Positions 1 to 64,000 of a stretch of DNA of 64,000 bases are shown piece after piece (position 1 is the stretch's first letter; each line of letters starts with the position of its first letter). The stretch spans positions 1,922,001 to 1,986,000 of the forward strand of contig NZ_CP158367.1 of the NCBI RefSeq assembly GCF_040267685.1. Direction: 5' to 3'. Position numbers and translations under genes: made by a program. Under the pieces are notes generated by a model. The model ran no database searches. It saw only the letters and a list, made by a program, of their open reading frames with translations, and was not told the DNA's origin. The DNA is from Proteinivorax tanatarense. Its GTDB lineage: Bacteria; Bacillota; Proteinivoracia; Proteinivoracales; Proteinivoracaceae.

Positions 1-2904
1 AGAAAAAGAGCTCTCAACCCTAACGCACCAGTAACTAGAGGCACTGCACAAAATCCAGACATATACTTCCAGGGTAGAGAGGTTTCAAACCCATTTTTTG
101 AGAAAGTTCCCGATGTAGTCGCTCATTATATGGAGGTTTTAGGCAAACGTACTGGCCGAATGTACAAGCCATTTGACTATTATGGAGCAGAAGATGCTGG
201 TAAAGTAATAATTGCTATGGGCTCTATATGTGAAACCATAGAAGAAACTATAGATTATCTTACAGAACAGGGAGAAAAGGTAGGTATAGTAAAAGTTAGA
301 TTATATCGTCCCTTTTCAGCAAAGCACTTTTTTGAAGTCATGCCTAAAACTGTAAAGAAAATCGCAGTGTTAGACAGAACCAAAGAACCAGGTGCTGTTG
401 GCGAGCCATTATACGAGGATATTAAGAGCTTATATTATAACCGAGAAGCACTAACTATTGTTGGTGGCCGTTATGGCCTGGGCTCTAAGGATACTACTCC
501 CTCCCACATTAAAATTGTATATGATAATCTCGACAAAAAAGAACCAAAGAATGGTTTTACCATAGGAATAAAAGATGATGTCACCTTCACTTCTTTAAAT
601 GTAGATAAGGAAGTAAACACCACTCCAAAGGGAACCGTAAGTTGTAAATTCTGGGGCTTGGGTTCAGATGGTACCGTAGGAGCTAACAAAACAGCGATAA
701 AAATTATCGGCGACAATACCGATATGTATGCACAGGGTTATTTTTCCTACGACAGTAAAAAGTCAGGCGGAACAACCATATCTCACCTTCGTTTTGGAGA
801 TAGACCAATTAAGTCTCCATACTTAATAAGGCAGCCTGATTTTGTAGCCTGTCACAATCCAGCATACGTTAACCAATATGAAATACTAGAAGGTTTGAAA
901 CCAAAGGGAACTTTTGTGCTAAACTGCCCATGGTCAGATGAAGAATTAGATGGTTTTCTACCTACCTCAATAAAAAAGTATCTTGCAGAGAACGATATAA
1001 ACTTTTACACCATTGATGCTGTTGAAATTGCTGAAAAAATTGGCCTAGGTGGTCGAATCAACATGATAATGCAAGCTGCTTTTTTTAAGCTTGCAGAAGT
1101 CATTCCACTAGAAGATGCCATTAAATATTTAAAAGATGCTATAAGCGATGTATATGGTAAAAAAGGTGAGAAAATAGTAACCATGAACCACAAAGCAGTT
1201 GATGCAGGAATTGAAAAGCTAAGACGTGTGTCAGTTCCAGCTCAGTGGTCAGAAGCATCAGAGCAAGAAAGTAACAAAGATTATCCCGGATTCATAGGAG
1301 AAGTTATGAGACCTATGGCAAAACACAAAGGAGATAATTTGCCGGTAAGCTCCTTTTTAAGCCGAGAAGATGGAACTTTCCCCCACGGCACAACAGCTTA
1401 TGAAAAGCGAGGCATAGCTGTTACAGTCCCAAAATGGATAAAAGAGAATTGTATCCAGTGTAATCAATGCTCATACATCTGTCCCCACTCTGTCATTAGG
1501 CCAATGCTGCCTACAGAACAAGAGTTAAAAAAAGCACCTGAGGATTTTCCAGTGGTAGATGCAAAGGGCAAAGGGTTTGATGACGTAAAATACAGTTTGC
1601 AGATCTCTCCAATGGATTGCACAGGCTGTGCCAACTGTGCAGATATTTGTCCCGCTCCAAAAAAAGCATTAGAAATGAAAGAAGCTGGCCAGCAAATGGA
1701 TGCCACCAACCACATTTGGGAATATGCTATCGAGAACATAAGTCCTAAACAGGATAAATTAAACAAGTTTACTTTAAAAGGGAGCCAATTCAATAGGCCT
1801 CTCCTAGAGTTTTCTGGGGCATGTGCAGGTTGTGGTGAAACTGCTTATGTAAAACTTTTAACTCAGCTATACGGAGAAAGAATGATGATAGCTAATGCCA
1901 CCGGCTGTTCTTCAATTTGGGGCGCAAGTGCTCCCGCTACATCATACTGCAAAAACAGCGAAGGTAAAGGACCTGCTTGGGCAAACTCTTTGTTTGAAGA
2001 CAATGCAGAGTTCGGTTATGGTATGGTGTTAGCAGAACGTCAATGTAGAGATAGACTAGAAGATCTTATGAGGGATGGATTAAAAGCAGATTTACCTGCT
2101 GACTATAAACTAGCTATGGAGAAATGGCTTGAATACAAAGATGACGGAGAAATGTCCAAAGAGCCTTCTGAAAAGCTAATTCAGTTAATTGAAGCCAACA
2201 CCTTGGGAAATTACATCTTAGAAGAAATTAAAGACAAAAAACAGTTTTTAATAAAACGCTCTCACTGGGCAATAGGCGGTGATGGCTGGGCCTATGATAT
2301 TGGATACGGTGGACTTGATCATGTAATAGCATCTGGTGAGGACATAAACATACTGGTTATGGACACAGAAATTTATTCAAATACTGGAGGTCAATCTTCC
2401 AAAGCTACACCTACTGCTGCCGTTGCCAAGTTTTCTGCTTCAGGCAAAAAAATCAGAAAAAAAGATTTGGGTATGATGGCTATAAGCTACGGGTATGTCT
2501 ATGTGGCGCAGGTTTCTATGGGCGCTAACATGAACCATGTAGCAAAAGTTATGAAAGAAGCTGAAAGTTACAAAGGCCCCTCTCTAGTTATCTGTTATGC
2601 CCCTTGCGTAAGTCACGGTATCAAAACAGGTATGGGCACAACAGTAGCACAAGAAAAAAAAGCTGTTGAGTCTGGATATTGGCACTTGTACCGGTATGAT
2701 CCCCGGCTAAAAGAAGAGGGCAAAAACCCTTTTATGCTTGACAGCAAAGAACCTTCTACCTCCTTCAAAGATTTCTTACACAGCGAAATCCGTTATTCTC
2801 AGATAATGAACACCTTTCCAGATATAGCAGAAGAGTTATTTGAAGCAGCAGAGAAAAGTGCCAAAGAACGTTATCAAACATATAAACAACTAACTGAAAA
2901 ATAA
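1..2904 (+). CDS. nifJ: Pyruvate:ferredoxin (flavodoxin) oxidoreductase, C-terminal part, 5' end outside window
   Basis: The reading frame is open from base 1, so the first 200 or so residues lie outside the window; the ATG at 130 is internal. The enzyme oxidises pyruvate and CoA to acetyl-CoA and CO2, reducing ferredoxin, in the cytoplasm of anaerobes. Visible in order: the transketolase C-terminal-like domain, a two-cluster ferredoxin domain (cysteine motifs CIQCNQCSYICP near residue 483 of the visible part and CTGCANCADICP near 540), the CAGCGE motif that provides cysteines of the proximal cluster, and the thiamine-diphosphate motif starting GDGWAYD near 760 and closing at SNTGGQ. It aligns along its whole length with the second PFOR at 34795-38304, which is on the other strand. 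A hairpin terminator follows at once, so it ends its transcript. Confidence 0.97.
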   Translation, partial: RKRALNPNAPVTRGTAQNPDIYFQGREVSNPFFEKVPDVVAHYMEVLGKRTGRMYKPFDYYGAEDAGKVIIAMGSICETIEETIDYLTEQGEKVGIVKVRLYRPFSAKHFFEVMPKTVKKIAVLDRTKEPGAVGEPLYEDIKSLYYNREALTIVGGRYGLGSKDTTPSHIKIVYDNLDKKEPKNGFTIGIKDDVTFTSLNVDKEVNTTPKGTVSCKFWGLGSDGTVGANKTAIKIIGDNTDMYAQGYFSYDSKKSGGTTISHLRFGDRPIKSPYLIRQPDFVACHNPAYVNQYEILEGLKPKGTFVLNCPWSDEELDGFLPTSIKKYLAENDINFYTIDAVEIAEKIGLGGRINMIMQAAFFKLAEVIPLEDAIKYLKDAISDVYGKKGEKIVTMNHKAVDAGIEKLRRVSVPAQWSEASEQESNKDYPGFIGEVMRPMAKHKGDNLPVSSFLSREDGTFPHGTTAYEKRGIAVTVPKWIKENCIQCNQCSYICPHSVIRPMLPTEQELKKAPEDFPVVDAKGKGFDDVKYSLQISPMDCTGCANCADICPAPKKALEMKEAGQQMDATNHIWEYAIENISPKQDKLNKFTLKGSQFNRPLLEFSGACAGCGETAYVKLLTQLYGERMMIANATGCSSIWGASAPATSYCKNSEGKGPAWANSLFEDNAEFGYGMVLAERQCRDRLEDLMRDGLKADLPADYKLAMEKWLEYKDDGEMSKEPSEKLIQLIEANTLGNYILEEIKDKKQFLIKRSHWAIGGDGWAYDIGYGGLDHVIASGEDINILVMDTEIYSNTGGQSSKATPTAAVAKFSASGKKIRKKDLGMMAISYGYVYVAQVSMGANMNHVAKVMKEAESYKGPSLVICYAPCVSHGIKTGMGTTVAQEKKAVESGYWHLYRYDPRLKEEGKNPFMLDSKEPSTSFKDFLHSEIRYSQIMNTFPDIAEELFEAAEKSAKERYQTYKQLTEK

Positions 2905-2917
2905 ATGCTAAAAATGG

Positions 2918-2944
2918 TGGCGGCTTTTTAGCCGCCATCTTTTT
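2918..2944 (+). terminator. Rho-independent terminator of the first PFOR
   Basis: A 7-bp GC-rich stem (TGGCGGC / GCCGCCA) with a 6-nt loop is followed by TCTTTTT, 13 bases after the PFOR stop codon. Confidence 0.85.
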
Positions 2945-2971
2945 AGCTTAAAAGTCAAGGAGTTGAGAAAA

Positions 2972-3775
2972 TTGAATATATCCATATCAAACTGCTACAG
3001 TCAATTAAATACTGGCCTTATGGTGTTTCCAACTGAAATTAAAATAACTACTGAAAATGAGAAAAAGTATAACTTTGATAAACTATTAGCTTGTAATCAG
3101 TACAACTTTTTATTAAACACACTGTTTGATTACGGCTTAGTAATTAGATTTTTAGAACAGAAAAATAGTCCCCACCAAATTTTTACAAGAGATATTGGCT
3201 TTATCATTGAGAACATAATGTTTATATCTAAAATGTCCCAGCTTAGCAGACAACAAGAAACTCAAAGTCTCATTAAATTCGCTGCACAATATAATTTACG
3301 AACATACCAAATGGAAAACTATGCTGAAGGTGGCGATGTTTTTGTTCAAGATAACAACATAATTATCGGCATCGGAGAAAGAACTACAGAGGATGCAGCT
3401 AATGAAATCAAATCTGTTTTATCCGCAACAAACTCCAGTTACAATATTATTAAAGCATATTTTGATTTATCGTTAATTCACCTAGATTGTGCCTTTAATA
3501 TTCTTGATAACAACTCATGTATCATAAGTGATGGTCTGTTTAATCCTGAAGAGATTACTCCATTATTCTCAACCATAATTAAAGCCCCCTTAGACACAAA
3601 TACCTTAGGCGCTAACATCATCAATCTTGGAAATAAAAGAATTTTATGTAGCTGTCAAAATTTAGCTACTACACTAAATAACAGTGAATTTTGCTGCAAA
3701 TACATTGACTATAGCGAAGTTACAAAGGTGGGCGGTGGACTAGGCTGTAGTCTACTTCCTATTCAAAGAGCATAG
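2972..3775 (+). CDS. Guanidino-group-modifying enzyme (arginine deiminase/DDAH/amidinotransferase-like)
   Basis: This 267-residue protein shows the motif order of the superfamily that attacks guanidino carbons with a catalytic cysteine: FTRD early in the chain, EGGD in the middle, HLD with the catalytic histidine further on, and a C-terminal GGGLGC with the nucleophilic cysteine. Family members hydrolyse arginine, methylated arginines or agmatine, or transfer an amidino group; the substrate cannot be decided from the sequence. The TTG at 2972 is chosen because the AAGGAG at 2957-2962 is 9 bases upstream; the TTG at 2963 would touch the ribosome site. It stands alone between the PFOR terminator and a convergent gene 13 bases away, with no terminator visible between the two. 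Confidence 0.75.
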   Translation: MNISISNCYSQLNTGLMVFPTEIKITTENEKKYNFDKLLACNQYNFLLNTLFDYGLVIRFLEQKNSPHQIFTRDIGFIIENIMFISKMSQLSRQQETQSLIKFAAQYNLRTYQMENYAEGGDVFVQDNNIIIGIGERTTEDAANEIKSVLSATNSSYNIIKAYFDLSLIHLDCAFNILDNNSCIISDGLFNPEEITPLFSTIIKAPLDTNTLGANIINLGNKRILCSCQNLATTLNNSEFCCKYIDYSEVTKVGGGLGCSLLPIQRA

Positions 3776-3788
3776 CTTTACACAGTAG

Positions 3789-5228
3789 TTATTCTTTTAG
3801 AGTATGTCTCATCTGATGAACAGCAGCTACAGCCTGTTTTTTGTTTTTTATAGTGCCATCAATTTGTTGAAGCTTTATTTTTCTTAACACCATTCCAACA
3901 TCTTCCGATTGGGGTATATCTAACAGTTCCATTATTTCATCTCCAGTAATTAATTTCGGTAATCTATTTAACTTATTATTAACTTCAATTGTTTTTCCCA
4001 ATAATTCATAAATAAAATCATGCTGGTCCTTTGGACACTTATCTCCCCTAGCCTCGTAAGTAGCAGATACATCAGCTAAAGCTAAAAGCAATATTCCTAT
4101 TGAATGTATTCCTACCTTATGAACAAATCTTCTCAGTCCTTTTTCACTAACCTTTCCGTTGTTATACATCTGGAGAGGATACATATGATAATTTACTAAC
4201 AATTTTAGTAAATACTTCTCTTCATTGCTTATAGTAATAAATCGTAAATAGTCTTTGATGACGAAATTACCTAACTTATGATGGCTATAAAATGTTATTC
4301 TCCCGTCATCTTTTATTTCTTTACAATAAGGTTTCCCGATGTCATGAAAAAAACCAGCTAGCTTTAAGGTAGTATATAGCGGATACCCCCGTTTAAAATT
4401 TTTATGTAAATAGCCAAAGACCTGCTCTTCTATATTTTTAGGGAATTCATGATAATGAATAACTTTATTTAAATGACTAAACACCCTTAAGCTGTGGTTA
4501 TATACGTTTTCCACATGATGATAATTTTGTTCTGTATCTCTTAAATGCTGAATCTTAGGAAATAAGCTATCAATAACACCCAAACTATCCAGCAACATCA
4601 AGCCTTTTTCCGCATTCTCACTGGATAACATCTGCCATAATTCATCAGCTACCCTTTCCTTACTACAAGCTTGAATCATTTTATGGTCTTTTTGGGCCTT
4701 TCTTTCAAAACCTTTATCTAAGTTAAAGTCAAGGACCGCTGCCAGCCTTATCCCTCTTAGCAGTCTAATAGGATCAGCATCTATATTTTTATCGCTGATA
4801 GCCACAATCTTTTTTTCTCTAATATGTTTTTTACCTTCAACTATATCGATTATATTATCCTGCCACACTTCCGACTTTAAATAATCAGTAACACTAATAG
4901 CCATGGCATTAACAGTGAAATCCCTATTCGTTAAATCAGCTTCGATGGTGTCTGATGTAAAACTACTTATATCAATTGTAATTTTATTATTTTTATCAAC
5001 CACCCTATACACTTCATTGCTTTTATCTAAAGTTACTAAACTGCCATCGAAAACCTCAGAAAGTCTTTGAGCAAAACTTTTTCCATTTTTGCATATTAAA
5101 TCAACATCTTTGCATTCTCTACCCGCTAGTGCATCTCTTACAAAACCACCAACCAAGTAAACATCACCAAACTCTTTGTGGGCAACTTCATTGATTTTGT
5201 CTAAAGTCTTTTTTAACAAAAAATACAT
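3789..5228 (-). CDS. CCA tRNA nucleotidyltransferase / poly(A) polymerase family protein with HD domain
   Basis: The protein (479 residues) belongs to the class II nucleotidyltransferases that repair or build the CCA end of tRNA. The head domain has GGFVRD near residue 28 and the metal-binding pair in KDVDL near 41; RDFTVNAM near 103 and DPIRLLRGIR near 153 are typical of the neck. A C-terminal HD phosphohydrolase domain follows, with HSL near 245 and HDIGK near 296, as in many clostridial CCA enzymes. The reading frame runs on upstream into the divergent gene, but AAGGAG sits 7 bases before the ATG at 5228 and only 1 base before the one at 5234, so 5228 is preferred. Poly(A) polymerase activity cannot be excluded. 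Confidence 0.88.
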   Translation of the reverse strand: MYFLLKKTLDKINEVAHKEFGDVYLVGGFVRDALAGRECKDVDLICKNGKSFAQRLSEVFDGSLVTLDKSNEVYRVVDKNNKITIDISSFTSDTIEADLTNRDFTVNAMAISVTDYLKSEVWQDNIIDIVEGKKHIREKKIVAISDKNIDADPIRLLRGIRLAAVLDFNLDKGFERKAQKDHKMIQACSKERVADELWQMLSSENAEKGLMLLDSLGVIDSLFPKIQHLRDTEQNYHHVENVYNHSLRVFSHLNKVIHYHEFPKNIEEQVFGYLHKNFKRGYPLYTTLKLAGFFHDIGKPYCKEIKDDGRITFYSHHKLGNFVIKDYLRFITISNEEKYLLKLLVNYHMYPLQMYNNGKVSEKGLRRFVHKVGIHSIGILLLALADVSATYEARGDKCPKDQHDFIYELLGKTIEVNNKLNRLPKLITGDEIMELLDIPQSEDVGMVLRKIKLQQIDGTIKNKKQAVAAVHQMRHTLKE

Positions 5229-5359
5229 AAACATACTCCTTTTTTCATAATTATATCCATTGTATATTATTTTTTCTAAGCACTCAACAAAACACCTATT
5301 TGAAATTATTAATAATAATGTTATAATAACAAAATCATAAATAAGAAGTAGGGATTGAT

Positions 5360-6133
5360 ATGGAAAACAAACAAACGTCAAAAAAGGCCGTTATTATAGC
5401 TTTATACGCAGGAGAAATTATGCTAAAAAACGGAGCGGAAACCTATAGGGTTGAAGAGACTATGTGCTATATATTAAAAGCTCTAGGTATTAAGCATGCC
5501 GAAAGCTTTGTTACTCCTACAGGAATTTTCCTGTCGTCAGATAGCCCCCATGACCAAAACCCTTACTCTATTGTAAAAAGAATACGAAACAGAAAAATTA
5601 ACTTAACTGCCGTTTCGGAAGTCAATACCTTTTCCAGGGAAATGGTAGCAGGAAATATAAAAATAGATGATGCTATGAGCATCCTCAGAACAATAGACCA
5701 CAAATCGGGATATAATCGCTATTTAAAGGCATTTGCAGCTGGACTATTAGCTGCCTCCTTTTCCATGCTTCTAGGAGGTACAATTAGGGATTTTGTACCT
5801 GCCTTTATTACCTCTTTGGCAGTACAAGCCACTGTACAACCCTTGGGCAAAAATGGGTTTTCTTTTTTTATAACTAATGTAGCTGGTGGATTTGTAGCTG
5901 CTTTTCTTGCCGTTATTTTGTGGAAGATGGGAATGGGAAATAATATAGACAAAACTATTATAGGTTCCATTATGACATTAGTTCCAGGAGTGGCGATAAC
6001 TAACGCCATCCGTGATTCTATTTCAGGCGACCTTATGTCGGGAACGTCTAGGGCTGCAGAAGCCTTTTTAGTTGCCATTGCCATTGCCACTGGAGTAGCC
6101 ATCGCCCTTCAAATACTTAACCCAATTCTATAG
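5360..6133 (+). CDS. Threonine/serine exporter family protein, large subunit (YjjP/DUF1212-like)
   Basis: A 257-residue integral membrane protein of the ThrE family. The N-terminal 115 residues form the soluble domain with the typical run beginning ALYAGEIMLKNGAETYRVEE; after it come about five hydrophobic segments. In this family the exporter is split: this gene carries the YjjP-like part and the next gene the YjjB-like part, so the two probably form one permease for small amino acids or related solutes. The start ATG has only a weak AGGG upstream. It is divergent from the CCA enzyme gene, sharing a 130-bp promoter region, and is 11 bases ahead of its partner. Confidence 0.85.
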   Translation: MENKQTSKKAVIIALYAGEIMLKNGAETYRVEETMCYILKALGIKHAESFVTPTGIFLSSDSPHDQNPYSIVKRIRNRKINLTAVSEVNTFSREMVAGNIKIDDAMSILRTIDHKSGYNRYLKAFAAGLLAASFSMLLGGTIRDFVPAFITSLAVQATVQPLGKNGFSFFITNVAGGFVAAFLAVILWKMGMGNNIDKTIIGSIMTLVPGVAITNAIRDSISGDLMSGTSRAAEAFLVAIAIATGVAIALQILNPIL

Positions 6134-6144
6134 AGGTGATTTAA

Positions 6145-6585
6145 ATGTTAGAAAACTTTTTTTATGCAATTCTTGCTACCCTGGGATATTGCATCGTCTT
6201 TAATGTCCCAAAAAAATATCTTTTCCTTTCTTCCTTAGGAGGAGCATTGGGGTGGGTTACTTATATTTACTTTTATCAACGTTTAGGGTCGTCAGTAACA
6301 TCCGTTTTTGTCGCCGCCTCATTAGTGGCATTATGGGGAGAAATTCTATCTGTAAAAATTAAAGATCTAGTAACCATATTTGTTATTCCTGGCATAATTC
6401 CTTTAGTTCCAGGATCAGGTATGTATTATACTATGATTGCCATCATGGACCAAGACTTTGAACAAGCGGCTATAATTGGTACAGAAGCTGTTTTTATAGC
6501 TCTATCCATAGCCTGTGGTATTATTCTAATATCCTCCATCTCTCGTTTAGTTCGTGGAAGAATCATTATGGGACTTAAACACTAA
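6145..6585 (+). CDS. Threonine/serine exporter family protein, small subunit (YjjB/DUF3815-like)
   Basis: This 146-residue protein is almost wholly membrane embedded, with four to five hydrophobic segments and the family signature VIPGIIPLVPGSGMYYT near residues 87-101. It pairs with the preceding gene, which supplies the other half of the ThrE-type exporter. AGAGGTGATTTAA precedes the ATG at good spacing, and the 11-bp gap indicates co-transcription. A strong hairpin begins at the stop codon. Confidence 0.85.
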   Translation: MLENFFYAILATLGYCIVFNVPKKYLFLSSLGGALGWVTYIYFYQRLGSSVTSVFVAASLVALWGEILSVKIKDLVTIFVIPGIIPLVPGSGMYYTMIAIMDQDFEQAAIIGTEAVFIALSIACGIILISSISRLVRGRIIMGLKH

Positions 6586-6628
6586 AGGGCTGTTTCTATC
6601 AGGTTTTTCCTGATAGAAACAGCCCTTT
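6584..6628. terminator. Bidirectional terminator, 20-bp perfect stem
   Basis: A perfect 20-bp stem from 6584-6603 and 6609-6628 with a five-T loop separates the convergent exporter and M23 lipoprotein genes. The A/T-rich stem ends give U-tracts for both directions. Confidence 0.85.
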
Positions 6629-6641
6629 ACTAAACTGGCAT

Positions 6642-7358
6642 TTATTTATCTTCTAGCTCATTATATGCACAATCTACCTTAACAATATCACCTTTTATTA
6701 AAAATTCTCCGTCAAACAACATAGGGACCGGTTGCCCATTCCATGGATCATTTTTAGCAGCTTGTATATGCAAATGAGGTACCACAGCGTTACCTGATTT
6801 TCCAATTTTAGCTAAATGGTCACCCTTTTTTACTTTCTGTCCCTTTTCCACTATGATACTCCCATATTTAAGATGTGCCAGTACAATTTTAACATCATCT
6901 ACATTTATAATTATGTGGTTACCCCAAAGATTCTCTGAATCACGATCATCAGGACCCATATCAGGATGCCCATCCTCAACATACTCTATAACTCCATCGG
7001 TAGGACTATATAATGTCACTTTATACATGGTAAAGTCATCTAAGGAAGTTGCTTCATCTACCTCTCTATCAATACCTGCTTCTCCAATCATATGAATATC
7101 CACAGCATAGCGCATCGAAACATTGATACCCAGTTTATTATATTTTTCATTCCAATAGTGATAATTCTGAGATTTTTGGTGACCCCCTTGGCCTATATAA
7201 TACCTCCCCCCGTGCTCAAAAGGAAAATCTAAATATATAGATTCACCTTGATAATACCGAACTTCCTCTTGCTTATCATCATCCTTTGGTGCTGTACATC
7301 CCATAATTACAATTGCTATAATACCAATAACCCATAACAACTTAATATATCCCCACAT
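6642..7358 (-). CDS. Lipoprotein with M23 (LytM-type) peptidase-like domain
   Basis: The 238-residue product begins with a lipoprotein signal (hydrophobic segment then IVIMGC, Cys21), so it should be anchored outside the membrane. The C-terminal half is an M23 endopeptidase-like fold: RYAVD near residue 90 for the metal-binding Asp, LAHL and the final HxH in PHLHIQ. Such proteins cut, or help others cut, peptidoglycan cross-links. The histidine that normally precedes the Asp by four residues in HxxxD is not obvious here, so activity may be altered. The ATG at 7358 is preferred over a TTG at 7367 because AAGGGA lies at proper spacing only for the former. It ends against the strong bidirectional terminator. 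Confidence 0.75.
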   Translation of the reverse strand: MWGYIKLLWVIGIIAIVIMGCTAPKDDDKQEEVRYYQGESIYLDFPFEHGGRYYIGQGGHQKSQNYHYWNEKYNKLGINVSMRYAVDIHMIGEAGIDREVDEATSLDDFTMYKVTLYSPTDGVIEYVEDGHPDMGPDDRDSENLWGNHIIINVDDVKIVLAHLKYGSIIVEKGQKVKKGDHLAKIGKSGNAVVPHLHIQAAKNDPWNGQPVPMLFDGEFLIKGDIVKVDCAYNELEDK

Positions 7359-7581
7359 ATCTATCAAATCCCTTTTTATTTTTAATTATAATATTTTACA
7401 GTTTTTGTTTTGTTAAGCAAGTATTAACTTTTACTAATACAACCTTTCTCATAATCTATGCAATCTTAACTTTTAGGTTCTTACTATACTTCGCTTTTCT
7501 TCCCAAGAAAAAACACCTCCCAAGTAGAGAGGGCACTAAAAATCTGCCTATATTTCATTAAAAGAAAATAATTTTCACAAA

Positions 7582-7626
7582 AAAAGACGACTTTGGTTCA
7601 AGTTTTTGAATCCACAGTCGTCTTTT
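7582..7626 (-). terminator. Hairpin downstream of the first IS1182 relic
   Basis: Arms AAAAGACGACT and AGTCGTCTTTT enclose a 23-base loop; on the minus strand the stem is followed by a T-run, as expected for the transcription terminator of the IS relic just upstream. The 220 bases between here and the M23 lipoprotein start hold no gene that I can see. Confidence 0.55.
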
Positions 7627-7656
7627 AATTATTTGATTGTGTCCTTTTGTCTATCT

Positions 7657-7789
7657 TTAATCCACTAGTTTCGAAATCCGCTTCAGGTTTACTGCAAACA
7701 TCCGCAAATATCGATATAGCTCCTTGCATCTCCAAATTATATATATCCATGTATGGACTTAAATTCATTGACTGTGGCTTTTGGATCAT
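7657..7789 (-). pseudogene. IS1182-family transposase, internally deleted relic (copy 1)
   Basis: The minus strand starts with MIQKPQSMNLSPYMDIYNL, the conserved N-terminus of IS1182-family transposases, and after about 25 residues jumps, in another frame, to RYLRMFAVNLKRISKLVD and a stop, which matches the transposase C-terminus. More than 400 codons are missing between the two ends. The upstream leader (7790-7865) is nearly identical to that of a second relic at 10835, including a TATAATTATACC stretch. This is a dead, MITE-like deletion derivative. Confidence 0.65.
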
Positions 7790-8030
7790 GACATTCACCT
7801 ACTTCTACTACTTCTAATTGATACTATAATTATACCTTTTTTTGCTTTTGTGAACTTTTTCAGTGGCCTCATAAGTAGAGATGTTTCACGAACTGCAATA
7901 TTGCAGTCCTGAACATCCCGCTGGTTTTGTCAAGTATTTTTAACTTAGATAATATTTACTTATTTGCTTTTATATGTAAATAGTTGAACATATACTCCTA
8001 CCATAAGAAAACAGCTTTTTAAAAACCAAT

Positions 8031-8807
8031 TTATGCCGTTTTTGCCCATTCTTCTTTCCTGGTTTGATAATTACGGTTATGTTTGATCATACTCCATATA
8101 ACTCTTGTTAAGTGCCGTCCTAATGAACGCAAAGCTTGGTTGTATTTTTTGCCTTCATCACGCTTCTTTTCGTAGTATGATTTAGATTCTGCAACCCTTC
8201 GTATATGAAGTCATCATAGCTCTCTTTGCATGCTTGTTAACCTGTTTAGGTGATTTTGTTCCTTCATACAAGCCAGAACTAGTTATCAAGGGGAGCCATG
8301 CCTAAATAGATAGCTATGTACTGTTTGTTGACGCCGGCGACTTATGCGCTTTAGTTTAGTTTCAATCTCAGAAATGTTGTGTGCCTGTTAAAGCACTTCC
8401 TTACCTTGTTCCATCATTGGGGCCATCATCATAAGGGTCACTATTTGTCTTGCATCCATGCGGTCATTTTTCTCTGGTGTAGCGAAGATTTCTTTAAAGC
8501 GGGCAAACTTTAGGTTATTAACATTTAGCAACATGTACCCTTTGTCTTTAACCATTTGATCTAGCGGCCGAGCATGGCCATTAGTTCCCTCCATACCAAC
8601 AACTATGCCTGATACTTCATAATCTTGTACAAAAGATGTTATTTGATTAAAGAAATACCTAAACCCTTTCTGGCTATGGGGTATCTCAAAATCCTTTAAA
8701 ATATCTCCTGCTAAGCCTATAGCTACATGATGATTGTAATAACCTACGTCTACTAGCAGAGCCACTTCCCATAAGGACGGCATCATCCCGGTCAACGTTA
8801 CGGACAC
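8031..8807 (-). pseudogene. IS110-family transposase, degraded
   Basis: The N-terminal DEDD domain is intact for about 130 residues: VDVGYYNHHVA for the first Asp, VVGMEGTNGHARP with the Glu, and EKNDRMDARQIV with the final Asp pair. The frame then breaks near 8388. Downstream, in other frames, the typical C-terminal signature KGKKYNQALRSLGRHLTRVIW can be read, ending at a stop at 8031. Frame breaks and missing parts make a functional transposase unlikely. The upstream segment 8810-8890 resembles the non-coding end of such elements. Confidence 0.75.
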
Positions 8808-9083
8808 AACAAAAACGAGGGCGGCATTTCAGGACTGAGTTAACTCATTTCTGAGCAACTGACCCCGCGAGCCACACCCCCGTTTGGTTATCATTATATC
8901 AATTTATATTATAATTTAAAGGGGTGTGACTAAATTTTTATAAAGAATCAGACCCTTTTAGTCATAAATTTATATATATTCTTAGGGGCCTATCTCATAT
9001 TTCCATGGTAGACCCCAAGATTTTTCAATTTTTTTTTACTTTCTACATAAGTAAACATTGTTTTACAAAAAACATTCAAACTA

Positions 9084-9112
9084 TTGATGCATTTTAAAAT
9101 ATAATGTATAAT
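9084..9112 (+). promoter_or_regulatory. Sigma-A type promoter of the zinc-ribbon/DUF2085 pair
   Basis: TTGATG at 9084-9089 and TATAAT at 9107-9112 are 17 bases apart, an almost consensus vegetative promoter, 34 bases before the GGGAGGGG ribosome site of the next gene. Confidence 0.6.
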
Positions 9113-9145
9113 TACCTTATATTTCTAACTGGGAGGGGATTTTAA

Positions 9146-9343
9146 ATGGAGCAAAATGATAAAAAAGTTGCTTGTCCAAAATGTGATAATGATGAACTTC
9201 AGGCAATCAGTGATACCCATGGAAAAGGAGCTAGTTTTTGGAAACTCTGCCTTTGTGGTATCTTAGGTTTATGTGGGGCAGGCAAAACAAAAACTGACCA
9301 TTACTGGGTTTGTAAAAACTGTGGAAATAAATTTAAGATGTAA
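9146..9343 (+). CDS. Small zinc-ribbon protein
   Basis: A 65-residue protein with CPKC near residue 10 and CKNC near 56, a classic split four-cysteine zinc ribbon. Between them is a glycine-rich hydrophobic stretch (LCLCGILGLCGAG) that may contact or insert in the membrane. Proteins with this plan (ribbon, short hydrophobic middle, ribbon) are common in bacteria and of unknown function. GGGAGGGG precedes the ATG. The stop overlaps the start of the next gene as TAATG, so translation of the two is coupled. Confidence 0.7.
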   Translation: MEQNDKKVACPKCDNDELQAISDTHGKGASFWKLCLCGILGLCGAGKTKTDHYWVCKNCGNKFKM

Positions 9344-9714
9344 TGACTAATAGTGATAAAAGATGGGTTAAGTTGATGAATGGTTTTGATAAATATTGGG
9401 GATGTCATCAGCTGCCTGGAAGAAGTTTTTTTTATAATAACTACCAACTTCCTGTTTGTTCCAGATGTACAGGGATAATTATTGGCGAATTATTATCGTT
9501 TTTATGGTTTATTATGGGAATTAGATTTAGTTGGCTTTTTTTACTTATGTTAATGATACCAATGGTTGTAGATGGGATGCTGCAACTTACAACATCATAT
9601 TTGTCCAGTAATATAAAACGGGTATCTACAGGAATATTATTTGGCATAGGCTTTATGCAAATATTATTAATAGCGATAATTAAGCTCTTCTCTTTAATAC
9701 AGTCATTGCTATAA
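9343..9714 (+). CDS. DUF2085 family membrane protein
   Basis: The 123-residue protein carries the DUF2085 hallmarks: GCHQLPGRSF near residue 25, PVCSRCTGI near 42 and a D in the second membrane segment followed by Q (MVVDGMLQL). Three hydrophobic helices follow. The conserved cysteines suggest metal binding at the membrane, but no reaction is known for the family. It overlaps the preceding zinc-ribbon gene by one base (TAATG) and is followed by a terminator, so the two form a bicistronic unit that survives inside a region of dead insertion sequences. Confidence 0.75.
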   Translation: MTNSDKRWVKLMNGFDKYWGCHQLPGRSFFYNNYQLPVCSRCTGIIIGELLSFLWFIMGIRFSWLFLLMLMIPMVVDGMLQLTTSYLSSNIKRVSTGILFGIGFMQILLIAIIKLFSLIQSLL

Positions 9715-9751
9715 TTTTTAATTTAAATTATAAAACAATCTAAATATATAC

Positions 9752-9777
9752 AAAAAAGAGGCTAAAGCCCTCTTTTT
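9752..9777 (+). terminator. Terminator of the zinc-ribbon/DUF2085 unit
   Basis: AAAAAGAGG and CCTCTTTTT form a 9-bp stem with a 7-nt loop, followed by the T-run of the right arm. Confidence 0.75.
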
Positions 9778-9799
9778 AAAGCTTACTCTCTAAAAGCAT

Positions 9800-9955
9800 A
9801 AAATATGATGGGAAGTCGAGGAATACCACATTAGTACATCCAATGTCCGCAGGCAGTGAGTTACCTGCTACAGTCGGTGAAGTGCAGCCTCTCCAGTAGA
9901 AGAACCAAACCTCTGTCCCAACCGTAGAGGGGAATTCATTCCCCGTAGTATGAAT
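9800..9955 (+). other. Structured, GC-richer non-coding stretch, possible mobile element remnant
   Basis: This stretch is richer in G and C than its surroundings and contains several short stems, including the perfect hairpin GGGGAATTCATTCCCC near 9931. No long reading frame is present. The layout of compact stems ending in a GGGG..CCCC hairpin recalls the right end of IS200/IS605-type elements, but I cannot identify a TnpB C-terminus with certainty. It could also be a degraded structured RNA. Confidence 0.25.
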
Positions 9956-9968
9956 GGTTACAACATGG

Positions 9969-10023
9969 GCAATCGTTTAACAACCGCTTAACCATCGCTC
10001 GACAATCGTTTGCCATTGTTAAA
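9969..10023. repeat. Degenerate 11-bp tandem repeat, about five units
   Basis: Units of the form ACAATCGTTTA, ACAACCGCTTA, ACCATCGCTCG, ACAATCGTTTG and CCATTGTTA follow each other at an exact 11-bp spacing. One unit per helical turn would put each copy on the same face of the DNA. No gene overlaps it. The bases from here to the IS256 relic show nothing recognisable. Confidence 0.5.
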
Positions 10024-10209
10024 AGGAAAGGATGCTGCAATTTGCGACACCCCATTTGTCTAGTAAGGGAGTATAAATAATTTTGTGTAATTGGAATTTT
10101 TACTGTTTCAGAATATCTAGAGTTTTATCAGCATCAGCAATATTTTTCCTATGCCTGGGTAAAATATTCACAGCTCTTACTTACTAGGAGGATAAGGCAC
10201 TACTGAAGA

Positions 10210-10553
10210 GTAACCTGAATATGCTTTTGAAGAATACAAGGAAAAGTGGGGCAAAAACACCTGATAATTATAAAATCATGGGAAAAGAATTGGGATGAAC
10301 TGACTTCATATTTTAAGTATCCAAGTGAAATTCGAAACTAATTTATACCAGCAATACCATAGAAGCTTATCATAGGCAACTTAGGAAGGTTACTAAAACT
10401 AAAACACCGTATCCAAATGATGAAGAATTAGAAAAAATAATATACTTATCCACTATGGATATTTCTAAAAAGTGGGCCAACCACTTAGATTTTGGAGACA
10501 GTGTATTTCACAATTGGCAATATATTTTGATGACAGACTTGACTCAGAATTAG
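10210..10553 (+). pseudogene. IS256-family (mutator) transposase, C-terminal relic with frameshift
   Basis: Translation gives WEKNWDELTSYFKYPSEIRN and, after a shift by one frame near 10338, LIYTSNTIEAYHRQLRKVTK, then a run ending in SKKWANH and NWQYIL before the stop at 10551. This is the C-terminal end of an IS256-type transposase, including the region of the final catalytic acidic residue. The N-terminal two thirds are missing. Confidence 0.75.
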
Positions 10554-10609
10554 CGATATAAGAATCTGGGCTGTCGCCCAGAAGTTTATCGCTTTATGTT
10601 CTCCCGAAG

Positions 10610-10644
10610 ATAAAAAAGATAAAGAGGCAAAACCTCTTTATCTT
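10610..10644 (-). terminator. Hairpin at the 3' end of the second IS1182 relic
   Basis: AAGATAAAGAGG and CCTCTTTATCTT form a 12-bp stem with a 5-nt loop; on the minus strand it is followed by TTTTTTATC. It overlaps the last codons of the relic. Confidence 0.65.
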
Positions 10645-10835
10645 CGGCAAAAGCTTACTAGGCGTTCAGATAGCTTTTCTACCGTTATTGTGGCAGTATT
10701 TATCTTTAGTTCACTATACACAAAAGAGAAATCTATCATATCGTTAATTTTACGAAATACATTATCCTTTGGAACGACTAAATTATATATATCCATGTAT
10801 GAACTTAAATTCATTGACTGTTGATTTTGAATCAT
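10638..10835 (-). pseudogene. IS1182-family transposase, internally deleted relic (copy 2)
   Basis: The reading frame begins MIQNQQSMNLSSYMDIYNL, the IS1182 N-terminus, continues through PKDNVFRKINDMIDFSFVY for about 45 residues, then switches in frame to a segment ending KLSERLVSFCRR, which looks like a transposase tail. An internal deletion of several hundred codons explains it. Its leader matches that of copy 1 at 7790-7865 apart from an extra 35-40 bases that create a long hairpin (10873-10924). Confidence 0.6.
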
Positions 10836-10872
10836 GACATTCACCTACTTCTAATTGATACTATAATTATAC

Positions 10873-10924
10873 AGCAAAAAAGGTATAATTTCCTTGAGTT
10901 TTAAGAAATTATACCTTTTTTTGC
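10873..10924. other. Long hairpin in the leader of the IS1182 relic
   Basis: About 20 bases starting AGCAAAAAAGG at 10873 pair with the run ending CCTTTTTTTGCT at 10924 around a 12-base loop. The leader of the sister relic has only the right arm, so one copy gained or the other lost half of the palindrome. Confidence 0.6.
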
Positions 10925-10946
10925 TTTTGTGAACTTTTTCAGGGCC

Positions 10947-10993
10947 TCCCAAGTACATAGTCTAATTTTAACTATTTAGACTGTTACTTGGGA
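10947..10993. repeat. Imperfect palindrome at the end of the IS1182 relic
   Basis: TCCCAAGTA pairs with TACTTGGGA and, inside, AGTCTAA with TTAGACT, with 2-3 unpaired bases between the two stems and a 10-base loop. A similar CTCCCAAGTA motif sits at 7516 near the other relic, so this may be part of the element ends. Confidence 0.5.
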
Positions 10994-11025
10994 AGTATTA
11001 TATAATAATGGAAACCTTTTCTACG

Positions 11026-11181
11026 TTATTTATTGCGACACCTTTTACAAACCTTTGCATCAACTTTACTTGTATTATTATCATAAAGTAACTTTATCCC
11101 TTCTGTTTCACAAATAGGGCAGGTTCCTCTTCCTCTATTAGGCATTTCTAAAGTTCCCTTACCTCGATTCGCTTTACCCAT
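11026..11181 (-). CDS. Small zinc-ribbon protein, 51 residues
   Basis: Translating the minus strand from the ATG at 11181 gives a 51-residue basic protein beginning MGKANRGKGTLEMP and containing CPIC near residue 21 and CKRC near 45, a two-knuckle zinc-binding arrangement. AGGAG lies 8 bases before this ATG; another ATG three codons up would be too close. The basic N-terminus and the zinc knuckles suggest nucleic-acid or ribosome contact, but I do not recognise a named family. It follows no other gene and has its own short upstream region. Confidence 0.6.
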   Translation of the reverse strand: MGKANRGKGTLEMPNRGRGTCPICETEGIKLLYDNNTSKVDAKVCKRCRNK

Positions 11182-11300
11182 TTTCATCACTCCTACTTCA
11201 ATTTTAAAATATAGACACCATCTTTGACATATAATATCTCCACTTTTTTACTAATTATGCCATCTAAAATTGGACACCCATGCTTAATATTATAAACATC

Positions 11301-11350
11301 AAAAAAGGACTGACTCAGCCGCTATATAGCGCTTGAGCTAGCCCATTTTT
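11301..11350 (-). terminator. Terminator of the MutS-like gene
   Basis: The stem CTCA..CGCTATATAGCG..TGAG, extended by GGACTG/TAGCCC with mismatches, is followed on the minus strand by CCTTTTTTG. It lies 26 bases past the stop of the MutS-like gene. Confidence 0.65.
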
Positions 11351-11375
11351 AATAACATTGCTTCTTTAAATTTAA

Positions 11376-13163
11376 CTAGACATCTATCCCCATCTTTTTC
11401 ATCAAATACTTTGCATTAAATGTTTTTGCTACCCCTTCTCTTAGCTTATAGTCAAACTTTATATCATCATTTATATAATGCTCTGTAAAGTGGTAGTTTT
11501 TTAATTTAATTTCATTTTCTAGATCCGCTAATTCCAAATCATGGGTAGAAACTAAACCCATAGCTTTATAATTGTACAATTCTTTTATTAAAGCCTTAGC
11601 TCCAGCATGACGATCCTTAGAATTAGTTCCTTTAAATATCTCATCCAGCAAAAACAGAACTCTTTTACCTTCTTTAGCATGCTGTAAAATATTCCGCACC
11701 CTTTTAAGCTCTGCATAAAAAGAAGATACGTTGCTATTTATATCATCTTGAACTCTCATAGAAGTGCATATTTCCATGGGAGATATTGTGAATTCATTGG
11801 CACAAACTTTAGCTCCACAAAAAGCTAGCAATGAGTTAATACCCACTGTTCTTAGATAGGTACTTTTCCCTGACATATTAGAGCCTGTAATCATTAATAT
11901 AGGCGAATTATCTGATATAGCTATATCATTTGTTACTCTTTCTTTTTTCCTAATCAAGGGATGCCCAACATTTTCCCCCATTATTTGAGCTCTATTGGTA
12001 ATTGTAGGAACTGTCCAATCGCTGTTTTCAAAGTTTAACACCGCAAAAGAGCTTAATTCATCAAAGCTAGCCAAAACTTCAATATACACATCTACCTTTG
12101 CTCCATGCTCCCTTTTCCATCTATTAAGACCTAACAAGCAATGAGTATCCCATAAAGTTAATATGTTAAATAAAAAATACCACTGTTGAAACCTTATAGA
12201 CAGCAATGACATCACTTTATCCAACGCCTTTAATTTCTCACTGGCATTTCCCTGCCTAGATAATCTTTTTTGAAGTTTTATCAGCAAAGGCGATTTAAAA
12301 TTATGATTCTCTATCAACTCTATTAAATGGGCATTTGCAGTAATTTGGTCTTTATATTTCCCTAGTTGCTGTAGTTTTTCTCCTACTTTGGCAAAAATAC
12401 TTATTGCAATTAAAGTTTGTATAATAGCTACCATAGCAAAAGGAGCTAACATTCCACTAGTATATGAAAAATAGGCAGCCGCTAAAGTTAGAATAGGGAA
12501 AAATCTTAGTACAGAATAAAAAAAACTGCTTTCTACCTTTTCTTTAGTCCAGTTAATTAGTTCTGTAGGATCAATTAAGCTATCCTTAAAGATTAAACCG
12601 TAGCCCTGAAGGTTTTGCCTAAAATCTACAGCTTCTGCCAATTCCTGTATTGCGTCTTGTCTATAATTGATGAGTTCAATATCCTGAGGAGGTTTTTTTA
12701 ATATATTAGTAAACTTTTGTCTTCCCAAAAAAGTAGTGGTTGAGTTAATCCATTGATAAAGAGAGTTTTTGCCAAAAACATCTAAGTCATATGTAAAAAA
12801 ATGATGTTCATCTATATACTCATCCCCTTGATCACTAAACTCTCTCCACTTACCTTCAAGCCTTTCAATCCCCTGCTTGTTTAGCTGAGCTAGCATACTT
12901 AAGTACTTTTCTTTTTCCTTCACCTTGCCATGAACCACTATAAAAACAATAAAGAGTATAACAAAAAAAACACCTATATAGTTTTCATATCCATAAAGAC
13001 CTGGAATAAAAAGAGGTGAAATAAATCCAAATAAAGCTAGTAAAGCTGTTAACAATCTTAGATTGCTATAAAGTGAACTTTTCTTTTGCTGACTTTTATA
13101 CTGTTTATGGTAATTCTTATGCCGATTATTATATACCTTTTTTGCATTATCCAAAGTTTCCAT
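11376..13163 (-). CDS. MutS-family ATPase with N-terminal membrane segments
   Basis: The 595-residue protein carries the MutS C-terminal ATPase: Walker A GSNMSGKST near residue 428, Walker B LFLLDE near 504 followed by the MutS signature FKGTNSKDRHAG, and STHDLELA after it. The N-terminal mismatch-recognition domain of true MutS is absent. Instead there are two hydrophobic segments near residues 37-80 and another pair near 215-255, so this is the membrane-associated MutS-like type found next to no partner genes in clostridia. Its role is unknown; mismatch repair is unlikely. The ATG at 13163 follows AAGGAG closely; the GTG just upstream overlaps that site. Confidence 0.8.
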   Translation of the reverse strand: METLDNAKKVYNNRHKNYHKQYKSQQKKSSLYSNLRLLTALLALFGFISPLFIPGLYGYENYIGVFFVILFIVFIVVHGKVKEKEKYLSMLAQLNKQGIERLEGKWREFSDQGDEYIDEHHFFTYDLDVFGKNSLYQWINSTTTFLGRQKFTNILKKPPQDIELINYRQDAIQELAEAVDFRQNLQGYGLIFKDSLIDPTELINWTKEKVESSFFYSVLRFFPILTLAAAYFSYTSGMLAPFAMVAIIQTLIAISIFAKVGEKLQQLGKYKDQITANAHLIELIENHNFKSPLLIKLQKRLSRQGNASEKLKALDKVMSLLSIRFQQWYFLFNILTLWDTHCLLGLNRWKREHGAKVDVYIEVLASFDELSSFAVLNFENSDWTVPTITNRAQIMGENVGHPLIRKKERVTNDIAISDNSPILMITGSNMSGKSTYLRTVGINSLLAFCGAKVCANEFTISPMEICTSMRVQDDINSNVSSFYAELKRVRNILQHAKEGKRVLFLLDEIFKGTNSKDRHAGAKALIKELYNYKAMGLVSTHDLELADLENEIKLKNYHFTEHYINDDIKFDYKLREGVAKTFNAKYLMKKMGIDV

Positions 13164-13279
13164 CACTCCTTACCTTAAAAACACATAAACGATTTTATAA
13201 AGATATAATTTCCCCATACTTATTATACACGCTATTAAAGGTAATTGGCAAATTTTATTTAATTAAAGTTTTGATAAAC

Positions 13280-13313
13280 AAAATGGCACCCTCACTGGGA
13301 GAATGCCATTTTT
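13280..13313 (-). terminator. Terminator of the DUF3787 gene
   Basis: AAAATGGCA pairs with TGCCATTTTT around a 15-base loop that can itself pair (CCCTC with GGGAG). It directly follows the stop codon on the minus strand. Confidence 0.7.
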
Positions 13314-13314
13314 G

Positions 13315-13476
13315 CTATTTTTCGTTGCTATCAACCCATTCTTTAGCATTTTTAACTTCCAGCTCAGTAGGAAGGTGTACCTTTGAATGAGTTTTAATCT
13401 TTCCCCTGTTATTTAACGGAGCGGATTGCTGATTCTCTACGGGTCTGCGCAACCTATTACCCTTGTTTTGTCTCAT
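13315..13476 (-). CDS. DUF3787-type small protein, 53 residues
   Basis: The minus strand encodes a 53-residue protein that starts MRQNKGNRLRRPVENQQ and ends VKNAKEWVDSNEK. The C-terminal half (K..S.V..P.E..V..AKEWVD.N.K) matches clostridial DUF3787 proteins, which are of unknown function. AAGGAGGTAGCAAT before the ATG is a strong ribosome site. It is flanked by its own terminator, so it is probably a single-gene transcript. The usual ETAAW motif of the family is not visible, so the assignment rests on the C-terminal part. Confidence 0.6.
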   Translation of the reverse strand: MRQNKGNRLRRPVENQQSAPLNNRGKIKTHSKVHLPTELEVKNAKEWVDSNEK

Positions 13477-13552
13477 ATTGCTACCTCCTTAAATAACTCA
13501 GGATATTATTATCTTTTGTAAATTGAAAGGTTTGTATTCCTATAAATACTTT

Positions 13553-15166
13553 TTAATACGTTATTAAGCCTTCCAACTGATTTACATCATAATCTGGCAA
13601 TATTTCTGCTAAGTCTGCTTTACAGGTAATTTTTTCACTAATAAATATTTTTGTTGCTCTGTTTTTGCCGATACCTGGCAGTGATTGTAATTGCTCCACC
13701 GAAGCCTCGTTTATGTTAAGACCAGCGATAACACCGGTTAGCGATCTTGGGCCATAGTTTACAACCTTTACATCTACTTTTTCCCCCACTCCAAACTTTC
13801 CAAAAACACCTATTAAAATAGGATAACTTCCCAACTGTCTTCCAAAGGCTAAACTGCCCTGAACCTTTTCTATAATAATCTCTTGAAGCAGCGTTCCTAC
13901 CGGGAAAACCCTTTGTAGCATTGGCTTGTTAATTTCTTCGTTTATTTTTTCTTTATATTCCTTAAACTTATATTGGTTTATCCTACTATTGTTGTACGAG
14001 TTTAAATTATTTACCTGCCGAACATTAATTCTTCTCAACATTAAATTTTCATCATATATTTTCTGTAAAAATTCATAGTTTTTCTTCAAAGTTTTGGGAG
14101 ACTCCCCTAAAAGTCCATGTAAAAAATTAACACCTGGAAGTAATTTAGGTATTCCCCCCTCTCTAAATGAGCATATTTCATTCATTATTTTAATAGCTTC
14201 AAAAGTTTTGCTTACATTAGTACCAATATTGTTAGCTTCAAGAACTTTTTCATCTGCTGACTCCAACCCAAAAGCTGCTGTATCTCCTGCTGTATTAAAT
14301 TGTGCTATGACCTTTAATGCTTGCTTTGACTGTTGAGGAAAGTCTGCTACTGTAGCAGGATTTATATTGTCCATATGTAACACTTTTAAGTTTGGCGCCA
14401 CTTGCCGTATGCCACTATAAAGTTTTCTTATAGTATCAGGATTAGGGATTAGCTTATCTTGATGTTTTGTAGCTCCAAACAGTAGTAAATCAGTTTGTGC
14501 CCCCAATCTAAAATACCTATTCCCCTTTTTATACATTTCCTTTATCTCATCGATTATTCCCTCAACACTTCGTTGATATGTTATTTTTTTAAATCTTTCA
14601 CTACAAAAAGAACAATGAGTTTGGCGAGGACAACCTCTAAACGTTTCTATTTCACAAATAACTTCTGGATAATTAGGATGTAAGGTTGTTGCATCGACAC
14701 CAACTTTAGCCAAGCTATCTACTATCTCTTGAGGAGTACAAATTTCTGTAAAATCCTCACCAGTTATTAATTTATATTCTAAAGTTCCCGGTATTTCCCA
14801 GGCAACGTAATCTACATTTTCAAATTTAATATCAACATTAACTATTGGACCACTTAAAACACTCTTTTGTTTAGGCAACTGGGCATAGTATTCAATCTCT
14901 TTTAAAGTTATGGGTTTTCCTCCTAAATACTTTCCCGGTACAGTGGCACCAGATATTACTGTTAACATATCCACCTGTTGCAACTTTTTTTCCAAATTTT
15001 TGTTTTGTCTCAACTGATCAACAGTTAAATAACATATATCCTCTTTTTTTATTCCAGCTTTAACATAACCTCCAAATGTATAACGAACATGAGGGGATAT
15101 ATATGGGGGTACTCCTAAACAAGATGGTTCATCCAAATATCCATCCAAAATTGCAACTTTCTTCAC
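13553..15166 (-). CDS. Radical SAM protein with C-terminal helix-hairpin-helix
   Basis: This 537-residue protein begins with a conserved block (LDGYLDEPSCLGVPPYISP) and a B12-binding-like N-terminal region, then has the radical SAM cysteine cluster in RGCPRQTHCSFCSE near residue 183; the spacing C-x5-C-x2-C is not the canonical C-x3-C-x2-C. A TRAM-like beta segment near 430-475 is followed by a helix-hairpin-helix (LNINEASVEQLQSLPGIGKN) near 480. Relatives are common in clostridia and archaea and uncharacterised; the domains suggest an RNA or DNA substrate. The GTG at 15166 has AAAGGG 9 bases upstream, whereas the ATG at 15175 abuts it. It is co-transcribed with the small gene just upstream. 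Confidence 0.75.
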   Translation of the reverse strand: MKKVAILDGYLDEPSCLGVPPYISPHVRYTFGGYVKAGIKKEDICYLTVDQLRQNKNLEKKLQQVDMLTVISGATVPGKYLGGKPITLKEIEYYAQLPKQKSVLSGPIVNVDIKFENVDYVAWEIPGTLEYKLITGEDFTEICTPQEIVDSLAKVGVDATTLHPNYPEVICEIETFRGCPRQTHCSFCSERFKKITYQRSVEGIIDEIKEMYKKGNRYFRLGAQTDLLLFGATKHQDKLIPNPDTIRKLYSGIRQVAPNLKVLHMDNINPATVADFPQQSKQALKVIAQFNTAGDTAAFGLESADEKVLEANNIGTNVSKTFEAIKIMNEICSFREGGIPKLLPGVNFLHGLLGESPKTLKKNYEFLQKIYDENLMLRRINVRQVNNLNSYNNSRINQYKFKEYKEKINEEINKPMLQRVFPVGTLLQEIIIEKVQGSLAFGRQLGSYPILIGVFGKFGVGEKVDVKVVNYGPRSLTGVIAGLNINEASVEQLQSLPGIGKNRATKIFISEKITCKADLAEILPDYDVNQLEGLITY

Positions 15167-15181
15167 TATAGTCATCCCTTT

Positions 15182-15412
15182 CTAACCTTCTTTGGTTCCT
15201 GTATAAATAAAAGCCTTGTTGTTCATCTTTATATAACTATCTTCATCACTTCCGATAATATTACCACATTTACATTTATAATTCCCATTATCTCTATAAA
15301 TTCCAAATTGTTTTTTTATCCTACTTTTATGACATTTGATAACCTTTCCCTTTCCAACTTTATAATATTTGTATAATTTGCTTTTGCATCGTGAACATTT
15401 TATAGTCAACAT
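15182..15412 (-). CDS. Small cysteine-rich (zinc-ribbon-like) protein
   Basis: The 76-residue basic protein has CSRC at residues 6-9, then a basic middle with a single Cys, and CKCG near 48. These four ligands form a likely zinc ribbon. It ends 15 bases before the radical SAM start and must share its transcript, so a role with that enzyme is possible. I do not recognise a named family. Confidence 0.6.
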   Translation of the reverse strand: MLTIKCSRCKSKLYKYYKVGKGKVIKCHKSRIKKQFGIYRDNGNYKCKCGNIIGSDEDSYIKMNNKAFIYTGTKEG

Positions 15413-15593
15413 GTCAACACCCCACGTTTTTGCTACATAATATTCTGTTCTACAAAGTTTGTTAATATCCTTTTATATAAGGTACACAATAATAAGATAG
15501 AAAAAGCTTAGGTTATATGGTACAATTAACTTTGGTATCATTCTTATTAATTATACTTATTCCTCAACAATTGTACACTAGGGGGTAATACCA

Positions 15594-15755
15594 TTGGTCA
15601 AAAAAGAAAATTCAGTTAGAAAAGTAATATGTGCTGCATCGGAAGCCTTAACTATGATAGAAGAGGGTGTAAGCACTGAAGAAGCCGTGGAAAAAGTAAG
15701 TAAGGAATATCAAGTTAACCCCAAAGAAGTTATAGAATTTATCCAAACTGATTAA
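15594..15755 (+). CDS. Small protein of 53 residues, unknown
   Basis: From a TTG at 15594, 9 bases after AGGGGGT, the plus strand encodes 53 residues starting MVKKENSVRKVICAASEAL. It is helical and acidic in the second half, with STEEAVEKVSKEYQVNPKEVIEFI resembling a small helix-turn-helix or UBA-like fold. A strong terminator follows at once, which supports a real gene. Function unknown. Confidence 0.55.
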   Translation: MVKKENSVRKVICAASEALTMIEEGVSTEEAVEKVSKEYQVNPKEVIEFIQTD

Positions 15756-15801
15756 AACCATAAAAATGCAGACCACAAAAGGTCTGCTTTTTTATGGTTT
15801 T
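15755..15801 (+). terminator. Terminator after the 53-residue protein
   Basis: GCAGACC and GGTCTGC form the core stem; outer bases AAACCATAAAAA and TTTTTTATGGTTT extend it. T6 follows the core. Confidence 0.85.
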
Positions 15802-15849
15802 AACTATTTAATTGATAAAATTACTCCTTAACACCTGAATAGATTTAGG

Positions 15850-16147
15850 TCAAAACATTATTTACCACGAAAACGTCGATATTTTACTCATTCTGCTGGG
15901 ACTGAGATCTGGACATTTGAAACTTGATTTGATGCTGGGTCTGTGAACCTCTATGGCATAAAAGTAAAGTTTGGCTTAGTGTAATTTCTATAATTATCAT
16001 ACTACGTACAGAGATTTTAGAGGATATAATTAACATAATAATTATCCATATTTTTTACTGACCAAGCATGTAGCTTATTTGGAAAAAAGGATTTCGTCCC
16101 AGCATGTAGCTAATTTATACGTTTTCGTGGCCAATTAAGGCTTTTGA
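15850..16147. repeat. Long palindromic repeat unit 1 of 3
   Basis: The outer arms begin TCAAAA and then CCACGAAAACGT (15865) and end ACGTTTTCGTGG (16130) ..TTTTGA. Inside each arm are two copies of a TGCTGGGAC-like motif in inverted orientation: CTGCTGGGAC near 15893 and GATGCTGGGTC near 15931 on the left; GACCAAGCATG near 16060 and GTCCCAGCATG near 16097 on the right. Further in, CCTCTA pairs with TAGAGG. The whole unit could fold back on itself. No gene is seen in it. Confidence 0.85.
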
Positions 16148-16178
16148 ATTAGTATATGTAGATATCTTGAGTGGAAGG

Positions 16179-16477
16179 TCAAAACATTTATTAGCCACGA
16201 AAACGTCGATACTATGCTCATTCTGCTGGGACTGAGATCTAGACATTTGAAACTTGATTTGATGCTGGGTCTGTGAACCTCTATGGCATAAAAGTAAAGT
16301 TTGGCTTGGTGTAATTTCTATAATTATCATACTACGTACAGAGATTTTAGAGGATATAATTAACATAATAATTATCCATATTTTTTACTGACCAAGCATG
16401 TAGCTAGTTTGGAAAAAAGAATTCCGTCCCAGCATGTAGCTTATTTATACGTTTTCGTGGCCAATTAAGGCTTTTGA
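16179..16477. repeat. Long palindromic repeat unit 2 of 3
   Basis: Nearly identical to unit 1 over its full length, 330 bases further on; a few substitutions (for example ACTATG for ATTTTA near 16211). A spacer of 31 bases separates the units. The 83-codon minus-strand frame across this unit has no ribosome site and is not conserved in unit 3. Confidence 0.85.
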
Positions 16478-16507
16478 ATTAGTAGTGTAGATATCTTGAG
16501 TGGAAGG

Positions 16508-16781
16508 TCAAAACATTTATTAGCCACGAAAACGTCGATATTTTGCTCATTCTGCTGGGACTGAGATCTAGACATTTGAAACTTGATTTGATGCTGGGTC
16601 TATTGGTTCTCAAGGTAAAGGTTTAAAATCTATCATTCCAATTGTAGAGTTAATTAAGTAACCCATTATCTAAATAATTATCTGTTCTATTACTGACCAA
16701 GCATGTAGCTAGTTTGAAAAAAGAATTTCGTCCCAGCATGTAGCTAATTTATACGTTTTCGTGGCCAATTAAAGGTTTTTA
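16508..16781. repeat. Long palindromic repeat unit 3 of 3, with a replaced core
   Basis: Both arms match units 1 and 2, but between GATGCTGGGTCT (16580-16601) and TACTGACC (near 16690) the core is different and shorter. The new core reads on the plus strand as the tail of a protein, GSQGKGLKSIIPIVELIK followed by TAA. This suggests that the arms are ends of an element whose interior can differ. Confidence 0.8.
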
Positions 16782-16807
16782 ATACTGAACAATAGGTAAA
16801 GTGGTAT

Positions 16808-16844
16808 GATTAGACGGGAAAATTAATTTTTTTCCCGTCTAATC
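16808..16844 (-). terminator. Terminator of the RND efflux operon
   Basis: A 14-bp stem (GATTAGACGGGAAA with TTTCCCGTCTAATC), 14 bases beyond the stop of the pump gene. Confidence 0.85.
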
Positions 16845-16858
16845 TATTCAATATTAAC

Positions 16859-19800
16859 CTAACTGCTGATATTTGCTTTCTCTGCTTTTTTCTTTGCTTT
16901 TTTCTTGGCAAAAAAGTTTGTGAAATCATCTAGAATACTATACATCACCGGAACTAATACCAAAGTTAGTACCGTAGATACTGCAAGTCCTCCAATAACT
17001 ACAGTTGCTAAAGGAGCTCTAACCTCTGCTCCTTCACCAACGGCTATTGCCATTGGAAGCATTCCTAAAATTGTAGTTAAACTTGTCATTAATATAGGAC
17101 GCAATCTTGATTTTCCAGCTTCTAATAGCGCTTCTCTTCGCTGCATCTTTTTCCCATGATACAACTGGTTAGCATAATCAACCATAACGATTCCGTTATT
17201 AACCACTATACCTGCCAGCATTATTATACCAATAAAAGCGATGATACTTAAACTTCGATTAGTTATAAGCAGCGCTCCTATAATTCCTACAAAGGTTTGA
17301 GGTAAAGTAAACATTATTATAAACGGATAGATTAAAGACTCAAACTGTGCTGCCATAGTCATAAATACCAAAACTATCCCCAAAATCAGCGCAAGTTTTA
17401 GACCGTCAAATGCATCAACCATTTCTTCGTATGCTCCACCATACTCTACAAAATAACCATCTGGTATATCCAGTTTATCTACCTCTTTTTGAATATCCTC
17501 CATTGCTTCTGATAACTCACGGTCAAGAAGCTGAGCCGTAACGGCTCCCGATCGCATTTCGTTCTCCCTTTGTATATGTCTAGGGGCAGTTGTAACTTCA
17601 AAAGTTGCCAATTCCCTCAAGGGAACTGAATAACCTAAAGGACTTGGTATATATAAGTTTTTAAGATTGGGAATATCTATATCATGATGATACTCCATCA
17701 CCATATCCACTTGATATTCTTGACCGTCTTCTCTAAAAATTGTTATAGTCTCATCGGTCATGGCCAGGTTAATAAACTCTCCCACTTGATAACTTGTAAG
17801 TCCATGACTTTGTGCTCGCTTATGATCAATATCTATGCTAACTTGTGGAAGCTCTTCATCAAAGGATGTTTCTATTTCTCTAATACCTTCTACTTCCTCT
17901 ATAGAATTAGCTATTAAACTTGTTTGTTCTTCTAGTACCTCTAATTCATCCCCTCTCACGATAATTTCAACATCATCGCCTACTCCACCAGATATATCCA
18001 TTACCGATACACGCATATCTACTCCAGCGGTTTCAGGGATATCTCGCCTAATTTTTTCCGCCACTTCAAAAACAGAGTTATCCCTTTCGTCCAAGTCTAC
18101 CAAGCTAACATCGATTCTTCCTCCGCTACTTCCCAATAGCTCCGTAGCACTACCAGCTCCTACCTGGGTAAAAATAAACTCAATATCTTCAAATTCTTCT
18201 AAATAACTTTCTACCCGCAAAATTTCTGCTTCCATCTCTTCAAAGGTTGTACCCGCAGGGAAATCAAAAGTTATATTTAACACTCCCGCATCCATTGCTG
18301 GCAAAAACTCAAACCCAACAAAAGAATATAAAAATACACTAAATACCATAAATAACACAAACAATGATACTACTATTTTCCTATTATCTAACGAAAGTTG
18401 TAATAGATTCTTATATTTATTACGTAACTTATCCATACCCTGATCTACTTTTTGAGAAAACTTATTCTTTTTACTAAAGTCAGTTCCTTCCGGCATAACT
18501 TTTACAGTAAGAACAGGCATAACGGATATGGCAACAATTAGCGACACAAATAGCGAAAAAGTTACAGTCCATGCTAATGGCGTAAATATAATACCTGCTA
18601 CTCCTTCTACAAATATAACAGGTAAAAATGCAACTACACTGGTTATTGTTGAAGCCGTTATCGCTCCCGCTACTTCTTTACTACCTCTTTCTGCAGCTAA
18701 AGCCGGCTCCATGCCTTGCTCTCGTTTGCTAAAAATATTTTCCAGTATTACCACTGCATTATCGACCATCATTCCAACACCTAATGCTAATCCGCCTAAT
18801 GTTATAAAGTTTAGTGAATCTCCTCGCATATAAATAAGAGCAAAGGTTCCTACTACAGATATTGGAATAGCCACACCAACTATAGTGGTAGCTCTAAAGT
18901 TACCTAAGAAAATCCATAAAACTATCATCGCCAACACTGCACCTACTAAGGCAACTTCAATCAAGCTATTAATGGCTTCTTGAATAAACTCACTTTGATC
19001 AATAACCACTTCAAACTCTACATTGCCGGGAAGCTCACTTTGTAACTTATCCAACTCTTTATGGATTGAGTTAGCTACTTCTACAGTATTGGCATCACTT
19101 TGTTTTCTAATAGATAAAGAAATAGTTTCTTCACCATTAATAGTGGTTACAGGCTCTTGAATTACATTTTCATCTACTACATAGCCAATATCTCCCAAAG
19201 ATATAGGGCTACCTGACTCATCAGAACCTACAAAAACTGACTCTATTTCATTAACATCTTCAAACTGCCCTGACACCTGCAAGGCATACTCTCTTTCTCC
19301 ATCTTCCACTGTACCACCGGAGACATCTATATTAGAAGCCTGAACTGCTAAAGCTACATCTTCAACAGACAGCCCATGCTCCTGTAGTTTATAGGGGTCT
19401 ATGTTAACACTTATCTCTCTTTGTTCACCACCAGCAACATCAACAACTGCCACTCCATCTATACGTTCTAGCTGAGTTTTTACCATACCGTCTGCCGTCT
19501 CCGTCAACTGTTGGTAATCTAAATCACCAACCATTCCCACCTGCACGATGGGCATCATATCAGGGTCTAGCTGCATAACCATCGGAGAACCAATATCTCC
19601 AGGAAGGTGTCCCCTTACAATATCTACTATTTCACGGGCTTCTAGTGAAGCATATTTCATATCTGTTCCCCAGTTAAAACTCAGTAGCATTATACTTCTA
19701 CCCTGTTGTGAGTAAGAAGTAATTTCATCTAAACCATCTAAAGTTGACAATGATTCTTCCATTGGTCGGGTTAACATCGTTTCAACTTCTTCAGGGCCGG

Positions 19801-19960
19801 CTCCTTCGTAATCCATCATAATCAGCAATACAGGAAGTTCCATCTCTGGATATAGATCCACAGGTATCATAGTAAAAGAAATCATACCTAGTAAAATTAT
19901 TATAGATACAACCATTAGCATTGCTACAGGTCTTTTTATTCCTATGGAAGATAAGTTCAT
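16859..19960 (-). CDS. RND-family efflux pump (AcrB/HAE1-like inner membrane transporter)
   Basis: At 1033 residues this has the full length of an RND transporter: an N-terminal membrane helix (RPVAMLMVVSIIILLGMI), a large extracytoplasmic loop, helices 2-6 near 335-490, a second loop and helices 7-12 at the end. The proton-relay helix reads GVGMMVDNAVVILENI, with Asp-Asn where E. coli AcrB has Asp-Asp, as in many relatives. It should export drugs, bile-like compounds or lipids. In Gram-positive cells no outer membrane channel is needed. The gene lies 2 bases after the adaptor gene in one operon and ends at a strong terminator. The last residues are lysine rich (KKKAKKKAEK). Confidence 0.95.
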   Translation of the reverse strand: MNLSSIGIKRPVAMLMVVSIIILLGMISFTMIPVDLYPEMELPVLLIMMDYEGAGPEEVETMLTRPMEESLSTLDGLDEITSYSQQGRSIMLLSFNWGTDMKYASLEAREIVDIVRGHLPGDIGSPMVMQLDPDMMPIVQVGMVGDLDYQQLTETADGMVKTQLERIDGVAVVDVAGGEQREISVNIDPYKLQEHGLSVEDVALAVQASNIDVSGGTVEDGEREYALQVSGQFEDVNEIESVFVGSDESGSPISLGDIGYVVDENVIQEPVTTINGEETISLSIRKQSDANTVEVANSIHKELDKLQSELPGNVEFEVVIDQSEFIQEAINSLIEVALVGAVLAMIVLWIFLGNFRATTIVGVAIPISVVGTFALIYMRGDSLNFITLGGLALGVGMMVDNAVVILENIFSKREQGMEPALAAERGSKEVAGAITASTITSVVAFLPVIFVEGVAGIIFTPLAWTVTFSLFVSLIVAISVMPVLTVKVMPEGTDFSKKNKFSQKVDQGMDKLRNKYKNLLQLSLDNRKIVVSLFVLFMVFSVFLYSFVGFEFLPAMDAGVLNITFDFPAGTTFEEMEAEILRVESYLEEFEDIEFIFTQVGAGSATELLGSSGGRIDVSLVDLDERDNSVFEVAEKIRRDIPETAGVDMRVSVMDISGGVGDDVEIIVRGDELEVLEEQTSLIANSIEEVEGIREIETSFDEELPQVSIDIDHKRAQSHGLTSYQVGEFINLAMTDETITIFREDGQEYQVDMVMEYHHDIDIPNLKNLYIPSPLGYSVPLRELATFEVTTAPRHIQRENEMRSGAVTAQLLDRELSEAMEDIQKEVDKLDIPDGYFVEYGGAYEEMVDAFDGLKLALILGIVLVFMTMAAQFESLIYPFIIMFTLPQTFVGIIGALLITNRSLSIIAFIGIIMLAGIVVNNGIVMVDYANQLYHGKKMQRREALLEAGKSRLRPILMTSLTTILGMLPMAIAVGEGAEVRAPLATVVIGGLAVSTVLTLVLVPVMYSILDDFTNFFAKKKAKKKAEKANISS

Positions 19961-19962
19961 TT

Positions 19963-21231
19963 TTATTTATCCTCCCTAACTACTTCGACTTCTACACCAT
20001 CATCAACCTGAGATAGTCCTGCTACAACTACATTATCTCCTTCTTCTAATCCTTCTACATGCACAAGACCATTTTGTGATATCCCCGATGTAACTGGCTT
20101 AAGTTTAGCAATATTTTCCTCATCAATTACATAAACATATTCTTCTTCATCTTCTTCTATAATTGCATGCCTAGGCACAGCCAACACATCTAATTTGCTG
20201 ACAATAGGCAGCTCTAACTGCGCATTCATACCTACCCTCAAATTATCTACTTCATCATCTAATACTAAGTTTACAGGGTAAAACCTCCCCCCTTCTTCCG
20301 GTACAATTCCAACCTCTGTAATTGTAGCAGTGACTTTTTCATTTGAAATGGCAGGTATAACAACATCGGCACTTTCTCCTTCAGATAAGTTGACAATATA
20401 TTGTTCTGAAACAGAGGTGCTTATATGAACTCTCCCTTCACTTACAATTACAATAGCAGGATTAACTGGATTGGCAGTATCACCTTCGCTAATACGTATC
20501 TTAAGAACCTCTCCGCTAGCAGGTGATTGTACATAAGTTTTTTCATACTCATCTTCTGCTCGCTCTAAAAGTCTTTCTGCCCACTTTACTTGCTCTTCAT
20601 AAAATGCCTCTTGAACATTACCGCTATCATCTTCTTTTACAGAATCTACTACTTCTTCTGCTCTTTCAGTACGACGCTGGGCTATTTCATATCTATCCTC
20701 ATATCTCTCAAGCTGTAACTTGGTTATTTCACCTTCTTCATAATCCTTCCTAGCTTCTTCTAATTCTTCTTTTTTCTCTTGTTCATATTCTTGAGCTTCT
20801 TCCAGGTTATCTTGAGCAGTTTTAAGTGACCAGCTCTCTTCCTGTTGGGCTTCATGTAAGTTATTACGGGCATCATTCAAGTCCCTTTGTGCCTCATTAA
20901 CTCTATCTTTTTGAGTAGAGTTATCCAATTGGAATAAAAGATCTCCCTGACTAACAATATCCCCTTCAGAAACTAAAACTTTTTCCACTGTACCAATAGT
21001 GTCAGGCGTAACCCTCCAGTCGTTCTCTGGCACAAAAAATCCAATAGTATTTAAAACCTCCTGTATATCAGTAGGCTTTAATTCTTTAGTTTCTACTAAT
21101 GGTAGCCTTGCCTCTTCTTGCTTAATAACCGTTTCTTCCTCAGCGTTTACCAGTGATATAACTACTCCCAACGACACCAAAGCTATACCTGCTACTGCTA
21201 AAAAAAATTTCTTTGATTTTGGTATTTTCAT
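19963..21231 (-). CDS. RND efflux periplasmic-adaptor-type protein (HlyD/MFP family)
   Basis: The 422-residue product has an N-terminal membrane anchor (FFLAVAGIALVSLGVVISLV), a lipoyl/barrel-sandwich half near residue 70, a long alpha-helical coiled coil rich in Glu, Ala and Gln (about 95-215), the second lipoyl half (SPASGEVLKI), and beta-barrel and membrane-proximal domains. It links to the RND pump gene that starts 2 bases after its stop. The ATG at 21231 has GGGGG 8 bases upstream; the frame runs open another 23 codons but without a ribosome site. The coiled coil is long for a Gram-positive adaptor. Confidence 0.92.
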   Translation of the reverse strand: MKIPKSKKFFLAVAGIALVSLGVVISLVNAEEETVIKQEEARLPLVETKELKPTDIQEVLNTIGFFVPENDWRVTPDTIGTVEKVLVSEGDIVSQGDLLFQLDNSTQKDRVNEAQRDLNDARNNLHEAQQEESWSLKTAQDNLEEAQEYEQEKKEELEEARKDYEEGEITKLQLERYEDRYEIAQRRTERAEEVVDSVKEDDSGNVQEAFYEEQVKWAERLLERAEDEYEKTYVQSPASGEVLKIRISEGDTANPVNPAIVIVSEGRVHISTSVSEQYIVNLSEGESADVVIPAISNEKVTATITEVGIVPEEGGRFYPVNLVLDDEVDNLRVGMNAQLELPIVSKLDVLAVPRHAIIEEDEEEYVYVIDEENIAKLKPVTSGISQNGLVHVEGLEEGDNVVVAGLSQVDDGVEVEVVREDK

Positions 21232-21283
21232 GTTAAAAACCCCCATAATTATGCTAATCTCTCCTCTAAATTTTGCTGTGATA

Positions 21284-21326
21284 AAAAATATGAAAAACAC
21301 TATAAAGTGTTTTTCATATTTTATTT
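21284..21326 (-). terminator. Terminator of the MacB-type ABC operon
   Basis: AAAATATGAAAAACACT pairs with AGTGTTTTTCATATTTT around a short loop, followed by T-rich sequence on the minus strand. It separates the ABC genes from the RND operon. Confidence 0.75.
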
Positions 21327-21335
21327 TTATTTACT

Positions 21336-22028
21336 TTACTTTTGCCTTTGCAACGTTCCATTTTTCAATAAATATGCTACATCAGCTTCTTTTGCCACTT
21401 TATCATCATGGGTTACTACAATTACACATTTACCTTTTTCTTTAGCCAGCCTTTTAAAAATCTGCAGCACCTCTTTTGCAATTTTGTTATCTAAGTTGCC
21501 TGTGGGTTCATCTGCTAAAATTAAATCCTTTTCACCAACTAGCGCCCTAGCTATAGCAACCCTTTGCTGCTGCCCCCCAGACAGTTTTAAAACCTTTCTA
21601 TTGGCTTGGCTTTGGTCTAAACCTACCTCTTTAAGCAGATCTAAAGCCAGTTTCTCATTTTTCGGCAAACCCATTATACCCATTGCGGTATAAATATTTT
21701 CAATGGCAGTCATGTAGTGGATAAGATTAAAATTTTGAAACACTATGGCCATATTATTCTGCCGATAACTTTGGGTCCCTATTTTTTGTATATCCTCACC
21801 TTTATAAGCTACCTCCCCTTTATCAGGATTCTCCAATCCTCCACCAAGGGATAATATAGTAGTTTTCCCCGCTCCCGATGGACCCAAAACCGCATAAAAA
21901 GTTCCTGGATAAAAATCCATATTAAAATCTTTTAAAACTAACACCTTTTCCCCTTTATCCTCATACCCGAAAGAAACATTATTAAACGACAGCACGCTTT
22001 CCTCTGTTATACCCTTGTTTACCAACAT
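21336..22028 (-). CDS. ABC transporter ATP-binding protein (MacB/LolD type)
   Basis: The 230-residue ATPase shows Walker A GPSGAGKTT, Q-loop in VFQNFNLI, the signature LSGGQQQRV and Walker B LILADEPTGN followed by the His switch THD. The ADEPTGN form and length place it in the MacB/LolD/FtsE group, which works with FtsX-like permeases in mechanotransmission rather than import. GGGGTG precedes the ATG. The permease gene ends 2 bases upstream, so both subunits are made from one message. Confidence 0.95.
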   Translation of the reverse strand: MLVNKGITEESVLSFNNVSFGYEDKGEKVLVLKDFNMDFYPGTFYAVLGPSGAGKTTILSLGGGLENPDKGEVAYKGEDIQKIGTQSYRQNNMAIVFQNFNLIHYMTAIENIYTAMGIMGLPKNEKLALDLLKEVGLDQSQANRKVLKLSGGQQQRVAIARALVGEKDLILADEPTGNLDNKIAKEVLQIFKRLAKEKGKCVIVVTHDDKVAKEADVAYLLKNGTLQRQK

Positions 22029-22030
22029 AT

Positions 22031-23476
22031 CTAATCACCCCTACTTAATATTGACTTTGGACTATATCTCATCAAGTTGCTCAATGGCATCATAACCGCT
22101 AACACCATCAGTCCTAAGCTTACAATCATAATTTTTAGTTTTTCAAAAAACGAAGTCCCTACTTGCAATTCTTGTATAGGTTTAATATCATCGGAACTTG
22201 CACCTGGAGCTCTATTTGCATTACTAATTATCCGTTCCTCCAGCATCTGACCGATGGTAGCAGCGCCTTCTCCATCATCAAACTGTCTATCCATCAACCT
22301 ATTACTTAGATGTTGAGAAGTAAACCCTCCTACTATAAACGCTATAAACATTGCTACAACTGCTACAACTAGCATTTCAAATAAATATTGGTAAATGATT
22401 TTTTTCTTGCTCTCCCCTAGAGAAAGAAAAACCCCTGTTTCATAATTGCGCTCCTTAACCCAAAGCATAAGAACTAAAGATAAAATACAGATACCCGCTA
22501 TCACTGTTACCAAAATAACTCTTTTTGCCAGTGAAGCTACCCGTTCTGCGGGTTCAACCATATACCTGTATGCTCGTTCATTAGCATCCAACTTAAAGCT
22601 CTGCCAGTCTAAATCGTATTGCTGTGAGTCTTCAATAAAAACATCCACATTTTCTGGCTCATCGACATAATATATAATTCTATCTGTCCCTAACGACGGC
22701 AGCGTAAAGTTCATTCCTGCTGCAGCAACTTGATTTTGTCGCAGGTTAACAGCTATATCATAAGGTACATATATACGGTTACTTGAACTGATAAGAGAAA
22801 GTTGCACTCCATAATTTTCAATTCTGCTTGACAGCCTATTCTGCTCTGCTTGATAGATCCCAACTATCTCTAAATCATAACTTATTTGGTTATCAGCACT
22901 TTTAACTTCAATAGTATCGCCAACAGTTACATTGTTTTGATTAGCCAACTCTTGTTCGATAACTACAACTTGGCTATATTGGTCATCTAAAGTTAAGTGG
23001 CGACCTTGAGCCATGTTAAAATAACTATCGTCAAAGAAATTTAATAGTTCTGTATTGTCTACTCCAACTACAGCTAAGTTAGGAGGTTCTAATGGGGATG
23101 CACTAAAATCTACTTCACTTTCCAGCACCGATGATCCACCCACTATATCTATGTCCCCTCCAACACCATAAGCATACCCTATTGAATTATAGTAAAGTAC
23201 ATTTTCATGCTCTGCAAGCTTTGCTGCTTCTTCACCATCCACAATTTGTGGCGCAAAGTCTTTTTCTTCATCTAACACAGCATTTTCAAAGTCATAGCTC
23301 AACGTAGCATAACTTCCTAATGTTTCTCTAGCAAATACACTGGCATTTTCAGTAGCATAAATTATGTTCATGCCGACAACAATTAAACTCAAAATAATTG
23401 TCATAATAACTAACATTGTGATGTTTTTACTTTTCCTTCTTTTTACTGAAAGTAACGCTCTATTTAAAAAGCCCAT
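22031..23476 (-). CDS. ABC transporter permease (FtsX/MacB type)
   Basis: The 481-residue permease has an N-terminal helix after RRKSKNITMLVIMTIILSL, a large extracytoplasmic domain of about 270 residues (MacB_PCD-like), and three more helices near 310, 370 and 455. That four-helix plan defines the FtsX/MacB type. It is encoded with its ATPase and lies beside the RND operon, but between the two is a terminator. Its cargo could be a peptide, lipid or antibiotic; nothing here decides it. Confidence 0.9.
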   Translation of the reverse strand: MGFLNRALLSVKRRKSKNITMLVIMTIILSLIVVGMNIIYATENASVFARETLGSYATLSYDFENAVLDEEKDFAPQIVDGEEAAKLAEHENVLYYNSIGYAYGVGGDIDIVGGSSVLESEVDFSASPLEPPNLAVVGVDNTELLNFFDDSYFNMAQGRHLTLDDQYSQVVVIEQELANQNNVTVGDTIEVKSADNQISYDLEIVGIYQAEQNRLSSRIENYGVQLSLISSSNRIYVPYDIAVNLRQNQVAAAGMNFTLPSLGTDRIIYYVDEPENVDVFIEDSQQYDLDWQSFKLDANERAYRYMVEPAERVASLAKRVILVTVIAGICILSLVLMLWVKERNYETGVFLSLGESKKKIIYQYLFEMLVVAVVAMFIAFIVGGFTSQHLSNRLMDRQFDDGEGAATIGQMLEERIISNANRAPGASSDDIKPIQELQVGTSFFEKLKIMIVSLGLMVLAVMMPLSNLMRYSPKSILSRGD

Positions 23477-23495
23477 CTACCCAAACCCCTTTCTT

Positions 23496-24188
23496 TTATC
23501 TATGTCTTCTATTTCTTAAGGCAATTAGCCTTACTAACTGTGCAACTGCAGTTGCCATAGCCGCTACATAGGTTAAGGCCGCTGCATTTAAAACTTTTTT
23601 GGCACCTACTTTTTCATTTGCCACAATTACGCCAGAGGAATCTAAAAGATTAACTGCTCTACTACTGGCATTAAATTCAACTGGCAAAGTAATTATCTGA
23701 AATAGCACTGCCATAGAAAATAGGACAATACCTATGTTCATCATGGTATAACCACCTTCTGCAAAAATCAAACCAGCGATAATAAATATCCAGGCCATAG
23801 AAGAACCGAGTCTAGCTAGAGGGAAAATTGCATTTCTCAGCTTAAGTTGCGAATAACCTTGTGCATGCTGAATAGCATGGCCTACTTCATGTGCTGCAAC
23901 ACTTACAGAGGCTACAGAAGATCCATTATATATATCACTAGATAACCTCACCTTTTTGCTTCGTGGATCATAGTGATCCGATAACTTTCCTCCCGTAAGT
24001 TCTACATCTACATCGTAAATCCCCTGTTCCCTAAGCAACTTTTCAGCTACCTGGTTACCAGTATACCCGTTTTGGGTTCTAACCTGTGAATATTTTGCAA
24101 ATGCTGACTTTACTTTTGCTTGAGCAAAAAGTGTCAGTAAAATTGCAGGAATTAAATAAACAATAGTTGTATCAATTGGAAAAAACAT
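23496..24188 (-). CDS. YugP-type zinc metallopeptidase, membrane bound
   Basis: The 230-residue protein carries HEVGHAIQHAQGY near residue 100, a HEXXH zinc site, between a first membrane helix (IVYLIPAILLTLFA) and three later ones. This is the neutral zinc metallopeptidase family represented by B. subtilis YugP, with the active site facing the membrane surface. Its substrates are not known. GGAGGAG lies before the ATG. The gene follows the XRE regulator by 3 bases, so it is read with it and with the DUF2975 gene. Confidence 0.85.
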   Translation of the reverse strand: MFFPIDTTIVYLIPAILLTLFAQAKVKSAFAKYSQVRTQNGYTGNQVAEKLLREQGIYDVDVELTGGKLSDHYDPRSKKVRLSSDIYNGSSVASVSVAAHEVGHAIQHAQGYSQLKLRNAIFPLARLGSSMAWIFIIAGLIFAEGGYTMMNIGIVLFSMAVLFQIITLPVEFNASSRAVNLLDSSGVIVANEKVGAKKVLNAAALTYVAAMATAVAQLVRLIALRNRRHR

Positions 24189-24191
24189 ATT

Positions 24192-24401
24192 CTACTCCTC
24201 CTTTTCAAATTCTAATAAGTCTCCAGGCTGGCAATCCAGTTCTCTACAAATTGCCGCCAATGTTGAAAACCTAATAGCTTTAGCTTTATTATTCTTTAAT
24301 ATAGATAAGTTTGAATTAGTGATATCCACCTTATCCGCCAAGCTTGATAAATTCACCTTCTTCTTTGCCATAACTACATCAAGATTCACAATAATTGGCA
24401 T
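24192..24401 (-). CDS. YozG-like XRE transcriptional regulator
   Basis: A 69-residue helix-turn-helix protein: VNLDVVMAKKKVNLSSLADKVDITNSNLSILKN covers the two HTH helices and the C-terminus is CQPGDLLEFEKEE, the standard end of this Cro/CI subfamily. Small XRE proteins of this type are regularly encoded beside DUF2975 membrane proteins, as here. GGGGGTATTGC precedes the ATG at 24401; the frame is open nine codons further but that would run over the ribosome site. It probably regulates its own operon. Confidence 0.88.
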   Translation of the reverse strand: MPIIVNLDVVMAKKKVNLSSLADKVDITNSNLSILKNNKAKAIRFSTLAAICRELDCQPGDLLEFEKEE

Positions 24402-24411
24402 GCAATACCCC

Positions 24412-24900
24412 CTAAACTGTGAGCTCATTCTCTTCCTTTATGGTTTTAGCTACACTAAAAATTTCTGATAACACAAAAGCCATACATCCCAGAATTAAAA
24501 ACATAAAGATACCCATCCTGCTTTGATACCCTTCCCCTAGATACGCTATAATGTTTACTTTGGGATAATCAATAAAAATGTTAATTACATCTCTCAACAA
24601 TGTTAAAAAAGCCATAAACGTTGCTAAAATTCCTATCAGATTAAAGCCTGAAATATTTTCTTTGACAAAAGGTTCTTTTTCAAGGACACTTTTTATAATT
24701 TTTCTCAGTTCCCAAATTATCTTCAAAATTATTGCATGAACTATCACAAAAAACGATACTCCAACAATATTTTTGATAGATATAGAAACCCCTAGCGTAA
24801 ATAACCCAAACCCTACTGTAGTGATAGAGCTAATAATTACTATAAACCATAAAGTGGTGAGCAAAAAAGTAAGTGTTTTAGCAGCTAATTTATGTTGCAA
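24412..24900 (-). CDS. DUF2975 family membrane protein
   Basis: The 162-residue protein has four hydrophobic helices in the DUF2975 arrangement, with the charged loop ELRKIIKSVLEKEPFVKENI between helices 2 and 3. DUF2975 proteins pair with a small XRE regulator, and the two may act as a membrane sensor and its DNA-binding partner. The start is a TTG at 24900 with GGGGG 8 bases before it; the same TTAGGGGGTATT ribosome-site sequence precedes the next gene. Gap to the regulator is 10 bases. Confidence 0.85.
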   Translation of the reverse strand: MQHKLAAKTLTFLLTTLWFIVIISSITTVGFGLFTLGVSISIKNIVGVSFFVIVHAIILKIIWELRKIIKSVLEKEPFVKENISGFNLIGILATFMAFLTLLRDVINIFIDYPKVNIIAYLGEGYQSRMGIFMFLILGCMAFVLSEIFSVAKTIKEENELTV

Positions 24901-24944
24901 ACTTAATACCCCCTAAAATGTCCTTCTATAATTCTATTATACAC

Positions 24945-25020
24945 ATTTTTTATTGAATATCAATATGTTTTTATGTATTTTCAATATATTTATATGTAAA
25001 AACAACAAAAATATATCGAT
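24945..25020 (-). promoter_or_regulatory. AT-rich upstream region of the DUF2975/XRE operon
   Basis: The region holds repeated ATTGAATATCAATAT and TTTTCAATATATTTATATG stretches, with imperfect inverted symmetry around ATATTGA..TCAATAT. Such symmetry suits binding by the small XRE protein of the operon. Assignment is by position only. The rest of 24901-25124 shows nothing. Confidence 0.35.
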
Positions 25021-25124
25021 TAATGTAATTTTATCGTAAAAAATCAATAAAAAATTGTCCACCAAGGCTAACATATGTATTAACTCGCTATCAATAGTAC
25101 TATCCATCTACATTTATATAAACC

Positions 25125-25160
25125 AAAAACACTCAAAGGAAAATTCCTCTGAGTGTTTTT
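25125..25160 (-). terminator. Terminator at the distal end of the CRISPR transcript
   Basis: AAAAACACTCA pairs with TGAGTGTTTTT, with AGGAA/TTCCT extending the inner stem. On the minus strand the stem is followed by T5, at the far (oldest) end of the array as expected for a transcript coming from the right. Confidence 0.65.
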
Positions 25161-25196
25161 AACTAAAAAACTGCAGATGAAAAAAAGAGTTTTAAA

Positions 25197-25764
25197 ACCT
25201 AAATTCCTTATAGGTAAGATATAAACATACAAATATAACCCTGAAACATAAACATATGAAGTTTCAATTCCTCATAGGTAAGATAATAACTTCTAATGCA
25301 TCTAAAGAAGTCTTTACAGCTCTTTGGTTTCAATCCCTTATAGGTAAGATATAAACTTGGGGAAAAGATATTAAAGCATTAGATATAGCTATGTTTCAAT
25401 TCCTTATAGGTAAGATATAAACGGATGAACTTGAAATCGTCAAAAATTCGTCAAAAATTGTTTCAATTCCTTATAGGTAAGATATAAACTGGGGAGATAT
25501 TAACTTGCAGAAATTTTGGGGGGTATTGTTTCAATTCCTTATAGGTAAGATATAAACGATTTCCATCTGAATTTCTTATTGGTTGTGCGGTTAAGAGTTT
25601 CAATTCCTTATAGGTAAGATATAAACAAAGCGGTCATGCTATAGAAGGTAGTTTAGCAGAAACATGTTTCAATTCCTTATAGGTAAGATATAAACTAGAA
25701 ATGCTTTTGATACCTATAAAAAGATAGAAAAATAGTTTCAATTCCTTATAGGTAAGATATAAAC
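25197..25764 (-). CRISPR. CRISPR array, nine 30-bp repeats, eight spacers, no cas genes in the window
   Basis: Repeats start at 25197, 25261, 25327, 25393, 25460, 25528, 25597, 25666 and 25735; the last six are identical, beginning GTTTCAATTCC and ending GATATAAAC. Spacers are 34, 36, 36, 37, 38, 39, 39 and 39 bases. Read on the minus strand the repeat ends ATTGAAAC, the 8-base handle usual for type I-B and III crRNAs. The three left-hand repeats are degraded (first four bases of repeat 1 changed; repeat 2 ends ATAATAAC; repeat 3 has one substitution), as the leader-distal end usually is. So transcription runs right to left. No Cas protein is encoded anywhere in the window. Confidence 0.97.
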
Positions 25765-25960
25765 CCCAAAAAAGGCTGTATTTATGGGATTTTTGTTTTT
25801 TCTTTTTATTTGATTCTACTTATTTTTGCCATTATCACAATACTAAAATTCTTAATTATCTCTTGATACCTATCTTCTTCTTCTCTTTACTAAACTTTCC
25901 TCATTTTCGTCGATCTCCCGGGTTTTAGGTCTCACCTAGGGTCGACGAAAGTTTTTATTA
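25765..25960 (-). promoter_or_regulatory. Putative CRISPR leader
   Basis: The sequence to the right of the last perfect repeat is AT-rich, non-coding and T/C-biased on the plus strand. It contains TTTCGTCGA (25905) and TCGACGAAA (25942) as an inverted pair around CTCCCGGG. The orientation inferred from the repeats makes this the leader, where new spacers enter. Nothing else is recognisable up to 26040. Confidence 0.6.
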
Positions 25961-26049
25961 AATTCTTTTACTTAAGAAAAGTATAAATCTTCGATTCTTG
26001 TTTGTCAAATAGCACCTAATAAAAACAATGTTGGGTAAACATTTCAATG

Positions 26050-26075
26050 AAGGGCTGGCACAGAGGCCAGCCCTT
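26050..26075. other. GC-rich stem-loop
   Basis: AAGGGCTGGC and GCCAGCCCTT pair perfectly around a 6-base loop. There is no T-run on either side, so it is not a clear terminator. It sits between the CRISPR leader and the next gene. Confidence 0.5.
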
Positions 26076-26174
26076 ACCTCAACATAGGAAAATAGCAAAC
26101 TAAGATTGAGTGTTGTAATGAGTCTAAATTTTTAAATGTCTCCGCTCCTGATAAATAACGATACTTATAGTTTG

Positions 26175-26588
26175 TTATTTTTTGTTTACCCTTTTTTGAT
26201 TGTTATCTTTCATAAATAATGATATCGCTAGAATTAGTGTTGAGATTCCTAGGCCTAAGTAAAATTCTGGATAGGTTAAGTTTATGCTTTCTTTTATGCT
26301 CACTGTTCCAGTGACGGTCATGTAATGCCAAAAAAAGAAAAAGTATATCTTTACTGCTATTATCCCTGTGATTGAGCCTACACATATCCATTTACTAACT
26401 TTTTTGTTAAAAGGATACCAAAGTCCAATTAAAAATAATCCTATGGCAATTAACGTGATAGGGTGAAGCAACACTATAGTCCCTCTTACCTCTTGAATTT
26501 TTCTTGCTCCGCCAAACCAACTAAGAAACATCGTGGCAATGTTAATTAACAGTAGTATAGTCAAAATGATTTTTTTCTTTGCTCCCAT
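26175..26588 (-). CDS. Four-helix membrane protein, unknown
   Basis: The 137-residue protein has four hydrophobic segments (near residues 7-23, 40-57, 67-88 and 108-127) with short charged ends and a lysine-rich C-terminus. I recognise no family. AGGAGGAGAAAA precedes the ATG, so translation is well supported. It lies downstream of the ABC-2 permease on the same strand but with a 230-base gap that contains no clear gene. Confidence 0.55.
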   Translation of the reverse strand: MGAKKKIILTILLLINIATMFLSWFGGARKIQEVRGTIVLLHPITLIAIGLFLIGLWYPFNKKVSKWICVGSITGIIAVKIYFFFFWHYMTVTGTVSIKESINLTYPEFYLGLGISTLILAISLFMKDNNQKRVNKK

Positions 26589-26819
26589 TTTTCTCCTCCT
26601 AACTCATTTCTCCACGCTTTTAGTCTATTTTGCCGTTGCAAAAGTTTTTTTAAAAAAACTTATTTGCTCACTGTTCGTTACATTATATACAGTAATTTTA
26701 ATATTTAATGTTATTAGCCGACACCTGCTTATTGTGTAAGGATTTGCTTTTCTCCTATTAAGTTTTTATTTACTGGCTTAAGATATGTACGTTTTGATTT
26801 TAATTATTTTCTCCCTTTA

Positions 26820-28466
26820 TCAAAATTCCATCTTGTCCCATGCCTTTGCCCCTAGTCTGTAGGTGTATGTTAGCTGAAGTACTATTGTTACTATTGCTAT
26901 AGTGGCAATAGTAGGCATGTTTAATATGACATTTATCCATGAGCTTGAAAAAAGAGGTTTAGCTTGGTATAAAATAAAAAGTCCTATTGTTAAAATCAGA
27001 TATATTGCTGGTGCCACAAAGGATATTAGTCCTCCAAGAAAATTTTGTTTTTTATAATAACACTGATAGTATATGATTTCATAGGATTGATTTAGAGTTG
27101 TATAACCAAGGAGTATTATTAGTTGTATAAGTACTATTGTTATCAGGGTAAACATGGTTTGTTGTATAGAAAACAACAAACCGGATAATCCCATGCTTAA
27201 TATAACGGCTGAAGGAACATAATTCATTATCAGCCTCGCTGTTAATACATCTTTTGCTTTTAAAGGTAAAAATTTTAGTATTGAAAATTGATATTTTGCT
27301 GCATATGGATTCAAGATGATTTCGCTGCTAATCAATAGTACCGATGTTCCTGTTGTAACTAAAAACATTCCGCCCAGCATTGCTGCAGAAATTATCAAGT
27401 TGAAACTTATATCACTTGAAGATAGATAAAATAGCATTGCTATATATAGTCCATATAAAACCAGCGCTCCAGCCATGATGTCGTAATTTTTTGTCGCTCT
27501 TATCCATTCATTTTTTACAACACAAAAAATAGGATGTAAGTTGTTAGAGGCAACTTTTAAATTACGTTTTGACTTTAGCTTTTTGTTTTTTTGTTTGTGT
27601 TTAACGTATGAGTTATTCATCCATCCTGTAAAAAAATTATGTTTTGCTATAAAATATGTTAAAAACAGTATAAAAGTTGCCACTGCTAACAAATATGCTA
27701 AAGGTTTTAGTGCAGCAACTTTAAAACCTGAGGCAATTTGAGTTAAAAGTTCAGCCCCTGACACAAAAGGGATTATCAAAATAATTGACTCTTCAGTTAT
27801 GACTCTCTCTGCCAACTTAATTATAGGCTGAGGAATTTGCAAAATATCAGTAAGAACTATACCCCATACCAAAACAAAAGCTAAGAAATTTCCTATATTT
27901 ACTATGTATCTGTAACTTTTTATAGACAGTTTTTTTAAAAGAAGCATACCGATAATAATGCCAATACTTGCTGCCATTGCTGCCACAATAAAATAAACGA
28001 TAGGCAAAAGAATATAAAAAAAAGTTGTGGCATTTATTGAGATAGCTAACGATATATAAAAAGGAAAAAAAAGCAGAGATTCTTTACCTATGCTTATAAA
28101 TGTATGATTAATCAATTTAAAAATAAGAATAACGCCAGGATTTAACGGCGTAGTGACAAAATAGTTTAGGTCAGGAGATTTGTAAAAATTAGCAACTAGA
28201 TTTGTTAGGCTTGAAAACAGTTGAAAGGTGAATAGTATTGCAAAGCTAATAATGAAAATTAGAGCTAATATAACCTGTATTTCTTGCTGAGGAACATTTT
28301 GCAAATCATAAAAAAACCTTGCATTTAAGAAACGAACTACTAGTACAAAAAAAGTAATTATAGCTAGGAAAAATGCTATAGATGTGGCAGCTTGTTTTTT
28401 ATTACCAAAAAATCTATTTACAAACATAATCCACTGCATTTTATATAATAATAGTAAGTTATTCAT
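26820..28466 (-). CDS. ABC-2 type exporter permease, large
   Basis: A 548-residue protein with about twelve hydrophobic helices in two halves joined by a basic linker (KHKQKNKKLKSKRNLK near residue 290). The loop FYKSPDLNYFVTTPLNP near 92 is typical of large putative ABC exporter permeases of Firmicutes. The ATPase gene ends 6 bases upstream, so this is its membrane partner. Substrate unknown. Confidence 0.8.
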   Translation of the reverse strand: MNNLLLLYKMQWIMFVNRFFGNKKQAATSIAFFLAIITFFVLVVRFLNARFFYDLQNVPQQEIQVILALIFIISFAILFTFQLFSSLTNLVANFYKSPDLNYFVTTPLNPGVILIFKLINHTFISIGKESLLFFPFYISLAISINATTFFYILLPIVYFIVAAMAASIGIIIGMLLLKKLSIKSYRYIVNIGNFLAFVLVWGIVLTDILQIPQPIIKLAERVITEESIILIIPFVSGAELLTQIASGFKVAALKPLAYLLAVATFILFLTYFIAKHNFFTGWMNNSYVKHKQKNKKLKSKRNLKVASNNLHPIFCVVKNEWIRATKNYDIMAGALVLYGLYIAMLFYLSSSDISFNLIISAAMLGGMFLVTTGTSVLLISSEIILNPYAAKYQFSILKFLPLKAKDVLTARLIMNYVPSAVILSMGLSGLLFSIQQTMFTLITIVLIQLIILLGYTTLNQSYEIIYYQCYYKKQNFLGGLISFVAPAIYLILTIGLFILYQAKPLFSSSWINVILNMPTIATIAIVTIVLQLTYTYRLGAKAWDKMEF

Positions 28467-28472
28467 ATATTT

Positions 28473-29219
28473 TTATTCACCTACTTTTTTTCCAGCTTCT
28501 TGTTGGGTTATATTAACGAAAACTTCTTCTAAAGTTGCTTTTGTTTTCGCTTTTTGTTGAAGTTCTTCTAAGGTCCCGATTGCCACTAATTTTCCCTTTG
28601 AAATAACAGCTATCCTATCACAAATCTGCTCTGCTATTTCCATTATATGGGTAGTTAAAAGAACGGCTGTATTTTCTTTATAGGCCATATGTTTTATTAT
28701 GTCTTTTGCCTTTTTTGCGCTAACCGCATCCAGCCCTAAAGTTGGTTCATCTAAAAGTAGAATATTAGGATTATGAATTATTCCTGCTATAAGTGCTATC
28801 TTTCTTCTCATACCTCTGGAGTAAGTCTCTATAAGTTCATCAGCTTTTTCCTCTAGCTCAAAATCAAGTAACATTTTTTCTATTCTTTGCTGCCTTTGCT
28901 TTGGAGATAAATTATAAACTTCTCCGACAAACTCCAAAAACTGCCTTCCGGTAAGTTTTTCATATAAAAAAGGGTCATCAGGAACATAACCTAGCTGCCT
29001 TTTTGCTTCAGTAGGCTCTTTTATTATGTCGTAATCACAGAGAGTAACGCTGCCTTGAGTGGGAATTAACATGCCGCTGCACACTTTTATAGTAGTCGTC
29101 TTACCTGCACCATTGGGTCCTAAAAACCCCAATATTTCGCCAGATTTAATTTCAAAATCTATTCCGTCAACAGCTACTATGCTTCCATAGCTTTTATGTA
29201 AATTTGATACTTTTAACAT
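28473..29219 (-). CDS. ABC transporter ATP-binding protein (ABC-2 exporter)
   Basis: The 248-residue ATPase shows Walker A GPNGAGKTT, signature YSRGMRRKIAL in place of the usual LSGGQ, Walker B ILLLDEPTLGLD and the switch TTHIME. The degenerate signature and the C-terminal extension are common in ABC-2 exporters (drug, polysaccharide or lantibiotic type). ATG at 29219 has AGGAGG 6 bases upstream; a TTG six codons earlier would overlap that site. It is co-transcribed with the large permease that follows. Confidence 0.92.
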   Translation of the reverse strand: MLKVSNLHKSYGSIVAVDGIDFEIKSGEILGFLGPNGAGKTTTIKVCSGMLIPTQGSVTLCDYDIIKEPTEAKRQLGYVPDDPFLYEKLTGRQFLEFVGEVYNLSPKQRQQRIEKMLLDFELEEKADELIETYSRGMRRKIALIAGIIHNPNILLLDEPTLGLDAVSAKKAKDIIKHMAYKENTAVLLTTHIMEIAEQICDRIAVISKGKLVAIGTLEELQQKAKTKATLEEVFVNITQQEAGKKVGE

Positions 29220-29244
29220 TTCTAACCTCCTAAGCAAAATATTT

Positions 29245-29388
29245 TAGATAATTACAAAAACATACTCCATATAACAGTCTTTTTATAAATACATTCTCCG
29301 AACCCTAGTGTCATTTTAGATACCAAGGTTCATTTCTAGGTGACATATTAATCAGGAGTTTATAATCTGAACATTTTGCAATTGCCTA
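29245..29388. repeat. Dispersed inverted-repeat element, copy A
   Basis: The left end TAGATAATTACAAAAA is a degenerate form, and the right end ATTTTGCAATTGCCTA the exact complement, of the end motif TAGGCAATTGCAAAAT found at 40425 and 55531. The interior contains CCCTAGTGTCA, shared with the 55531 copy. No gene is inside. It lies upstream of the ABC-2 ATPase. Confidence 0.5.
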
Positions 29389-29567
29389 TAATTATTTTAT
29401 CACTATCTATCAACTATGTTAACAATTTTTTGAAATCTACTACTTGTTTACTCTAAGCATAGCTATGACAAAGTCCTAACCTTTTAGATTCAGTAACTTT
29501 AATTAAAGCTAATCATATTATAACTGAGGCATTGTAAAACAATAAGCTTTGAGAAAGGGGGATTTAA

Positions 29568-30038
29568 ATGTCTTATACAATTTCAGCTACTAACCAAAAC
29601 AATCAAGTTGGTGCAGGTAATGTATCGTTAATTGTCACTGAAGAAAATATTTTTGATGTTCTTGATATGGTTCCAGGACAGGAAGAAACTGGCCAGATTA
29701 CTGTGACAAATGATGGTGAAGTTAATGTTAATTATTTTATTTTTGCTGATTGGAAGCCTGCTAACGAAGAAACTTCTACAGTACAGGCCCAAATTCTAGC
29801 TGATCGGTTGCAAGTAAGGATTGAAGATGATGAGCAAAACGAGCTTTATGACGGTTCATTATCTGGACTATCCGAAGTTGAAGGAACCGAAGCACTTGGT
29901 TTAGAAGACCCCGACGACTCTGATGAATTAACTTTTACTATAACTTTGCCCGAGGATGTAGGAAATGTTGTGCAGAATATAAACATAACAGTAGATCTAG
30001 TATTTGTTGGTGAAGCTGTAGAGGAAGAAAACGACTAA
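29568..30038 (+). CDS. TasA/camelysin-like protein without signal peptide
   Basis: The 156-residue acidic protein has the plan of the M73/TasA beta-sandwich: a strand-rich start, FDVLDMVPGQEETGQITVTN near residue 28 with the typical PG.......V.N, and a C-terminal strand pair ending in VDLVFVG. Family members form extracellular fibres or spore-coat layers. Unlike them it has no N-terminal secretion signal, starting straight with MSYTISATNQNNQ, so it may be a spore-coat or intracellular protein. GAAAGGGGGATTTAA precedes the ATG. Monocistronic, with its own terminator. Family assignment is by pattern and could be wrong. Confidence 0.5.
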   Translation: MSYTISATNQNNQVGAGNVSLIVTEENIFDVLDMVPGQEETGQITVTNDGEVNVNYFIFADWKPANEETSTVQAQILADRLQVRIEDDEQNELYDGSLSGLSEVEGTEALGLEDPDDSDELTFTITLPEDVGNVVQNINITVDLVFVGEAVEEEND

Positions 30039-30045
30039 AATATAA

Positions 30046-30075
30046 AAAAACAGCGGGAGCATATCCGCTGTTTTT
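30046..30075. terminator. Bidirectional terminator between TasA-like gene and nagB
   Basis: AAAAACAGCGG and CCGCTGTTTTT form an 11-bp stem with an 8-base loop, giving U-tracts in both directions between convergent genes. Confidence 0.85.
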
Positions 30076-30078
30076 CCT

Positions 30079-30807
30079 TTACTTAAGTAGCTTACCTGCC
30101 TGTTCATCTACCAGAAGAATCAAATCTTGGTGGGTTTGCAACAATGATGCTGGTACCTTTGTTGTTACATGTCCTGAAGTCATTTGTGCTATTGCTTCTG
30201 CCTTATTCTCACCCGATGCTAATAAAAGTATTTTTTTTGCTTTCATAATTGTAGCAATTCCAATCGATATAGCTTGTTTTGGGACTTGACAGCTTGATTC
30301 AAAAAAGCGGCTATTAGCTTCTATTGTCTGAGATCTTAAGTCCACTAGATTAGTTAAGACATTAAGGCTATCGTCAGGCTCATTAAAACCTATATGGCCA
30401 TTTTCTCCAATTCCTAACACTTGAAAGTCTATTCCACCACATTTTGATATTTTATCTTCATAGGTGTAACATTCTGTTACAACATTCTTTGCGTTTCCTT
30501 TGGGAAGATGACATTTAAAAGGTGGTATATTTATATGGTCAAAAAAGTTGTTTTTCATATAAGAGTTGTAGCTTTGAGGATGGTCAGGTGATAGCCCGTA
30601 GTATTCATCTAAGTTAAATGTGGTTACTTTAGAAAAGTCAACTTCATTTCTTTTATACATTTCAATTAAGTTTTTATACATTCCTAAAGGGGTGCTTCCA
30701 GTAGCTAAACCTAGAACTGAGTCAGGTTTTAATAATATCTGGCTGGCTACGAGCAACGATGCCTTTTTTGACAAAGATTCATAATCTTTTTCTATAATTA
30801 TTCGCAT
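30079..30807 (-). CDS. nagB: Glucosamine-6-phosphate deaminase
   Basis: The enzyme (242 residues, standard length) turns glucosamine-6-phosphate into fructose-6-phosphate and ammonia, feeding amino sugars into glycolysis. Motifs: LGLATGSTPLGMY near residue 33 for the phosphate, NLDEYYGL with the catalytic Asp, and GIGENGHIGFNEP near 130 with the catalytic His and Glu. ATG at 30807 has AGGAGG 9 bases upstream; the frame is open further but lacks a ribosome site. No nagA neighbour is present, so the gene appears isolated. Confidence 0.95.
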   Translation of the reverse strand: MRIIIEKDYESLSKKASLLVASQILLKPDSVLGLATGSTPLGMYKNLIEMYKRNEVDFSKVTTFNLDEYYGLSPDHPQSYNSYMKNNFFDHINIPPFKCHLPKGNAKNVVTECYTYEDKISKCGGIDFQVLGIGENGHIGFNEPDDSLNVLTNLVDLRSQTIEANSRFFESSCQVPKQAISIGIATIMKAKKILLLASGENKAEAIAQMTSGHVTTKVPASLLQTHQDLILLVDEQAGKLLK

Positions 30808-31003
30808 AAAAGAACCTCCTCCCTTTTGTTTATTAAAAGGTAAAACTTTATAAAGTCCTATGGCTAATCCTGCCCAGTTTGTCGTGCCCAATTGGGTTTG
30901 CTGCATACTAGCTAATTTCTAAAGGGTAGCCTTACAACACTATTAGACGTATTACCTTTTTTAGAACTTAATTGTAAAGCTTGTACAAAGAATCTAGCTA
31001 GTC

Positions 31004-32566
31004 TTATATTAGTTTTTTTATCCTTCCTTCCAGTTCTTTCAGCGTAAAAGGCTTTATAATATAATCGTCTATTCCCATTTTTAACCCCTTGATAATTTCA
31101 GCTTTATCTTTGGTTTCACCTAAAAGCAACGATTTTGTTTCTTTGTCAGAAAGCTCTTGGTATACATTAGATTGTTCGATATCAGAAAAACCTATATCTA
31201 CTATTGCTATATCAATTTTATAGTTTTTCAAAAGATGGGATGCTTGACATACATTATCAGCATGATTAACAGACAACTTTAGGTTCTTTAAACGATTTTC
31301 TAATAATTTTTCCAAAATAGGATCTTTTAATACTAGCAAGGCACTTTTCTTTTTATGGGAAGCTATTGTTTCGGTATATAAAGAGATGTTATTTTTAGAG
31401 CTATTTTTCACAGTATAGAGAGCTTTGTCCGCGTCATTTATAACATCTTCAAGTGCATGGTTTTCACCATTCTTTTCTGATATGCCACAACTAAATTTAA
31501 CTTCTATAGATATATTCTCTTCTTCCTCACATTGTATTTTGTTCTGAGATACTACATCTTTTATTTTTTTTATTATTTTATAGGCGTTTTCTTTAGATGT
31601 ATTTGGAAAAGCCAATACAAATTCATCTCCGCCAAATCTAAACAACTTATCTTCAGATCTTATATTTTCACTAATTAACTGACAAAATTTAGTCAGTACT
31701 TTATCACCAGTTAGGTGTCCATATGTATCATTAATTGTTTTAAAATCATCTAAGTCAATAAATGCAAGAGAAAAAGCATTTAGTTCTTTAGAAAACATAT
31801 TAAAATATCTTTTGGTATATGCACCAGTAAGGGCATCAGTATTCACATCTTTCTGATGATGCTCTTTCTTTTTCAAAATTTGCTCTGTTCTAGCCTTAAG
31901 TTCTATATCCTTAATTGGTTTTATCAAAAGATCTTCCACACCTTTTTGTAAGGCGATAACTTTTTTCTCTAAATTTTCCTCCTTGGACATTAATATTATT
32001 GATGTATATGGAGAGTTTTTTTCAATTTCATCTACCAGCTCTAAGTTATTATTTCCTCGTATTTCTGTTTCAGCTATGACAATATCTATGTTTTGGTTGT
32101 TAATTACATCTAAAGCTTTTTCCGTTGTAGAAGCTATGTTAACTTTATATCCTTCTTGGTTAAATAAAGTATCTAAGGTATCCAAAGTTACTACATCTTT
32201 ATCTAAAATAAGAATATTTCCTGTATATGTAAACCTAGTGTACTCTTGGTTTAAGCTATTTTTTTCTTTTTCCAGTAAATCATTTATTTTTGTATAAAGT
32301 TTTGCCATTCCCAAAAGGAGTAAAGAATAGGAGTAGTGCTTTTCACTCCAAGAGCATTTATCCGCCTTTAACCATTTTTTACAGCTATGTGCCAGCTGAG
32401 TTAACTCATTGAGCTGTAGTTTTTCACTTTCAATAGAAAGAATGTCAAAAAAATTTTCTAGTTTTTTTCTTGACTTAGGCGTTTGATTTACTCTATACTC
32501 CAACAGCGTAATAATGGCATCATTTATTTTTTCTCTCTGTTCAATATAAAAATTACTTAAGTTCAA
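31004..32566 (-). CDS. Response regulator with REC-GGDEF-REC architecture (diguanylate cyclase)
   Basis: A 520-residue soluble protein: a helical N-terminus of about 110 residues, receiver domain 1 (115-235), GGDEF domain (244-400) and receiver domain 2 (408-520). The cyclase has an intact GGDEF at 312-316 and an RxxD inhibitory site (RSED) five residues before it, so it should make c-di-GMP with product inhibition. Receiver 1 has Glu166 where the phosphorylated Asp should be (DIVIAETEI), while receiver 2 keeps Asp457 (DIAIVDI). So only the second receiver can be phosphorylated in the normal way. Start is TTG at 32566, 9 bases after AAGGGG; a TTG two codons earlier is possible. Confidence 0.88.
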   Translation of the reverse strand: MNLSNFYIEQREKINDAIITLLEYRVNQTPKSRKKLENFFDILSIESEKLQLNELTQLAHSCKKWLKADKCSWSEKHYSYSLLLLGMAKLYTKINDLLEKEKNSLNQEYTRFTYTGNILILDKDVVTLDTLDTLFNQEGYKVNIASTTEKALDVINNQNIDIVIAETEIRGNNNLELVDEIEKNSPYTSIILMSKEENLEKKVIALQKGVEDLLIKPIKDIELKARTEQILKKKEHHQKDVNTDALTGAYTKRYFNMFSKELNAFSLAFIDLDDFKTINDTYGHLTGDKVLTKFCQLISENIRSEDKLFRFGGDEFVLAFPNTSKENAYKIIKKIKDVVSQNKIQCEEEENISIEVKFSCGISEKNGENHALEDVINDADKALYTVKNSSKNNISLYTETIASHKKKSALLVLKDPILEKLLENRLKNLKLSVNHADNVCQASHLLKNYKIDIAIVDIGFSDIEQSNVYQELSDKETKSLLLGETKDKAEIIKGLKMGIDDYIIKPFTLKELEGRIKKLI

Positions 32567-32657
32567 TTTCAAGCACCCCTTATTATCGGAAAAAAGTCTT
32601 TATTATATTTTATATGAATTGCAGAAATAATTAAATAGATTTTTAAAATAATTATAA

Positions 32658-32695
32658 AACGTCAAATCTTCTCATGTTCAAGAAGATTTGACGTT
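32658..32695 (-). terminator. Terminator of the AarF-like gene
   Basis: A perfect 15-bp stem from AACGTCAAATCTTCT and its complement with an 8-base loop. It overlaps the stop codon and is followed on the minus strand by TTTTATAATT. Confidence 0.85.
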
Positions 32696-34283
32696 ACATT
32701 TTTCCTGAGCGTATTATAAAGAATATTAATACTAATCCCATAAGACCGGCCCCTAAGTAACCAATCAACCCTATGGCAGACACACCATAAATACTTGGAC
32801 CGGCTTCGGCTACGATAACAATTGATGAGGCCATTATTAAAGATGAGGTTATCAAGCCCAGAACTATTCTATTACCCGTTTTACTTATTTCTTTAATTCC
32901 CCGCTCTAGGTTTGTATGTTCCATTTGCACCTTTATTTCATTGCGGGAAAGTTTGTTAAGCACTTCCAGAAAAGTTTGAGGAATCTTTAAACCAGCAGAT
33001 GCTGTATCATAAATTCCCTTCAACTGCCTTAACGCTTCTTTTTTGATGTTCTCCGGCTTTAACATTTGCTCTCTGACATAAGGGGCCATTAACTCTATTG
33101 CATTAAAGTTAGGGGTAAGTTCTGAAATAACTCCTTCAAGGGTAAGCATTGCTTTAGCTAAAAGTGCTACATTTTTGGGGATTGCTATATTGTTTTTTAA
33201 ACATACATCAAAGCTATCTTGGATTGCCTTAACCACATCTATATCATGTAAAGGTTGGTCTAAGTAGCTATCATGAATAACTTGAACATCACTGGCTAGT
33301 TTATTTTTGTTAATAGAACCTTTTATCACTCCCACTCTTATGATACTTTTAACAACTTTGTCTATATCTTTTGAAACTATAGAATGGAGTAGTTGGTTAA
33401 ATCCTTCACGTTGCTCTTTTGGAATTGATCCCATAGCTCCAAAATCGATAAAAGCTATTTTGTTTTCGGAAATTATTATGTTGCCGGGGTGAGGGTCTCC
33501 ATGAAAAAAGCCTTCTTCCAATACTTGATGGGCAAAATTATAAACCAGCTTTTCTATTATATCGTCTATATAGTATCCTTTTTCTTTTAATAATTTAGTA
33601 TCGCTCAGTTTTATTCCATCGATATATTCCATTACCACAAGGTTTTTTGTAGTATACTTCGGATAAACTTTAGGAGCTTTTATAAATTTAAATCCTTTGT
33701 TGTTTTTTCTAAACTTTTCAATATTTCTTGCTTCATTTTCAAAATCTAGTTCTTTTAAAATATGCTCCCATAACTCTTCTATTATCTCATCGGCTTTAAT
33801 CACTTCTGTCCTGACTAAATTAGGAATAATTTGAATAAATAGGGTGAATCTTTTAAGTAAATGTAAATCCTGTGCTAATGTTTTTTCTATTTTAGGTCTT
33901 TTTAGTTTAAGAACTACCTTTTCACCTGATTTTAATCTAGCAGTGTGAACTTGAGCAATTGACGCTGAGGCTATAGGCTTAAGATCAAAATCACTAAACT
34001 CTTTATTTACATCTATTTTTAATTCTTTTTCGATTATTGTTTTAACTTGTTCCTCATCTAGCCTTTTAGCATTATCCTGAAGTTTTTGAAATTCTGCTAT
34101 ATATTCAGGGGATAAAATATCTGGCCTTGTTGACAGGATTTGGCCTACTTTTATAAAGGTCGGTCCTAACTCCTCAAAAGCTTTTCTAATTTGGCTGGGG
34201 TTTGCTCCGCCATCTTTGATACCATGTTTTATAAATACCGATACTATTTGCTGAAACCGCTGTCTGTTAGTTTTAGTTTTCAT
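32694..34283 (-). CDS. AarF/UbiB (ABC1) family atypical kinase
   Basis: The 529-residue protein has all landmarks of the family: KVGQ in the N-terminal extension (TFIKVGQILSTRPD), the alanine-rich loop ASIAQVH that replaces the P-loop, the lysine in VVLKLKRP, HGDPHPGN in the catalytic loop and IDFGAMG at the metal-binding site. Two hydrophobic helices close the chain. Such ATPases support quinone or other prenyl-lipid metabolism and membrane-lipid homeostasis. The gene follows the phasin-like gene by 16 bases; a hairpin between them can cover its ribosome site. Confidence 0.9.
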   Translation of the reverse strand: MKTKTNRQRFQQIVSVFIKHGIKDGGANPSQIRKAFEELGPTFIKVGQILSTRPDILSPEYIAEFQKLQDNAKRLDEEQVKTIIEKELKIDVNKEFSDFDLKPIASASIAQVHTARLKSGEKVVLKLKRPKIEKTLAQDLHLLKRFTLFIQIIPNLVRTEVIKADEIIEELWEHILKELDFENEARNIEKFRKNNKGFKFIKAPKVYPKYTTKNLVVMEYIDGIKLSDTKLLKEKGYYIDDIIEKLVYNFAHQVLEEGFFHGDPHPGNIIISENKIAFIDFGAMGSIPKEQREGFNQLLHSIVSKDIDKVVKSIIRVGVIKGSINKNKLASDVQVIHDSYLDQPLHDIDVVKAIQDSFDVCLKNNIAIPKNVALLAKAMLTLEGVISELTPNFNAIELMAPYVREQMLKPENIKKEALRQLKGIYDTASAGLKIPQTFLEVLNKLSRNEIKVQMEHTNLERGIKEISKTGNRIVLGLITSSLIMASSIVIVAEAGPSIYGVSAIGLIGYLGAGLMGLVLIFFIIRSGKM

Positions 34284-34290
34284 AGTTTAG

Positions 34291-34316
34291 AAGATACCTT
34301 TATGATAAGGTATCTT
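34291..34316 (-). promoter_or_regulatory. Hairpin over the AarF ribosome binding site
   Basis: AAGATACCTT (34291-34300) and AAGGTATCTT (34307-34316) pair perfectly around 6 bases. On the minus strand the second arm reads AAAGGTATCTT and contains the only Shine-Dalgarno-like sequence before the aarF start. The stem also covers the end of the phasin-like gene, so ribosomes translating that gene could open it. Confidence 0.4.
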
Positions 34317-34605
34317 CTTCCTCCTCTAACCGTTCAATTCGAGTTTTTAATTGGTCAATATCTTCTTTTGTTGCTAAGTTAAACTTTTCAATAAGGCCTT
34401 TGACGGTATTTAGTTCTGCAAACTCTTGAGAAGTTTGGTCTGCTTTTTCAGTAAATTTATTTTTCAATTCTTGGTTTAACTCTTTGCCTTGCTGCACTGT
34501 TATTTCACCTTTATCTACCATTTCTTCAACTAAATCCGTTGCTTTCTCATAAGTGAAAGTTGCAGTTCCTAGCCCAGCTAAAAGTATTTTTTTCAATGTA
34601 CCCAT
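34300..34605 (-). CDS. Phasin-like small helical protein
   Basis: The 101-residue protein starts with a hydrophobic KKILLAGLGTATFTYEKATDLVEEMV and continues as amphipathic helix and coiled coil to a heptad-like RIERLEEEEDTLS. This is the phasin-like (polyhydroxyalkanoate regulator) family that in Firmicutes sits directly before an AarF-like gene, as here. A structural or chaperone role at a membrane or lipid surface is likely; storage polymer genes are not visible. The two genes form one operon. Confidence 0.8.
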   Translation of the reverse strand: MGTLKKILLAGLGTATFTYEKATDLVEEMVDKGEITVQQGKELNQELKNKFTEKADQTSQEFAELNTVKGLIEKFNLATKEDIDQLKTRIERLEEEEDTLS

Positions 34606-34754
34606 CTTTTTAACCCCCTTTTTAACTTTATTTATTTTGCATGATTATATAACTTAAGGCTATAAATGTCAAATTGCTCTAAAATAACTTATTTTTATCA
34701 TCTTTACTTATAATATACATTTTTATATATAAAATATACATTAGACTTAAGCAA

Positions 34755-34779
34755 AGCCCATTGCCAGAGGCAATGGGCT
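34755..34779 (-). terminator. Terminator of the second PFOR
   Basis: AGCCCATTGCC and GGCAATGGGCT form an 11-bp stem with a 3-base loop, 15 bases after the PFOR stop codon. Confidence 0.8.
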
Positions 34780-34794
34780 ATTAGCTTATGCTAT

Positions 34795-37700
34795 CTATTT
34801 TTGGTTAGCTAGGTTTAGATAGCGTTGATACCTTTCTTTAGCTTCCTCCTCAGATTGAGCAAACAACTCTTCTGCTGTTTCTGGGTTGGTCTTAAGAAGG
34901 GCATTATATCTTACTTCACTTAGCAAGAAGTCTCTAAATGGTTTGGTTGGTTCCTTAGAGTCCATAACAAATGGATTTTTACCTTCTTTTTTAAGTTCAG
35001 GGTTAAACCTGTACATGTGCCAGTAACCCGCTTCCACTGCTTCTTTTTGTTGGTTTTGAGTACGTCCCATTCCTTCTTTAATACCGTGTGCAATACATGG
35101 TGCATATGCAATAACGATAGAAGGTCCTTTGTAGCTTTCAGCTTCTTTAATAGCTTTAAGGAATTGGTTTTTGTCTGCTCCCATAGCTACTTGGGCTACA
35201 TAAACATATCCATAGTTTATTGCCATTGCTCCTAGGTCTTTTTTGCTTGTTTTCTTACCTGAAGCAGCAAATTTAGCGATAGCCGCTGTTGGAGATGCTT
35301 TAGATGATTGGCCACCAGTGTTAGAGTAAACTTCGGTGTCTACAACCAAAATATTTACATCTTCACCAGAAGCTATTACATGGTCTAAACCGCCGTAGCC
35401 AATATCATATGCCCAGCCGTCTCCTCCAATAATCCACTGAGATTGCTTGATTAGGAAGTCTTTTTTGTCAATTATTTGTTTTACTAGTTTATTATCAGCT
35501 TCTTTTTCAAGAAGTGGTAGTAGGTTTAAAGTAGCTTCTTTAGAGGCTTTGCCGTCATCTTTGTTTTCAATCCAAGTAGTGAAAGCATCTTTAAGCTCTG
35601 TAGAAATGCCAGATTCCATAGCTTCTTCCATTAAATCTTTAATTTTGCTTCTTATTTGAAGGGAAGCTAGTGCCATACCATAGCCGTACTCTGCATTGTC
35701 TTCAAACAGAGAGTTTGCCCAAGCTGGTCCTTTACCTTCAGAGTTTGTGCAATATGGCGTCGATGGCGCACTACCACCCCAGATAGATGTACATCCAGTA
35801 GCGTTGGCAATCATCATTCTATCGCCAAATAGCTGAGTAATGGTGTTAATATATGGAGTTTCTCCACAGCCTGCACATGCCCCTGAAAACTCAAGTAAAG
35901 GTTGCACAAACTGACTACCTTTTAATGTTTCAATGTTTGTACGGTCTGATTTGTCTGTTAAAGTAACAGCAAATTCCCAATTATCTTTCTCTGAAATTTG
36001 GGTTTCAAGTGGCTCCATAGTGATTGCCTTTTTCTTAGCAGGACAAACATCTACACAATTTCCACAACCAGTACAGTCTAAAGGAGTTACTTGTAGACGA
36101 TACTTTAATCCTTTAAAATCTTTGCCCATCGCAGGCTTCATTTCAAAAGAAGCAGGGGCTTTCTTTTCTTCATCTTCGTCAATTAAAAACGGACGTATTG
36201 CTGAATGTGGGCAAACATAGGAGCACTGGTTACATTGAATACAGTTATCCATATGCCAGCAAGGAACATCAACAGCGATACCACGTTTTTCATATTTAGA
36301 AGAACCCTGCATTAGCGTACCATCTTCAGCTCCTACAAAGGTGCTAACTGGCAAACTATCTCCTTCTTGAGCGTTAACCGGGATAAGAATGTTTTTGATA
36401 AAGTCTGGAACATCTTGCTCTTCTTTCTCTTCATCTTTAGCATCCTTCCAACTAGCTGGAACGTCAATAGAAACAAGAGCTCCGATACCTTCATCCACAG
36501 CTTTGTTGTTCATCTCAACAATTTTTTCCCCTTTAGAGCCGTAGCTAGCTTTTATTGCATCTTTAAGATATTTTGTGGCATCATCAACAGAGATTATATC
36601 TGCTAACTTGAAGAATGCAGACTGCATAACCATATTTATTCTGTTGCCTAACCCAATATTGCCAGCAATGTCATATGCGTTTAAGGTATAGAACTTGATA
36701 TCATTTTCAGCAATATAGCGTTTCATGTGAGCTGGCAGTTTTTCATCAAGCTCTTCTGGACTCCACAGACAGTTTAATAAGAAGATTCCACCTGGTTTTA
36801 GACCTTTAAGCACGTCATATTTATCAACGTAGGCTTGGTTATGACAGGCTATAAAGTCAGCTTGATCAATCAAATAGGTAGATTTAATAGGCTCTTTTCC
36901 AAAACGAAGATGTGATATAGTTACCCCACCAGATTTTTTGGAATCATAAGAGAAGTATCCTTGAGCATACATGTCGGTATGATCTCCGATAATTTTAATA
37001 GCAGATTTATTAGCACCTACTGTACCATCTGAGCCAAGCCCCCAGAATTTACATCTAACGGTCCCTTCAGGAACTGTGTTAATTTTGTCTTTTACTTCTA
37101 AAGAAGTGTTAGTTACATCATCTATGATACCAACAGTAAATCTATTTTTATGCTCATCTTTAAGGTTGTCAAATACAGCCTTAATTTGAGATGGTGTAGT
37201 ATCTTTGGAACCAAGGCCGTAGCGACCTCCAATTACCACAGGTGCTTCTTTGTTTTCAAAGAATAGTGTGCGGATATCTTGATAAAGTGGCTCGCCAATT
37301 GCTCCTGGCTCTTTAGTTCTATCTAAAACACAGATTTTCTTAACTGTCTTTGGAAGAACATTAAAGAAATATTTTGGAGAAAATGGTCTGTATAAATGAA
37401 CTTTGATAAGTCCAACTTTTTCACCTTTAGAGTTTAGGTAGTCAACAGTTTCTTCTGCAGTTTGAGTAACAGAACCCATTGCTACAATAACTCTTTCTGC
37501 ATCTTCAGCACCGTAGTATGTGAAAGGCTTGTATTCCCGACCAGTTAACTTAGATATTTCTTGCATGTATTCATTAACTGTATCGTCAACTTCATCATAG
37601 AACCTGTTAGCAGCTTCCTTAGCTTGGAAGAAAATATCAGGGTTTTGTGCACTTCCTCTTAGCACTGGTCTTTCAGGGTTCAATGCTCTATCTCTAAAAG

Positions 37701-38304
37701 CTTTTAAAGCATCATAATCTACTAATTTAGAGAAATCTTCATAGTCAATCACTTCAATTTTTTGCATTTCATGAGATGTTCTGAACCCATCAAAGAAATG
37801 AACAAAAGGAATTCTTGATTTTATAGAAGATAGATGTGCTACACCCGCTAAATCCATTACTTCCTGAACACTTCCAGAAGCTAGCATTGCAAAACCAGTT
37901 TGTCTTGTAGCCATAACGTCTGAGTGATCACCAAAAATAGATAGGGCATGACCAGCAACCGCTCTAGCACTTACATGGAAAACAGTCGGCAAAAGCTCGC
38001 CAGCAATTTTGTACATGTTAGGGATCATAAGCAATAAACCTTGGGAGGCAGTAAAGGTAGTTGTCAAAGCACCACCCTGTAATGAACCATGTACTGCACC
38101 AGCAGCACCTGCCTCTGATTGTAACTCACTTACTCTTACTGTTTGACCGAAAATGTTTTTACGACCTTCTGCACTCCAAGCATCAACTTTTTCTGCCATG
38201 TCTGATGATGGAGTAATTGGATAAATAGCAGCTACATCTGTAAAAGCATATGAAACATAAGAAGCAGCTGTATTTCCATCCATGGTCTGCATTTTTTTAG
38301 ACAT
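34795..38304 (-). CDS. nifJ: Pyruvate:ferredoxin (flavodoxin) oxidoreductase, complete
   Basis: The 1169-residue single-chain enzyme makes acetyl-CoA from pyruvate and CoA with ferredoxin reduction. Domain order: pyrimidine-binding N-terminal domain with YPITPSSDMAE near residue 31, transketolase C-like domain, the EKR segment, ferredoxin domain with CIQCNQCSYVCP near 685 and CTGCGNCVDVCP near 742, the CAGCGE motif and the TPP-binding GDGWAYDIGYGG with SNTGGQ. ATG at 38304 lies 9 bases after GGGGG; a TTG two codons earlier lies too close. It is monocistronic with a long upstream region. It is a paralogue of the PFOR at the left end of the window. The N-terminal cluster-binding and active-site residues are all present. 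Confidence 0.98.
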   Translation of the reverse strand: MSKKMQTMDGNTAASYVSYAFTDVAAIYPITPSSDMAEKVDAWSAEGRKNIFGQTVRVSELQSEAGAAGAVHGSLQGGALTTTFTASQGLLLMIPNMYKIAGELLPTVFHVSARAVAGHALSIFGDHSDVMATRQTGFAMLASGSVQEVMDLAGVAHLSSIKSRIPFVHFFDGFRTSHEMQKIEVIDYEDFSKLVDYDALKAFRDRALNPERPVLRGSAQNPDIFFQAKEAANRFYDEVDDTVNEYMQEISKLTGREYKPFTYYGAEDAERVIVAMGSVTQTAEETVDYLNSKGEKVGLIKVHLYRPFSPKYFFNVLPKTVKKICVLDRTKEPGAIGEPLYQDIRTLFFENKEAPVVIGGRYGLGSKDTTPSQIKAVFDNLKDEHKNRFTVGIIDDVTNTSLEVKDKINTVPEGTVRCKFWGLGSDGTVGANKSAIKIIGDHTDMYAQGYFSYDSKKSGGVTISHLRFGKEPIKSTYLIDQADFIACHNQAYVDKYDVLKGLKPGGIFLLNCLWSPEELDEKLPAHMKRYIAENDIKFYTLNAYDIAGNIGLGNRINMVMQSAFFKLADIISVDDATKYLKDAIKASYGSKGEKIVEMNNKAVDEGIGALVSIDVPASWKDAKDEEKEEQDVPDFIKNILIPVNAQEGDSLPVSTFVGAEDGTLMQGSSKYEKRGIAVDVPCWHMDNCIQCNQCSYVCPHSAIRPFLIDEDEEKKAPASFEMKPAMGKDFKGLKYRLQVTPLDCTGCGNCVDVCPAKKKAITMEPLETQISEKDNWEFAVTLTDKSDRTNIETLKGSQFVQPLLEFSGACAGCGETPYINTITQLFGDRMMIANATGCTSIWGGSAPSTPYCTNSEGKGPAWANSLFEDNAEYGYGMALASLQIRSKIKDLMEEAMESGISTELKDAFTTWIENKDDGKASKEATLNLLPLLEKEADNKLVKQIIDKKDFLIKQSQWIIGGDGWAYDIGYGGLDHVIASGEDVNILVVDTEVYSNTGGQSSKASPTAAIAKFAASGKKTSKKDLGAMAINYGYVYVAQVAMGADKNQFLKAIKEAESYKGPSIVIAYAPCIAHGIKEGMGRTQNQQKEAVEAGYWHMYRFNPELKKEGKNPFVMDSKEPTKPFRDFLLSEVRYNALLKTNPETAEELFAQSEEEAKERYQRYLNLANQK

Positions 38305-38670
38305 TTTCAAAAACCCCCTTTTGTATTATTTAAATATATAACAGGCTTTGCATAATAACTAAAAACAGAGCAAAACTTTTTAGAATAAACATATTATTCT
38401 GCACTGTTATAGTATAGCAAATTGCCTTTATATCGTTTTGTAGGCCATTTTAATATGTATAAGATTAGTTTTTTGCAAAAGTTTGTCTAGTGTTCTATAA
38501 TACAATCTGTTTCACAAAAACAACTAAACATGTTATAACACAGTGTTTATGACTATATTAGAAACCTATTTATATAATATCATATCTTTTAATTTTATGG
38601 TACAGTTTTTTTAAGTTATTGAAACACACTGCAAAACTTCATACTTTTGTAATCTTTTAACTGTGAAATT
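38305..38670 (-). promoter_or_regulatory. Upstream region of the second PFOR, no gene
   Basis: This 366-base stretch is AT-rich and codes for nothing that I can see. On the minus strand TATACT and TATAAC occur near 38410 as possible -10 sequences, without a convincing -35. No riboswitch or Rex-type palindrome was recognised. Confidence 0.3.
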
Positions 38671-38714
38671 TTAAAGAGAATTATCCTTATTTTAATAAGG
38701 ACAATCCTCTTTAA
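38671..38714 (-). terminator. Terminator of sppA
   Basis: TTAAAGAG..ATT.TCCTTAT pairs with ATAAGGA.AAT.CTCTTTAA with two mismatches, directly after the sppA stop; T-rich on the minus strand. Confidence 0.7.
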
Positions 38715-38716
38715 TT

Positions 38717-40396
38717 TTATGATTTTTTTATCCACATAGTTGGTGCAGCGTACAGGTTTTTTCCTTCTAGCGAATTTAGATCACCTAAAACAGTGTTAAG
38801 TTTAGCAGCTGAGTTGATAGGTTGGATAAATTGCTCTGGCTTAACTCTAATTTCTTTTAGGGGTGTTTTGTCGTCTAAAGATGTTAAGTTGTATATCTTT
38901 TTTAAAGCTGTTTCTATCCCTCCTAAATCATCTACAAGCCCAATTTCATACGCCTGTTTACCTGTCCAAACCCGGCCACCAGCAACTTTTTCTACTTCCT
39001 CTTTTAGCATGCTTCTACCATCGATTACCCTATCTAAAAATACTTCATATGTTCTAAATAAAGATTCTTTAATTTTCTTCTCTTGATTTTCTGTGAGTTT
39101 GTTTTTGCCTTCTAACATCTCGGCATTTTCCCCTCTGTTAACACTTTCGTAGTTCAGCAACATTTTTTCTAACATTTTTTTATTAACCACCTTGCCATAT
39201 ATCACACCTATGGATCCCGTTATGGTGCTAGGCTGCGCGATTATCCAGTCGGCAGTGGTAGCTACATAGTAGCCTCCTGATGCAGCCACTGATGACATAT
39301 AAGCTACAACCGGCTTTTCTTTTGCCAACCTAGAAATTGCAGAGGCCATTGCCTCTGATGAAGTAGCTGAGCCTCCACCAGAATCAATATAAATTACAGC
39401 AGCCTTAGCCCTTTTGTCTTTCTGAACTTTACGAATTTGGTCAACTACTGTAATATCACCAACCCTCTTGCCTCCTAAAAATGGGATGGGTAAATCAAAT
39501 GGAGTAGTTGAACTTTTCCCATCAATAATATTCCCCTCTATCCTAATTAACGCAATATAGTCTTTAGGTCTTTTTATAGAAGGCCTTATTAAAGATTTTT
39601 GTGCTTCTTTAAAGTTTTTTATAATAATCTTTTTACCTTCCAAGTCTTTTAGGTAGTTGAATATATCTTCTTCATTTAACAGTTTATCCACCAGTTGATT
39701 TTCAACAGCCTTTTTATCTACATAAGGGGAGTTATCTATTATTTTTTTAGCCTGCTCTACTGTTACTCCACGACCTTTTGCTATGGCTTCTAAAGTTTGT
39801 TCATATAGTGAGTCTAAAATCCAGTTGTTCATCTTTTTTACTTCTTCTGTCATCGTTGTTTTTGTCATCGCATCTGCGGCAGATTTATAAGGACTTACAT
39901 TGTACATTTGCATTTCTATACCTATCCAGTCCAAAGCACCTTTTATAAACATTGTGCCTGTCCTTAAACCTAATGGATCTATTCCGCCCCCTGGTTGGAG
40001 TAATATTTTATCAGCAACGGATGCTAAATAATAGGTATTAGTAGTATATTGGTATGAATAGGCCACTACCTTTTTACCCTTCATTTTTGCTTGATGTATA
40101 AAAGTGCGAAGCTGTTGTATTTGTGCCATAGTCAAGTTAAGATTCGGTCTTATAACAAGCAATATACCCTCTACTTTGTCATCATTTCCCACTTGTTCAA
40201 GCTGAGCACATAACTCTTGTATGCTTTTTTTAGGCTTTTTAATTTTGCTTTTAATAAAGTTTTGCTTTGGTTCTTTTAAGTCAACATATTGGCCCTCTAA
40301 AAAAAACCTAACATAGTCAGGGGATTTTTTAATTTTTCGGACCCTATTAGATATACAATAAATGCCATTTTGTACCCCATAAAGTAAATATCCCAT
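38717..40396 (-). CDS. sppA: Signal peptide peptidase SppA, long (two-domain) form
   Basis: The 559-residue protein is built of two tandem S49 (ClpP-like) domains, as in the E. coli 67-kDa type rather than the short Bacillus type. The general-base lysine (Lys171, PYKSAADAM) is in the first domain and the nucleophile (Ser373, AASGGYY) in the second, as known for this family. It cleaves signal peptide remnants in the membrane and may act in stress. The N-terminal hydrophobic anchor is weak (MGYLLYGVQNGIYCI). AGGAGGG precedes the ATG. Confidence 0.92.
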   Translation of the reverse strand: MGYLLYGVQNGIYCISNRVRKIKKSPDYVRFFLEGQYVDLKEPKQNFIKSKIKKPKKSIQELCAQLEQVGNDDKVEGILLVIRPNLNLTMAQIQQLRTFIHQAKMKGKKVVAYSYQYTTNTYYLASVADKILLQPGGGIDPLGLRTGTMFIKGALDWIGIEMQMYNVSPYKSAADAMTKTTMTEEVKKMNNWILDSLYEQTLEAIAKGRGVTVEQAKKIIDNSPYVDKKAVENQLVDKLLNEEDIFNYLKDLEGKKIIIKNFKEAQKSLIRPSIKRPKDYIALIRIEGNIIDGKSSTTPFDLPIPFLGGKRVGDITVVDQIRKVQKDKRAKAAVIYIDSGGGSATSSEAMASAISRLAKEKPVVAYMSSVAASGGYYVATTADWIIAQPSTITGSIGVIYGKVVNKKMLEKMLLNYESVNRGENAEMLEGKNKLTENQEKKIKESLFRTYEVFLDRVIDGRSMLKEEVEKVAGGRVWTGKQAYEIGLVDDLGGIETALKKIYNLTSLDDKTPLKEIRVKPEQFIQPINSAAKLNTVLGDLNSLEGKNLYAAPTMWIKKS

Positions 40397-40424
40397 ACTT
40401 TTACCCTCCTTTATTTTTTGTAAA

Positions 40425-40527
40425 TAGGCAATTGCAAAATTTTGAACCCTTTGTTTATAGATAGAACTTACTTTCCCATTTTTAATGATAAATTTTAAAA
40501 AGGAAATTTAGTTTTTTTGCAAACCTA
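40425..40527. repeat. Dispersed inverted-repeat element, copy B
   Basis: TAGGCAATTGCAAAAT at 40425 and TTTTGCAAACCTA at 40515-40527 form imperfect terminal inverted repeats around about 75 AT-rich bases. The same ends occur at 29245-29388 and 55531-55661. It fills the upstream region of sppA. The rest of 40528-40690 holds nothing recognisable. Confidence 0.5.
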
Positions 40528-40700
40528 ATAGTCTGTATATATATCTATATTTGGTATTTTATTAAAATTTCCTCTTTTTTTATTAAAAATTATATTTTGC
40601 GTGATTTTAGGTTTATGTAGAAGGAAAATGATTACAGTTGCAGAATTACTTATTATAAAGAAAAGTTTTTAAATAATAAATTTAGAAAAGAGGGAATACC

Positions 40701-41228
40701 ATGAATGAAAAATTTTGGGATGAGTGCGTTGATTTTCACGGTCATATCTGCCCAGGTTTAACTATAGGCTATAAAGCAGCCCTGTTAGCCCGCAAACTAT
40801 TTGGTGGTAAAAGTGCGGAAGATGAAGAAATCGTTTGTATAACTGAAAATGATGCCTGTGGTGTGGATGGTATTCAGGTAGTTTTAGGCTGCACCTTTGG
40901 CAAAGGAAACCTTATATACAAAGACCTGGGGAAAGTTGCCTATAGCTTTTATAATAGGGATTCTGACAAATCTTTTAGATTGTTATTTCGAAGAGATCTT
41001 AACGCTCCCCAAGCCCGAGAAGAAAAACAAAAATTTTTGCTGCACAGCAACGAAGAAGATCTATTCGATATAACAGAAGTTAAGGAGCCCCTTCCTCAAA
41101 AGGCAAAACTTTTTTCCACTGTAATTTGCGAAAACTGTGGAGAAGGTGCCGCTGAACATCGCATACGTTTAGTTGAAGGAAGTAAAACCTGCCTTCATTG
41201 TTATGATGAATATAGTCGCATAAATTAA
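40701..41228 (+). CDS. FmdE family protein with C-terminal zinc ribbon
   Basis: The 175-residue protein starts with the FmdE signature FHGHICPGLTIGYKAALLA, whose His and Cys bind metal, followed by ENDACGVDGIQ with a conserved Cys. The C-terminus has CENC near residue 138 and CLHC near 163, a zinc ribbon. FmdE was named from a methanogen formylmethanofuran dehydrogenase operon, but in non-methanogens such proteins are thought to serve molybdenum or tungsten enzymes; nothing nearby confirms this. Monocistronic; a strong convergent terminator follows. Confidence 0.88.
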   Translation: MNEKFWDECVDFHGHICPGLTIGYKAALLARKLFGGKSAEDEEIVCITENDACGVDGIQVVLGCTFGKGNLIYKDLGKVAYSFYNRDSDKSFRLLFRRDLNAPQAREEKQKFLLHSNEEDLFDITEVKEPLPQKAKLFSTVICENCGEGAAEHRIRLVEGSKTCLHCYDEYSRIN

Positions 41229-41266
41229 AAGGACAGCCCCAAATAAAGAAGTGGGGCTGTCCTTTT
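41227..41266. terminator. Bidirectional terminator, 14-bp perfect stem
   Basis: AAAAGGACAGCCCC pairs with GGGGCTGTCCTTTT around 12 bases, overlapping the ends of both convergent genes. Confidence 0.9.
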
Positions 41267-42116
41267 AATCTATGGCTACAATTTCTTCTGCAAAATCTTT
41301 AATTTCTTTAGAAATTAAAGATAGCTGATTCAAACTGGCGGCCACGTTTTCGCTAGCTTGGGCCTGTTTTTCTGTTACATCAGTAGTGCCGTCAACTCCT
41401 TGGTTTACTTTATCAATGCAATCTTTAATATTTCTAAGAATTTGTTCAATTTCCTCCACAGAACTATTGCTAGTAGTTGCCAACTTTTGAATTTCTCCCG
41501 CTACAACGTTGAAACCTTTTCCTACTTCACCTGCCCTAGCCGCTTCTATTGATGAATTTATTCCTAGTATTTTAGTCTGGTGACTTATAGATTTTATTAG
41601 AGAAAGTACAGATTCAGTCCTATCAACTGAAACCACCGCTTGTTTAGATTCTGTTTGCAAAGTATGATTCATGTCCCTTAATTTTTGCACTCCCGTTTCT
41701 ACCTCTTTTACTGCATCTCCCACAACTTGAAGATTCTTATTTAAAGTTTCTAAATCATTTTTTAGCTTATCAGCCATGCTTTTAAGCTCTGCTATTAATG
41801 TATTTCTACCTTGCACTATTTCCATTATTAAATTTGCACCTTTGCCATCAATTAGGGTGGTATTTTCAGATATGTTACCAATTAAACTTTTCTTAACAGC
41901 CGGCACTCCTGTGGCTTCGATAACACAGTCTATTTCTTCACTCAATAGAGGCAAAAAATCTTGTTTTGTTAGCACTCCGTTTTCTTTTGCAATCATTAAC
42001 CCCGGAGCTTTTGGGTCTATATCAGTTACCCATGCTAACTCTACATTGCTAAGACCTGAAAGAACTCTTATTATTTCAGTTCCGCCTTCTCCACCACCAA
42101 CTATCCCAATTTTCAT
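41265..42116 (-). CDS. Soluble Rossmann-fold/methyl-accepting chemotaxis fusion
   Basis: The 283-residue protein starts as a nucleotide-binding Rossmann domain: MKIGIVGGGEGG at 1-12, an acidic residue after strand 2 (WVTDID), and DCVIEATGVPAVKK, as in aspartate or homoserine dehydrogenase-like folds. From about residue 120 it becomes a coiled coil, and residues 186-208 (NSSIEAARAGEVGKGFNVVA) are the hairpin tip of the MCP signalling domain that contacts CheA and CheW. There is no membrane segment or HAMP domain. It may report NAD(P)(H) or a related ligand to chemotaxis. No che gene is nearby. AGGAGGG precedes the ATG at 42116; the open frame upstream is not used. Confidence 0.85.
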   Translation of the reverse strand: MKIGIVGGGEGGTEIIRVLSGLSNVELAWVTDIDPKAPGLMIAKENGVLTKQDFLPLLSEEIDCVIEATGVPAVKKSLIGNISENTTLIDGKGANLIMEIVQGRNTLIAELKSMADKLKNDLETLNKNLQVVGDAVKEVETGVQKLRDMNHTLQTESKQAVVSVDRTESVLSLIKSISHQTKILGINSSIEAARAGEVGKGFNVVAGEIQKLATTSNSSVEEIEQILRNIKDCIDKVNQGVDGTTDVTEKQAQASENVAASLNQLSLISKEIKDFAEEIVAID

Positions 42117-42321
42117 ATTAAATGCCCTCCTAATGTATATTAAATTAGGTAATAATGCTTTATTTAAAGTTTGTTTATAATAATGCATTTCAATCACCTA
42201 ATTACACACAAATTATTCCAATTTTATATTATACCTGTTATACTTTATTTCGTCTACAGGTAAAAGGAATTATCTATCTTTTGTCGAATATCTTTTTACA
42301 CTAATTTATGAGGTGATGAAT

Positions 42322-43794
42322 ATGGATAAGTGTAAGTTAGATTTTTTAAGTGAAGATATAGTATTGGAGCACTCCATTTTTGAACTTCAAAAAGCCATGG
42401 AAAAAGGGATTACTTCATCAAAAGAAATCGTAATGGCTTACCTTAAAAGAATTGCTATTTACAATAAGTCCGGACCTAAAATAAATGCTATTTGCGAAAT
42501 TAATCCCGATGCTCTTTTTATAGCTACCACTTTAGATAAAGAAAGAAAACAAAAAGGTGCTAGAAGTTGCTTACATGGGATACCTATTGTTGTAAAAGAT
42601 AACATTGATACCGGTGACAAAATGCATACTACAGCTGGTACACTTGCTTTAAAAAATAGTTATGCAAAGAAAGATGCTTTTTTAGTTAAGCAGCTTAAAA
42701 CAGCTGGAGCGATAATTTTAGGTAAGGCTAGTTTAACAGAATTTGCAAATTTTATGTCCACTAAAATGCCCAATGGATATAGTACTGTGGGTGGTCAGGT
42801 TCTTAATCCATACGGACCAAATAAGTTAGATGTTGGTGGTTCTAGTTCAGGTTCAGCAGCTGCTGTAGCTGCTAATTTTGCTTGTGCTTCTATAGGGACA
42901 GAGACATCAGGCTCGATTTTAAGTCCCTCTAGTCAAAACTCTTTAGTTGGAATCAAACCCACTGTGGGAATGGTCAGCAGAAGTGGGATTATACCTATAT
43001 CTTACACCCAGGACACTGCCGGGCCGATGGCAAAAACTGTGGAAGATGCTGTAGCTCTGTTAAGTGTAATGATGGGCATTGATGAATGCGATGCTGTTAC
43101 TAAAAACATTCCACCAGGGGTTGGAATTGATTTTTCCGCATCTTTTAAAAAAGACGGTTTAAAAAATGCAAAGATAGGAGTTTGTAAAGAGTTTTATGAA
43201 TCTATCAATAAAGAAAAAAAATTAATTATGGAAAATGCCGTTAATGACTTAGTTAAATGTGGAGCTAAAATCGTTGATATTCCAAAAATTCATACACATG
43301 AAATAACACTAAGCTATGAGGTATTGTTCCATGAATTTAAACATGGCATTAACAATTACTTAAATGATTTAAGCAGTGCCCCTGTTAAAACTTTAAAGGA
43401 TGTTATTAGGTTTAATCTAGAGAACAAAAAGGTGGCGTTAAAGTACGGTCAAGATCTCTTAGAAGCCAGTGAGAATACCAACGGAATGTTAACTGATAGT
43501 AAGTACCTCACAGAATTGATAAGAGATCAGCATTACTCCCAAAGTGCTGGCATTGATGCCGTAATGGATAAATATGACTTAGACGCACTATTATCTCCCG
43601 CCAATTATGGAGCTGCCTTACCTGCAAAGGCTGGCTACCCTTCAATTACCGTGCCAGGGGGTTACACAAAGAGTAACGAACCAGTGGGTATCACCTTTAC
43701 AGGCAAGGCCTTTACTGAGCATAGATTGGTGGAACTAGCATATAGCTATGAGCAAGCTACTAAGCATCGAATTCCTCCAAAACTAAGCTACTAA
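42322..43794 (+). CDS. Amidase signature family enzyme
   Basis: The 490-residue protein has the complete Ser-cisSer-Lys triad of the amidase signature: Lys in IVVKDNIDT near residue 94, the SSSGS of DVGGSSSGSAAAVA near 175, and the nucleophile in GTETSGSILSPSS near 196. GatA of the tRNA amidotransferase has the same fold, but here gatC and gatB are not adjacent and the sequence around the nucleophile resembles the stand-alone amidases. Substrate unknown. ATG at 42322 follows AGGTG by 6 bases; upstream GTG and ATG codons overlap the ribosome site. Confidence 0.9.
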   Translation: MDKCKLDFLSEDIVLEHSIFELQKAMEKGITSSKEIVMAYLKRIAIYNKSGPKINAICEINPDALFIATTLDKERKQKGARSCLHGIPIVVKDNIDTGDKMHTTAGTLALKNSYAKKDAFLVKQLKTAGAIILGKASLTEFANFMSTKMPNGYSTVGGQVLNPYGPNKLDVGGSSSGSAAAVAANFACASIGTETSGSILSPSSQNSLVGIKPTVGMVSRSGIIPISYTQDTAGPMAKTVEDAVALLSVMMGIDECDAVTKNIPPGVGIDFSASFKKDGLKNAKIGVCKEFYESINKEKKLIMENAVNDLVKCGAKIVDIPKIHTHEITLSYEVLFHEFKHGINNYLNDLSSAPVKTLKDVIRFNLENKKVALKYGQDLLEASENTNGMLTDSKYLTELIRDQHYSQSAGIDAVMDKYDLDALLSPANYGAALPAKAGYPSITVPGGYTKSNEPVGITFTGKAFTEHRLVELAYSYEQATKHRIPPKLSY

Positions 43795-43816
43795 AATTAT
43801 TTGCCCCCTCTTTCTC

Positions 43817-43849
43817 AAGTGCTTTTTTCACCCCATGAAAAAAGCACTT
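43817..43849 (+). terminator. Terminator of the amidase gene
   Basis: AAGTGCTTTTTTCA pairs with TGAAAAAAGCACTT around CCCCA, followed by T5. Confidence 0.8.
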
Positions 43850-43933
43850 TTTTATTTTTAAGATTTATAATGCTATCAATTCTGCTATTAAGGAATATAT
43901 TATATTAAAATAAAACACAAAGGAGGAATAACA

Positions 43934-44611
43934 ATGAGCTTAATGTATTCCAGCAGCGATGGAAAAATTAACATTATTCTACCTGATAATCACCAAAATA
44001 ACGATGTTCAAAACCTGGTGGATAATATATCTTTAACAAAAAATAAGGACGCCGCAGAAAAAGGCACATGTGCCTCACCAGCACAAGTTGGTTTTCAATA
44101 CAAGTGTGGTAGCAGTATAAAAAAAGCATTAGCTTATGGAGGCCAGCCTGGTCTTGAATATAAGTTCAAGTATGATTTTTTCCATAAATGTAGATTAGTT
44201 TTAGATTACGTAAGAATAGTAGGAGCAAAATTTATAGAAGTTCAAACCTATATTGGCGAGAAACAGGTCGGTCGACAAGTCATGCAAAGCTTAAAGGTCT
44301 CCGGACAGTATCACTGCCTTGGAGAAACTGGGATTGTCCAAGTTGACCATAAAATAAAAAGAAATACTATTTTTGGAAAAAAAGCCTATCAAATTGAATG
44401 CGGAAATTTCTGTAAAAAGATTCTTAACGTTGATTTTATTTTTGACGGCGGACCTCTTTTAAGTCTGTTTCCACCTTCAGGCGAATCAATAATAGTTAAA
44501 ACATACGGACCAAAAGGAATTATCCATGAGCAATGTGTAGAACAAGCACTAGTAGAAAGAAATAAAGTTGTCAGCTTCGAAGAAGGTGTTTTAGACTTCC
44601 AATATTTTTAA
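43934..44611 (+). CDS. Unknown soluble protein, 225 residues
   Basis: No family recognised. The chain has seven cysteines (CASP, YKCG, HKCR, YHCL, IECGNFC, QC) in an otherwise strand-rich sequence without signal peptide or membrane helix, and an FxFDGG motif (VDFIFDGGPLL) near residue 175. A spore-coat or intracellular structural role is conceivable from the cysteine content, but this is only a guess. AAAGGAGGAATAAC precedes the ATG and a terminator follows, so a monocistronic real gene is likely. Confidence 0.6.
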   Translation: MSLMYSSSDGKINIILPDNHQNNDVQNLVDNISLTKNKDAAEKGTCASPAQVGFQYKCGSSIKKALAYGGQPGLEYKFKYDFFHKCRLVLDYVRIVGAKFIEVQTYIGEKQVGRQVMQSLKVSGQYHCLGETGIVQVDHKIKRNTIFGKKAYQIECGNFCKKILNVDFIFDGGPLLSLFPPSGESIIVKTYGPKGIIHEQCVEQALVERNKVVSFEEGVLDFQYF

Positions 44612-44683
44612 TAAAGTATGTTTTCCCTATTATCACTTCTTTTAAGTCATATCGTTCTATCATTCCCTTCTTACGCAGCAAAA

Positions 44684-44717
44684 ATGGGCTGTCCCAAAAT
44701 TGGGGCAGCTCTTTTTT
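44684..44717 (+). terminator. Terminator after the unknown 225-residue gene
   Basis: GGGCTGTCCCAA pairs, with one bulge, with TTGGGGCAGCTC; T6 follows. It is about 70 bases after the stop codon. Confidence 0.7.
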
Positions 44718-45021
44718 AATTTGAATTGGATAATCAAAATTCTAGGCTCACAATCTTAATTACACCTTAAATCAAAGGATAAAAATAAGGAGCATAACAT
44801 TATGTATTCTATGAGTTTAATACTATAAGAAGGTTAAAAAAAGGAGTTTCTGAATTTTTTATTTAATATGAGTTTATATTGTTTGTTGCTTATTTTCAAT
44901 TTGCTAGCAATGTTGCCACAGCACAGCAGAAAGTTTAGCCAAAAATCATCATGACTACAGTCAAACATTAAATGATAGTTTCTATTATACTATTGTTACT
45001 TTATCTGTAGGAGAGTTTAAG

Positions 45022-45276
45022 TTGATTGGAGGAGTAGCTTCATTTATAATAGACGAGGATAGAAATGCTATGGCTGCAATCGCTGAAGCACAAGGCAATG
45101 TATATGATGCTGTGGTAAGTCATTATAATAGTGGTTATGTCGGTGTTGAAGTAGAGCAAGATTTTAGATGGAATGACTTTTATTTACACGGACACCGTGA
45201 AACTGGTTGGCTTCCTGTAGGTGAAGCTAGAATAACTAGACTACAGTTGCCATGCGGTACTTGGCTAGAAATGTAA
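45022..45276 (+). CDS. Unknown 84-residue protein, possibly the 3' part of a broken secreted protein gene
   Basis: A TTG at 45022 preceded by AGGAG at 8 bases starts an 84-residue acidic protein ending LPCGTWLEM; no family recognised. The same frame stays open upstream to 44908 without an ATG, and in a neighbouring frame an ATG near 44869 opens a hydrophobic leader (MSLYCLLLIFNLLAML). So the gene might once have encoded a longer secreted protein that was split by a frameshift. The other bases of 44720-44868 hold no gene, only a few short ribosome-site-like stretches. Confidence 0.4.
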   Translation: MIGGVASFIIDEDRNAMAAIAEAQGNVYDAVVSHYNSGYVGVEVEQDFRWNDFYLHGHRETGWLPVGEARITRLQLPCGTWLEM

Positions 45277-45320
45277 CACATAAAAAAATAGCGCTCCTAT
45301 GCGCTATTTTTTTTATGTGT
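45276..45320. terminator. Bidirectional terminator
   Basis: A 19-bp stem (ACACATAAAAAAATAGCGC with its near-perfect complement) around a few bases, between convergent genes and overlapping the end of the minus-strand gene. Confidence 0.85.
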
Positions 45321-45803
45321 TACTGTAATACCTTTTTCTTTAAGTTTAGTAATAAGTTTTTCATGATCTTCTGGTTTTACAGATATCGAAACTTTTTGTC
45401 TTCCTATAGTATCTCTTTTCTTTAGATAAATTTTAAAGTCTGATATTGTGCCCACAATTATATAATCAATATCCTTCCAACTATAAAAGTCGCTTCTTGT
45501 ACTCAGCCCATTAGTATAGATTTTTTTGCTTTGCAGAAAGTATAAAAACAACACACAAAAAACACTAATCATAGCCCATTCATAAACATACTCTGCTCCA
45601 ATGATGCCAATAAAGACACCTCTTACAGCTATTATCCCAAAAAATATAGTAATAAATAATACTATAGGTGAGTCAGAAATTTTCCATTCTGGATTTTGAG
45701 CGTACTTATTTATTTTAATTTTTTTAAAGCATATTTTGAGTAAAAAACAGAAACTAAACAATAAAAAGAGTAAGGAAACAACTGTTTCGGCAGATAAAAA
45801 CAT
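45297..45803 (-). CDS. Membrane protein with PH-like C-terminal domain (DUF5673-like)
   Basis: The 168-residue protein has hydrophobic segments near residues 7-24, 47-65 and 74-90, then a soluble end starting KKIYTNGLSTRSDFYSWKDIDYI, the form typical of bacterial PH-like domains in DUF5673 proteins. Function unknown. GGGGAGAAATAAAA lies before the ATG. It ends inside the bidirectional terminator. Confidence 0.55.
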   Translation of the reverse strand: MFLSAETVVSLLFLLFSFCFLLKICFKKIKINKYAQNPEWKISDSPIVLFITIFFGIIAVRGVFIGIIGAEYVYEWAMISVFCVLFLYFLQSKKIYTNGLSTRSDFYSWKDIDYIIVGTISDFKIYLKKRDTIGRQKVSISVKPEDHEKLITKLKEKGITVTHKKNSA

Positions 45804-45909
45804 ATTTTTTATTTCTCCCCTTTTTTAAGCATTCGTTTATTGCTTATGTTCTATTGTAATTCGAAAAATCCTACTTTTATGACTGAATTTTTTAAATTTA
45901 TCGTAAGTA

Positions 45910-45948
45910 ATAAATAAAAACCGCGTAACAAGCGGCTTTTATTTATTA
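45910..45948 (-). terminator. Terminator of a gene fragment
   Basis: AATAAATAAAA.CCGC pairs with GCGG.TTTTATTTATT around 7 bases; it is right after the stop codon of the minus-strand fragment. Confidence 0.7.
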
Positions 45949-46083
45949 TCAAACCTTTTTGAACTCCCAAAACCCTGCTGACTTAATCTTTCCATTCTTT
46001 ACAGCTTCAACTGTTTTTAACTTTATTTCTTGTTCTAAGTCCTGGCGTTCTTCTTTTAATTTTAGAAATCGCAACTTTTTATT
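45949..46083 (-). pseudogene. C-terminal fragment of an unidentified minus-strand gene
   Basis: The minus strand reads KLRFLKLKEERQDLEQEIKL and then VEAVKNGKIKSAGFWEFKKV before a stop and a terminator. Upstream an in-frame stop cuts it off. It is a helical, charged tail of a lost gene, probably part of the same island scar. Confidence 0.45.
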
Positions 46084-46154
46084 TTATAGATTTCTCCACA
46101 GACGAGTAATTAAAGTTGCAGTTAAAAAGGGTTTGGGAACGTAGCAAAACCACA

Positions 46155-46365
46155 GGATAAATTTTTTCTAATGCCCATTATTCCTTTGAACTAGAGTTTT
46201 GTAACCATGCTAAAGGAAACGTAAAGGTCTTGTAGAAAATTTAGTAAACTTAGTTGGCTATTCTAGAAAAAATTTTTAGTCCCTCTACCTAGGGTATCAA
46301 GTATAGAAGAGTTGAATCAAAAGCTACTGAAAAAAGATCAGGAAAATTATTTACAAAAATTATCC
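46155..46365 (+). pseudogene. IS21-family IstA transposase fragment
   Basis: Across two frameshifts the plus strand reads AHYSFELEFCNHAKGNVK, KGLVENLVNLVGYSRKNF and LVPLPRVSSIEELNQKLL. This is the conserved IstA region HY.FE.EFCNP..GNEKG.VE..VGY.RRNF.VP.P. The rest of istA and istB are missing. Confidence 0.7.
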
Positions 46366-46377
46366 AATTCTACTTGC

Positions 46378-46500
46378 CAGTTACCTCATACTTTTGCATC
46401 TAGGCTAATCCGCAAAGGTGCTGATGTAAAAACTATTTCAGAGTTGCTTGGACACTATAATGCTTCATTTACTTTAAGGGTTTATTCGCATTTATTTAAC
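46378..46500 (+). pseudogene. Tyrosine recombinase (integrase) C-terminal fragment
   Basis: The segment LPHTFASRLIRKGADVKTIS, ELLGHYNASFTLRVYSHLF has the HxxR, LGH and the final tyrosine of phage-type integrases. The N-terminal part is replaced by the IS21 fragment that runs into it in the same frame, so the two were joined by a deletion. It lies about 200 bases from the 3' end of a tRNA gene, a usual target of such integrases. Confidence 0.7.
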
Positions 46501-46706
46501 AGGCAAAAAAAGAAGCAGTATCTTTATTGGACGAGGACGAGTCGTCACCAAAAAAAGATACTACTTCTAGATATAAAATGTCGTAAATTTTAGCGATTTT
46601 TAAGTAATTTGTTAGTTTCAAACTAGCAATGCTGCCATAAAACTGTCATCCAATTTCTATCAGAAATTCTCCAACTCTGAATCAGCCTGGTATGACTGCA
46701 TTTGAT

Positions 46707-46782
46707 TGGTGGAGATGAGGGGGATCGAACCCCTGACCTCATGTCTGCCAGACATGCGCTCTCCCGGCTGAGCTACATCCCC
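46707..46782 (-). tRNA. tRNA-Ala (anticodon GGC)
   Basis: On the minus strand 76 bases fold as a full cloverleaf: acceptor GGGGATG/CATCTCC, D arm GCTCAGCCGGGAGAGC, anticodon stem CATGT/ACATG with loop CTGGCAG, T arm AGGGGTTCGATCCCCCT, and an encoded CCA. Anticodon GGC reads GCC/GCU alanine codons. Confidence 0.97.
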
Positions 46783-46915
46783 AATTTAGTTACATGTTAT
46801 AGTATACCACTTTTTTTTTTGATGTCAAGACACTTTTGCTTTTTTTAATTTGACAAATTTTGAAGCTTATTTTTTTTGGGTTTTCTTCAAATAATAAGCA
46901 CAGGAGGTTTTTATT

Positions 46916-48037
46916 ATGTCCAAAAATAAAAACAAAGTTGCAATAATGGGAGCTGGAATTGCAGGCCTTTCTTGTGCTTATGAGCTTGAAAAGTTTGGAA
47001 TAACACCGGATGTTTTTGAAGTAATGGACCAAATTAGTGGTCAAGGAATCAACCATACAGTAGGCTGGATGAATGTAATGTATCGACCAATTAAAGACCC
47101 ACTAATTTATCTTAAAAAAAGATATGGTTTTAATTTAAGGCCCATAGAAAAAATTCGCAGAGTTAATTTTTACTCTCCAAATAATTCAGCAACACTAGAA
47201 GGAGATTTAGGATATATACATTTATCTGGCCCAGATAAGCGTTCTCTTTACTATCAAATACTACCCAAAATTAAAACCCCTATTCAATATAATCAAGTTG
47301 TTAATTTTAGAGATTTATCGGAGGAATATGACCACGTTGTCATAGCAAATGGCAACTCGGATATAACTGAGTTATGTGGGTTGTGGAAAACTGATGTGGC
47401 TGGATATGTACGGGGTGCTACAGTTTATGGTAGTTTTGACCCTCAAACGATTGTTATGTGGTTTAACACCGAATATGCTCAGCATGCCTATGCTTACTTT
47501 GTTCCATGGAACGACAGAAAAGGCTCGTTAATACTCAATATGCTTGAAGTAACTCTTCAAGGGGCTGACATATGCTGGAATAGGTTTTTAAATGATATTA
47601 ACTGGAATGTAGAAATAGCAGAAGTATGGGAAAAAGTCCATCACCTAGGTCATGTTCATAAACATTTTTACGACAACCTAATCTTTACTGGAGCTGCTGG
47701 TGGCTTTTTAGATCCATTGTTTGCCTTTGGAAATATTGCAACTATTGAAAGTGGTGGAGCTGCTGCTAAGCACATTGCTAAAAGGGCAGACTTCAGCAAA
47801 GAAGTTAGTTTATGGCTTAACAGAAATAAAAAAACATTAAGATTAAGAAGATATGTTGATAAATTTACAAATGACGACTTTGACAAAATGCTGGACTATC
47901 TTAAAACTCCTGGGTTTAGAACCGTTGCTGCAAAATCAAATATCAATATTATTAATCTTCTATCTAACGTTGCCAATACTATAGTATCCAAAAAAATCGA
48001 TACTGTATTTTATCCCAAGGAGGGTGTAAAACAGTGA
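46916..48037 (+). CDS. FAD/NAD(P)-dependent oxidoreductase, tandem copy 1
   Basis: The 373-residue flavoprotein begins KVAIMGAGIAGLSCAYELEK, a Rossmann GxGxxG FAD-binding motif with the acidic residue in DVFEV after strand 2. The later GFLDPLFAFGNIATIESGGA near residue 257 corresponds to the second FAD-contact block seen in geranylgeranyl-reductase-like and lycopene-cyclase-like enzymes. The substrate is unknown. No membrane helix. GGAGG precedes the ATG. The next gene is a diverged copy whose GTG start overlaps this stop by 4 bases (GTGA). Confidence 0.8.
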   Translation: MSKNKNKVAIMGAGIAGLSCAYELEKFGITPDVFEVMDQISGQGINHTVGWMNVMYRPIKDPLIYLKKRYGFNLRPIEKIRRVNFYSPNNSATLEGDLGYIHLSGPDKRSLYYQILPKIKTPIQYNQVVNFRDLSEEYDHVVIANGNSDITELCGLWKTDVAGYVRGATVYGSFDPQTIVMWFNTEYAQHAYAYFVPWNDRKGSLILNMLEVTLQGADICWNRFLNDINWNVEIAEVWEKVHHLGHVHKHFYDNLIFTGAAGGFLDPLFAFGNIATIESGGAAAKHIAKRADFSKEVSLWLNRNKKTLRLRRYVDKFTNDDFDKMLDYLKTPGFRTVAAKSNINIINLLSNVANTIVSKKIDTVFYPKEGVKQ

Positions 48038-49131
48038 AAAAAAATCCTAGAGTTGCAATTATGGGTGCAGGAGTAGCAGGACTTGCTTGCGCTTATGAAC
48101 TTGAAAAAATGGGTGTCCAACCAGATATATTTGAGATGGCCAAACAAACAGGTTCTAGGGGATTCAACCATACATTGGGTTGGATAAATTTAATGTACCG
48201 GCCGGTACAAGACCCTGTAATGCACCTTAAAGAAAAGTATGGGCTTAAATTAAGGGCGATGGAAGAGATTAGGCGGGTTAACTTCTATACCGCTAACAAC
48301 TCCGCCACCCTAGAGGGAAAACTAGGATATATTTTTCTATCCGGTCCCGATGAAAGGGGGATAACCTCACAACTTAAATCTCATATAGAAACAGATATTC
48401 AGTATGAATCTATCACAAACTTTAGAGAGCTTTCCCAAAACTATGATCACGTAGTAGTTGCCACTGGAACACCGGAAATTCCAAAACTTTGTGGTATTTG
48501 GAAAACTGATATATCAGGATATGTACGAGGTGCCACAGTTAAGGGCAACTTCGACCCCAAAACCGTCGGCATGTGGATGGAAAAAACGTATTCACAAAGT
48601 GGATATGGATATTTCGTCCCCTGGAATGATAGAAAAGGTTCGTTAATTTTAAACATGCTAGAGGTGGGAGAATATGGGGCAAAGTTGTGCTGGGATAACT
48701 TCATTGATTCATTGGGTTGGGATGTGGAATATGAAGAGTTTTACGAAACACCCCATAACATTGGTCATGTTAGTAAACATCAGGTAGAAAATTTATATTT
48801 TGTTGGTCTAGCGGGAGGATTTTTAGACCCTTTATTCGCATTTGGTTCCATTGAATGTTTAGCTAGCGGCGCTGCTGCTGCTCAAAGCATAGTTAACGGC
48901 AAAGATTTTACAAAACTTACTCATATGTGGCTGAGGCGCAATCAACAACTTTTAATGATGAGAAGATATGTTGATAAATTTAAAGATGAGGACTTTGACC
49001 GTGCCTTTGAAGTTATTAAAACTCCAGGTTTTCGCTCCCTTGTCACACGAACCAATGTCAATATAATTTATCTGTTATCAAAGTTAACTAATACATTTGC
49101 TTCCAAAAAAGTGGATCGAGTTCTATACTAA
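48034..49131 (+). CDS. FAD/NAD(P)-dependent oxidoreductase, tandem copy 2
   Basis: A 365-residue paralogue of the preceding protein, collinear along the full length: VAIMGAGVAGLACAYELEKM at the start, VNFY.A/SNNSATLEG near residue 87, VPWNDRKGSLILNMLEVG in the middle, GGFLDPLFAFGS near 256 and RRYVDKF..EDFD at the end. The start is GTG overlapping the upstream stop, with GGAGGGTG 9 bases before, so the two are translationally coupled and may form a heterodimer. Conservation of all shared blocks in both copies suggests that both are active. Confidence 0.8.
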   Translation: MKKNPRVAIMGAGVAGLACAYELEKMGVQPDIFEMAKQTGSRGFNHTLGWINLMYRPVQDPVMHLKEKYGLKLRAMEEIRRVNFYTANNSATLEGKLGYIFLSGPDERGITSQLKSHIETDIQYESITNFRELSQNYDHVVVATGTPEIPKLCGIWKTDISGYVRGATVKGNFDPKTVGMWMEKTYSQSGYGYFVPWNDRKGSLILNMLEVGEYGAKLCWDNFIDSLGWDVEYEEFYETPHNIGHVSKHQVENLYFVGLAGGFLDPLFAFGSIECLASGAAAAQSIVNGKDFTKLTHMWLRRNQQLLMMRRYVDKFKDEDFDRAFEVIKTPGFRSLVTRTNVNIIYLLSKLTNTFASKKVDRVLY

Positions 49132-49157
49132 ACCAGCTCGAATCCACTTTATTTTTT
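49108..49157. terminator. Terminator between flavoprotein pair and gerAB
   Basis: AAAGTGGATcGAG pairs with CTCgAATCCACTTT, followed by ATTTTTTT; the left arm lies in the last codons of the flavoprotein gene. Confidence 0.75.
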
Positions 49158-49159
49158 TG

Positions 49160-50299
49160 TTAACTTGCCTTTCTACTATTTTCTTTTTCCTCAGGGTATT
49201 CTGGTTCTCCTTTTGCTTTTGCAAGGGAAATTAACCAAAGTATTAAAGGAACAATTGCTCCTAAAGAAATCATAGCTATAGGAAAATAACTATCTAACAC
49301 AAAAATTAAATGACTAATATCTCTTATTATAAAACTGGGTAACACAAATAAGGCTGCAGTGGTTGGCACCAGTATGGTTTTATAGTTTTTTCTCTCAATT
49401 ATTTGGGTTATTGTAATGATAGCCATGAATCCAAACAGTGTGCTTGCTATATAAGCAGCAGCTATCCACACTCCGACAAATATAACTTCAATATGCTCTA
49501 GAAATCCCCCTATTGATATTATCCTCGCCATATTAAATGAAGGATAATACATCGTAGAAGTTTGCTGCGGTCCAAAAATCGCCATAGTTGCCAAAGCACC
49601 CAAAAGTAATGCAAATCCTACTGCAACTACAGTCAGAGCACCTTTTAGTTTCAATATAGGTTTTAGTTTATCTTTGTTTAAGTATTTAAAAAAAACTAAA
49701 ATTACAAGAGGAATTTGACAGAGCCAAGCAAAGCCAAGAAAAGCTCCCTCTATCACTGGAAAAATTCCACCTGCTAGTACAGGGGTCAGATTTTCTCCGC
49801 TCATGTTTGGAATAGATAACAGTATAACTAGAGATATTACTATAAAACCCACCGGCATAACATATACGTTGGTTCTAACAATAGGTAATGCTCCCTCGTA
49901 TATACCCATATAGATTACTAGCATAAATAGCACACGAATTGCTATAGCAGGAGTTTCTGGCATCAATGAAATTGTTATAAATTCCTCTACTTGACTGATA
50001 ATTAAAGCAGACGAAAGCAAAAAGGTAATTGCATAAATCACGCCAACGACCCTGCCAAGTATGCTACCTAGCAGTTCATCTAATATTTCTATTATAGATT
50101 TTTCTGGGAATCTCAAAAGCAAAGCTATGCTAATCATTACAAAAGGGATTGCCGCTGCAGTGCCTAGTATTACAGAAATCCAAGCATCCTGCAGTGCTAT
50201 TTTTGCCATCAAAAATGGCAAAAATAGCACTGCTGATGCCAGCACTACACTAATAGCAGCAAAAAAAATTTCCCCTGCTACTAAATTACTTTTTTCCAT
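49160..50299 (-). CDS. Spore germination protein GerAB-type permease
   Basis: The 379-residue protein has about ten membrane helices and belongs to the spore germination branch of the amino acid permease superfamily. It starts in the usual style (KSNLVAGEIFFAAISVVLAS) and has the long conserved loop between helices 3 and 4. In the receptor complex this subunit binds the germinant, often an amino acid, in the inner spore membrane. It is the last gene of the gerA operon, 11 bases after gerAC. AGGAGG lies before the ATG. Confidence 0.92.
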   Translation of the reverse strand: MEKSNLVAGEIFFAAISVVLASAVLFLPFLMAKIALQDAWISVILGTAAAIPFVMISIALLLRFPEKSIIEILDELLGSILGRVVGVIYAITFLLSSALIISQVEEFITISLMPETPAIAIRVLFMLVIYMGIYEGALPIVRTNVYVMPVGFIVISLVILLSIPNMSGENLTPVLAGGIFPVIEGAFLGFAWLCQIPLVILVFFKYLNKDKLKPILKLKGALTVVAVGFALLLGALATMAIFGPQQTSTMYYPSFNMARIISIGGFLEHIEVIFVGVWIAAAYIASTLFGFMAIITITQIIERKNYKTILVPTTAALFVLPSFIIRDISHLIFVLDSYFPIAMISLGAIVPLILWLISLAKAKGEPEYPEEKENSRKAS

Positions 50300-50310
50300 G
50301 CCACTGCCTC

Positions 50311-51426
50311 CTAAGCTATAATTTGACCTGTACTTTTTATATTAGTTTCTACATCAATAATCACTTCAATTTCTGGAAATTGGTCTAACCATTGCTGCAA
50401 ATCCCACTGCTGGGGGTTAGCCCTTCTATATATACTTCCAAAACCCAAAAAATCACTTTCAATATCTTTAGCTACGTTTATTGTATCTAGCACTGTAAGT
50501 TGGATAAACTCACTGGCAAGTTCTTCTAGTTCGTCGATGGAAAGCTGACTACTACTTTCGGTGATAGCCAATTCTTGGTCTATTTCAATATGGAACACGA
50601 TCTGACCTTCATCCTCCAGTGGAGTAATTTCTAAATCAGTATCCTCAATGCGAAGAGACACAAATTCATCTTCATCTGTTTCTATAGTTAAAGTTCCATG
50701 ACGTACTTCGCTGCGCAAGTATAAAAGACCTAAGTTTTGCTTGTTATTTAGTTCTTCAACCATTTCATAACCTCTAAATACAGCGGTATCTGAAATTATA
50801 AGTTGCTCCTCTTCAGAAACATCGACCATTGGAAGAAATAGTTCTCTATCTTCCTCTAAAACATCTATAACTACCTCAAAAAAATCTTTTTTAAAGACTC
50901 TAGAACGCTCCCAGTTATATCTAAACGTTTCTTCTAACAAGAGTGCCGGTTGGGTTCCTAAGTCAGGTTCAAACTCTAATACTTCTTCTAAGCTATCCTC
51001 TTTAGCAATCATCACAGTGGTGTTTCCCCGTACTCTTATATCTCTTCTAAAAAAGTCCATAATAGGTTCGATGCCTTCCCTAGCTAAATCTTCACTTATG
51101 ATTATAACTTTCATATGATCCAAAAAGGGACGCTTATTACTTTTAGAAAAAAGGTTATCAAAGGCATCTGATATTGTCTGCCCTTCTCCTTCCAAAACCA
51201 TGGCACCCTCCCCTTCCTCATCTTCCATATCACCTCCACCTTCTTGACCGATGTGGGCTAAAATGCTAATACCATCTTCATCTTTATCTATTCCCATTGC
51301 CAACACAAAGGCAAGATCTTCTAACTCCCTTCTAGACCAACATCCTGAGGTGGGAATAATCATTCCTATTGTTAAAAAAAGAATTATAATCTGACGAAAT
51401 CTTTTCTTAACCCTCTTTGTTATCAT
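50311..51426 (-). CDS. Spore germination lipoprotein GerAC
   Basis: The 371-residue lipoprotein starts with basic residues and a hydrophobic segment ending PTSGC (Cys29), followed by WSRRELEDLAFVLAMGIDK, the standard GerAC start. The C-terminal domain (residues about 190-371) ends near QQWDLQQWLDQFPEIEVIIDVET, as in other GerAC proteins. The ATG at 51426 is about 9 bases after AAGGA and overlaps gerAA by 20 bases; an ATG three codons earlier is possible. Translation is therefore coupled to gerAA. Confidence 0.92.
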   Translation of the reverse strand: MITKRVKKRFRQIIILFLTIGMIIPTSGCWSRRELEDLAFVLAMGIDKDEDGISILAHIGQEGGGDMEDEEGEGAMVLEGEGQTISDAFDNLFSKSNKRPFLDHMKVIIISEDLAREGIEPIMDFFRRDIRVRGNTTVMIAKEDSLEEVLEFEPDLGTQPALLLEETFRYNWERSRVFKKDFFEVVIDVLEEDRELFLPMVDVSEEEQLIISDTAVFRGYEMVEELNNKQNLGLLYLRSEVRHGTLTIETDEDEFVSLRIEDTDLEITPLEDEGQIVFHIEIDQELAITESSSQLSIDELEELASEFIQLTVLDTINVAKDIESDFLGFGSIYRRANPQQWDLQQWLDQFPEIEVIIDVETNIKSTGQIIA

Positions 51427-53032
51427 CTTCTTCATTTCCTTCACCACCATATTGTTCGTTGTTCTCATCATTGGAGCTTTTAACTTCAGACTGCTCGCTA
51501 TCATCAGCTGAAGGACCTTCTTTACCCATAGCAAACCATGGCGCTCTTACAAATATATCTTTCATATCCCTAAGCTTAAATGGAGTGACAGGAGTCATAA
51601 ATGGGATATTAAAGCTTTGAAGGGCGTTTAAATGGAGCATTATTGCTATCAGACCCATAACTAAACCAAAAACCCCAAAAACACTGGCTAGCAATATCAG
51701 TAAAAATTTTAACAACCTAAGGGAAACCACAAAAGAGAAGTCAGGAATTAAAAAGGAGGAAACTCCTGCCGCCGCAACTATTATTACCATTTGAGGAGAA
51801 ACTAAGCCAGCTTCCACGGCTGCTTGCCCCATTACCAGTGCTCCAACTATTCCCACCGCCTGTCCGGCAGCTGATGGAAGCCTGAGACCCGCCTCTCTTA
51901 AAGCTTCCAATATTCCTTCTAGTAACAACGCCTCTACAACGGTGGGAAAAGGAACCGGTTCTCTTATAGATGACATGGTGATTGCCAACTGGGTGGGAAT
52001 CATCTCCTGATGATATGTAGCAATGGCAACATAAAATGCTGTTAAAGACAATACCAATACAAATGAAAACATGCGCATAATTCTATTAAAAGTTGCTATA
52101 GGAAACCTTTCATAATAATCTTCGCTAGCTTGAAAAAATTGCCAAAAAACTGAAGGCACAATCATGGCTAAAGGAGTGTTTTCAGTAATAATTCCCACTC
52201 TACCTTCTAATAGGCTAGCCGCTACTTTATCTGGTCTTTCAGTAGTGGCAATTGTTTTAAATGGAGTCATGGGAGTATCCTCTATCATCTCATTAATTAC
52301 GTTGCCGGAAATAACTCCTTCAATTGAAACTTTTTGGATCCTTTTTTCCACTTCTTCAACCAACTTTTCATCAGCTACTCCTTTTAGGTAGCAAATTACA
52401 ATATTGGTATTAGCTGTAGTTCCTACAGTTATAGGTTTTGTCATCAGGTCTTGGGTTCTTAACCTTCGTCTAATTAAACTTACATTTGTTTGTAGCCCCT
52501 CTACAAATCCTTCGCGGGGGCCTTGTACTACAGCTTCTACCTGTGGTTCAGCCACAGCGCGCTCCTGCCACATCCTTGCCTCAACTATCCAAGCTTTGTC
52601 ATATCCCTCTAAAAAAAAGGCAGCTTTTCCTTCTACTATACCTTCTAATACATCATCCCATCTATCGCTTTCTTCAATGTCTAAAGCTGCGGGGATAGAT
52701 TCTAGTATTTTACCTAAATCTTTAAACTTGTCTTCTGCTTTTTCTGGGACACTGTAATTATATGTAGATAAGTTTTCTAAAAAATAGTTGCTTATCGAAA
52801 TATTGTCTGTCATGGTTTCAAGGTAACCTACGGCCATCTTAAGTTCGCCTCTTGCCCCCATTGCCATCGGCCTCAAAATAAAGTCCATTGTATCTTCAAA
52901 GATAGTTTCTAAGTGCTTGGTATTAACCTCTAAAGTAGTTGAAACAAGGCCTTTCTCATCTATAGAATCATCAACCTCTTTTTCTATAGGCTTTCCCTTG
53001 TTTAAGTTTTTTTTGGGTTTTTTAAAATCCAT
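51407..53032 (-). CDS. Spore germination protein GerAA
   Basis: The 541-residue protein has the N-terminal soluble domain with TNTNIVICYLKGVADEKLV near residue 205, and then the membrane domain with about five helices, including SSIREPVPFPTVVEALLLEG near 355, RLPSAAGQAVGIVGALVMGQ near 390 and PDFSFVVSLRLLKFLLILLA. This subunit forms the ion channel of the receptor. The C-terminal tail is unusually acidic (SSNDENNEQYGGEGNEEDDN). ATG at 53032 has GGGG 8 bases upstream. Confidence 0.93.
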   Translation of the reverse strand: MDFKKPKKNLNKGKPIEKEVDDSIDEKGLVSTTLEVNTKHLETIFEDTMDFILRPMAMGARGELKMAVGYLETMTDNISISNYFLENLSTYNYSVPEKAEDKFKDLGKILESIPAALDIEESDRWDDVLEGIVEGKAAFFLEGYDKAWIVEARMWQERAVAEPQVEAVVQGPREGFVEGLQTNVSLIRRRLRTQDLMTKPITVGTTANTNIVICYLKGVADEKLVEEVEKRIQKVSIEGVISGNVINEMIEDTPMTPFKTIATTERPDKVAASLLEGRVGIITENTPLAMIVPSVFWQFFQASEDYYERFPIATFNRIMRMFSFVLVLSLTAFYVAIATYHQEMIPTQLAITMSSIREPVPFPTVVEALLLEGILEALREAGLRLPSAAGQAVGIVGALVMGQAAVEAGLVSPQMVIIVAAAGVSSFLIPDFSFVVSLRLLKFLLILLASVFGVFGLVMGLIAIMLHLNALQSFNIPFMTPVTPFKLRDMKDIFVRAPWFAMGKEGPSADDSEQSEVKSSNDENNEQYGGEGNEEDDNKEG

Positions 53033-53164
53033 TTCTAACACCCCTTTTTGCGATAAAGTAAACTTTAGTCAGTAGGATTTTCTCCCCTAAATATAATTGG
53101 CATACTAGCTATCGGCTTTTGGCAACTAAAAAACTCTAAATATATTATGCACAACATCCTCTTT

Positions 53165-53200
53165 TTTAATTAGTTTAATTAGTTTAATTAGTTTAATTTA
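53165..53200. repeat. 9-bp tandem repeat, four units
   Basis: TTTAATTAG is repeated three times exactly and a fourth time as TTTAATTTA, starting at 53165. It lies between the gerA operon start and the terminator of the next gene. A role as an upstream AT-rich promoter element of gerA is possible. The rest of 53033-53164 has no clear promoter match. Confidence 0.75.
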
Positions 53201-53207
53201 TTAAAAT

Positions 53208-53247
53208 AAAAAGTTCTTGATGCCCTTAACAAGGTACAAGAACTTTA
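53208..53247 (-). terminator. Terminator after the secreted unknown gene
   Basis: AAAGTTCTTG and CAAGAACTTT make a 10-bp stem with a 17-base loop, just after the stop codon of the gene to the right. Confidence 0.7.
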
Positions 53248-53256
53248 CACAGTAGC

Positions 53257-53940
53257 TTAACTTTTTTTGTTTCTAATTCCTTGAATAACTTTGATACACA
53301 GAAAAATCAAACCTCCTATAATTATCATCATAACAATAGGTCTAAAAGGATTGAACCACCAATTAACCTTAAACCATGTTACTGGGTATGTAATTAGCTC
53401 CATAAAACTCATATCCTCTTCTTCCCCCAATGTGAGTACATATTTCCCTGTCTGCCCGTGAGAATTAAAAACCGCTATATAATAAGTTCCATCTTCTTCT
53501 AGTTGAAAGGAAAACTGTTGTTTTTTATAGTATGAGGTTTGAGTAAAAGGCTCAAAAAACTCCTCTCTACTATTACCTGGTTCAACAGGTATTGCTCCAT
53601 ATCCACTGGGAACTATATCATTATATTGTTCATTTATGGAAGGTAAATTTTCACCTATTAAAAGTTTAGTTACCATAAAGTTATGATTTCCTTCAATTTG
53701 AGGTATTAATACCTGTGAATAATATTCTTCTTCCTGTAAACCCTGGAACCTGTAATAATCCACTTGTAACTCCTCTTGTAGCTGACTATAAATAGCCTTC
53801 GAATGTTGTATATCTTCTATCTTCCAACTTTTCTCTATTGAACTGATATCTCTATTTATAAAAATACCTTCATGGGCAAGTGTATATGTACTAATGAAAA
53901 TAAGAATAGTAGTTATAAATATAATTTTTTTAAGTTTCAT
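53257..53940 (-). CDS. Exported membrane-anchored protein, unknown
   Basis: The 227-residue protein has a signal peptide (KKIIFITTILIFISTYTLAHEG), an extracytoplasmic domain of about 150 residues rich in aromatic residues and ending in strands (YYIAVFNSHGQTGKYVLTLGE, a pattern seen in pre-peptidase C-terminal or jelly-roll folds) and a C-terminal helix (IVMMIIIGGLIFLCIKVI) followed by a basic tail. So it is anchored with its bulk outside. GAGGAG lies 6 bases before the ATG at 53940. No family recognised. Confidence 0.6.
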   Translation of the reverse strand: MKLKKIIFITTILIFISTYTLAHEGIFINRDISSIEKSWKIEDIQHSKAIYSQLQEELQVDYYRFQGLQEEEYYSQVLIPQIEGNHNFMVTKLLIGENLPSINEQYNDIVPSGYGAIPVEPGNSREEFFEPFTQTSYYKKQQFSFQLEEDGTYYIAVFNSHGQTGKYVLTLGEEEDMSFMELITYPVTWFKVNWWFNPFRPIVMMIIIGGLIFLCIKVIQGIRNKKS

Positions 53941-54070
53941 ATCTGTCTCCTCAAAAAAAAGTATTAGCATATAGATTGTCCCTATTTATTAAATTTATAC
54001 TATAAAAGAGAAGGCGGAAACTCTTAAGGTTTTATAACTTATTCAATCAAAGGGTTGGAACATAAAAAAT

Positions 54071-54102
54071 AATCCTAATCGACGACATTAGGATTGTTTT
54101 TG
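54071..54102 (+). terminator. Terminator-like hairpin in a gene-free stretch
   Basis: AATCCTAAT and ATTAGGATT pair around 7 bases, followed by GTTTTTG on the plus strand. There is no plus-strand gene just before it, so its purpose is unclear. The rest of 53941-54292 shows no gene. Confidence 0.45.
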
Positions 54103-54292
54103 TGGACACGATAGAAGAAAATACCCACGGTAACTACGCAAAAAATGTTTCCAACTAAGTTAATCTAAAAGATCGACACAGAGGTCACTCTCTACCCTTT
54201 TAGGGGATACTGGTAACATGGCTTAGACATAGTAATTTATAAAATCTGCGATGTAAATACCTTTATTTGATGGATATGTTATTGGTTTAAAT

Positions 54293-54325
54293 AAAAATGT
54301 TGAGAGCAGAGCTCTCAACATTTTT
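54293..54325 (-). terminator. Terminator of the methionine gamma-lyase gene
   Basis: A 15-bp perfect stem (AAAAATGTTGAGAGC and its complement) with a 3-base loop, ending 3 bases before the stop of the gene on the minus strand. Confidence 0.85.
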
Positions 54326-54327
54326 AT

Positions 54328-55503
54328 TTAACTTATACCTTGCTCTAAGTCTTCTATAATATCTTGTACATCTTCTATTCCTACTGATAATCTAACTAGC
54401 CCAGGAGTGATTTTTGCTTCTAACCTTTCTTCTTCCGGGACTACAGAGTGGGTCATAGACGCTGGATGTTGAATAAGAGTATCAACATCACCTAAGCTAA
54501 CTGCTAGCTGGCATAGCTTAACTGAGTTCATAAGTTTAACCCCTGCATCATATCCACCTTTAAGTTCAAAAGAAATAAGTCCGCTAAAGCCTTTCATTTG
54601 CTTTTTAGCAAGTTCATGCTGTGGGAAGCTCGGAAGTCCTGGGTAGTGTACTTTTTCAACAGCAGGGTGCTGCTCTAAAAATTCAGCTACCTTTTGTGCA
54701 TTTTCACAAGTTCTATCCATTCTTACAGCTAATGTCTTTAATCCTCTAATTAACAGCCAAGCATCAAATGGTGCAATTATTCCACCGATATCCTTTAAAG
54801 TGGTCATTCTAATACCATCCATTATTTCTTTACTACCAACTAATAGTCCAGCAACTACGTCACCATGCCCACCAATATACTTTGTGGCACTATGAAGGAC
54901 AACATCAGCACCTAACTCTAATGGACTTTGCAGGTATGGAGACATAAATGTATTATCAACGATAACAACAATTCCCGCTTCCTTAGCAATCTTGGTAATA
55001 GCTTCGATATCACAAAGTTTCATAGTGGGATTTGCTGGGGTCTCTAAATAAATTACTTTTGTGTTCGGCTTAATAGCGTCTTTAACTTTTTGAACATCGG
55101 ATGTATCTACAGAAGTAGCAGAAACATTGTAGTCACAAATTATCTCATGTAAAAATGAGTGAGTACAGCCATAAATTGCATCAGAATGAACAACATGGTC
55201 TCCACTTTTTAAAAAGTACATAAGCACCGCAGAAACTGCTGCCATCCCAGAGCCAAAAGCTAAAGCAGCTTCTCCACCTTCAAGTGCCGCCATTTTTTCC
55301 TCTAATACAGCCTGAGTTGGATTACCTAAACGGGTATAAATGTATCCGGTTTCTTCGCCAGCAAATCGATTTGCACCTTGTTGAACGTTGTCAAATACAA
55401 ACGTAGATGTTTGATACAAAGGAGTAGCTAAAGCGCCATGAAGCTTATCTGGCTTTTGTCCAGCATGTACAGCTAAAGTTTTAAAATCGTGTTTTTTAGT
55501 CAT
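54328..55503 (-). CDS. Methionine gamma-lyase (Cys/Met-metabolism PLP enzyme)
   Basis: At 391 residues this is a standard member of the transsulfuration family. The pyridoxal phosphate lysine is in SATKYIGGHGD (Lys208). The active-site motif YGCTHSF (Cys113) has the cysteine characteristic of methionine gamma-lyases, whereas cystathionine lyases and synthases have other residues there. The enzyme would degrade methionine to 2-oxobutyrate, methanethiol and ammonia; 2-oxobutyrate could then be oxidised by a PFOR-type enzyme. Cystathionine gamma-lyase activity remains possible. AGGAGG precedes the ATG. The ACT-domain regulator encoded upstream on the same strand probably controls it. Confidence 0.85.
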   Translation of the reverse strand: MTKKHDFKTLAVHAGQKPDKLHGALATPLYQTSTFVFDNVQQGANRFAGEETGYIYTRLGNPTQAVLEEKMAALEGGEAALAFGSGMAAVSAVLMYFLKSGDHVVHSDAIYGCTHSFLHEIICDYNVSATSVDTSDVQKVKDAIKPNTKVIYLETPANPTMKLCDIEAITKIAKEAGIVVIVDNTFMSPYLQSPLELGADVVLHSATKYIGGHGDVVAGLLVGSKEIMDGIRMTTLKDIGGIIAPFDAWLLIRGLKTLAVRMDRTCENAQKVAEFLEQHPAVEKVHYPGLPSFPQHELAKKQMKGFSGLISFELKGGYDAGVKLMNSVKLCQLAVSLGDVDTLIQHPASMTHSVVPEEERLEAKITPGLVRLSVGIEDVQDIIEDLEQGIS

Positions 55504-55530
55504 AAAAATTCCTCCTAATAAGTGTTAATT

Positions 55531-55661
55531 TAGGCGATTGCAAAACTCTCCAGCTCTTAAAACCCAATATGTGTTTTTATAGAGAATCCCAAAACCCCGA
55601 CACCTAGTGTCAAGTGATATACTCGGGCAGGGGAAAAAATCTGGTCGTTTGCAATTACCTA
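55531..55661. repeat. Dispersed inverted-repeat element, copy C
   Basis: The ends TAGGCGATTGCAAAAC (55531) and GTTTGCAATTACCTA (to 55661) form an inverted repeat around 100 bases containing the palindrome GACACCTAGTGTC. The same ends occur at 29245-29388 and 40425-40527. It occupies the leader of the methionine gamma-lyase gene, so it is transcribed with it or supplies its promoter. Confidence 0.5.
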
Positions 55662-55665
55662 GCCT
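55650..55665 (-). promoter_or_regulatory. Possible sigma-54 (-24/-12) promoter of methionine gamma-lyase
   Basis: The minus strand reads AGGCTAGGTAATTGCA. Against the consensus TGGCACNNNNNTTGCA the GG and GC pairs have the required 10-base spacing and TTGCA is complete, but three upstream positions differ. It lies about 150 bases before the start codon and 130 bases after the regulator gene whose GAFTGA loop needs sigma-54. It overlaps the right end of inverted-repeat element C. Confidence 0.35.
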
Positions 55666-55793
55666 TTAATTATATTATTAGCAATATCCGTACCAACATT
55701 TACACCCCTATAAATTTGGTTTTTCACACTAATATAAATACATTTCGGAACTTTTTGTTTCCATACATTCTTAAAATCTGGCTAATTCCTTGT

Positions 55794-57368
55794 TTAGCGC
55801 TCTTTTATTTGGAAATCTTCCGTTCCGCTTCTGCAAACTTTTGTTTCCAAATTGTGTTTTTTTAGCTTTTTTCTTACTGCTGTATGGGATATTCCTAAGG
55901 CATCTCCAATTTTTCGAGTTGATTTATATTTTTTTGCAGCTTCTACCAAAAGCTTTTTTTCTAGTTCATTTATTTTTTCTTTTAATGTCCTTCTGTCATC
56001 TGCTTCTTTGCTAAAATTTTGCTCTAAATTTAAAGCATCAACATTAATGTCTTGGTGTGTTGATGTCAATATTACAGCTCTTTCAATCACATTTTCTAAT
56101 TCTCTTACATTTCCCGGCCAATAGTAATTATGCAATGCTTGTGTTGATTTTTCGCTAAATGCACCGACTTGCTTATCCATAACTGTCTGATATTTATCTA
56201 AGAAAAATTTTGCTAACATTATTATATCTTCTGGTCGTTCTCTTAGAGGTGGTATATTTATAGGTATAACATTGATTCTATAATATAAGTCTTCTCTAAA
56301 TTTATTATTATTAACCAACTGCTGAAGTGGTTTATTTGTTGCAGTAATAACTCTTACATCTATAGGTATTTCTTGATTTGATCCAATGCGCCTTATTGTT
56401 TTTTCTTGAAGAACTCGTAAAATTTTCACTTGAATATGCATCGGCATATCACCAATTTCATCTAAAAAAACTGTCCCCCCTTTTGCAAACTCAAACAGAC
56501 CCTGCTTTCCCTCTTTTCTAGCTCCTGTAAAAGCCCCCCCTTGGTAACCAAAGAGCTCACTTTCTAAAAGTGTATGGGGTAAGGCTGCGCAGTTTATGGG
56601 AACAAAAGGATGATTTTTTCTCTCGCTATAGTTATGTATAGCTCTAGCAAATAGTTCTTTTCCTGTACCACTTTCTCCTTGTATAAGAACAGTGGCCTCA
56701 CTTTGTGCCGATAGTTTTGCTAGCTCAACCCGTTGTTTCATTTTTTCACTATTAAAAACAATCTGTTCAAAGGTTATGTCATTAGGCTTTGTCAGCGAAT
56801 ATACCAACTGTCTTACTTGTCTCATATCCTGCATGGTTGCAACTACACCCATAGTGTTTCCGTAATCATCTTTAATAGGTTTTCCTGTAGTTAAATAATG
56901 AACCTGCCTGTTATTAATTTTTAAAATCATCTCTTTATTTTCGTAACCTATGCCAGATTTTAATGTTTTTAACATAGGTACATCTTTGTTTAACACCTTA
57001 CTAACATGTTTCCCCAAACTTTTATCTGCGGAGAGATTTAAAATAGTTTGAGCTGCTTGATTTAAACCGTTTACCTTACCCTGTTGGTCTATGGACATAA
57101 TTCCCTCGGAAACAGCTTCAATGGTTTCCGACAGCTGTCTTTCTTTTTTTTCTATAGGAAGTACAGTAATCTCTTCGATAAATTCAATATCACGATCAGT
57201 TTCTAACTCAATTTTTAATTTCTCTTGTCCTTGCTGTGCATCAAACTTAATAAAAATTTCTCTAGGAAGAACTTCCATTGCTTGTATATTTACTTTATGG
57301 TTATTGAAGATATTTAGTACGTCTAGTACCATACCCACCCTGTCTTTTGTGTGTATTTTCCAACGCAT
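55794..57368 (-). CDS. Sigma-54-dependent regulator with ACT and PAS domains (TyrR-like)
   Basis: The 524-residue protein has an N-terminal ACT domain (about 1-70, [20 protein letters not shown]), a PAS domain (80-185), a sigma-54 AAA+ domain (203-430) and a C-terminal Fis-type helix-turn-helix ([20 protein letters not shown]). Walker A is GESGTGKE near 231, the sigma-54 contact loop GAFTGA is at 278-283 and Walker B FLDEIGD near 301. ACT domains sense amino acids, so with methionine gamma-lyase next on the strand, a switch of amino acid breakdown by methionine or a related compound is likely. No operator can be named. Confidence 0.9.
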
Positions 57369-57521
57369 TTTATCCCTCCCAAGTTTAAGATTACAAAACC
57401 CTACAAATTTTTATATAACGGCTTTCTAAAGTTTTAAAGCACCTCCCAACTACCTAGTAGGGGGTTAAGATCTGGCATTATGCAGTTTCCCCTAAGTTGC
57501 TGGGGCTTTCGCTATCATTAT

Positions 57522-59222
57522 TTAAAGACTAACTAAATGAACAGCCGGTCGTTCAAACAGACCCGTCTTTTGGGTGTAGTCAAATAAAACAAAGGTAGTT
57601 TCTTTTTTGCAATGAATGGGATTATAGCAGAACTTTTCCACTACAATTTTTTTATATATTTCTGTTGGCCTTTTTCCTGTTAGGCTGGGAAGATATTTTG
57701 CAGTATTTTCTTCGTTTTTTAAAAACTCAAACACCGTATCTTTCAATTTAGCCTGCTGCCGGAAAAAACTAGGTAACCTGTGGGTTCTTTTATGTTGAAG
57801 ATAATCAAATACCAGTAGTTCTTCAATAACTATTCTATCAACTTTATTTTGCCCAAATTCCAGCAAAATTTTAAACTTGTCGTCGTGGGAGATGTTTTTA
57901 TTTAACAACCCCTTTTCCACAAAAAAATGGTGCAAATCTTCAAAAAAATTAAATTTACTACTGTATTTTTCTAAAATGAAAGCTATTGTGGAATCATATT
58001 TATGGCTGTTGTAATACGTTTCTACTACTGCTTCTATATCCTTTAAATAACTTATGTCGCTATAACTCATATAATTATTTTCTAATATTTCATATGGTGG
58101 AAACTTGTTATATTTATACCCATGCTTTTCCGCCTCTTTTTTTATTTTAGAACCTTTGAGCATCTTTAAAAATCCTAACTGAAGCTTATGGGGTTTTAAG
58201 TCTACTACATTATCAAAGGATTTTTTAAAGCTATCAATATCCTCGTAGGGCAATCCGGCTATAAGATCTAAATGCTGATGAATGTTTTGCATATGATTAA
58301 CAGACTGCACTTTTTCGCTAAGAATGCTAAAGTTTGTAGTCCTATTAATTGCTTTTATGGTTTTTGGATTCGTAGATTGTACTCCTATCTCAAGTTGCAC
58401 CCTATTTTTGGGCATAGCTGACAAAATTTCTAAGATTTCCATAGAAAGTAAATGAGCTGTAACTTCTAGGTGAAATGTTGAACCGGTTTCAAGCTCTTTT
58501 ATAAATTGGAGTATCTCTATGGTTCGTGAATTTTGACAATTAAAAGTTCTGTCCACAAATTTTATGGTTCCATCTGCCTGAGCTAGGTGCTTAAGTTCTT
58601 TTTTAATTCTCTCGATGGGAAGAAGTTTAACTTGTTTATGTGTAGATGATAAACAGTAAGAACAGTTAAAGGGGCAACCTCTACTTGCCTCATAATATAA
58701 AAGTTTATTTTTGTATTGTTGCATATCCTCTCCTGCATAGGGGAAAGGCAAATCACTTACACTAACCTCAGCGCAGTAACCTCCATCATGCTCTCGAGTC
58801 AGTAGACCAACACTATTGTAAACTGGCAAACCATCAGCTAGTTTTTCTATTATGTTTGAAAAGATTTCTTCCCCTTCACCTTTGATTATATAATCAACAT
58901 ATGGATGTGATTGAAAAAAATCTTTTCCTTCATAGCTTACTTCTGGTCCTCCAAGAATTATAACAGTGCTGGGTAGAATCTGCTTTAAACTTTGACATAT
59001 TTTTAGAACCATCGATATATTCCATATGTAGCAAGAAAAACCTACTACTTCAGGTTTCTTCCTGAAGATTTCTGCTAAAATTTCATCTAGGTGATTATTT
59101 ATTGAAGGTTCATAGATTTCACTTTCTATATTAACTATATCTTTAACTTTTTGATGTAAATATCGTATAGCGATATTGGTATGTACATATTTTGCGTTTA
59201 TTCCTATAAGCAATGTCTTCAA
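57522..59222 (-). CDS. B12-binding domain/radical SAM protein (DUF4080 type)
   Basis: The 566-residue protein starts with a cobalamin-binding-like domain (MKTLLIGINAKYVHTNIAIR, then LGGPEVSYEG near 91), followed by the radical SAM motif GCPFNCSYCLS near residue 184 (canonical C-x3-C-x2-C) and a TIM-barrel region with EIGVQSTNP. The C-terminal 200 residues are DUF4080. Such proteins are frequent in clostridia; the reaction (possibly a methylthio or methyl transfer, or a rearrangement) is unknown. It ends about 150 bases from the regulator gene, so it may be in a different transcript. Confidence 0.85.
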   Translation of the reverse strand: MKTLLIGINAKYVHTNIAIRYLHQKVKDIVNIESEIYEPSINNHLDEILAEIFRKKPEVVGFSCYIWNISMVLKICQSLKQILPSTVIILGGPEVSYEGKDFFQSHPYVDYIIKGEGEEIFSNIIEKLADGLPVYNSVGLLTREHDGGYCAEVSVSDLPFPYAGEDMQQYKNKLLYYEASRGCPFNCSYCLSSTHKQVKLLPIERIKKELKHLAQADGTIKFVDRTFNCQNSRTIEILQFIKELETGSTFHLEVTAHLLSMEILEILSAMPKNRVQLEIGVQSTNPKTIKAINRTTNFSILSEKVQSVNHMQNIHQHLDLIAGLPYEDIDSFKKSFDNVVDLKPHKLQLGFLKMLKGSKIKKEAEKHGYKYNKFPPYEILENNYMSYSDISYLKDIEAVVETYYNSHKYDSTIAFILEKYSSKFNFFEDLHHFFVEKGLLNKNISHDDKFKILLEFGQNKVDRIVIEELLVFDYLQHKRTHRLPSFFRQQAKLKDTVFEFLKNEENTAKYLPSLTGKRPTEIYKKIVVEKFCYNPIHCKKETTFVLFDYTQKTGLFERPAVHLVSL

Positions 59223-59274
59223 TCTTTTTCATCCTTTCCTTTCTTCTATCACTTAGTTTAAATTATTGCTATTA

Positions 59275-59312
59275 AAAAAGCAATTATCCAACTCTTTGGA
59301 TAACTGCTTTTA
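59275..59312 (-). terminator. Terminator of the 59.3-kb gene
   Basis: AGCAATTATCCAA pairs with TTGGATAACTGCT (one mismatch) around CTCT, flanked by A- and T-runs. Confidence 0.8.
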
Positions 59313-59319
59313 GATTGTG

Positions 59320-60381
59320 CTACATCATTACAAATACAAAAGAATTATTGATGTCATCAACGATTGTTAACAGTTGAGAAATTTGATTCATATCCAAATC
59401 ATCACAAGCTAAGCCAGGGAATGGGTCAGGACAGCACTCATTTAAAATTTGTTCAATATTGTCTAACACATCTCTTACTAGCTGTGGTTCGGTATCGTCT
59501 ATTTCAAAGTCGCACTCCTGCCCTTCTTCAAAAACTACAGATTTACGGTAAAAAGTCGTATCCTCATCTAAGCAAACTTGATCTGGTGGCAACAATCCAA
59601 CCTCCGTCGCTTGAACGTTAACATATGTTGCTAACAGCTGCCTTGCTAAATTGTTTAAAAGAGGCGGTGGGCCAGTTTCAAATATTTCAATATATCTCTG
59701 ATAAATTCCTTGAATGTCAGGTTCTGGAAGGAATAGGTTGTCATCAAAAAACTCGTTTAAAAATTCCGAGCGTCCACCAGGTCCTACGATTGGGATTACA
59801 ACCTCTGTGATAAACTCCTCTAAATTTATTACATTTTGTGCTATCAGCCTTCTTATACCACCTCTCCCTGTTCCCCAAAAACCTATAGTTCTTGCAATTG
59901 GCGGAACACATGGTAAAATTGCGTGAGGTTCAGGTGAATGTAGCGGCAAATCTACTCTACCTGTTTTACAATCTTTTTGTACACAGGCGTCATATACCTT
60001 ATTAACATAAACTTGGTGTTTCTCAAATTCAATTGAATCATTGATAACTTCACACTTAGCAACAGGTACTTCTAGGCAACAATTTAAAACAGTCGATATT
60101 TTTGTAAAAATTCCAACATCTACTAAAATATGGTCATCCATCACATCTACATTTAAACATTTTCCCTTAAAATTCCCTAAAATATTATTGGGGTTATTAT
60201 AAGGAACAACTAGTACAATATCTTTTGGTATGTCAACGCTACCGCTTATAACCATGGTATCATCATTGACTTCATGGATAAGATGAAAAATCACATGTAT
60301 ATTTAACATCACTCTGCTTTTTTTGTTAATTGGCGTTAGTTTTATGGCATCTATACTCACAACATTGATTTCACAGGACAA
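59320..60381 (-). CDS. Unknown protein, possibly spore-coat/SPOCS-like
   Basis: The 353-residue product has a strand-rich N-terminal half (INVVSIDAIKLTPINKKSRV near the start) that resembles SPOCS/DUF3794 domains of sporulation proteins, and a helical, proline-containing C-terminal half with paired cysteines (ILNECCPDPFPGLACDD). There is no signal peptide or membrane helix. The start is probably the TTG at 60381, 6 bases after GGGGGTG; the ATG at 60462 has no ribosome site. A coat or exosporium role is a guess. Confidence 0.45.
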   Translation of the reverse strand: MSCEINVVSIDAIKLTPINKKSRVMLNIHVIFHLIHEVNDDTMVISGSVDIPKDIVLVVPYNNPNNILGNFKGKCLNVDVMDDHILVDVGIFTKISTVLNCCLEVPVAKCEVINDSIEFEKHQVYVNKVYDACVQKDCKTGRVDLPLHSPEPHAILPCVPPIARTIGFWGTGRGGIRRLIAQNVINLEEFITEVVIPIVGPGGRSEFLNEFFDDNLFLPEPDIQGIYQRYIEIFETGPPPLLNNLARQLLATYVNVQATEVGLLPPDQVCLDEDTTFYRKSVVFEEGQECDFEIDDTEPQLVRDVLDNIEQILNECCPDPFPGLACDDLDMNQISQLLTIVDDINNSFVFVMM

Positions 60382-60488
60382 CTCTCGCACCCCCTCTATT
60401 TCATTATATGGGCTAAGAGTTGAACTGTGTAAGAAAAATCTTTTATTATAAGGGATACACATTCGGGAAGTTAATAGCTTTGGATAAG

Positions 60489-61649
60489 TTAATTTGTTTT
60501 AAATTCTTCCTTTATTTTGGCTAAAAGTTGTTTATCTTTTATTACATCAAAACCAGTAAAAGCCATGGCTATAGCTCCCTGTATTAATCTTTCTTTTGCT
60601 ATCTTTGTTACAGTTAAATCAGCCATTTCCTTTGAATGTCCATTTACATTTGGATGGTCTAATCCGATATAGGGATGTATAGCGGGACAAACTAAGCTAA
60701 CATCTCCCATATCAATAGATCCTGCCCCTCCCTTTGGTTTTTCTATATCTTCAACCCCAGCTTGCTTTAAGTTTTTATTAAAAGTTTGGGATAGCTCATT
60801 ATTAGTTTTAAGATTATCGTAGGAGGCTTCATAGTTGCTAATACTAACCGTAGCTCCTGTCATCATTTCTGCCCCTTTAGCTATGTTTCTTATCTTGTGC
60901 ACAACTTCGTTAAGATATTTTCTTTCTTTTGCTCTTATGTAAAACTGGGCTACAGCTTTTTCCGGCACTATATTAGCCGCTTCTCCTCCTTCTTTTATAA
61001 TTCCATGAATTCTAACATCACTGGGTACGTGCTCTCGTAAAGCATTAATACCATTAAATAACATAATTACTCCATCCAGTGCATTAATCCCTTTTTCCGG
61101 TGCTGCAGCGGCATGGCTAGGTTTTCCTGTGTACTCGAATTGTATAGCATCCATAGCCTGTGAAGAACCACTTTCATATGATTTGCCAGCTGAAGGATGG
61201 AGGATCATAGCCACATCTATATCCTTAAAAACACCTTCTTTAACCATATCAACTTTAGCTCCATTGGTTTCCTCAGCAGGTGTGCCAAATACAACTACTT
61301 TACCTCCTAAAGATTCAATTACTTTACTTAAACCTATTCCCGCAGCTACTCCCATAGCCCCAATCATGTTATGACCGCATCCATGTCCCACTCCTGGTAA
61401 AGCGTCATACTCACATAAAAAAGCTACGCTAGGACCTGTTTTTTTACTATCATAAGTTGCCTTAAAAGCTGTTTGTCGACTAGCTATCCCTTTTTCTATT
61501 ACAAATCCATGGTCGGCAAGTAAAGATGTTAATTTTTCTACTGCTTTAAATTCTTCATCACCTAGTTCAGGGTTTTCGTAGATAAATTTATTAATTTCAA
61601 AGAATCTCTCTTGCAAATTGGTAATTTCCTCTTTTATTTTTTGTTTCAA
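60489..61649 (-). CDS. M20 family amidohydrolase (AbgB/carboxypeptidase-like)
   Basis: The 386-residue metalloenzyme has the M20 landmarks: LCEYDALPGVGHGCGHNMIG near residue 80 with metal ligands in GCGHN, EETNGAKVD near 125, and GGAGSIDMGDVS near 315 for the C-terminal metal site. Family members hydrolyse aminoacyl or p-aminobenzoyl-glutamate amide bonds. The ATG at 61667 overlaps the ribosome site GGAGGAG, so the TTG at 61649, 6 bases after it, is the likely start. Monocistronic by position. Confidence 0.88.
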   Translation of the reverse strand: MKQKIKEEITNLQERFFEINKFIYENPELGDEEFKAVEKLTSLLADHGFVIEKGIASRQTAFKATYDSKKTGPSVAFLCEYDALPGVGHGCGHNMIGAMGVAAGIGLSKVIESLGGKVVVFGTPAEETNGAKVDMVKEGVFKDIDVAMILHPSAGKSYESGSSQAMDAIQFEYTGKPSHAAAAPEKGINALDGVIMLFNGINALREHVPSDVRIHGIIKEGGEAANIVPEKAVAQFYIRAKERKYLNEVVHKIRNIAKGAEMMTGATVSISNYEASYDNLKTNNELSQTFNKNLKQAGVEDIEKPKGGAGSIDMGDVSLVCPAIHPYIGLDHPNVNGHSKEMADLTVTKIAKERLIQGAIAMAFTGFDVIKDKQLLAKIKEEFKTN

Positions 61650-61685
61650 GAATAACTCCTCCCACATTTTAAAATTATCAGTTAA

Positions 61686-61718
61686 AATTCAACCCAGACT
61701 AAGAGTCCGGATTGAATT
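61686..61718 (-). terminator. Terminator of the 83-residue gene
   Basis: AATTCAAcCCaGACT pairs with AGTCcGGaTTGAATT (15 bases, two mismatches) around AAG; it overlaps the stop codon. Confidence 0.65.
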
Positions 61719-61968
61719 AGGACATATCTTCAGGATAACGAACAGCAGCATCGATAATTATATTTTTATCTTCTTTATCATATCTTACCATACCGATGAT
61801 GCCATTATCCTCTATAGACTTTAAGTAATCAGAAGCAAAGCATTGAAGAGCTTCCTGGCTATAAGGTTCAGGATACTCTTTTACTTTTTGCAAGTACTCC
61901 TGAGTGGGTACTTGTAACACTTTATGTTGCACATTTACAGTTTTTTGCTGAATTTCTTTTATTGACAT
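61717..61968 (-). CDS. Small protein of 83 residues, unknown
   Basis: The product starts MSIKEIQQKTVNVQHKVLQV, has a helical middle ending DYLKSIEDNG and a strand pair at the end (GIIGMVRYDKED, IIIDAAVRYPE). No family recognised. GAGGTGG lies before the ATG at 61968; the frame runs 28 codons further upstream over the end of the acetyltransferase gene but without a ribosome site. It is probably read together with that gene. Confidence 0.5.
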   Translation of the reverse strand: MSIKEIQQKTVNVQHKVLQVPTQEYLQKVKEYPEPYSQEALQCFASDYLKSIEDNGIIGMVRYDKEDKNIIIDAAVRYPEDMS

Positions 61969-62023
61969 TTTAAACCACCTCTCAGTTAGTTTGAGGTAGT
62001 TTAGTGTATTATATACTCTCTTT

Positions 62024-62878
62024 TTAGAATTTAAGCTCAAATAACAAAGCATTAGGTTCTTTATCTATTCCTTCTTGATCCCTTTCATGGAAACCTGCTT
62101 TTATAAATGTATCTATATGCTTTGATTTGGGAATTAGCATAGTTTTTATCTCAAAGTCTTTATGTTGGCGTATGACTTCTGTTAATAGGTCCTGTACCCC
62201 TTGTATAGTCCCTCCATAGAACAGGATGCGAACGTCATCCCCCTCTTTTTTATATGCCATTACACTCTGGCCATCTTCTGTCACCAAAATTCTTCGTTTT
62301 GTCCATAGGTCTTTAACTGTCTCTTCTGTTATAGGTATAAACTTCCAATGCATGTCAAAGTAAAGCCCCTCAGTTAAGTTGTACTCCTCAACGTTTTGCA
62401 TTAGCTGCAGTGCTTGCTGATAATCATTACTATGTTTAATTATATTTTTTTGCGGTAGCTGTTTGGGATTATTACTTAACACTGAATAATATTTGCTTTT
62501 TACCTCAAACCCGTATTTTAGCCCTGACTTAATACTTCCTATGGCATTTTTGTGGGTAGCAAAACGCAAAGAGTCAAGTTGCATTTTTTTAGCTTTTTCA
62601 ACATAGAATTTGGTCAACAAATAGGCATAACCTTTTCCCCTATGCTCCTCTTTTACTCTAAGTCCTTCTAACCAACCATGTTTCTTGTACACAAAGGCTA
62701 ACTTAGAAAAAGCTCTTACCTCTCCATCTTTTTCCACTACAGCTATTAAACCATTTTCATCTTCTAACCATTTGTCAATACTTGTTAATAAGTAATCTCT
62801 TCCCCCCCAAACATTGCGGCAAATATCAAGCATCTGCCCCTTATCATTATTTTTTGCAAATCTTATTGTCTCTTCCAT
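62024..62878 (-). CDS. GNAT family N-acetyltransferase
   Basis: The 284-residue protein contains the acetyl-CoA motif A, GLRVKEEHRGKGYAYLLTKF near residue 73, after strands with VVEKDGEVRAFSKLAF. The second half resembles another GNAT repeat without a clear acetyl-CoA motif, so it could be a tandem GNAT with one active site. Substrate unknown. AAAGGAGAGGG precedes the ATG. It is followed by the 83-residue gene at 55 bases. Confidence 0.82.
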   Translation of the reverse strand: MEETIRFAKNNDKGQMLDICRNVWGGRDYLLTSIDKWLEDENGLIAVVEKDGEVRAFSKLAFVYKKHGWLEGLRVKEEHRGKGYAYLLTKFYVEKAKKMQLDSLRFATHKNAIGSIKSGLKYGFEVKSKYYSVLSNNPKQLPQKNIIKHSNDYQQALQLMQNVEEYNLTEGLYFDMHWKFIPITEETVKDLWTKRRILVTEDGQSVMAYKKEGDDVRILFYGGTIQGVQDLLTEVIRQHKDFEIKTMLIPKSKHIDTFIKAGFHERDQEGIDKEPNALLFELKF

Positions 62879-62911
62879 ATTTCCCTCTCCTTTCTAGCTA
62901 TCTAATTTATG

Positions 62912-63994
62912 TTAACTTAACTTTATCCCATGCTTATCAACATGGCCGATTGGCCACTTACCTACCTTTACAAATCTCTTGCCGTTATCATTAAAAATAA
63001 ACTCTCCTGCATACCAGATAATTTTTTCATCTTTAATGATGTTGAGTATTTTAAGTTGGACGTTAAAATCCCCGTCTTCAGTTATAAATAAATCAATTAA
63101 ATCACCTATGTCGTATTTAGGCTTAGTAAATGGATAATTTTTTTCTTTACTGACAACCTTCATTATTCCATCTTCACCTAAGGGTAGTTTTTTTTGGTCA
63201 TTATTTATTTTTAGTTTTATATGACTGTTATCTATCTCAATGATAAAAGGCATTTGGTTTTGATTCATACCTAAATCAGCGTATACCAGTTTGCCGTTTT
63301 GGGATATTTCTAAACCCATTTTAGGAGTGTGACCAACTATTTGCCTTTTTACATCATATTCCTCACACTGCTCTGCTAATGCCTGCTCTGAAAAGTTACG
63401 AATCCAAAAAGGCCCTGTTCGACTAAAGATATCTTTTTCGTACAGATGCTTAGATTTGTTTGCAAAAGTTTGATGCAGAATTTTGTTAAGTTGCCTAATA
63501 CTGCGATTTTCCCCTATGATTCCTCCATGAACAAATAAATTGCCGCTATGCTTAAAGGCAACTTTATACTGGCTTATTATTTGCCCATAGGAACGTTCTG
63601 GCGAAAACTCATTGTAAAATATTTCTGGTACAGGGCTTTGACAATTTTTTTTATCACTCCATTCTTTATATACCCAGTCCCCACCATTAAAAAACCAGTG
63701 AAATTTAGCATAGTTATTTCCCATCCCTGCAAAAATAGCCATTAGTTCATGATTGCCCAACATAACTTCTACACTAGAATTATACTGTTGAGCTTGTTTT
63801 GCTAATTTTGCTAAAAACAAAATGTTTTTCAAAGAGTGGGGCCCTCTATCTATGATATCCCCCAGCTGCACCAAAACTGTATCTTTCTTTATCCAGTTAG
63901 ATGTTTTATCTATAATTCCTGCTATTTCCAGAGATTGTTTTAAAAGATCAAGACGTCCGTGAATATCTCCTATAACATATAATTGTTTTGTCAA
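62912..63994 (-). CDS. Calcineurin-like metallophosphoesterase (Ser/Thr phosphatase type), start near the window edge
   Basis: The 360-residue protein has the phosphoprotein phosphatase motifs GDIHGR near residue 9, GDIIDRGPHS near 46, GNHE near 81, and GHTP near 215 for the last metal ligand. Relatives include bacterial PrpA/PrpE-type phosphatases and symmetric Ap4A hydrolases. A C-terminal domain of about 110 residues is extra and unknown. The visible start is a TTG at 63994; the frame is open to the window edge so a slightly longer N-terminus cannot be excluded. It ends 33 bases before the acetyltransferase start. Confidence 0.85.
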   Translation of the reverse strand: MTKQLYVIGDIHGRLDLLKQSLEIAGIIDKTSNWIKKDTVLVQLGDIIDRGPHSLKNILFLAKLAKQAQQYNSSVEVMLGNHELMAIFAGMGNNYAKFHWFFNGGDWVYKEWSDKKNCQSPVPEIFYNEFSPERSYGQIISQYKVAFKHSGNLFVHGGIIGENRSIRQLNKILHQTFANKSKHLYEKDIFSRTGPFWIRNFSEQALAEQCEEYDVKRQIVGHTPKMGLEISQNGKLVYADLGMNQNQMPFIIEIDNSHIKLKINNDQKKLPLGEDGIMKVVSKEKNYPFTKPKYDIGDLIDLFITEDGDFNVQLKILNIIKDEKIIWYAGEFIFNDNGKRFVKVGKWPIGHVDKHGIKLS

Positions 63995-64000
63995 ACAGAT

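Follow-up and report, generated by a model that had tools for sequence, protein, structure and literature searches.

Among the bacterial MITEs and palindromic repeat families, the Correia/NEMIS, RUP and ERIC repeats are small, intergenic and hairpin-forming, and contain no ORF. REPINs and BIMEs are extragenic inverted doublets of hairpins that are present in many copies, and are also found as singlets and as tandem clusters of near-identical copies that include their flanks (PMC3116915, PMC2817692). A cluster of REPINs adjoins the single-copy gene for the enzyme presumed to mobilise them (PMC3116915, PMC2817692). The repeat units described here, from the 3.09 Mb genome of Proteinivorax tanatarense, resemble Correia/NEMIS, RUP and ERIC in being small ORF-less intergenic hairpins, but differ from them in their four-site architecture, their large tandem arrays and their partner, a gene for a GxxExxY protein. 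With REPINs and BIMEs they share the inverted doublets, high copy number, singlets, tandem clusters and a cluster that neighbours a single-copy gene. However, the units are about 190–330 bp, where REPINs are roughly 70–110 bp, and they carry two motif copies per arm. The partner also differs, as it is a PD-(D/E)XK protein of the GxxExxY family here and a Y1 tyrosine transposase in the case of REPINs.

The window, which is the whole 64,000 nt stretch of P. tanatarense DNA that was analysed, contains an array of three tandem imperfect palindromes that include no ORF (Table 1). The three palindromic units and their 330 bp period, described in the original prediction, were recovered by TRF (96% matches, score 1403). 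The cores extend from CCACGAAAACGT to ACGTTTTCGTGG. Those of units 1 and 2 share about 96% identity, while unit 3 has retained both arms and has a different centre. Each unit includes four TGCTGGGWC-type sites, with one pair (TGCTGGGAC and TGCTGGGTC) towards the left end and a mirrored pair towards the right, and the paired sites are 39 bp apart on the left and 35–36 bp apart on the right. Mirrored pairs of sites at each end had been predicted, and the general pattern of the motifs holds, though the inner right site had been misread and is corrected here to TGCTTGGTC. The stretches between the cores, for which 30-base spacers had been proposed, are in fact 63–64 bp, and approximately half of this is further terminal inverted repeat (AAAACATTTATTAG / CCAATTAAGGCTTTT). 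The array starts approximately 60 bp past the terminator of a short ORF on the same strand, and is followed by an RND-type gene that is convergent and has a terminator too. Elsewhere in the window, a CRISPR array with CRISPR-DR2 repeats (Rfam) occupies positions 25261–25764.

Table 1. Features of the palindrome array, in window coordinates
Feature	Position	Strand	Remarks
Intrinsic terminator of short co-oriented ORF (ends 15755)	15752–15803	+	96% complementary inverted repeat, then T-run
Unit 1 left terminal inverted repeat, outer extension TCAAAACATTATTTA	15850–15864	+	
Unit 1, imperfect palindrome CCACGAAAACGT...ACGTTTTCGTGG, 266 bp	15865–16130	+	fold z -3.87
Unit 1 outer left site TGCTGGGAC	15894–15902	+	
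Unit 1 inner left site TGCTGGGTC	15933–15941	+	
Unit 1 inner right site GACCAAGCA	16060–16068	-	
Unit 1 outer right site GTCCCAGCA	16096–16104	-	
64 bp stretch between units 1 and 2, holds outer inverted-repeat extensions of both	16131–16194		
Unit 2, 266 bp; sites at 16224, 16263 (+), 16390, 16426 (-)	16195–16460	+	
63 bp stretch between units 2 and 3	16461–16523		
Unit 3, 241 bp; sites at 16553, 16592 (+), 16695, 16730 (-)	16524–16764	+	fold z -4.71
Unit 3 right terminal inverted repeat, outer extension CCAATTAAAGGTTTTTA	16765–16781	+	

When whole genomes were searched at the DNA level, 75 matches were found in P. tanatarense and 73 in its congener (G004); three genomes from other genera of the same family returned none at the sensitivity of this search. 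An outer-arm profile (E ≤ 0.001) identified 89 arms in P. tanatarense, 152 in the congener and eight in a genome from another genus (G001), and none in ten other genomes of the class. The loci extracted from two of the genomes include 190 arms, which form 60 inward pairs, most of them 184–300 bp, with the others found alone. The family is represented by singles, inverted pairs and arrays; in the largest arrays (L013, L014) the units number about eight to eleven. The copies elsewhere, for which a search had been suggested in the original prediction, are dispersed, and exclude a chance origin of the units. Dispersed copies, differing flanks, solo arms, inverted pairs, arrays and the presence of the family in several genomes all support the earlier suggestion of non-autonomous elements amplified in tandem. 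Exact scans for the arm pattern in GTDB-220 and viral contigs, a set that may lack near relatives, returned no matches, though the pattern does retrieve the known loci. Direct repeats flanking the units were not in excess, and no target duplication, empty site or insertion event of the palindromes was detectable, but the copies are old and lie in arrays. No paper in the literature searched matched the arm sequences. A second repeat (TCATCCTGAGCGCAGCCGAAGGATCTAGCCCACAAGGGCGC) adjoins many of the arms in the congener (L046, L048, L056, L057).

The copies in G001 are diverged and clustered at 165–230 kb, and have the same four-site layout. They have retained TGCTGGGTC, and their terminal stems vary by subfamily yet are self-complementary (TTAGCTCACCGTAAC / GTTACGGTGAGCTAA; TTGGCTACGGAAACG..), such that the pairing of the arms is conserved. 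At position 8 of the site, the outer left and outer right copies agree (A/A or T/T) in 23 of 24 unique units, and the inner right copy always has T. This agreement fits base pairing between the two outer sites, but copying between arms could equally explain it, and it represents few independent events. A further set of about nine TTGGCYACR-containing repeats, spaced 67–69 bp apart and CRISPR-like or minisatellite in appearance, was seen at 185110–185656 in G001 (L113).

The interior of the L014 array contains a gene for a GxxExxY protein (PF13366, E 6e-37; TIGR04256, E 2e-37), a member of the PD-(D/E)XK nuclease superfamily in which the D..ExK active-site pattern is kept. This is the sole match to PF13366 in the P. 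tanatarense genome (1/1), and the sole match in the congener also lies among arms (1/1). Arm-bearing regions with 1 kb margins make up an estimated 2% and 4% of these genomes, respectively. At least four GxxExxY genes are present in the region of G001 that was read, and two of four are in arrays and bracketed by arms. The inverted-repeat scores of these two array-borne genes were 39 and 56, exceeding the control maximum of 37. Flanks of the P. tanatarense and congener genes scored 26 and 18 against a control 99th percentile of 29.25, and contain no clean pair of good arms. GxxExxY is not oriented consistently with respect to the arms. It had been predicted that a larger, transposase-bearing element with matching ends might exist. 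None was found in the loci that were read, and the recurrent partner of the arms is instead the GxxExxY nuclease gene. GxxExxY genes were matched in eight plasmid records and in no phages, and PADLOC returned nothing beyond weak Cas4/REase-like matches. In those parts of the literature that were available to our search GxxExxY is hardly mentioned, one mention being of a domain match beside a CRISPR-associated RT.

A scan of GTDB-220 contigs returned 80 GxxExxY loci from many phyla, 70 of which had enough flanking sequence to be used. The 320 bases on each side of the gene were compared for inverted repeats, and 376 positions elsewhere in these loci served as controls. A flanking inverted repeat scoring above the control 99th percentile was present at 51 of the 70 (mean 38.9 versus 19.6). 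Most of these foreign arms are no more than about 120 nt from the matched region, and many contain a repeated unit, such as GCCACRGAT-NNACACRGAT-NNACACRGAT. In Desulfatirhabdium (L191, 927–4206), GxxExxY has tandem ORF-less palindromes of approximately 105 bp on both sides, with arms GCCACAGAC.. that contain several motif copies each, a layout like that in the window. When a profile of 61 foreign arms was compared with the arms found in Proteinivorax, there was no significant match and only a short TTA..GCCAC start was common. Thus, the link between them is one of architecture and gene, and common descent of the arms is unproven. Further palindromic copies (GGCCACAGATGAACGCAGATGAACACGGAT) were seen on both sides of a GxxExxY gene in Bryobacteraceae (L155, 1609–2489).

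On balance, we favour the explanation that the units are REPIN-like, ORF-less miniatures of a mobile GxxExxY-associated family that are probably moved by the GxxExxY protein. Co-location, the inverted repeats that flank GxxExxY genes and the REPIN-RAYT precedent (PMC3116915) make GxxExxY as mobiliser the simplest mechanism. The protein would be made from one or a few gene-bearing copies, and would recognise or cut the hairpin arms as a cruciform, a single strand or an RNA hairpin. Short copies may then be mobilised in trans, in the way proposed for REPINs and RAYT transposases, and arrays such as that in the window could grow via unequal recombination or repeated insertion. Alternatively, the gene could be a passenger, or its product could tolerate the repeats or exploit them. 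More tentatively, GxxExxY proteins may be the enzymes of widespread, apparently undescribed mobile elements with hairpin ends in many phyla, in which a PD-(D/E)XK nuclease spreads both the elements and their gene-less miniatures, and the window would represent a local burst. We know of no PD-(D/E)XK nuclease of the GxxExxY family that acts as a transposase. GxxExxY is a family with no known function, and these observations give it a testable role and tie it to palindromic repeats. If a PD-(D/E)XK nuclease does move the repeats, this would be an enzymology new to REPIN-like elements. These loci also include a second site-specific pairing of an IS3-family element with a palindrome and an unusual fusion to group II intron fragments.

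In the congener, five of five copies of one IS3-family element (rve, HTH_21) are inserted exactly after GACCCAGCA (L038, L076–L079). Four have clear 3 bp duplications (TCA, GAA, TGT and GAT) and the fifth appears to have recombined. This shows that GACCCAGCA is recognisable to a transposase, and that this transposase is an invader of the arms rather than their owner. IS1397, ISKpn1 and ISPsy8 are IS3-family elements that insert specifically in REP palindromic repeats (PMC1525189). Our element resembles them in being an IS3-family element specific for a dispersed palindromic repeat, but the host, the repeat and the target motif GACCCAGCA are new. The possibility that the arm is the end of a transposase-bearing transposon was rejected, as the sole transposase inside arms is that of this IS3-family element, which its junctions and 3 bp duplications show to be an insertion.

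Ordinary MITEs, with ends derived from a lost conventional DDE transposon and GxxExxY as an unrelated passenger, would also have long terminal inverted repeats and paired internal sites at each end. The narrow size range of the copies (mostly 184–300 bp), the replacement of the centre in some of them, and the solo and degenerate copies that suggest an old family are consistent with such an origin. However, the loci that were read include no transposase bounded by the arms, that of the IS3-family element having its own ends, and no target duplication was detectable at the units, though these are old and lie in arrays. As GxxExxY is found repeatedly with arrays, in one genus as in the other, and is flanked by inverted repeats in other phyla, we consider it unlikely that the units are MITEs of this kind.

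The original prediction had also raised the possibility of a structured RNA, in which case the units would be non-coding RNA or 3′-UTR elements that have been locally duplicated, and are transcribed as a rod that serves as an RNase III substrate, a transcript end or a protein-binding RNA. The arms are self-complementary, the outer site pairs co-vary, and the RNA of whole units folds more strongly than shuffled sequences (z = -3.9 for unit 1 and -4.7 for unit 3), with 0 of 200 shuffles as good. In P. tanatarense, units are nearly always found just 3′ of a gene in the same orientation and of the terminator of that gene. This is in keeping with an RNA, but a position after terminators speaks against routine read-through expression. 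Furthermore, no Rfam family matched over the units, the number of copies and the length of the arrays differ widely, and arms are also found alone. Part of this suggestion, the folding, is borne out by the sequences, but we give little credence to an RNA as the explanation of the units.

A degenerate 5′ domain 1 piece of a class-C group II intron is present 10–97 nt upstream, on the same strand, at 13 of the 17 left-arm loci in P. tanatarense, and right arms in this genome are never beside such a fragment. Most of these fragments begin right after an intrinsic terminator whose gene has the same orientation. A unit follows in seven of the nine domain 1 loci found by DNA search. Insertion after terminators is known for class-C group II introns (review PMC4424553), and the domain 1 5′ ends just past terminators are alike in this respect. 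They differ in that only 5′ fragments are present, fused to palindromes. No RVT_1 gene was found in P. tanatarense or its congener, no domain 5/6 adjoins the arrays, and no domain 1 fragment was detectable at the array in the window. In the congener, no palindrome is beside any of its three introns and no domain 1 is beside its palindromes. The association with domain 1 in the P. tanatarense lineage is likely to be a chimeric element or a nested insertion. An origin of the motif in the group II intron 5′ end, with which it has CCCAGCATGT in common, was rejected because the score is within the range of dinucleotide shuffles, and the palindromes were rejected as intron domain 4 by the congener loci and by the 3′ ends. 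Hence, despite the 13 of 17 and seven of nine associations, it is very improbable that the units are a domain 4-like part of an ORF-less class-C lineage spread to terminators by retromobility, given the missing 3′ domains, the separation of introns and palindromes in the congener, the array in the window and the chance-level similarity of the motif.

RAYTs were rejected as the mobiliser, as Y1_Tnp genes are not linked to the arms: of five Y1_Tnp loci checked, four have no arms nearby, and at the fifth, where a unit lies about 300 bp away, the gene is broken. The broken, RAYT-like gene in the congener (215.1–215.9 kb; L035, 300–1070) is flanked by its own, different REP-like sequence, GAGCACTACAGTGCTCC. 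A sequence similar to GAGCACTACAGTGCTCC is also present at about position 5300 of L051.

Two introns were seen in the course of this work. That of L073 (1112–1767; congener positions 2370611–2371266) is of class C, complete and ORF-less, and is reminiscent of C.te.I1; the congener genome has no RVT_1 gene. In P. tanatarense, at about 2625.1 kb (L072, 1592–1960), the 3′ half of a fossil class-C intron includes an apparent C-terminal part of a maturase together with domains 5/6.

Follow-up and report, generated by a model that had tools for sequence, protein, structure and literature searches.

A gene on the minus strand of the analysed DNA from Proteinivorax tanatarense (the window, i.e., the whole stretch of 64,000 nucleotides) encodes a protein in which a Rossmann domain directly precedes a short MCP signalling hairpin. 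The preferred reading, to which we assign a probability of roughly 60%, is that this protein is a cytoplasmic chemoreceptor with a NAD(H)-binding Rossmann input and that taxis would thereby be driven by the internal pyridine-nucleotide state. Domain order, fold, conserved binding residues, a near-canonical tip, solubility and the presence of a che pathway are established as far as sequences and predicted structures can establish them; a shared fold, by itself, proves no function. The features of the locus are:

42126-42131, minus strand: Shine-Dalgarno sequence AGGAGG, 9 nt ahead of the ATG, read directly from the sequence
41265-42116, minus strand: gene for the soluble Rossmann-MCP receptor (283 aa and a stop codon), an intact open frame with AGGAGG 9 nt before the ATG
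41847-42116, minus strand: Rossmann domain, residues 1-90, with the G7/G9/G12 loop, D32, T69-G70 and D90 (models, alignments)
41268-41846, minus strand: residues 91-283, the two arms of a short MCP hairpin (Pfam, monomer model)
41397-41624, minus strand: hairpin tip region, residues 165-240, with the CheA, CheW and trimer contacts (Tsr alignment)
41224-41269, no strand assigned: strong hairpin, probable two-way terminator (-30.9 and -29.6 kcal/mol)

The ATG start is favoured over the GTG at 42197 given in the ORF list because of the AGGAGG at 42126-42131. The initial annotation had proposed a soluble chemoreceptor with a dinucleotide-binding-type domain, and both parts of this proposal are supported, the former by a Pfam match of residues 160-279 to MCPsignal (E 4.9e-24) and the latter by a Rossmann model with a pLDDT of 95.8. 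The annotation proved correct on every point checked.

The Rossmann domain and its predicted cofactor site

The AlphaFold model of residues 1-118 (pLDDT 95.8; alignment of 30 sequences) exhibits five strands alternating with helices and then a helix from residue 91 onward, with strand 87-89 passing directly into helix 91-117. A Rossmann domain is thereby confirmed for the N-terminal half, but the domain proper comprises only about residues 1-90 and not, as assumed earlier, residues 1-118, with the signalling helix beginning already at residue 91. The GGGEGG motif and the acidic residue after strand 2, both of which had been pointed out before, correspond to residues 7-12 and D32 and are located in a confidently modelled region; T69-G70 follows strand 4 and D90 follows strand 5. 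The protein hence displays the beta-alpha fold, the GxGxxG after strand 1 and the acidic residue at the end of strand 2 that characterize NAD-binding Rossmann domains of the Gfo/Idh/MocA type.

In the search by domain and structure that had been suggested for residues 1-118, the fold and the binding residues were placed correctly, and the Pfam scores remained below the cut-off. For the Rossmann half of the window protein none of the listed Pfam families matched above cut-off, the best scores being those of DapB_N (E 0.0032) and GFO_IDH_MocA (E 0.031-0.11), and no curated family recognizing this copy of the input domain above cut-off was found. Other members of the domain family may pass the Pfam cut-off, as GFO_IDH_MocA is matched by 57 of 60 with E values of at most 0.1 (the best being 1e-10). 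A profile built from 60 relatives led to NAD-dependent dehydrogenases in the PDB (best E 6e-8). In Foldseek, the PDB entries that residues 1-118 matched best were acylating acetaldehyde dehydrogenases (4lrt, 7z3s, 1nvm) together with Gfo/Idh/MocA dehydrogenases; by their entry titles, several of these carry bound NAD. Comparison with dehydrogenase folds by VIA-align yielded Z values of up to 12.6 (rmsd 4.6 over 112 residues). As profile and AlphaFold model reach the same families of NAD-dependent dehydrogenases, a chance occurrence of the motif was rejected on the grounds of the profile match, the model confidence and the fold matches.

Among 121 distinct domains, G7, G9, G12, D32 and T69 are near-invariant. 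Position 32 is Asp in all 8 long-MCP and all 11 kinase fusions, in 75 of the 76 short-MCP and in 13 of the 14 sigma54 fusions, and within the short-MCP fusions G9 and G12 are retained in 75 of 76 and T69 in all 76. Position 82 is Lys in 47 of the 76 short-MCP fusions and Ile in the window protein. D32 aligns with Asp35 of the B. subtilis inositol dehydrogenase (3mz0), which is the residue altered in 4l9r (A12K/D35S, as given in the entry title), a mutant that presumably concerns the preference for NAD or NADP. Judged by these residues and the models, the domain likely binds NAD(H).

It is conceivable, though rather unlikely, that NAD(H) stays bound to the domain at all times in a structural capacity, or that the domain senses a different adenine nucleotide or an acyl-CoA; the receptor would then report on metabolism and not on the NADH/NAD+ state. 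Acylating acetaldehyde dehydrogenases, which use CoA as well as NAD, are among the closest folds, and weak CoA_binding matches (best E 3.3e-4) were obtained for 14 of 60 domain members. However, the near-invariant D32 is found in inositol dehydrogenase and not in the aligned acetaldehyde dehydrogenases, which argues against this alternative. The NAD(H) state is probably the actual signal, which would then be a redox or energy state.

Gfo/Idh/MocA and acylating acetaldehyde dehydrogenases share the Rossmann fold and the GxGxxG with the receptor, and inositol dehydrogenase also its Asp after strand 2. Yet these enzymes keep a catalytic or substrate domain, which is absent here, and the receptor continues with the long MCP helix right after strand 5 instead. 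In none of the fusion frames examined does a catalytic domain follow the Rossmann domain. The missing catalytic half of the dehydrogenases implies a sensor and not an enzyme; it would also fit an inert dehydrogenase remnant which serves only as a cap or aids dimerization. This seems highly improbable, as the cofactor loop and D32 are near-invariant although identity to the window copy drops to 23-44% outside its family, and as the domain has repeatedly been joined to other outputs (see below), as expected of an input module. A Rossmann domain sensing NAD(H) without catalysis is known from Rex, a NADH-sensing repressor, which is found among the weak sequence-profile matches and the fold matches (3wg9) of the domain. 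Rex carries a winged-helix DNA-binding domain as its output, in contrast to the CheA/CheW tip of the receptor, whose full-length model shows nothing but the Rossmann domain and a single long helix, with no winged helix.

Distribution of the domain and exchange of its output partners

The domain profile matched in 161 of 398 sampled Bacillota genomes at E 1e-5 and in 110 of 398 at E 1e-13, a cut-off picked at a score gap so as to leave out ordinary NAD enzymes; these genome tallies were made by hand. MCP fusions were confirmed in 69 of the 398 genomes. According to a scan of named genomes, the domain occurs in at least five phyla other than Bacillota. Among the matches listed, fusions to histidine kinases were present in Nitrospirota, Kiritimatiellota, Elusimicrobiota, Candidatus Eisenbacteria, a Deltaproteobacterium (Myxococcota) and Pelotomaculum, and fusions to sigma54 in Pelotomaculum and Peribacillus. 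The 121 distinct domains, a fetched subset of the profile matches minus five weak enzyme-like ones and repeated domains, comprise 76 short MCP, 8 long MCP, 14 sigma54, 11 kinase and 12 other proteins, with the fusion classes being assigned by a home-made profile and motif patterns. Of the 12 others, eight combine PAS and helix-turn-helix without AAA+, the rest being fragments or an odd case.

On a tree of the domains, at least 12 changes of partner are required, compared to a mean of 43 for shuffled labels. The tree was calculated from a short alignment and many of its forks are unresolved; its well-supported branches alone demand at least four changes for kinases, three for short MCP and three for sigma54. 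The repeated change of partners, which are MCP tips, PAS-sigma54 activators and histidine kinases, makes the domain an exchangeable input module. Whether it amounts to a so far undescribed, mobile NAD(H)-sensing Rossmann module that serves as a common input to chemotaxis receptors, sigma54 activators and histidine kinases across Bacillota and at least five further phyla is a more tentative idea, for which we see somewhat less than an even chance. If this idea holds, motility, transcription and two-component signalling would all rely on a single kind of sensor for a direct readout of the pyridine-nucleotide pool, and the same domain on gene regulators and kinases would offer a general, testable answer to the question of how redox balance is sensed. 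The domain is small (about 110 residues), soluble and modelled with confidence.

The eight PAS and helix-turn-helix proteins (L044, L157-L160, L162, L163, L170) are about 300 aa long, with the domain followed by PAS and a C-terminal helix-turn-helix and without the sigma54 AAA+; Gly11 is often replaced by Glu in them. Another protein, encoded by frame 313-1242 of L103 (Nitrospira sp. bin75), has a response-regulator receiver domain apparently split by the Rossmann domain, an insertion which could be real or an assembly fault.

The signalling half and the chemotaxis pathway

In the full-length model, residues 91-281 form a single helix (pLDDT 91.4), and the pTM of 0.52 leaves the overall shape unsure, the hairpin turn not being drawn as a break. 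The tip region aligned with Tsr (1qu7, E 3.1e-13) and with two other receptor chains, 3ur1_C (E 3.5e-12) and 4jpb_B (E 3.9e-12), which we take to be fragments from CheA/CheW complexes. At the compared Tsr positions, presumably trimer and kinase contacts, N381, E385, G395, F396, V398, V399 and A400 are retained in all 84 Rossmann-MCPs, R388 in 79 and E402 in 80 of the 84. The signalling tip, described before as bona fide, thus aligns with Tsr and keeps most contacts, but in the window protein Tsr N376 is replaced by Lys and Tsr R404 by Gln, because of which its trimer contacts are not fully canonical. Lys at N376 is found in 59 of 84 Rossmann-MCPs and in none of 19 other receptors of the window's genome, Gly at A379 in 79 of 84 compared to two of 19; in the aligned sequences, both are family traits of Rossmann-MCPs. 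From the start of the tip (at about residue 165) to the C-terminus the window protein counts about 118 residues. This span is 112 and 117 residues in two other short receptors of the same genome and 176-192 in the long ones, not counting a single frame truncated at the end of its locus.

As annotated, the protein lacks a membrane segment and a HAMP domain. Its highest 19-residue Kyte-Doolittle mean is 1.09, compared to 1.9-3.3 in longer receptor frames of the genome, and the 25 best-scoring of 59 Pfam families included neither HAMP nor PAS. The methylation consensus, which is usual but not universal in MCPs, had no strict or loose match in the window protein; its strict form is present in 24 of 76 relatives, and in the window's own genome the count was 16 of 20 frames, including frames cut by locus ends. 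The absent consensus speaks against adaptation by methylation but does not call MCP membership into question, and judging from the sequence the window's member probably adapts without the usual methylation sites.

Besides the signalling domain with its conserved tip, the genome provides CheA and CheW, as expected for an MCP. One cluster contains CheA, CheW, CheC and CheD, all named from sequence, with CheA and CheW also identified by a CheW-domain match. CheW domains were found at three places, and a family search yielded one CheR, one CheB and two flagellin matches; 20 further places match MCPs. The receptor output very probably goes to CheA. The second genome sampled from this genus lacks the Rossmann receptor, yet has CheW, CheR, CheB and flagellin. 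All 69 genomes that carry an MCP fusion have a CheW domain, compared to 337 of 398 overall (3e-6 if independent), a co-occurrence that is expected of any MCP.

Two copies of the receptor would pair via the MCP hairpin, the tip of which would join the CheA-CheW array. The Rossmann domain would represent the cofactor-binding half alone, with NAD(H) as its most likely ligand. In classical Rossmann folds the nicotinamide end of the cofactor sits at the edge of strand 5. As the signalling helix starts directly after this strand, NAD(H) occupancy or redox state could shift the helix, which may alter CheA activity and thereby the swimming bias. The signal might be the redox or the energy state, and it as well as the direction of the response are inferred.

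The energy-taxis receptors known so far sense the redox state by way of a flavin in a PAS domain. Aer and AerC, the latter cytoplasmic, are FAD-PAS receptors which, according to passages of PMC13401364, report the internal redox state to CheA. The Rossmann receptor is proposed to resemble them in reporting redox to CheA via a bound dinucleotide, but their sensor is a PAS fold with FAD, whereas the N-terminal region here is a Rossmann domain like that of NAD dehydrogenases, with neither PAS nor HAMP and hence no FAD-binding PAS domain. In the passages of PMC13401364, NADH and Rossmann have no occurrences. If the preferred reading is true, direct reading of NAD(H) in the cytoplasm would tie the swimming of an anaerobe to the central redox currency. 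Cytoplasmic chemoreceptors as such are already known, and it is the input domain that appears to be new. TlpD, for example, is a cytoplasmic chemoreceptor with a CZB domain; it is likewise a soluble MCP with a receptor tip but has another input domain, the input of the Rossmann receptor being N-terminal. No description of a Rossmann-type or NAD-binding chemoreceptor was found in searches of open-licence papers, although subscription journals could contain one. The expectation of a rarely described kind of sensor fits the papers searched but not the genomes, in which the architecture is common; the input domain is widespread and apparently undescribed.

Synteny and surroundings of the receptor gene

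Conserved synteny with che genes, which had been named as a check, exists in part, with cheB in the window's family and cheR and cheD in another, but relatives of CheA, CheW, CheB, CheC, CheD or CheR adjoin the receptor in only four of 73 focal loci (blastp; some loci cut short). In one genome of the same family (G003) the receptor gene is directly followed by cheB and then a PhoP/PhoR-like pair; in a second (G002) a gene for an FMN-binding lipoprotein lies between receptor gene and cheB. The cheB beside the receptor in these relatives is the only one of their genomes. In a third (G004) the FMN-binding gene comes next after the receptor, close to the end of a contig, and cheB opens another contig. 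In the window's genome the same cheB cluster lies 73 kb away, without the receptor, whose gene is not beside che genes and seems to have moved out of this cluster; the cluster of G001 likewise lacks it. In another family, cheR and cheD lie at most three genes from the receptor in two genomes. In several genomes of the family (G003/G002/G004, L178-L180; G000, L213) the FMN-binding lipoprotein gene adjoins the sole cheB gene, whether a receptor is present or not.

The commonest neighbours of the receptor are housekeeping genes (spmB-like, rluB-like, parA/parB-like), and synteny therefore gives no hint of the ligand, the exception being cheB and the FMN-binding lipoprotein gene of the window's family. 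In one clade (11-12 of 69 loci; names from sequence) the receptor is flanked by a spmB-like and a rluB-like gene. This location, the lysine in the tip and the lack of a methylation site in the window protein would fit a MCP-like protein without flagellar steering, which serves as a structural part of the array or acts on a different output of CheA or CheB. We regard this as quite improbable, as the single CheB, the single CheR, the three CheW-domain places and the flagellins of the genome do not indicate a second pathway. The spmB-like and rluB-like genes flank or neighbour the receptor gene within a sporulation-type cluster in L084, L118, L123, L125, L126, L182, L185, L189, L191, L192 and L195.

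In the window, the receptor gene is flanked by a convergent FmdE-like gene (40701-41228) and a divergent amidase gene (42313-43794). The former encodes an FmdE domain fused to a DksA/TraR-type zinc finger. The hairpin at 41224-41269 is common to the two convergent genes (z -7.1 and -8.5) and is probably a two-way terminator for both, so that the receptor gene appears to be monocistronic here; its loop of 10 nt exceeds the 3-8 nt admitted by the simple terminator scan. No sigma-D type promoter matched upstream of the receptor gene, with five sites in the window compared to 3.9 expected; sigma70-like sites in the stretch scanned numbered eight compared to 4.3 expected, a count that is uninformative. 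A phage or plasmid origin was rejected, as no relative among viral contigs and no match among plasmids was found. Elsewhere, the window contains genes for an AcrB-like RND-type efflux pump and its membrane-fusion partner (16859-21300), a short CRISPR array of eight repeats (25261-25764; Rfam CRISPR-DR2) and two neighbouring FAD/NAD flavoprotein-like genes next to a tRNA-Ala(GGC) gene (46707-49131).
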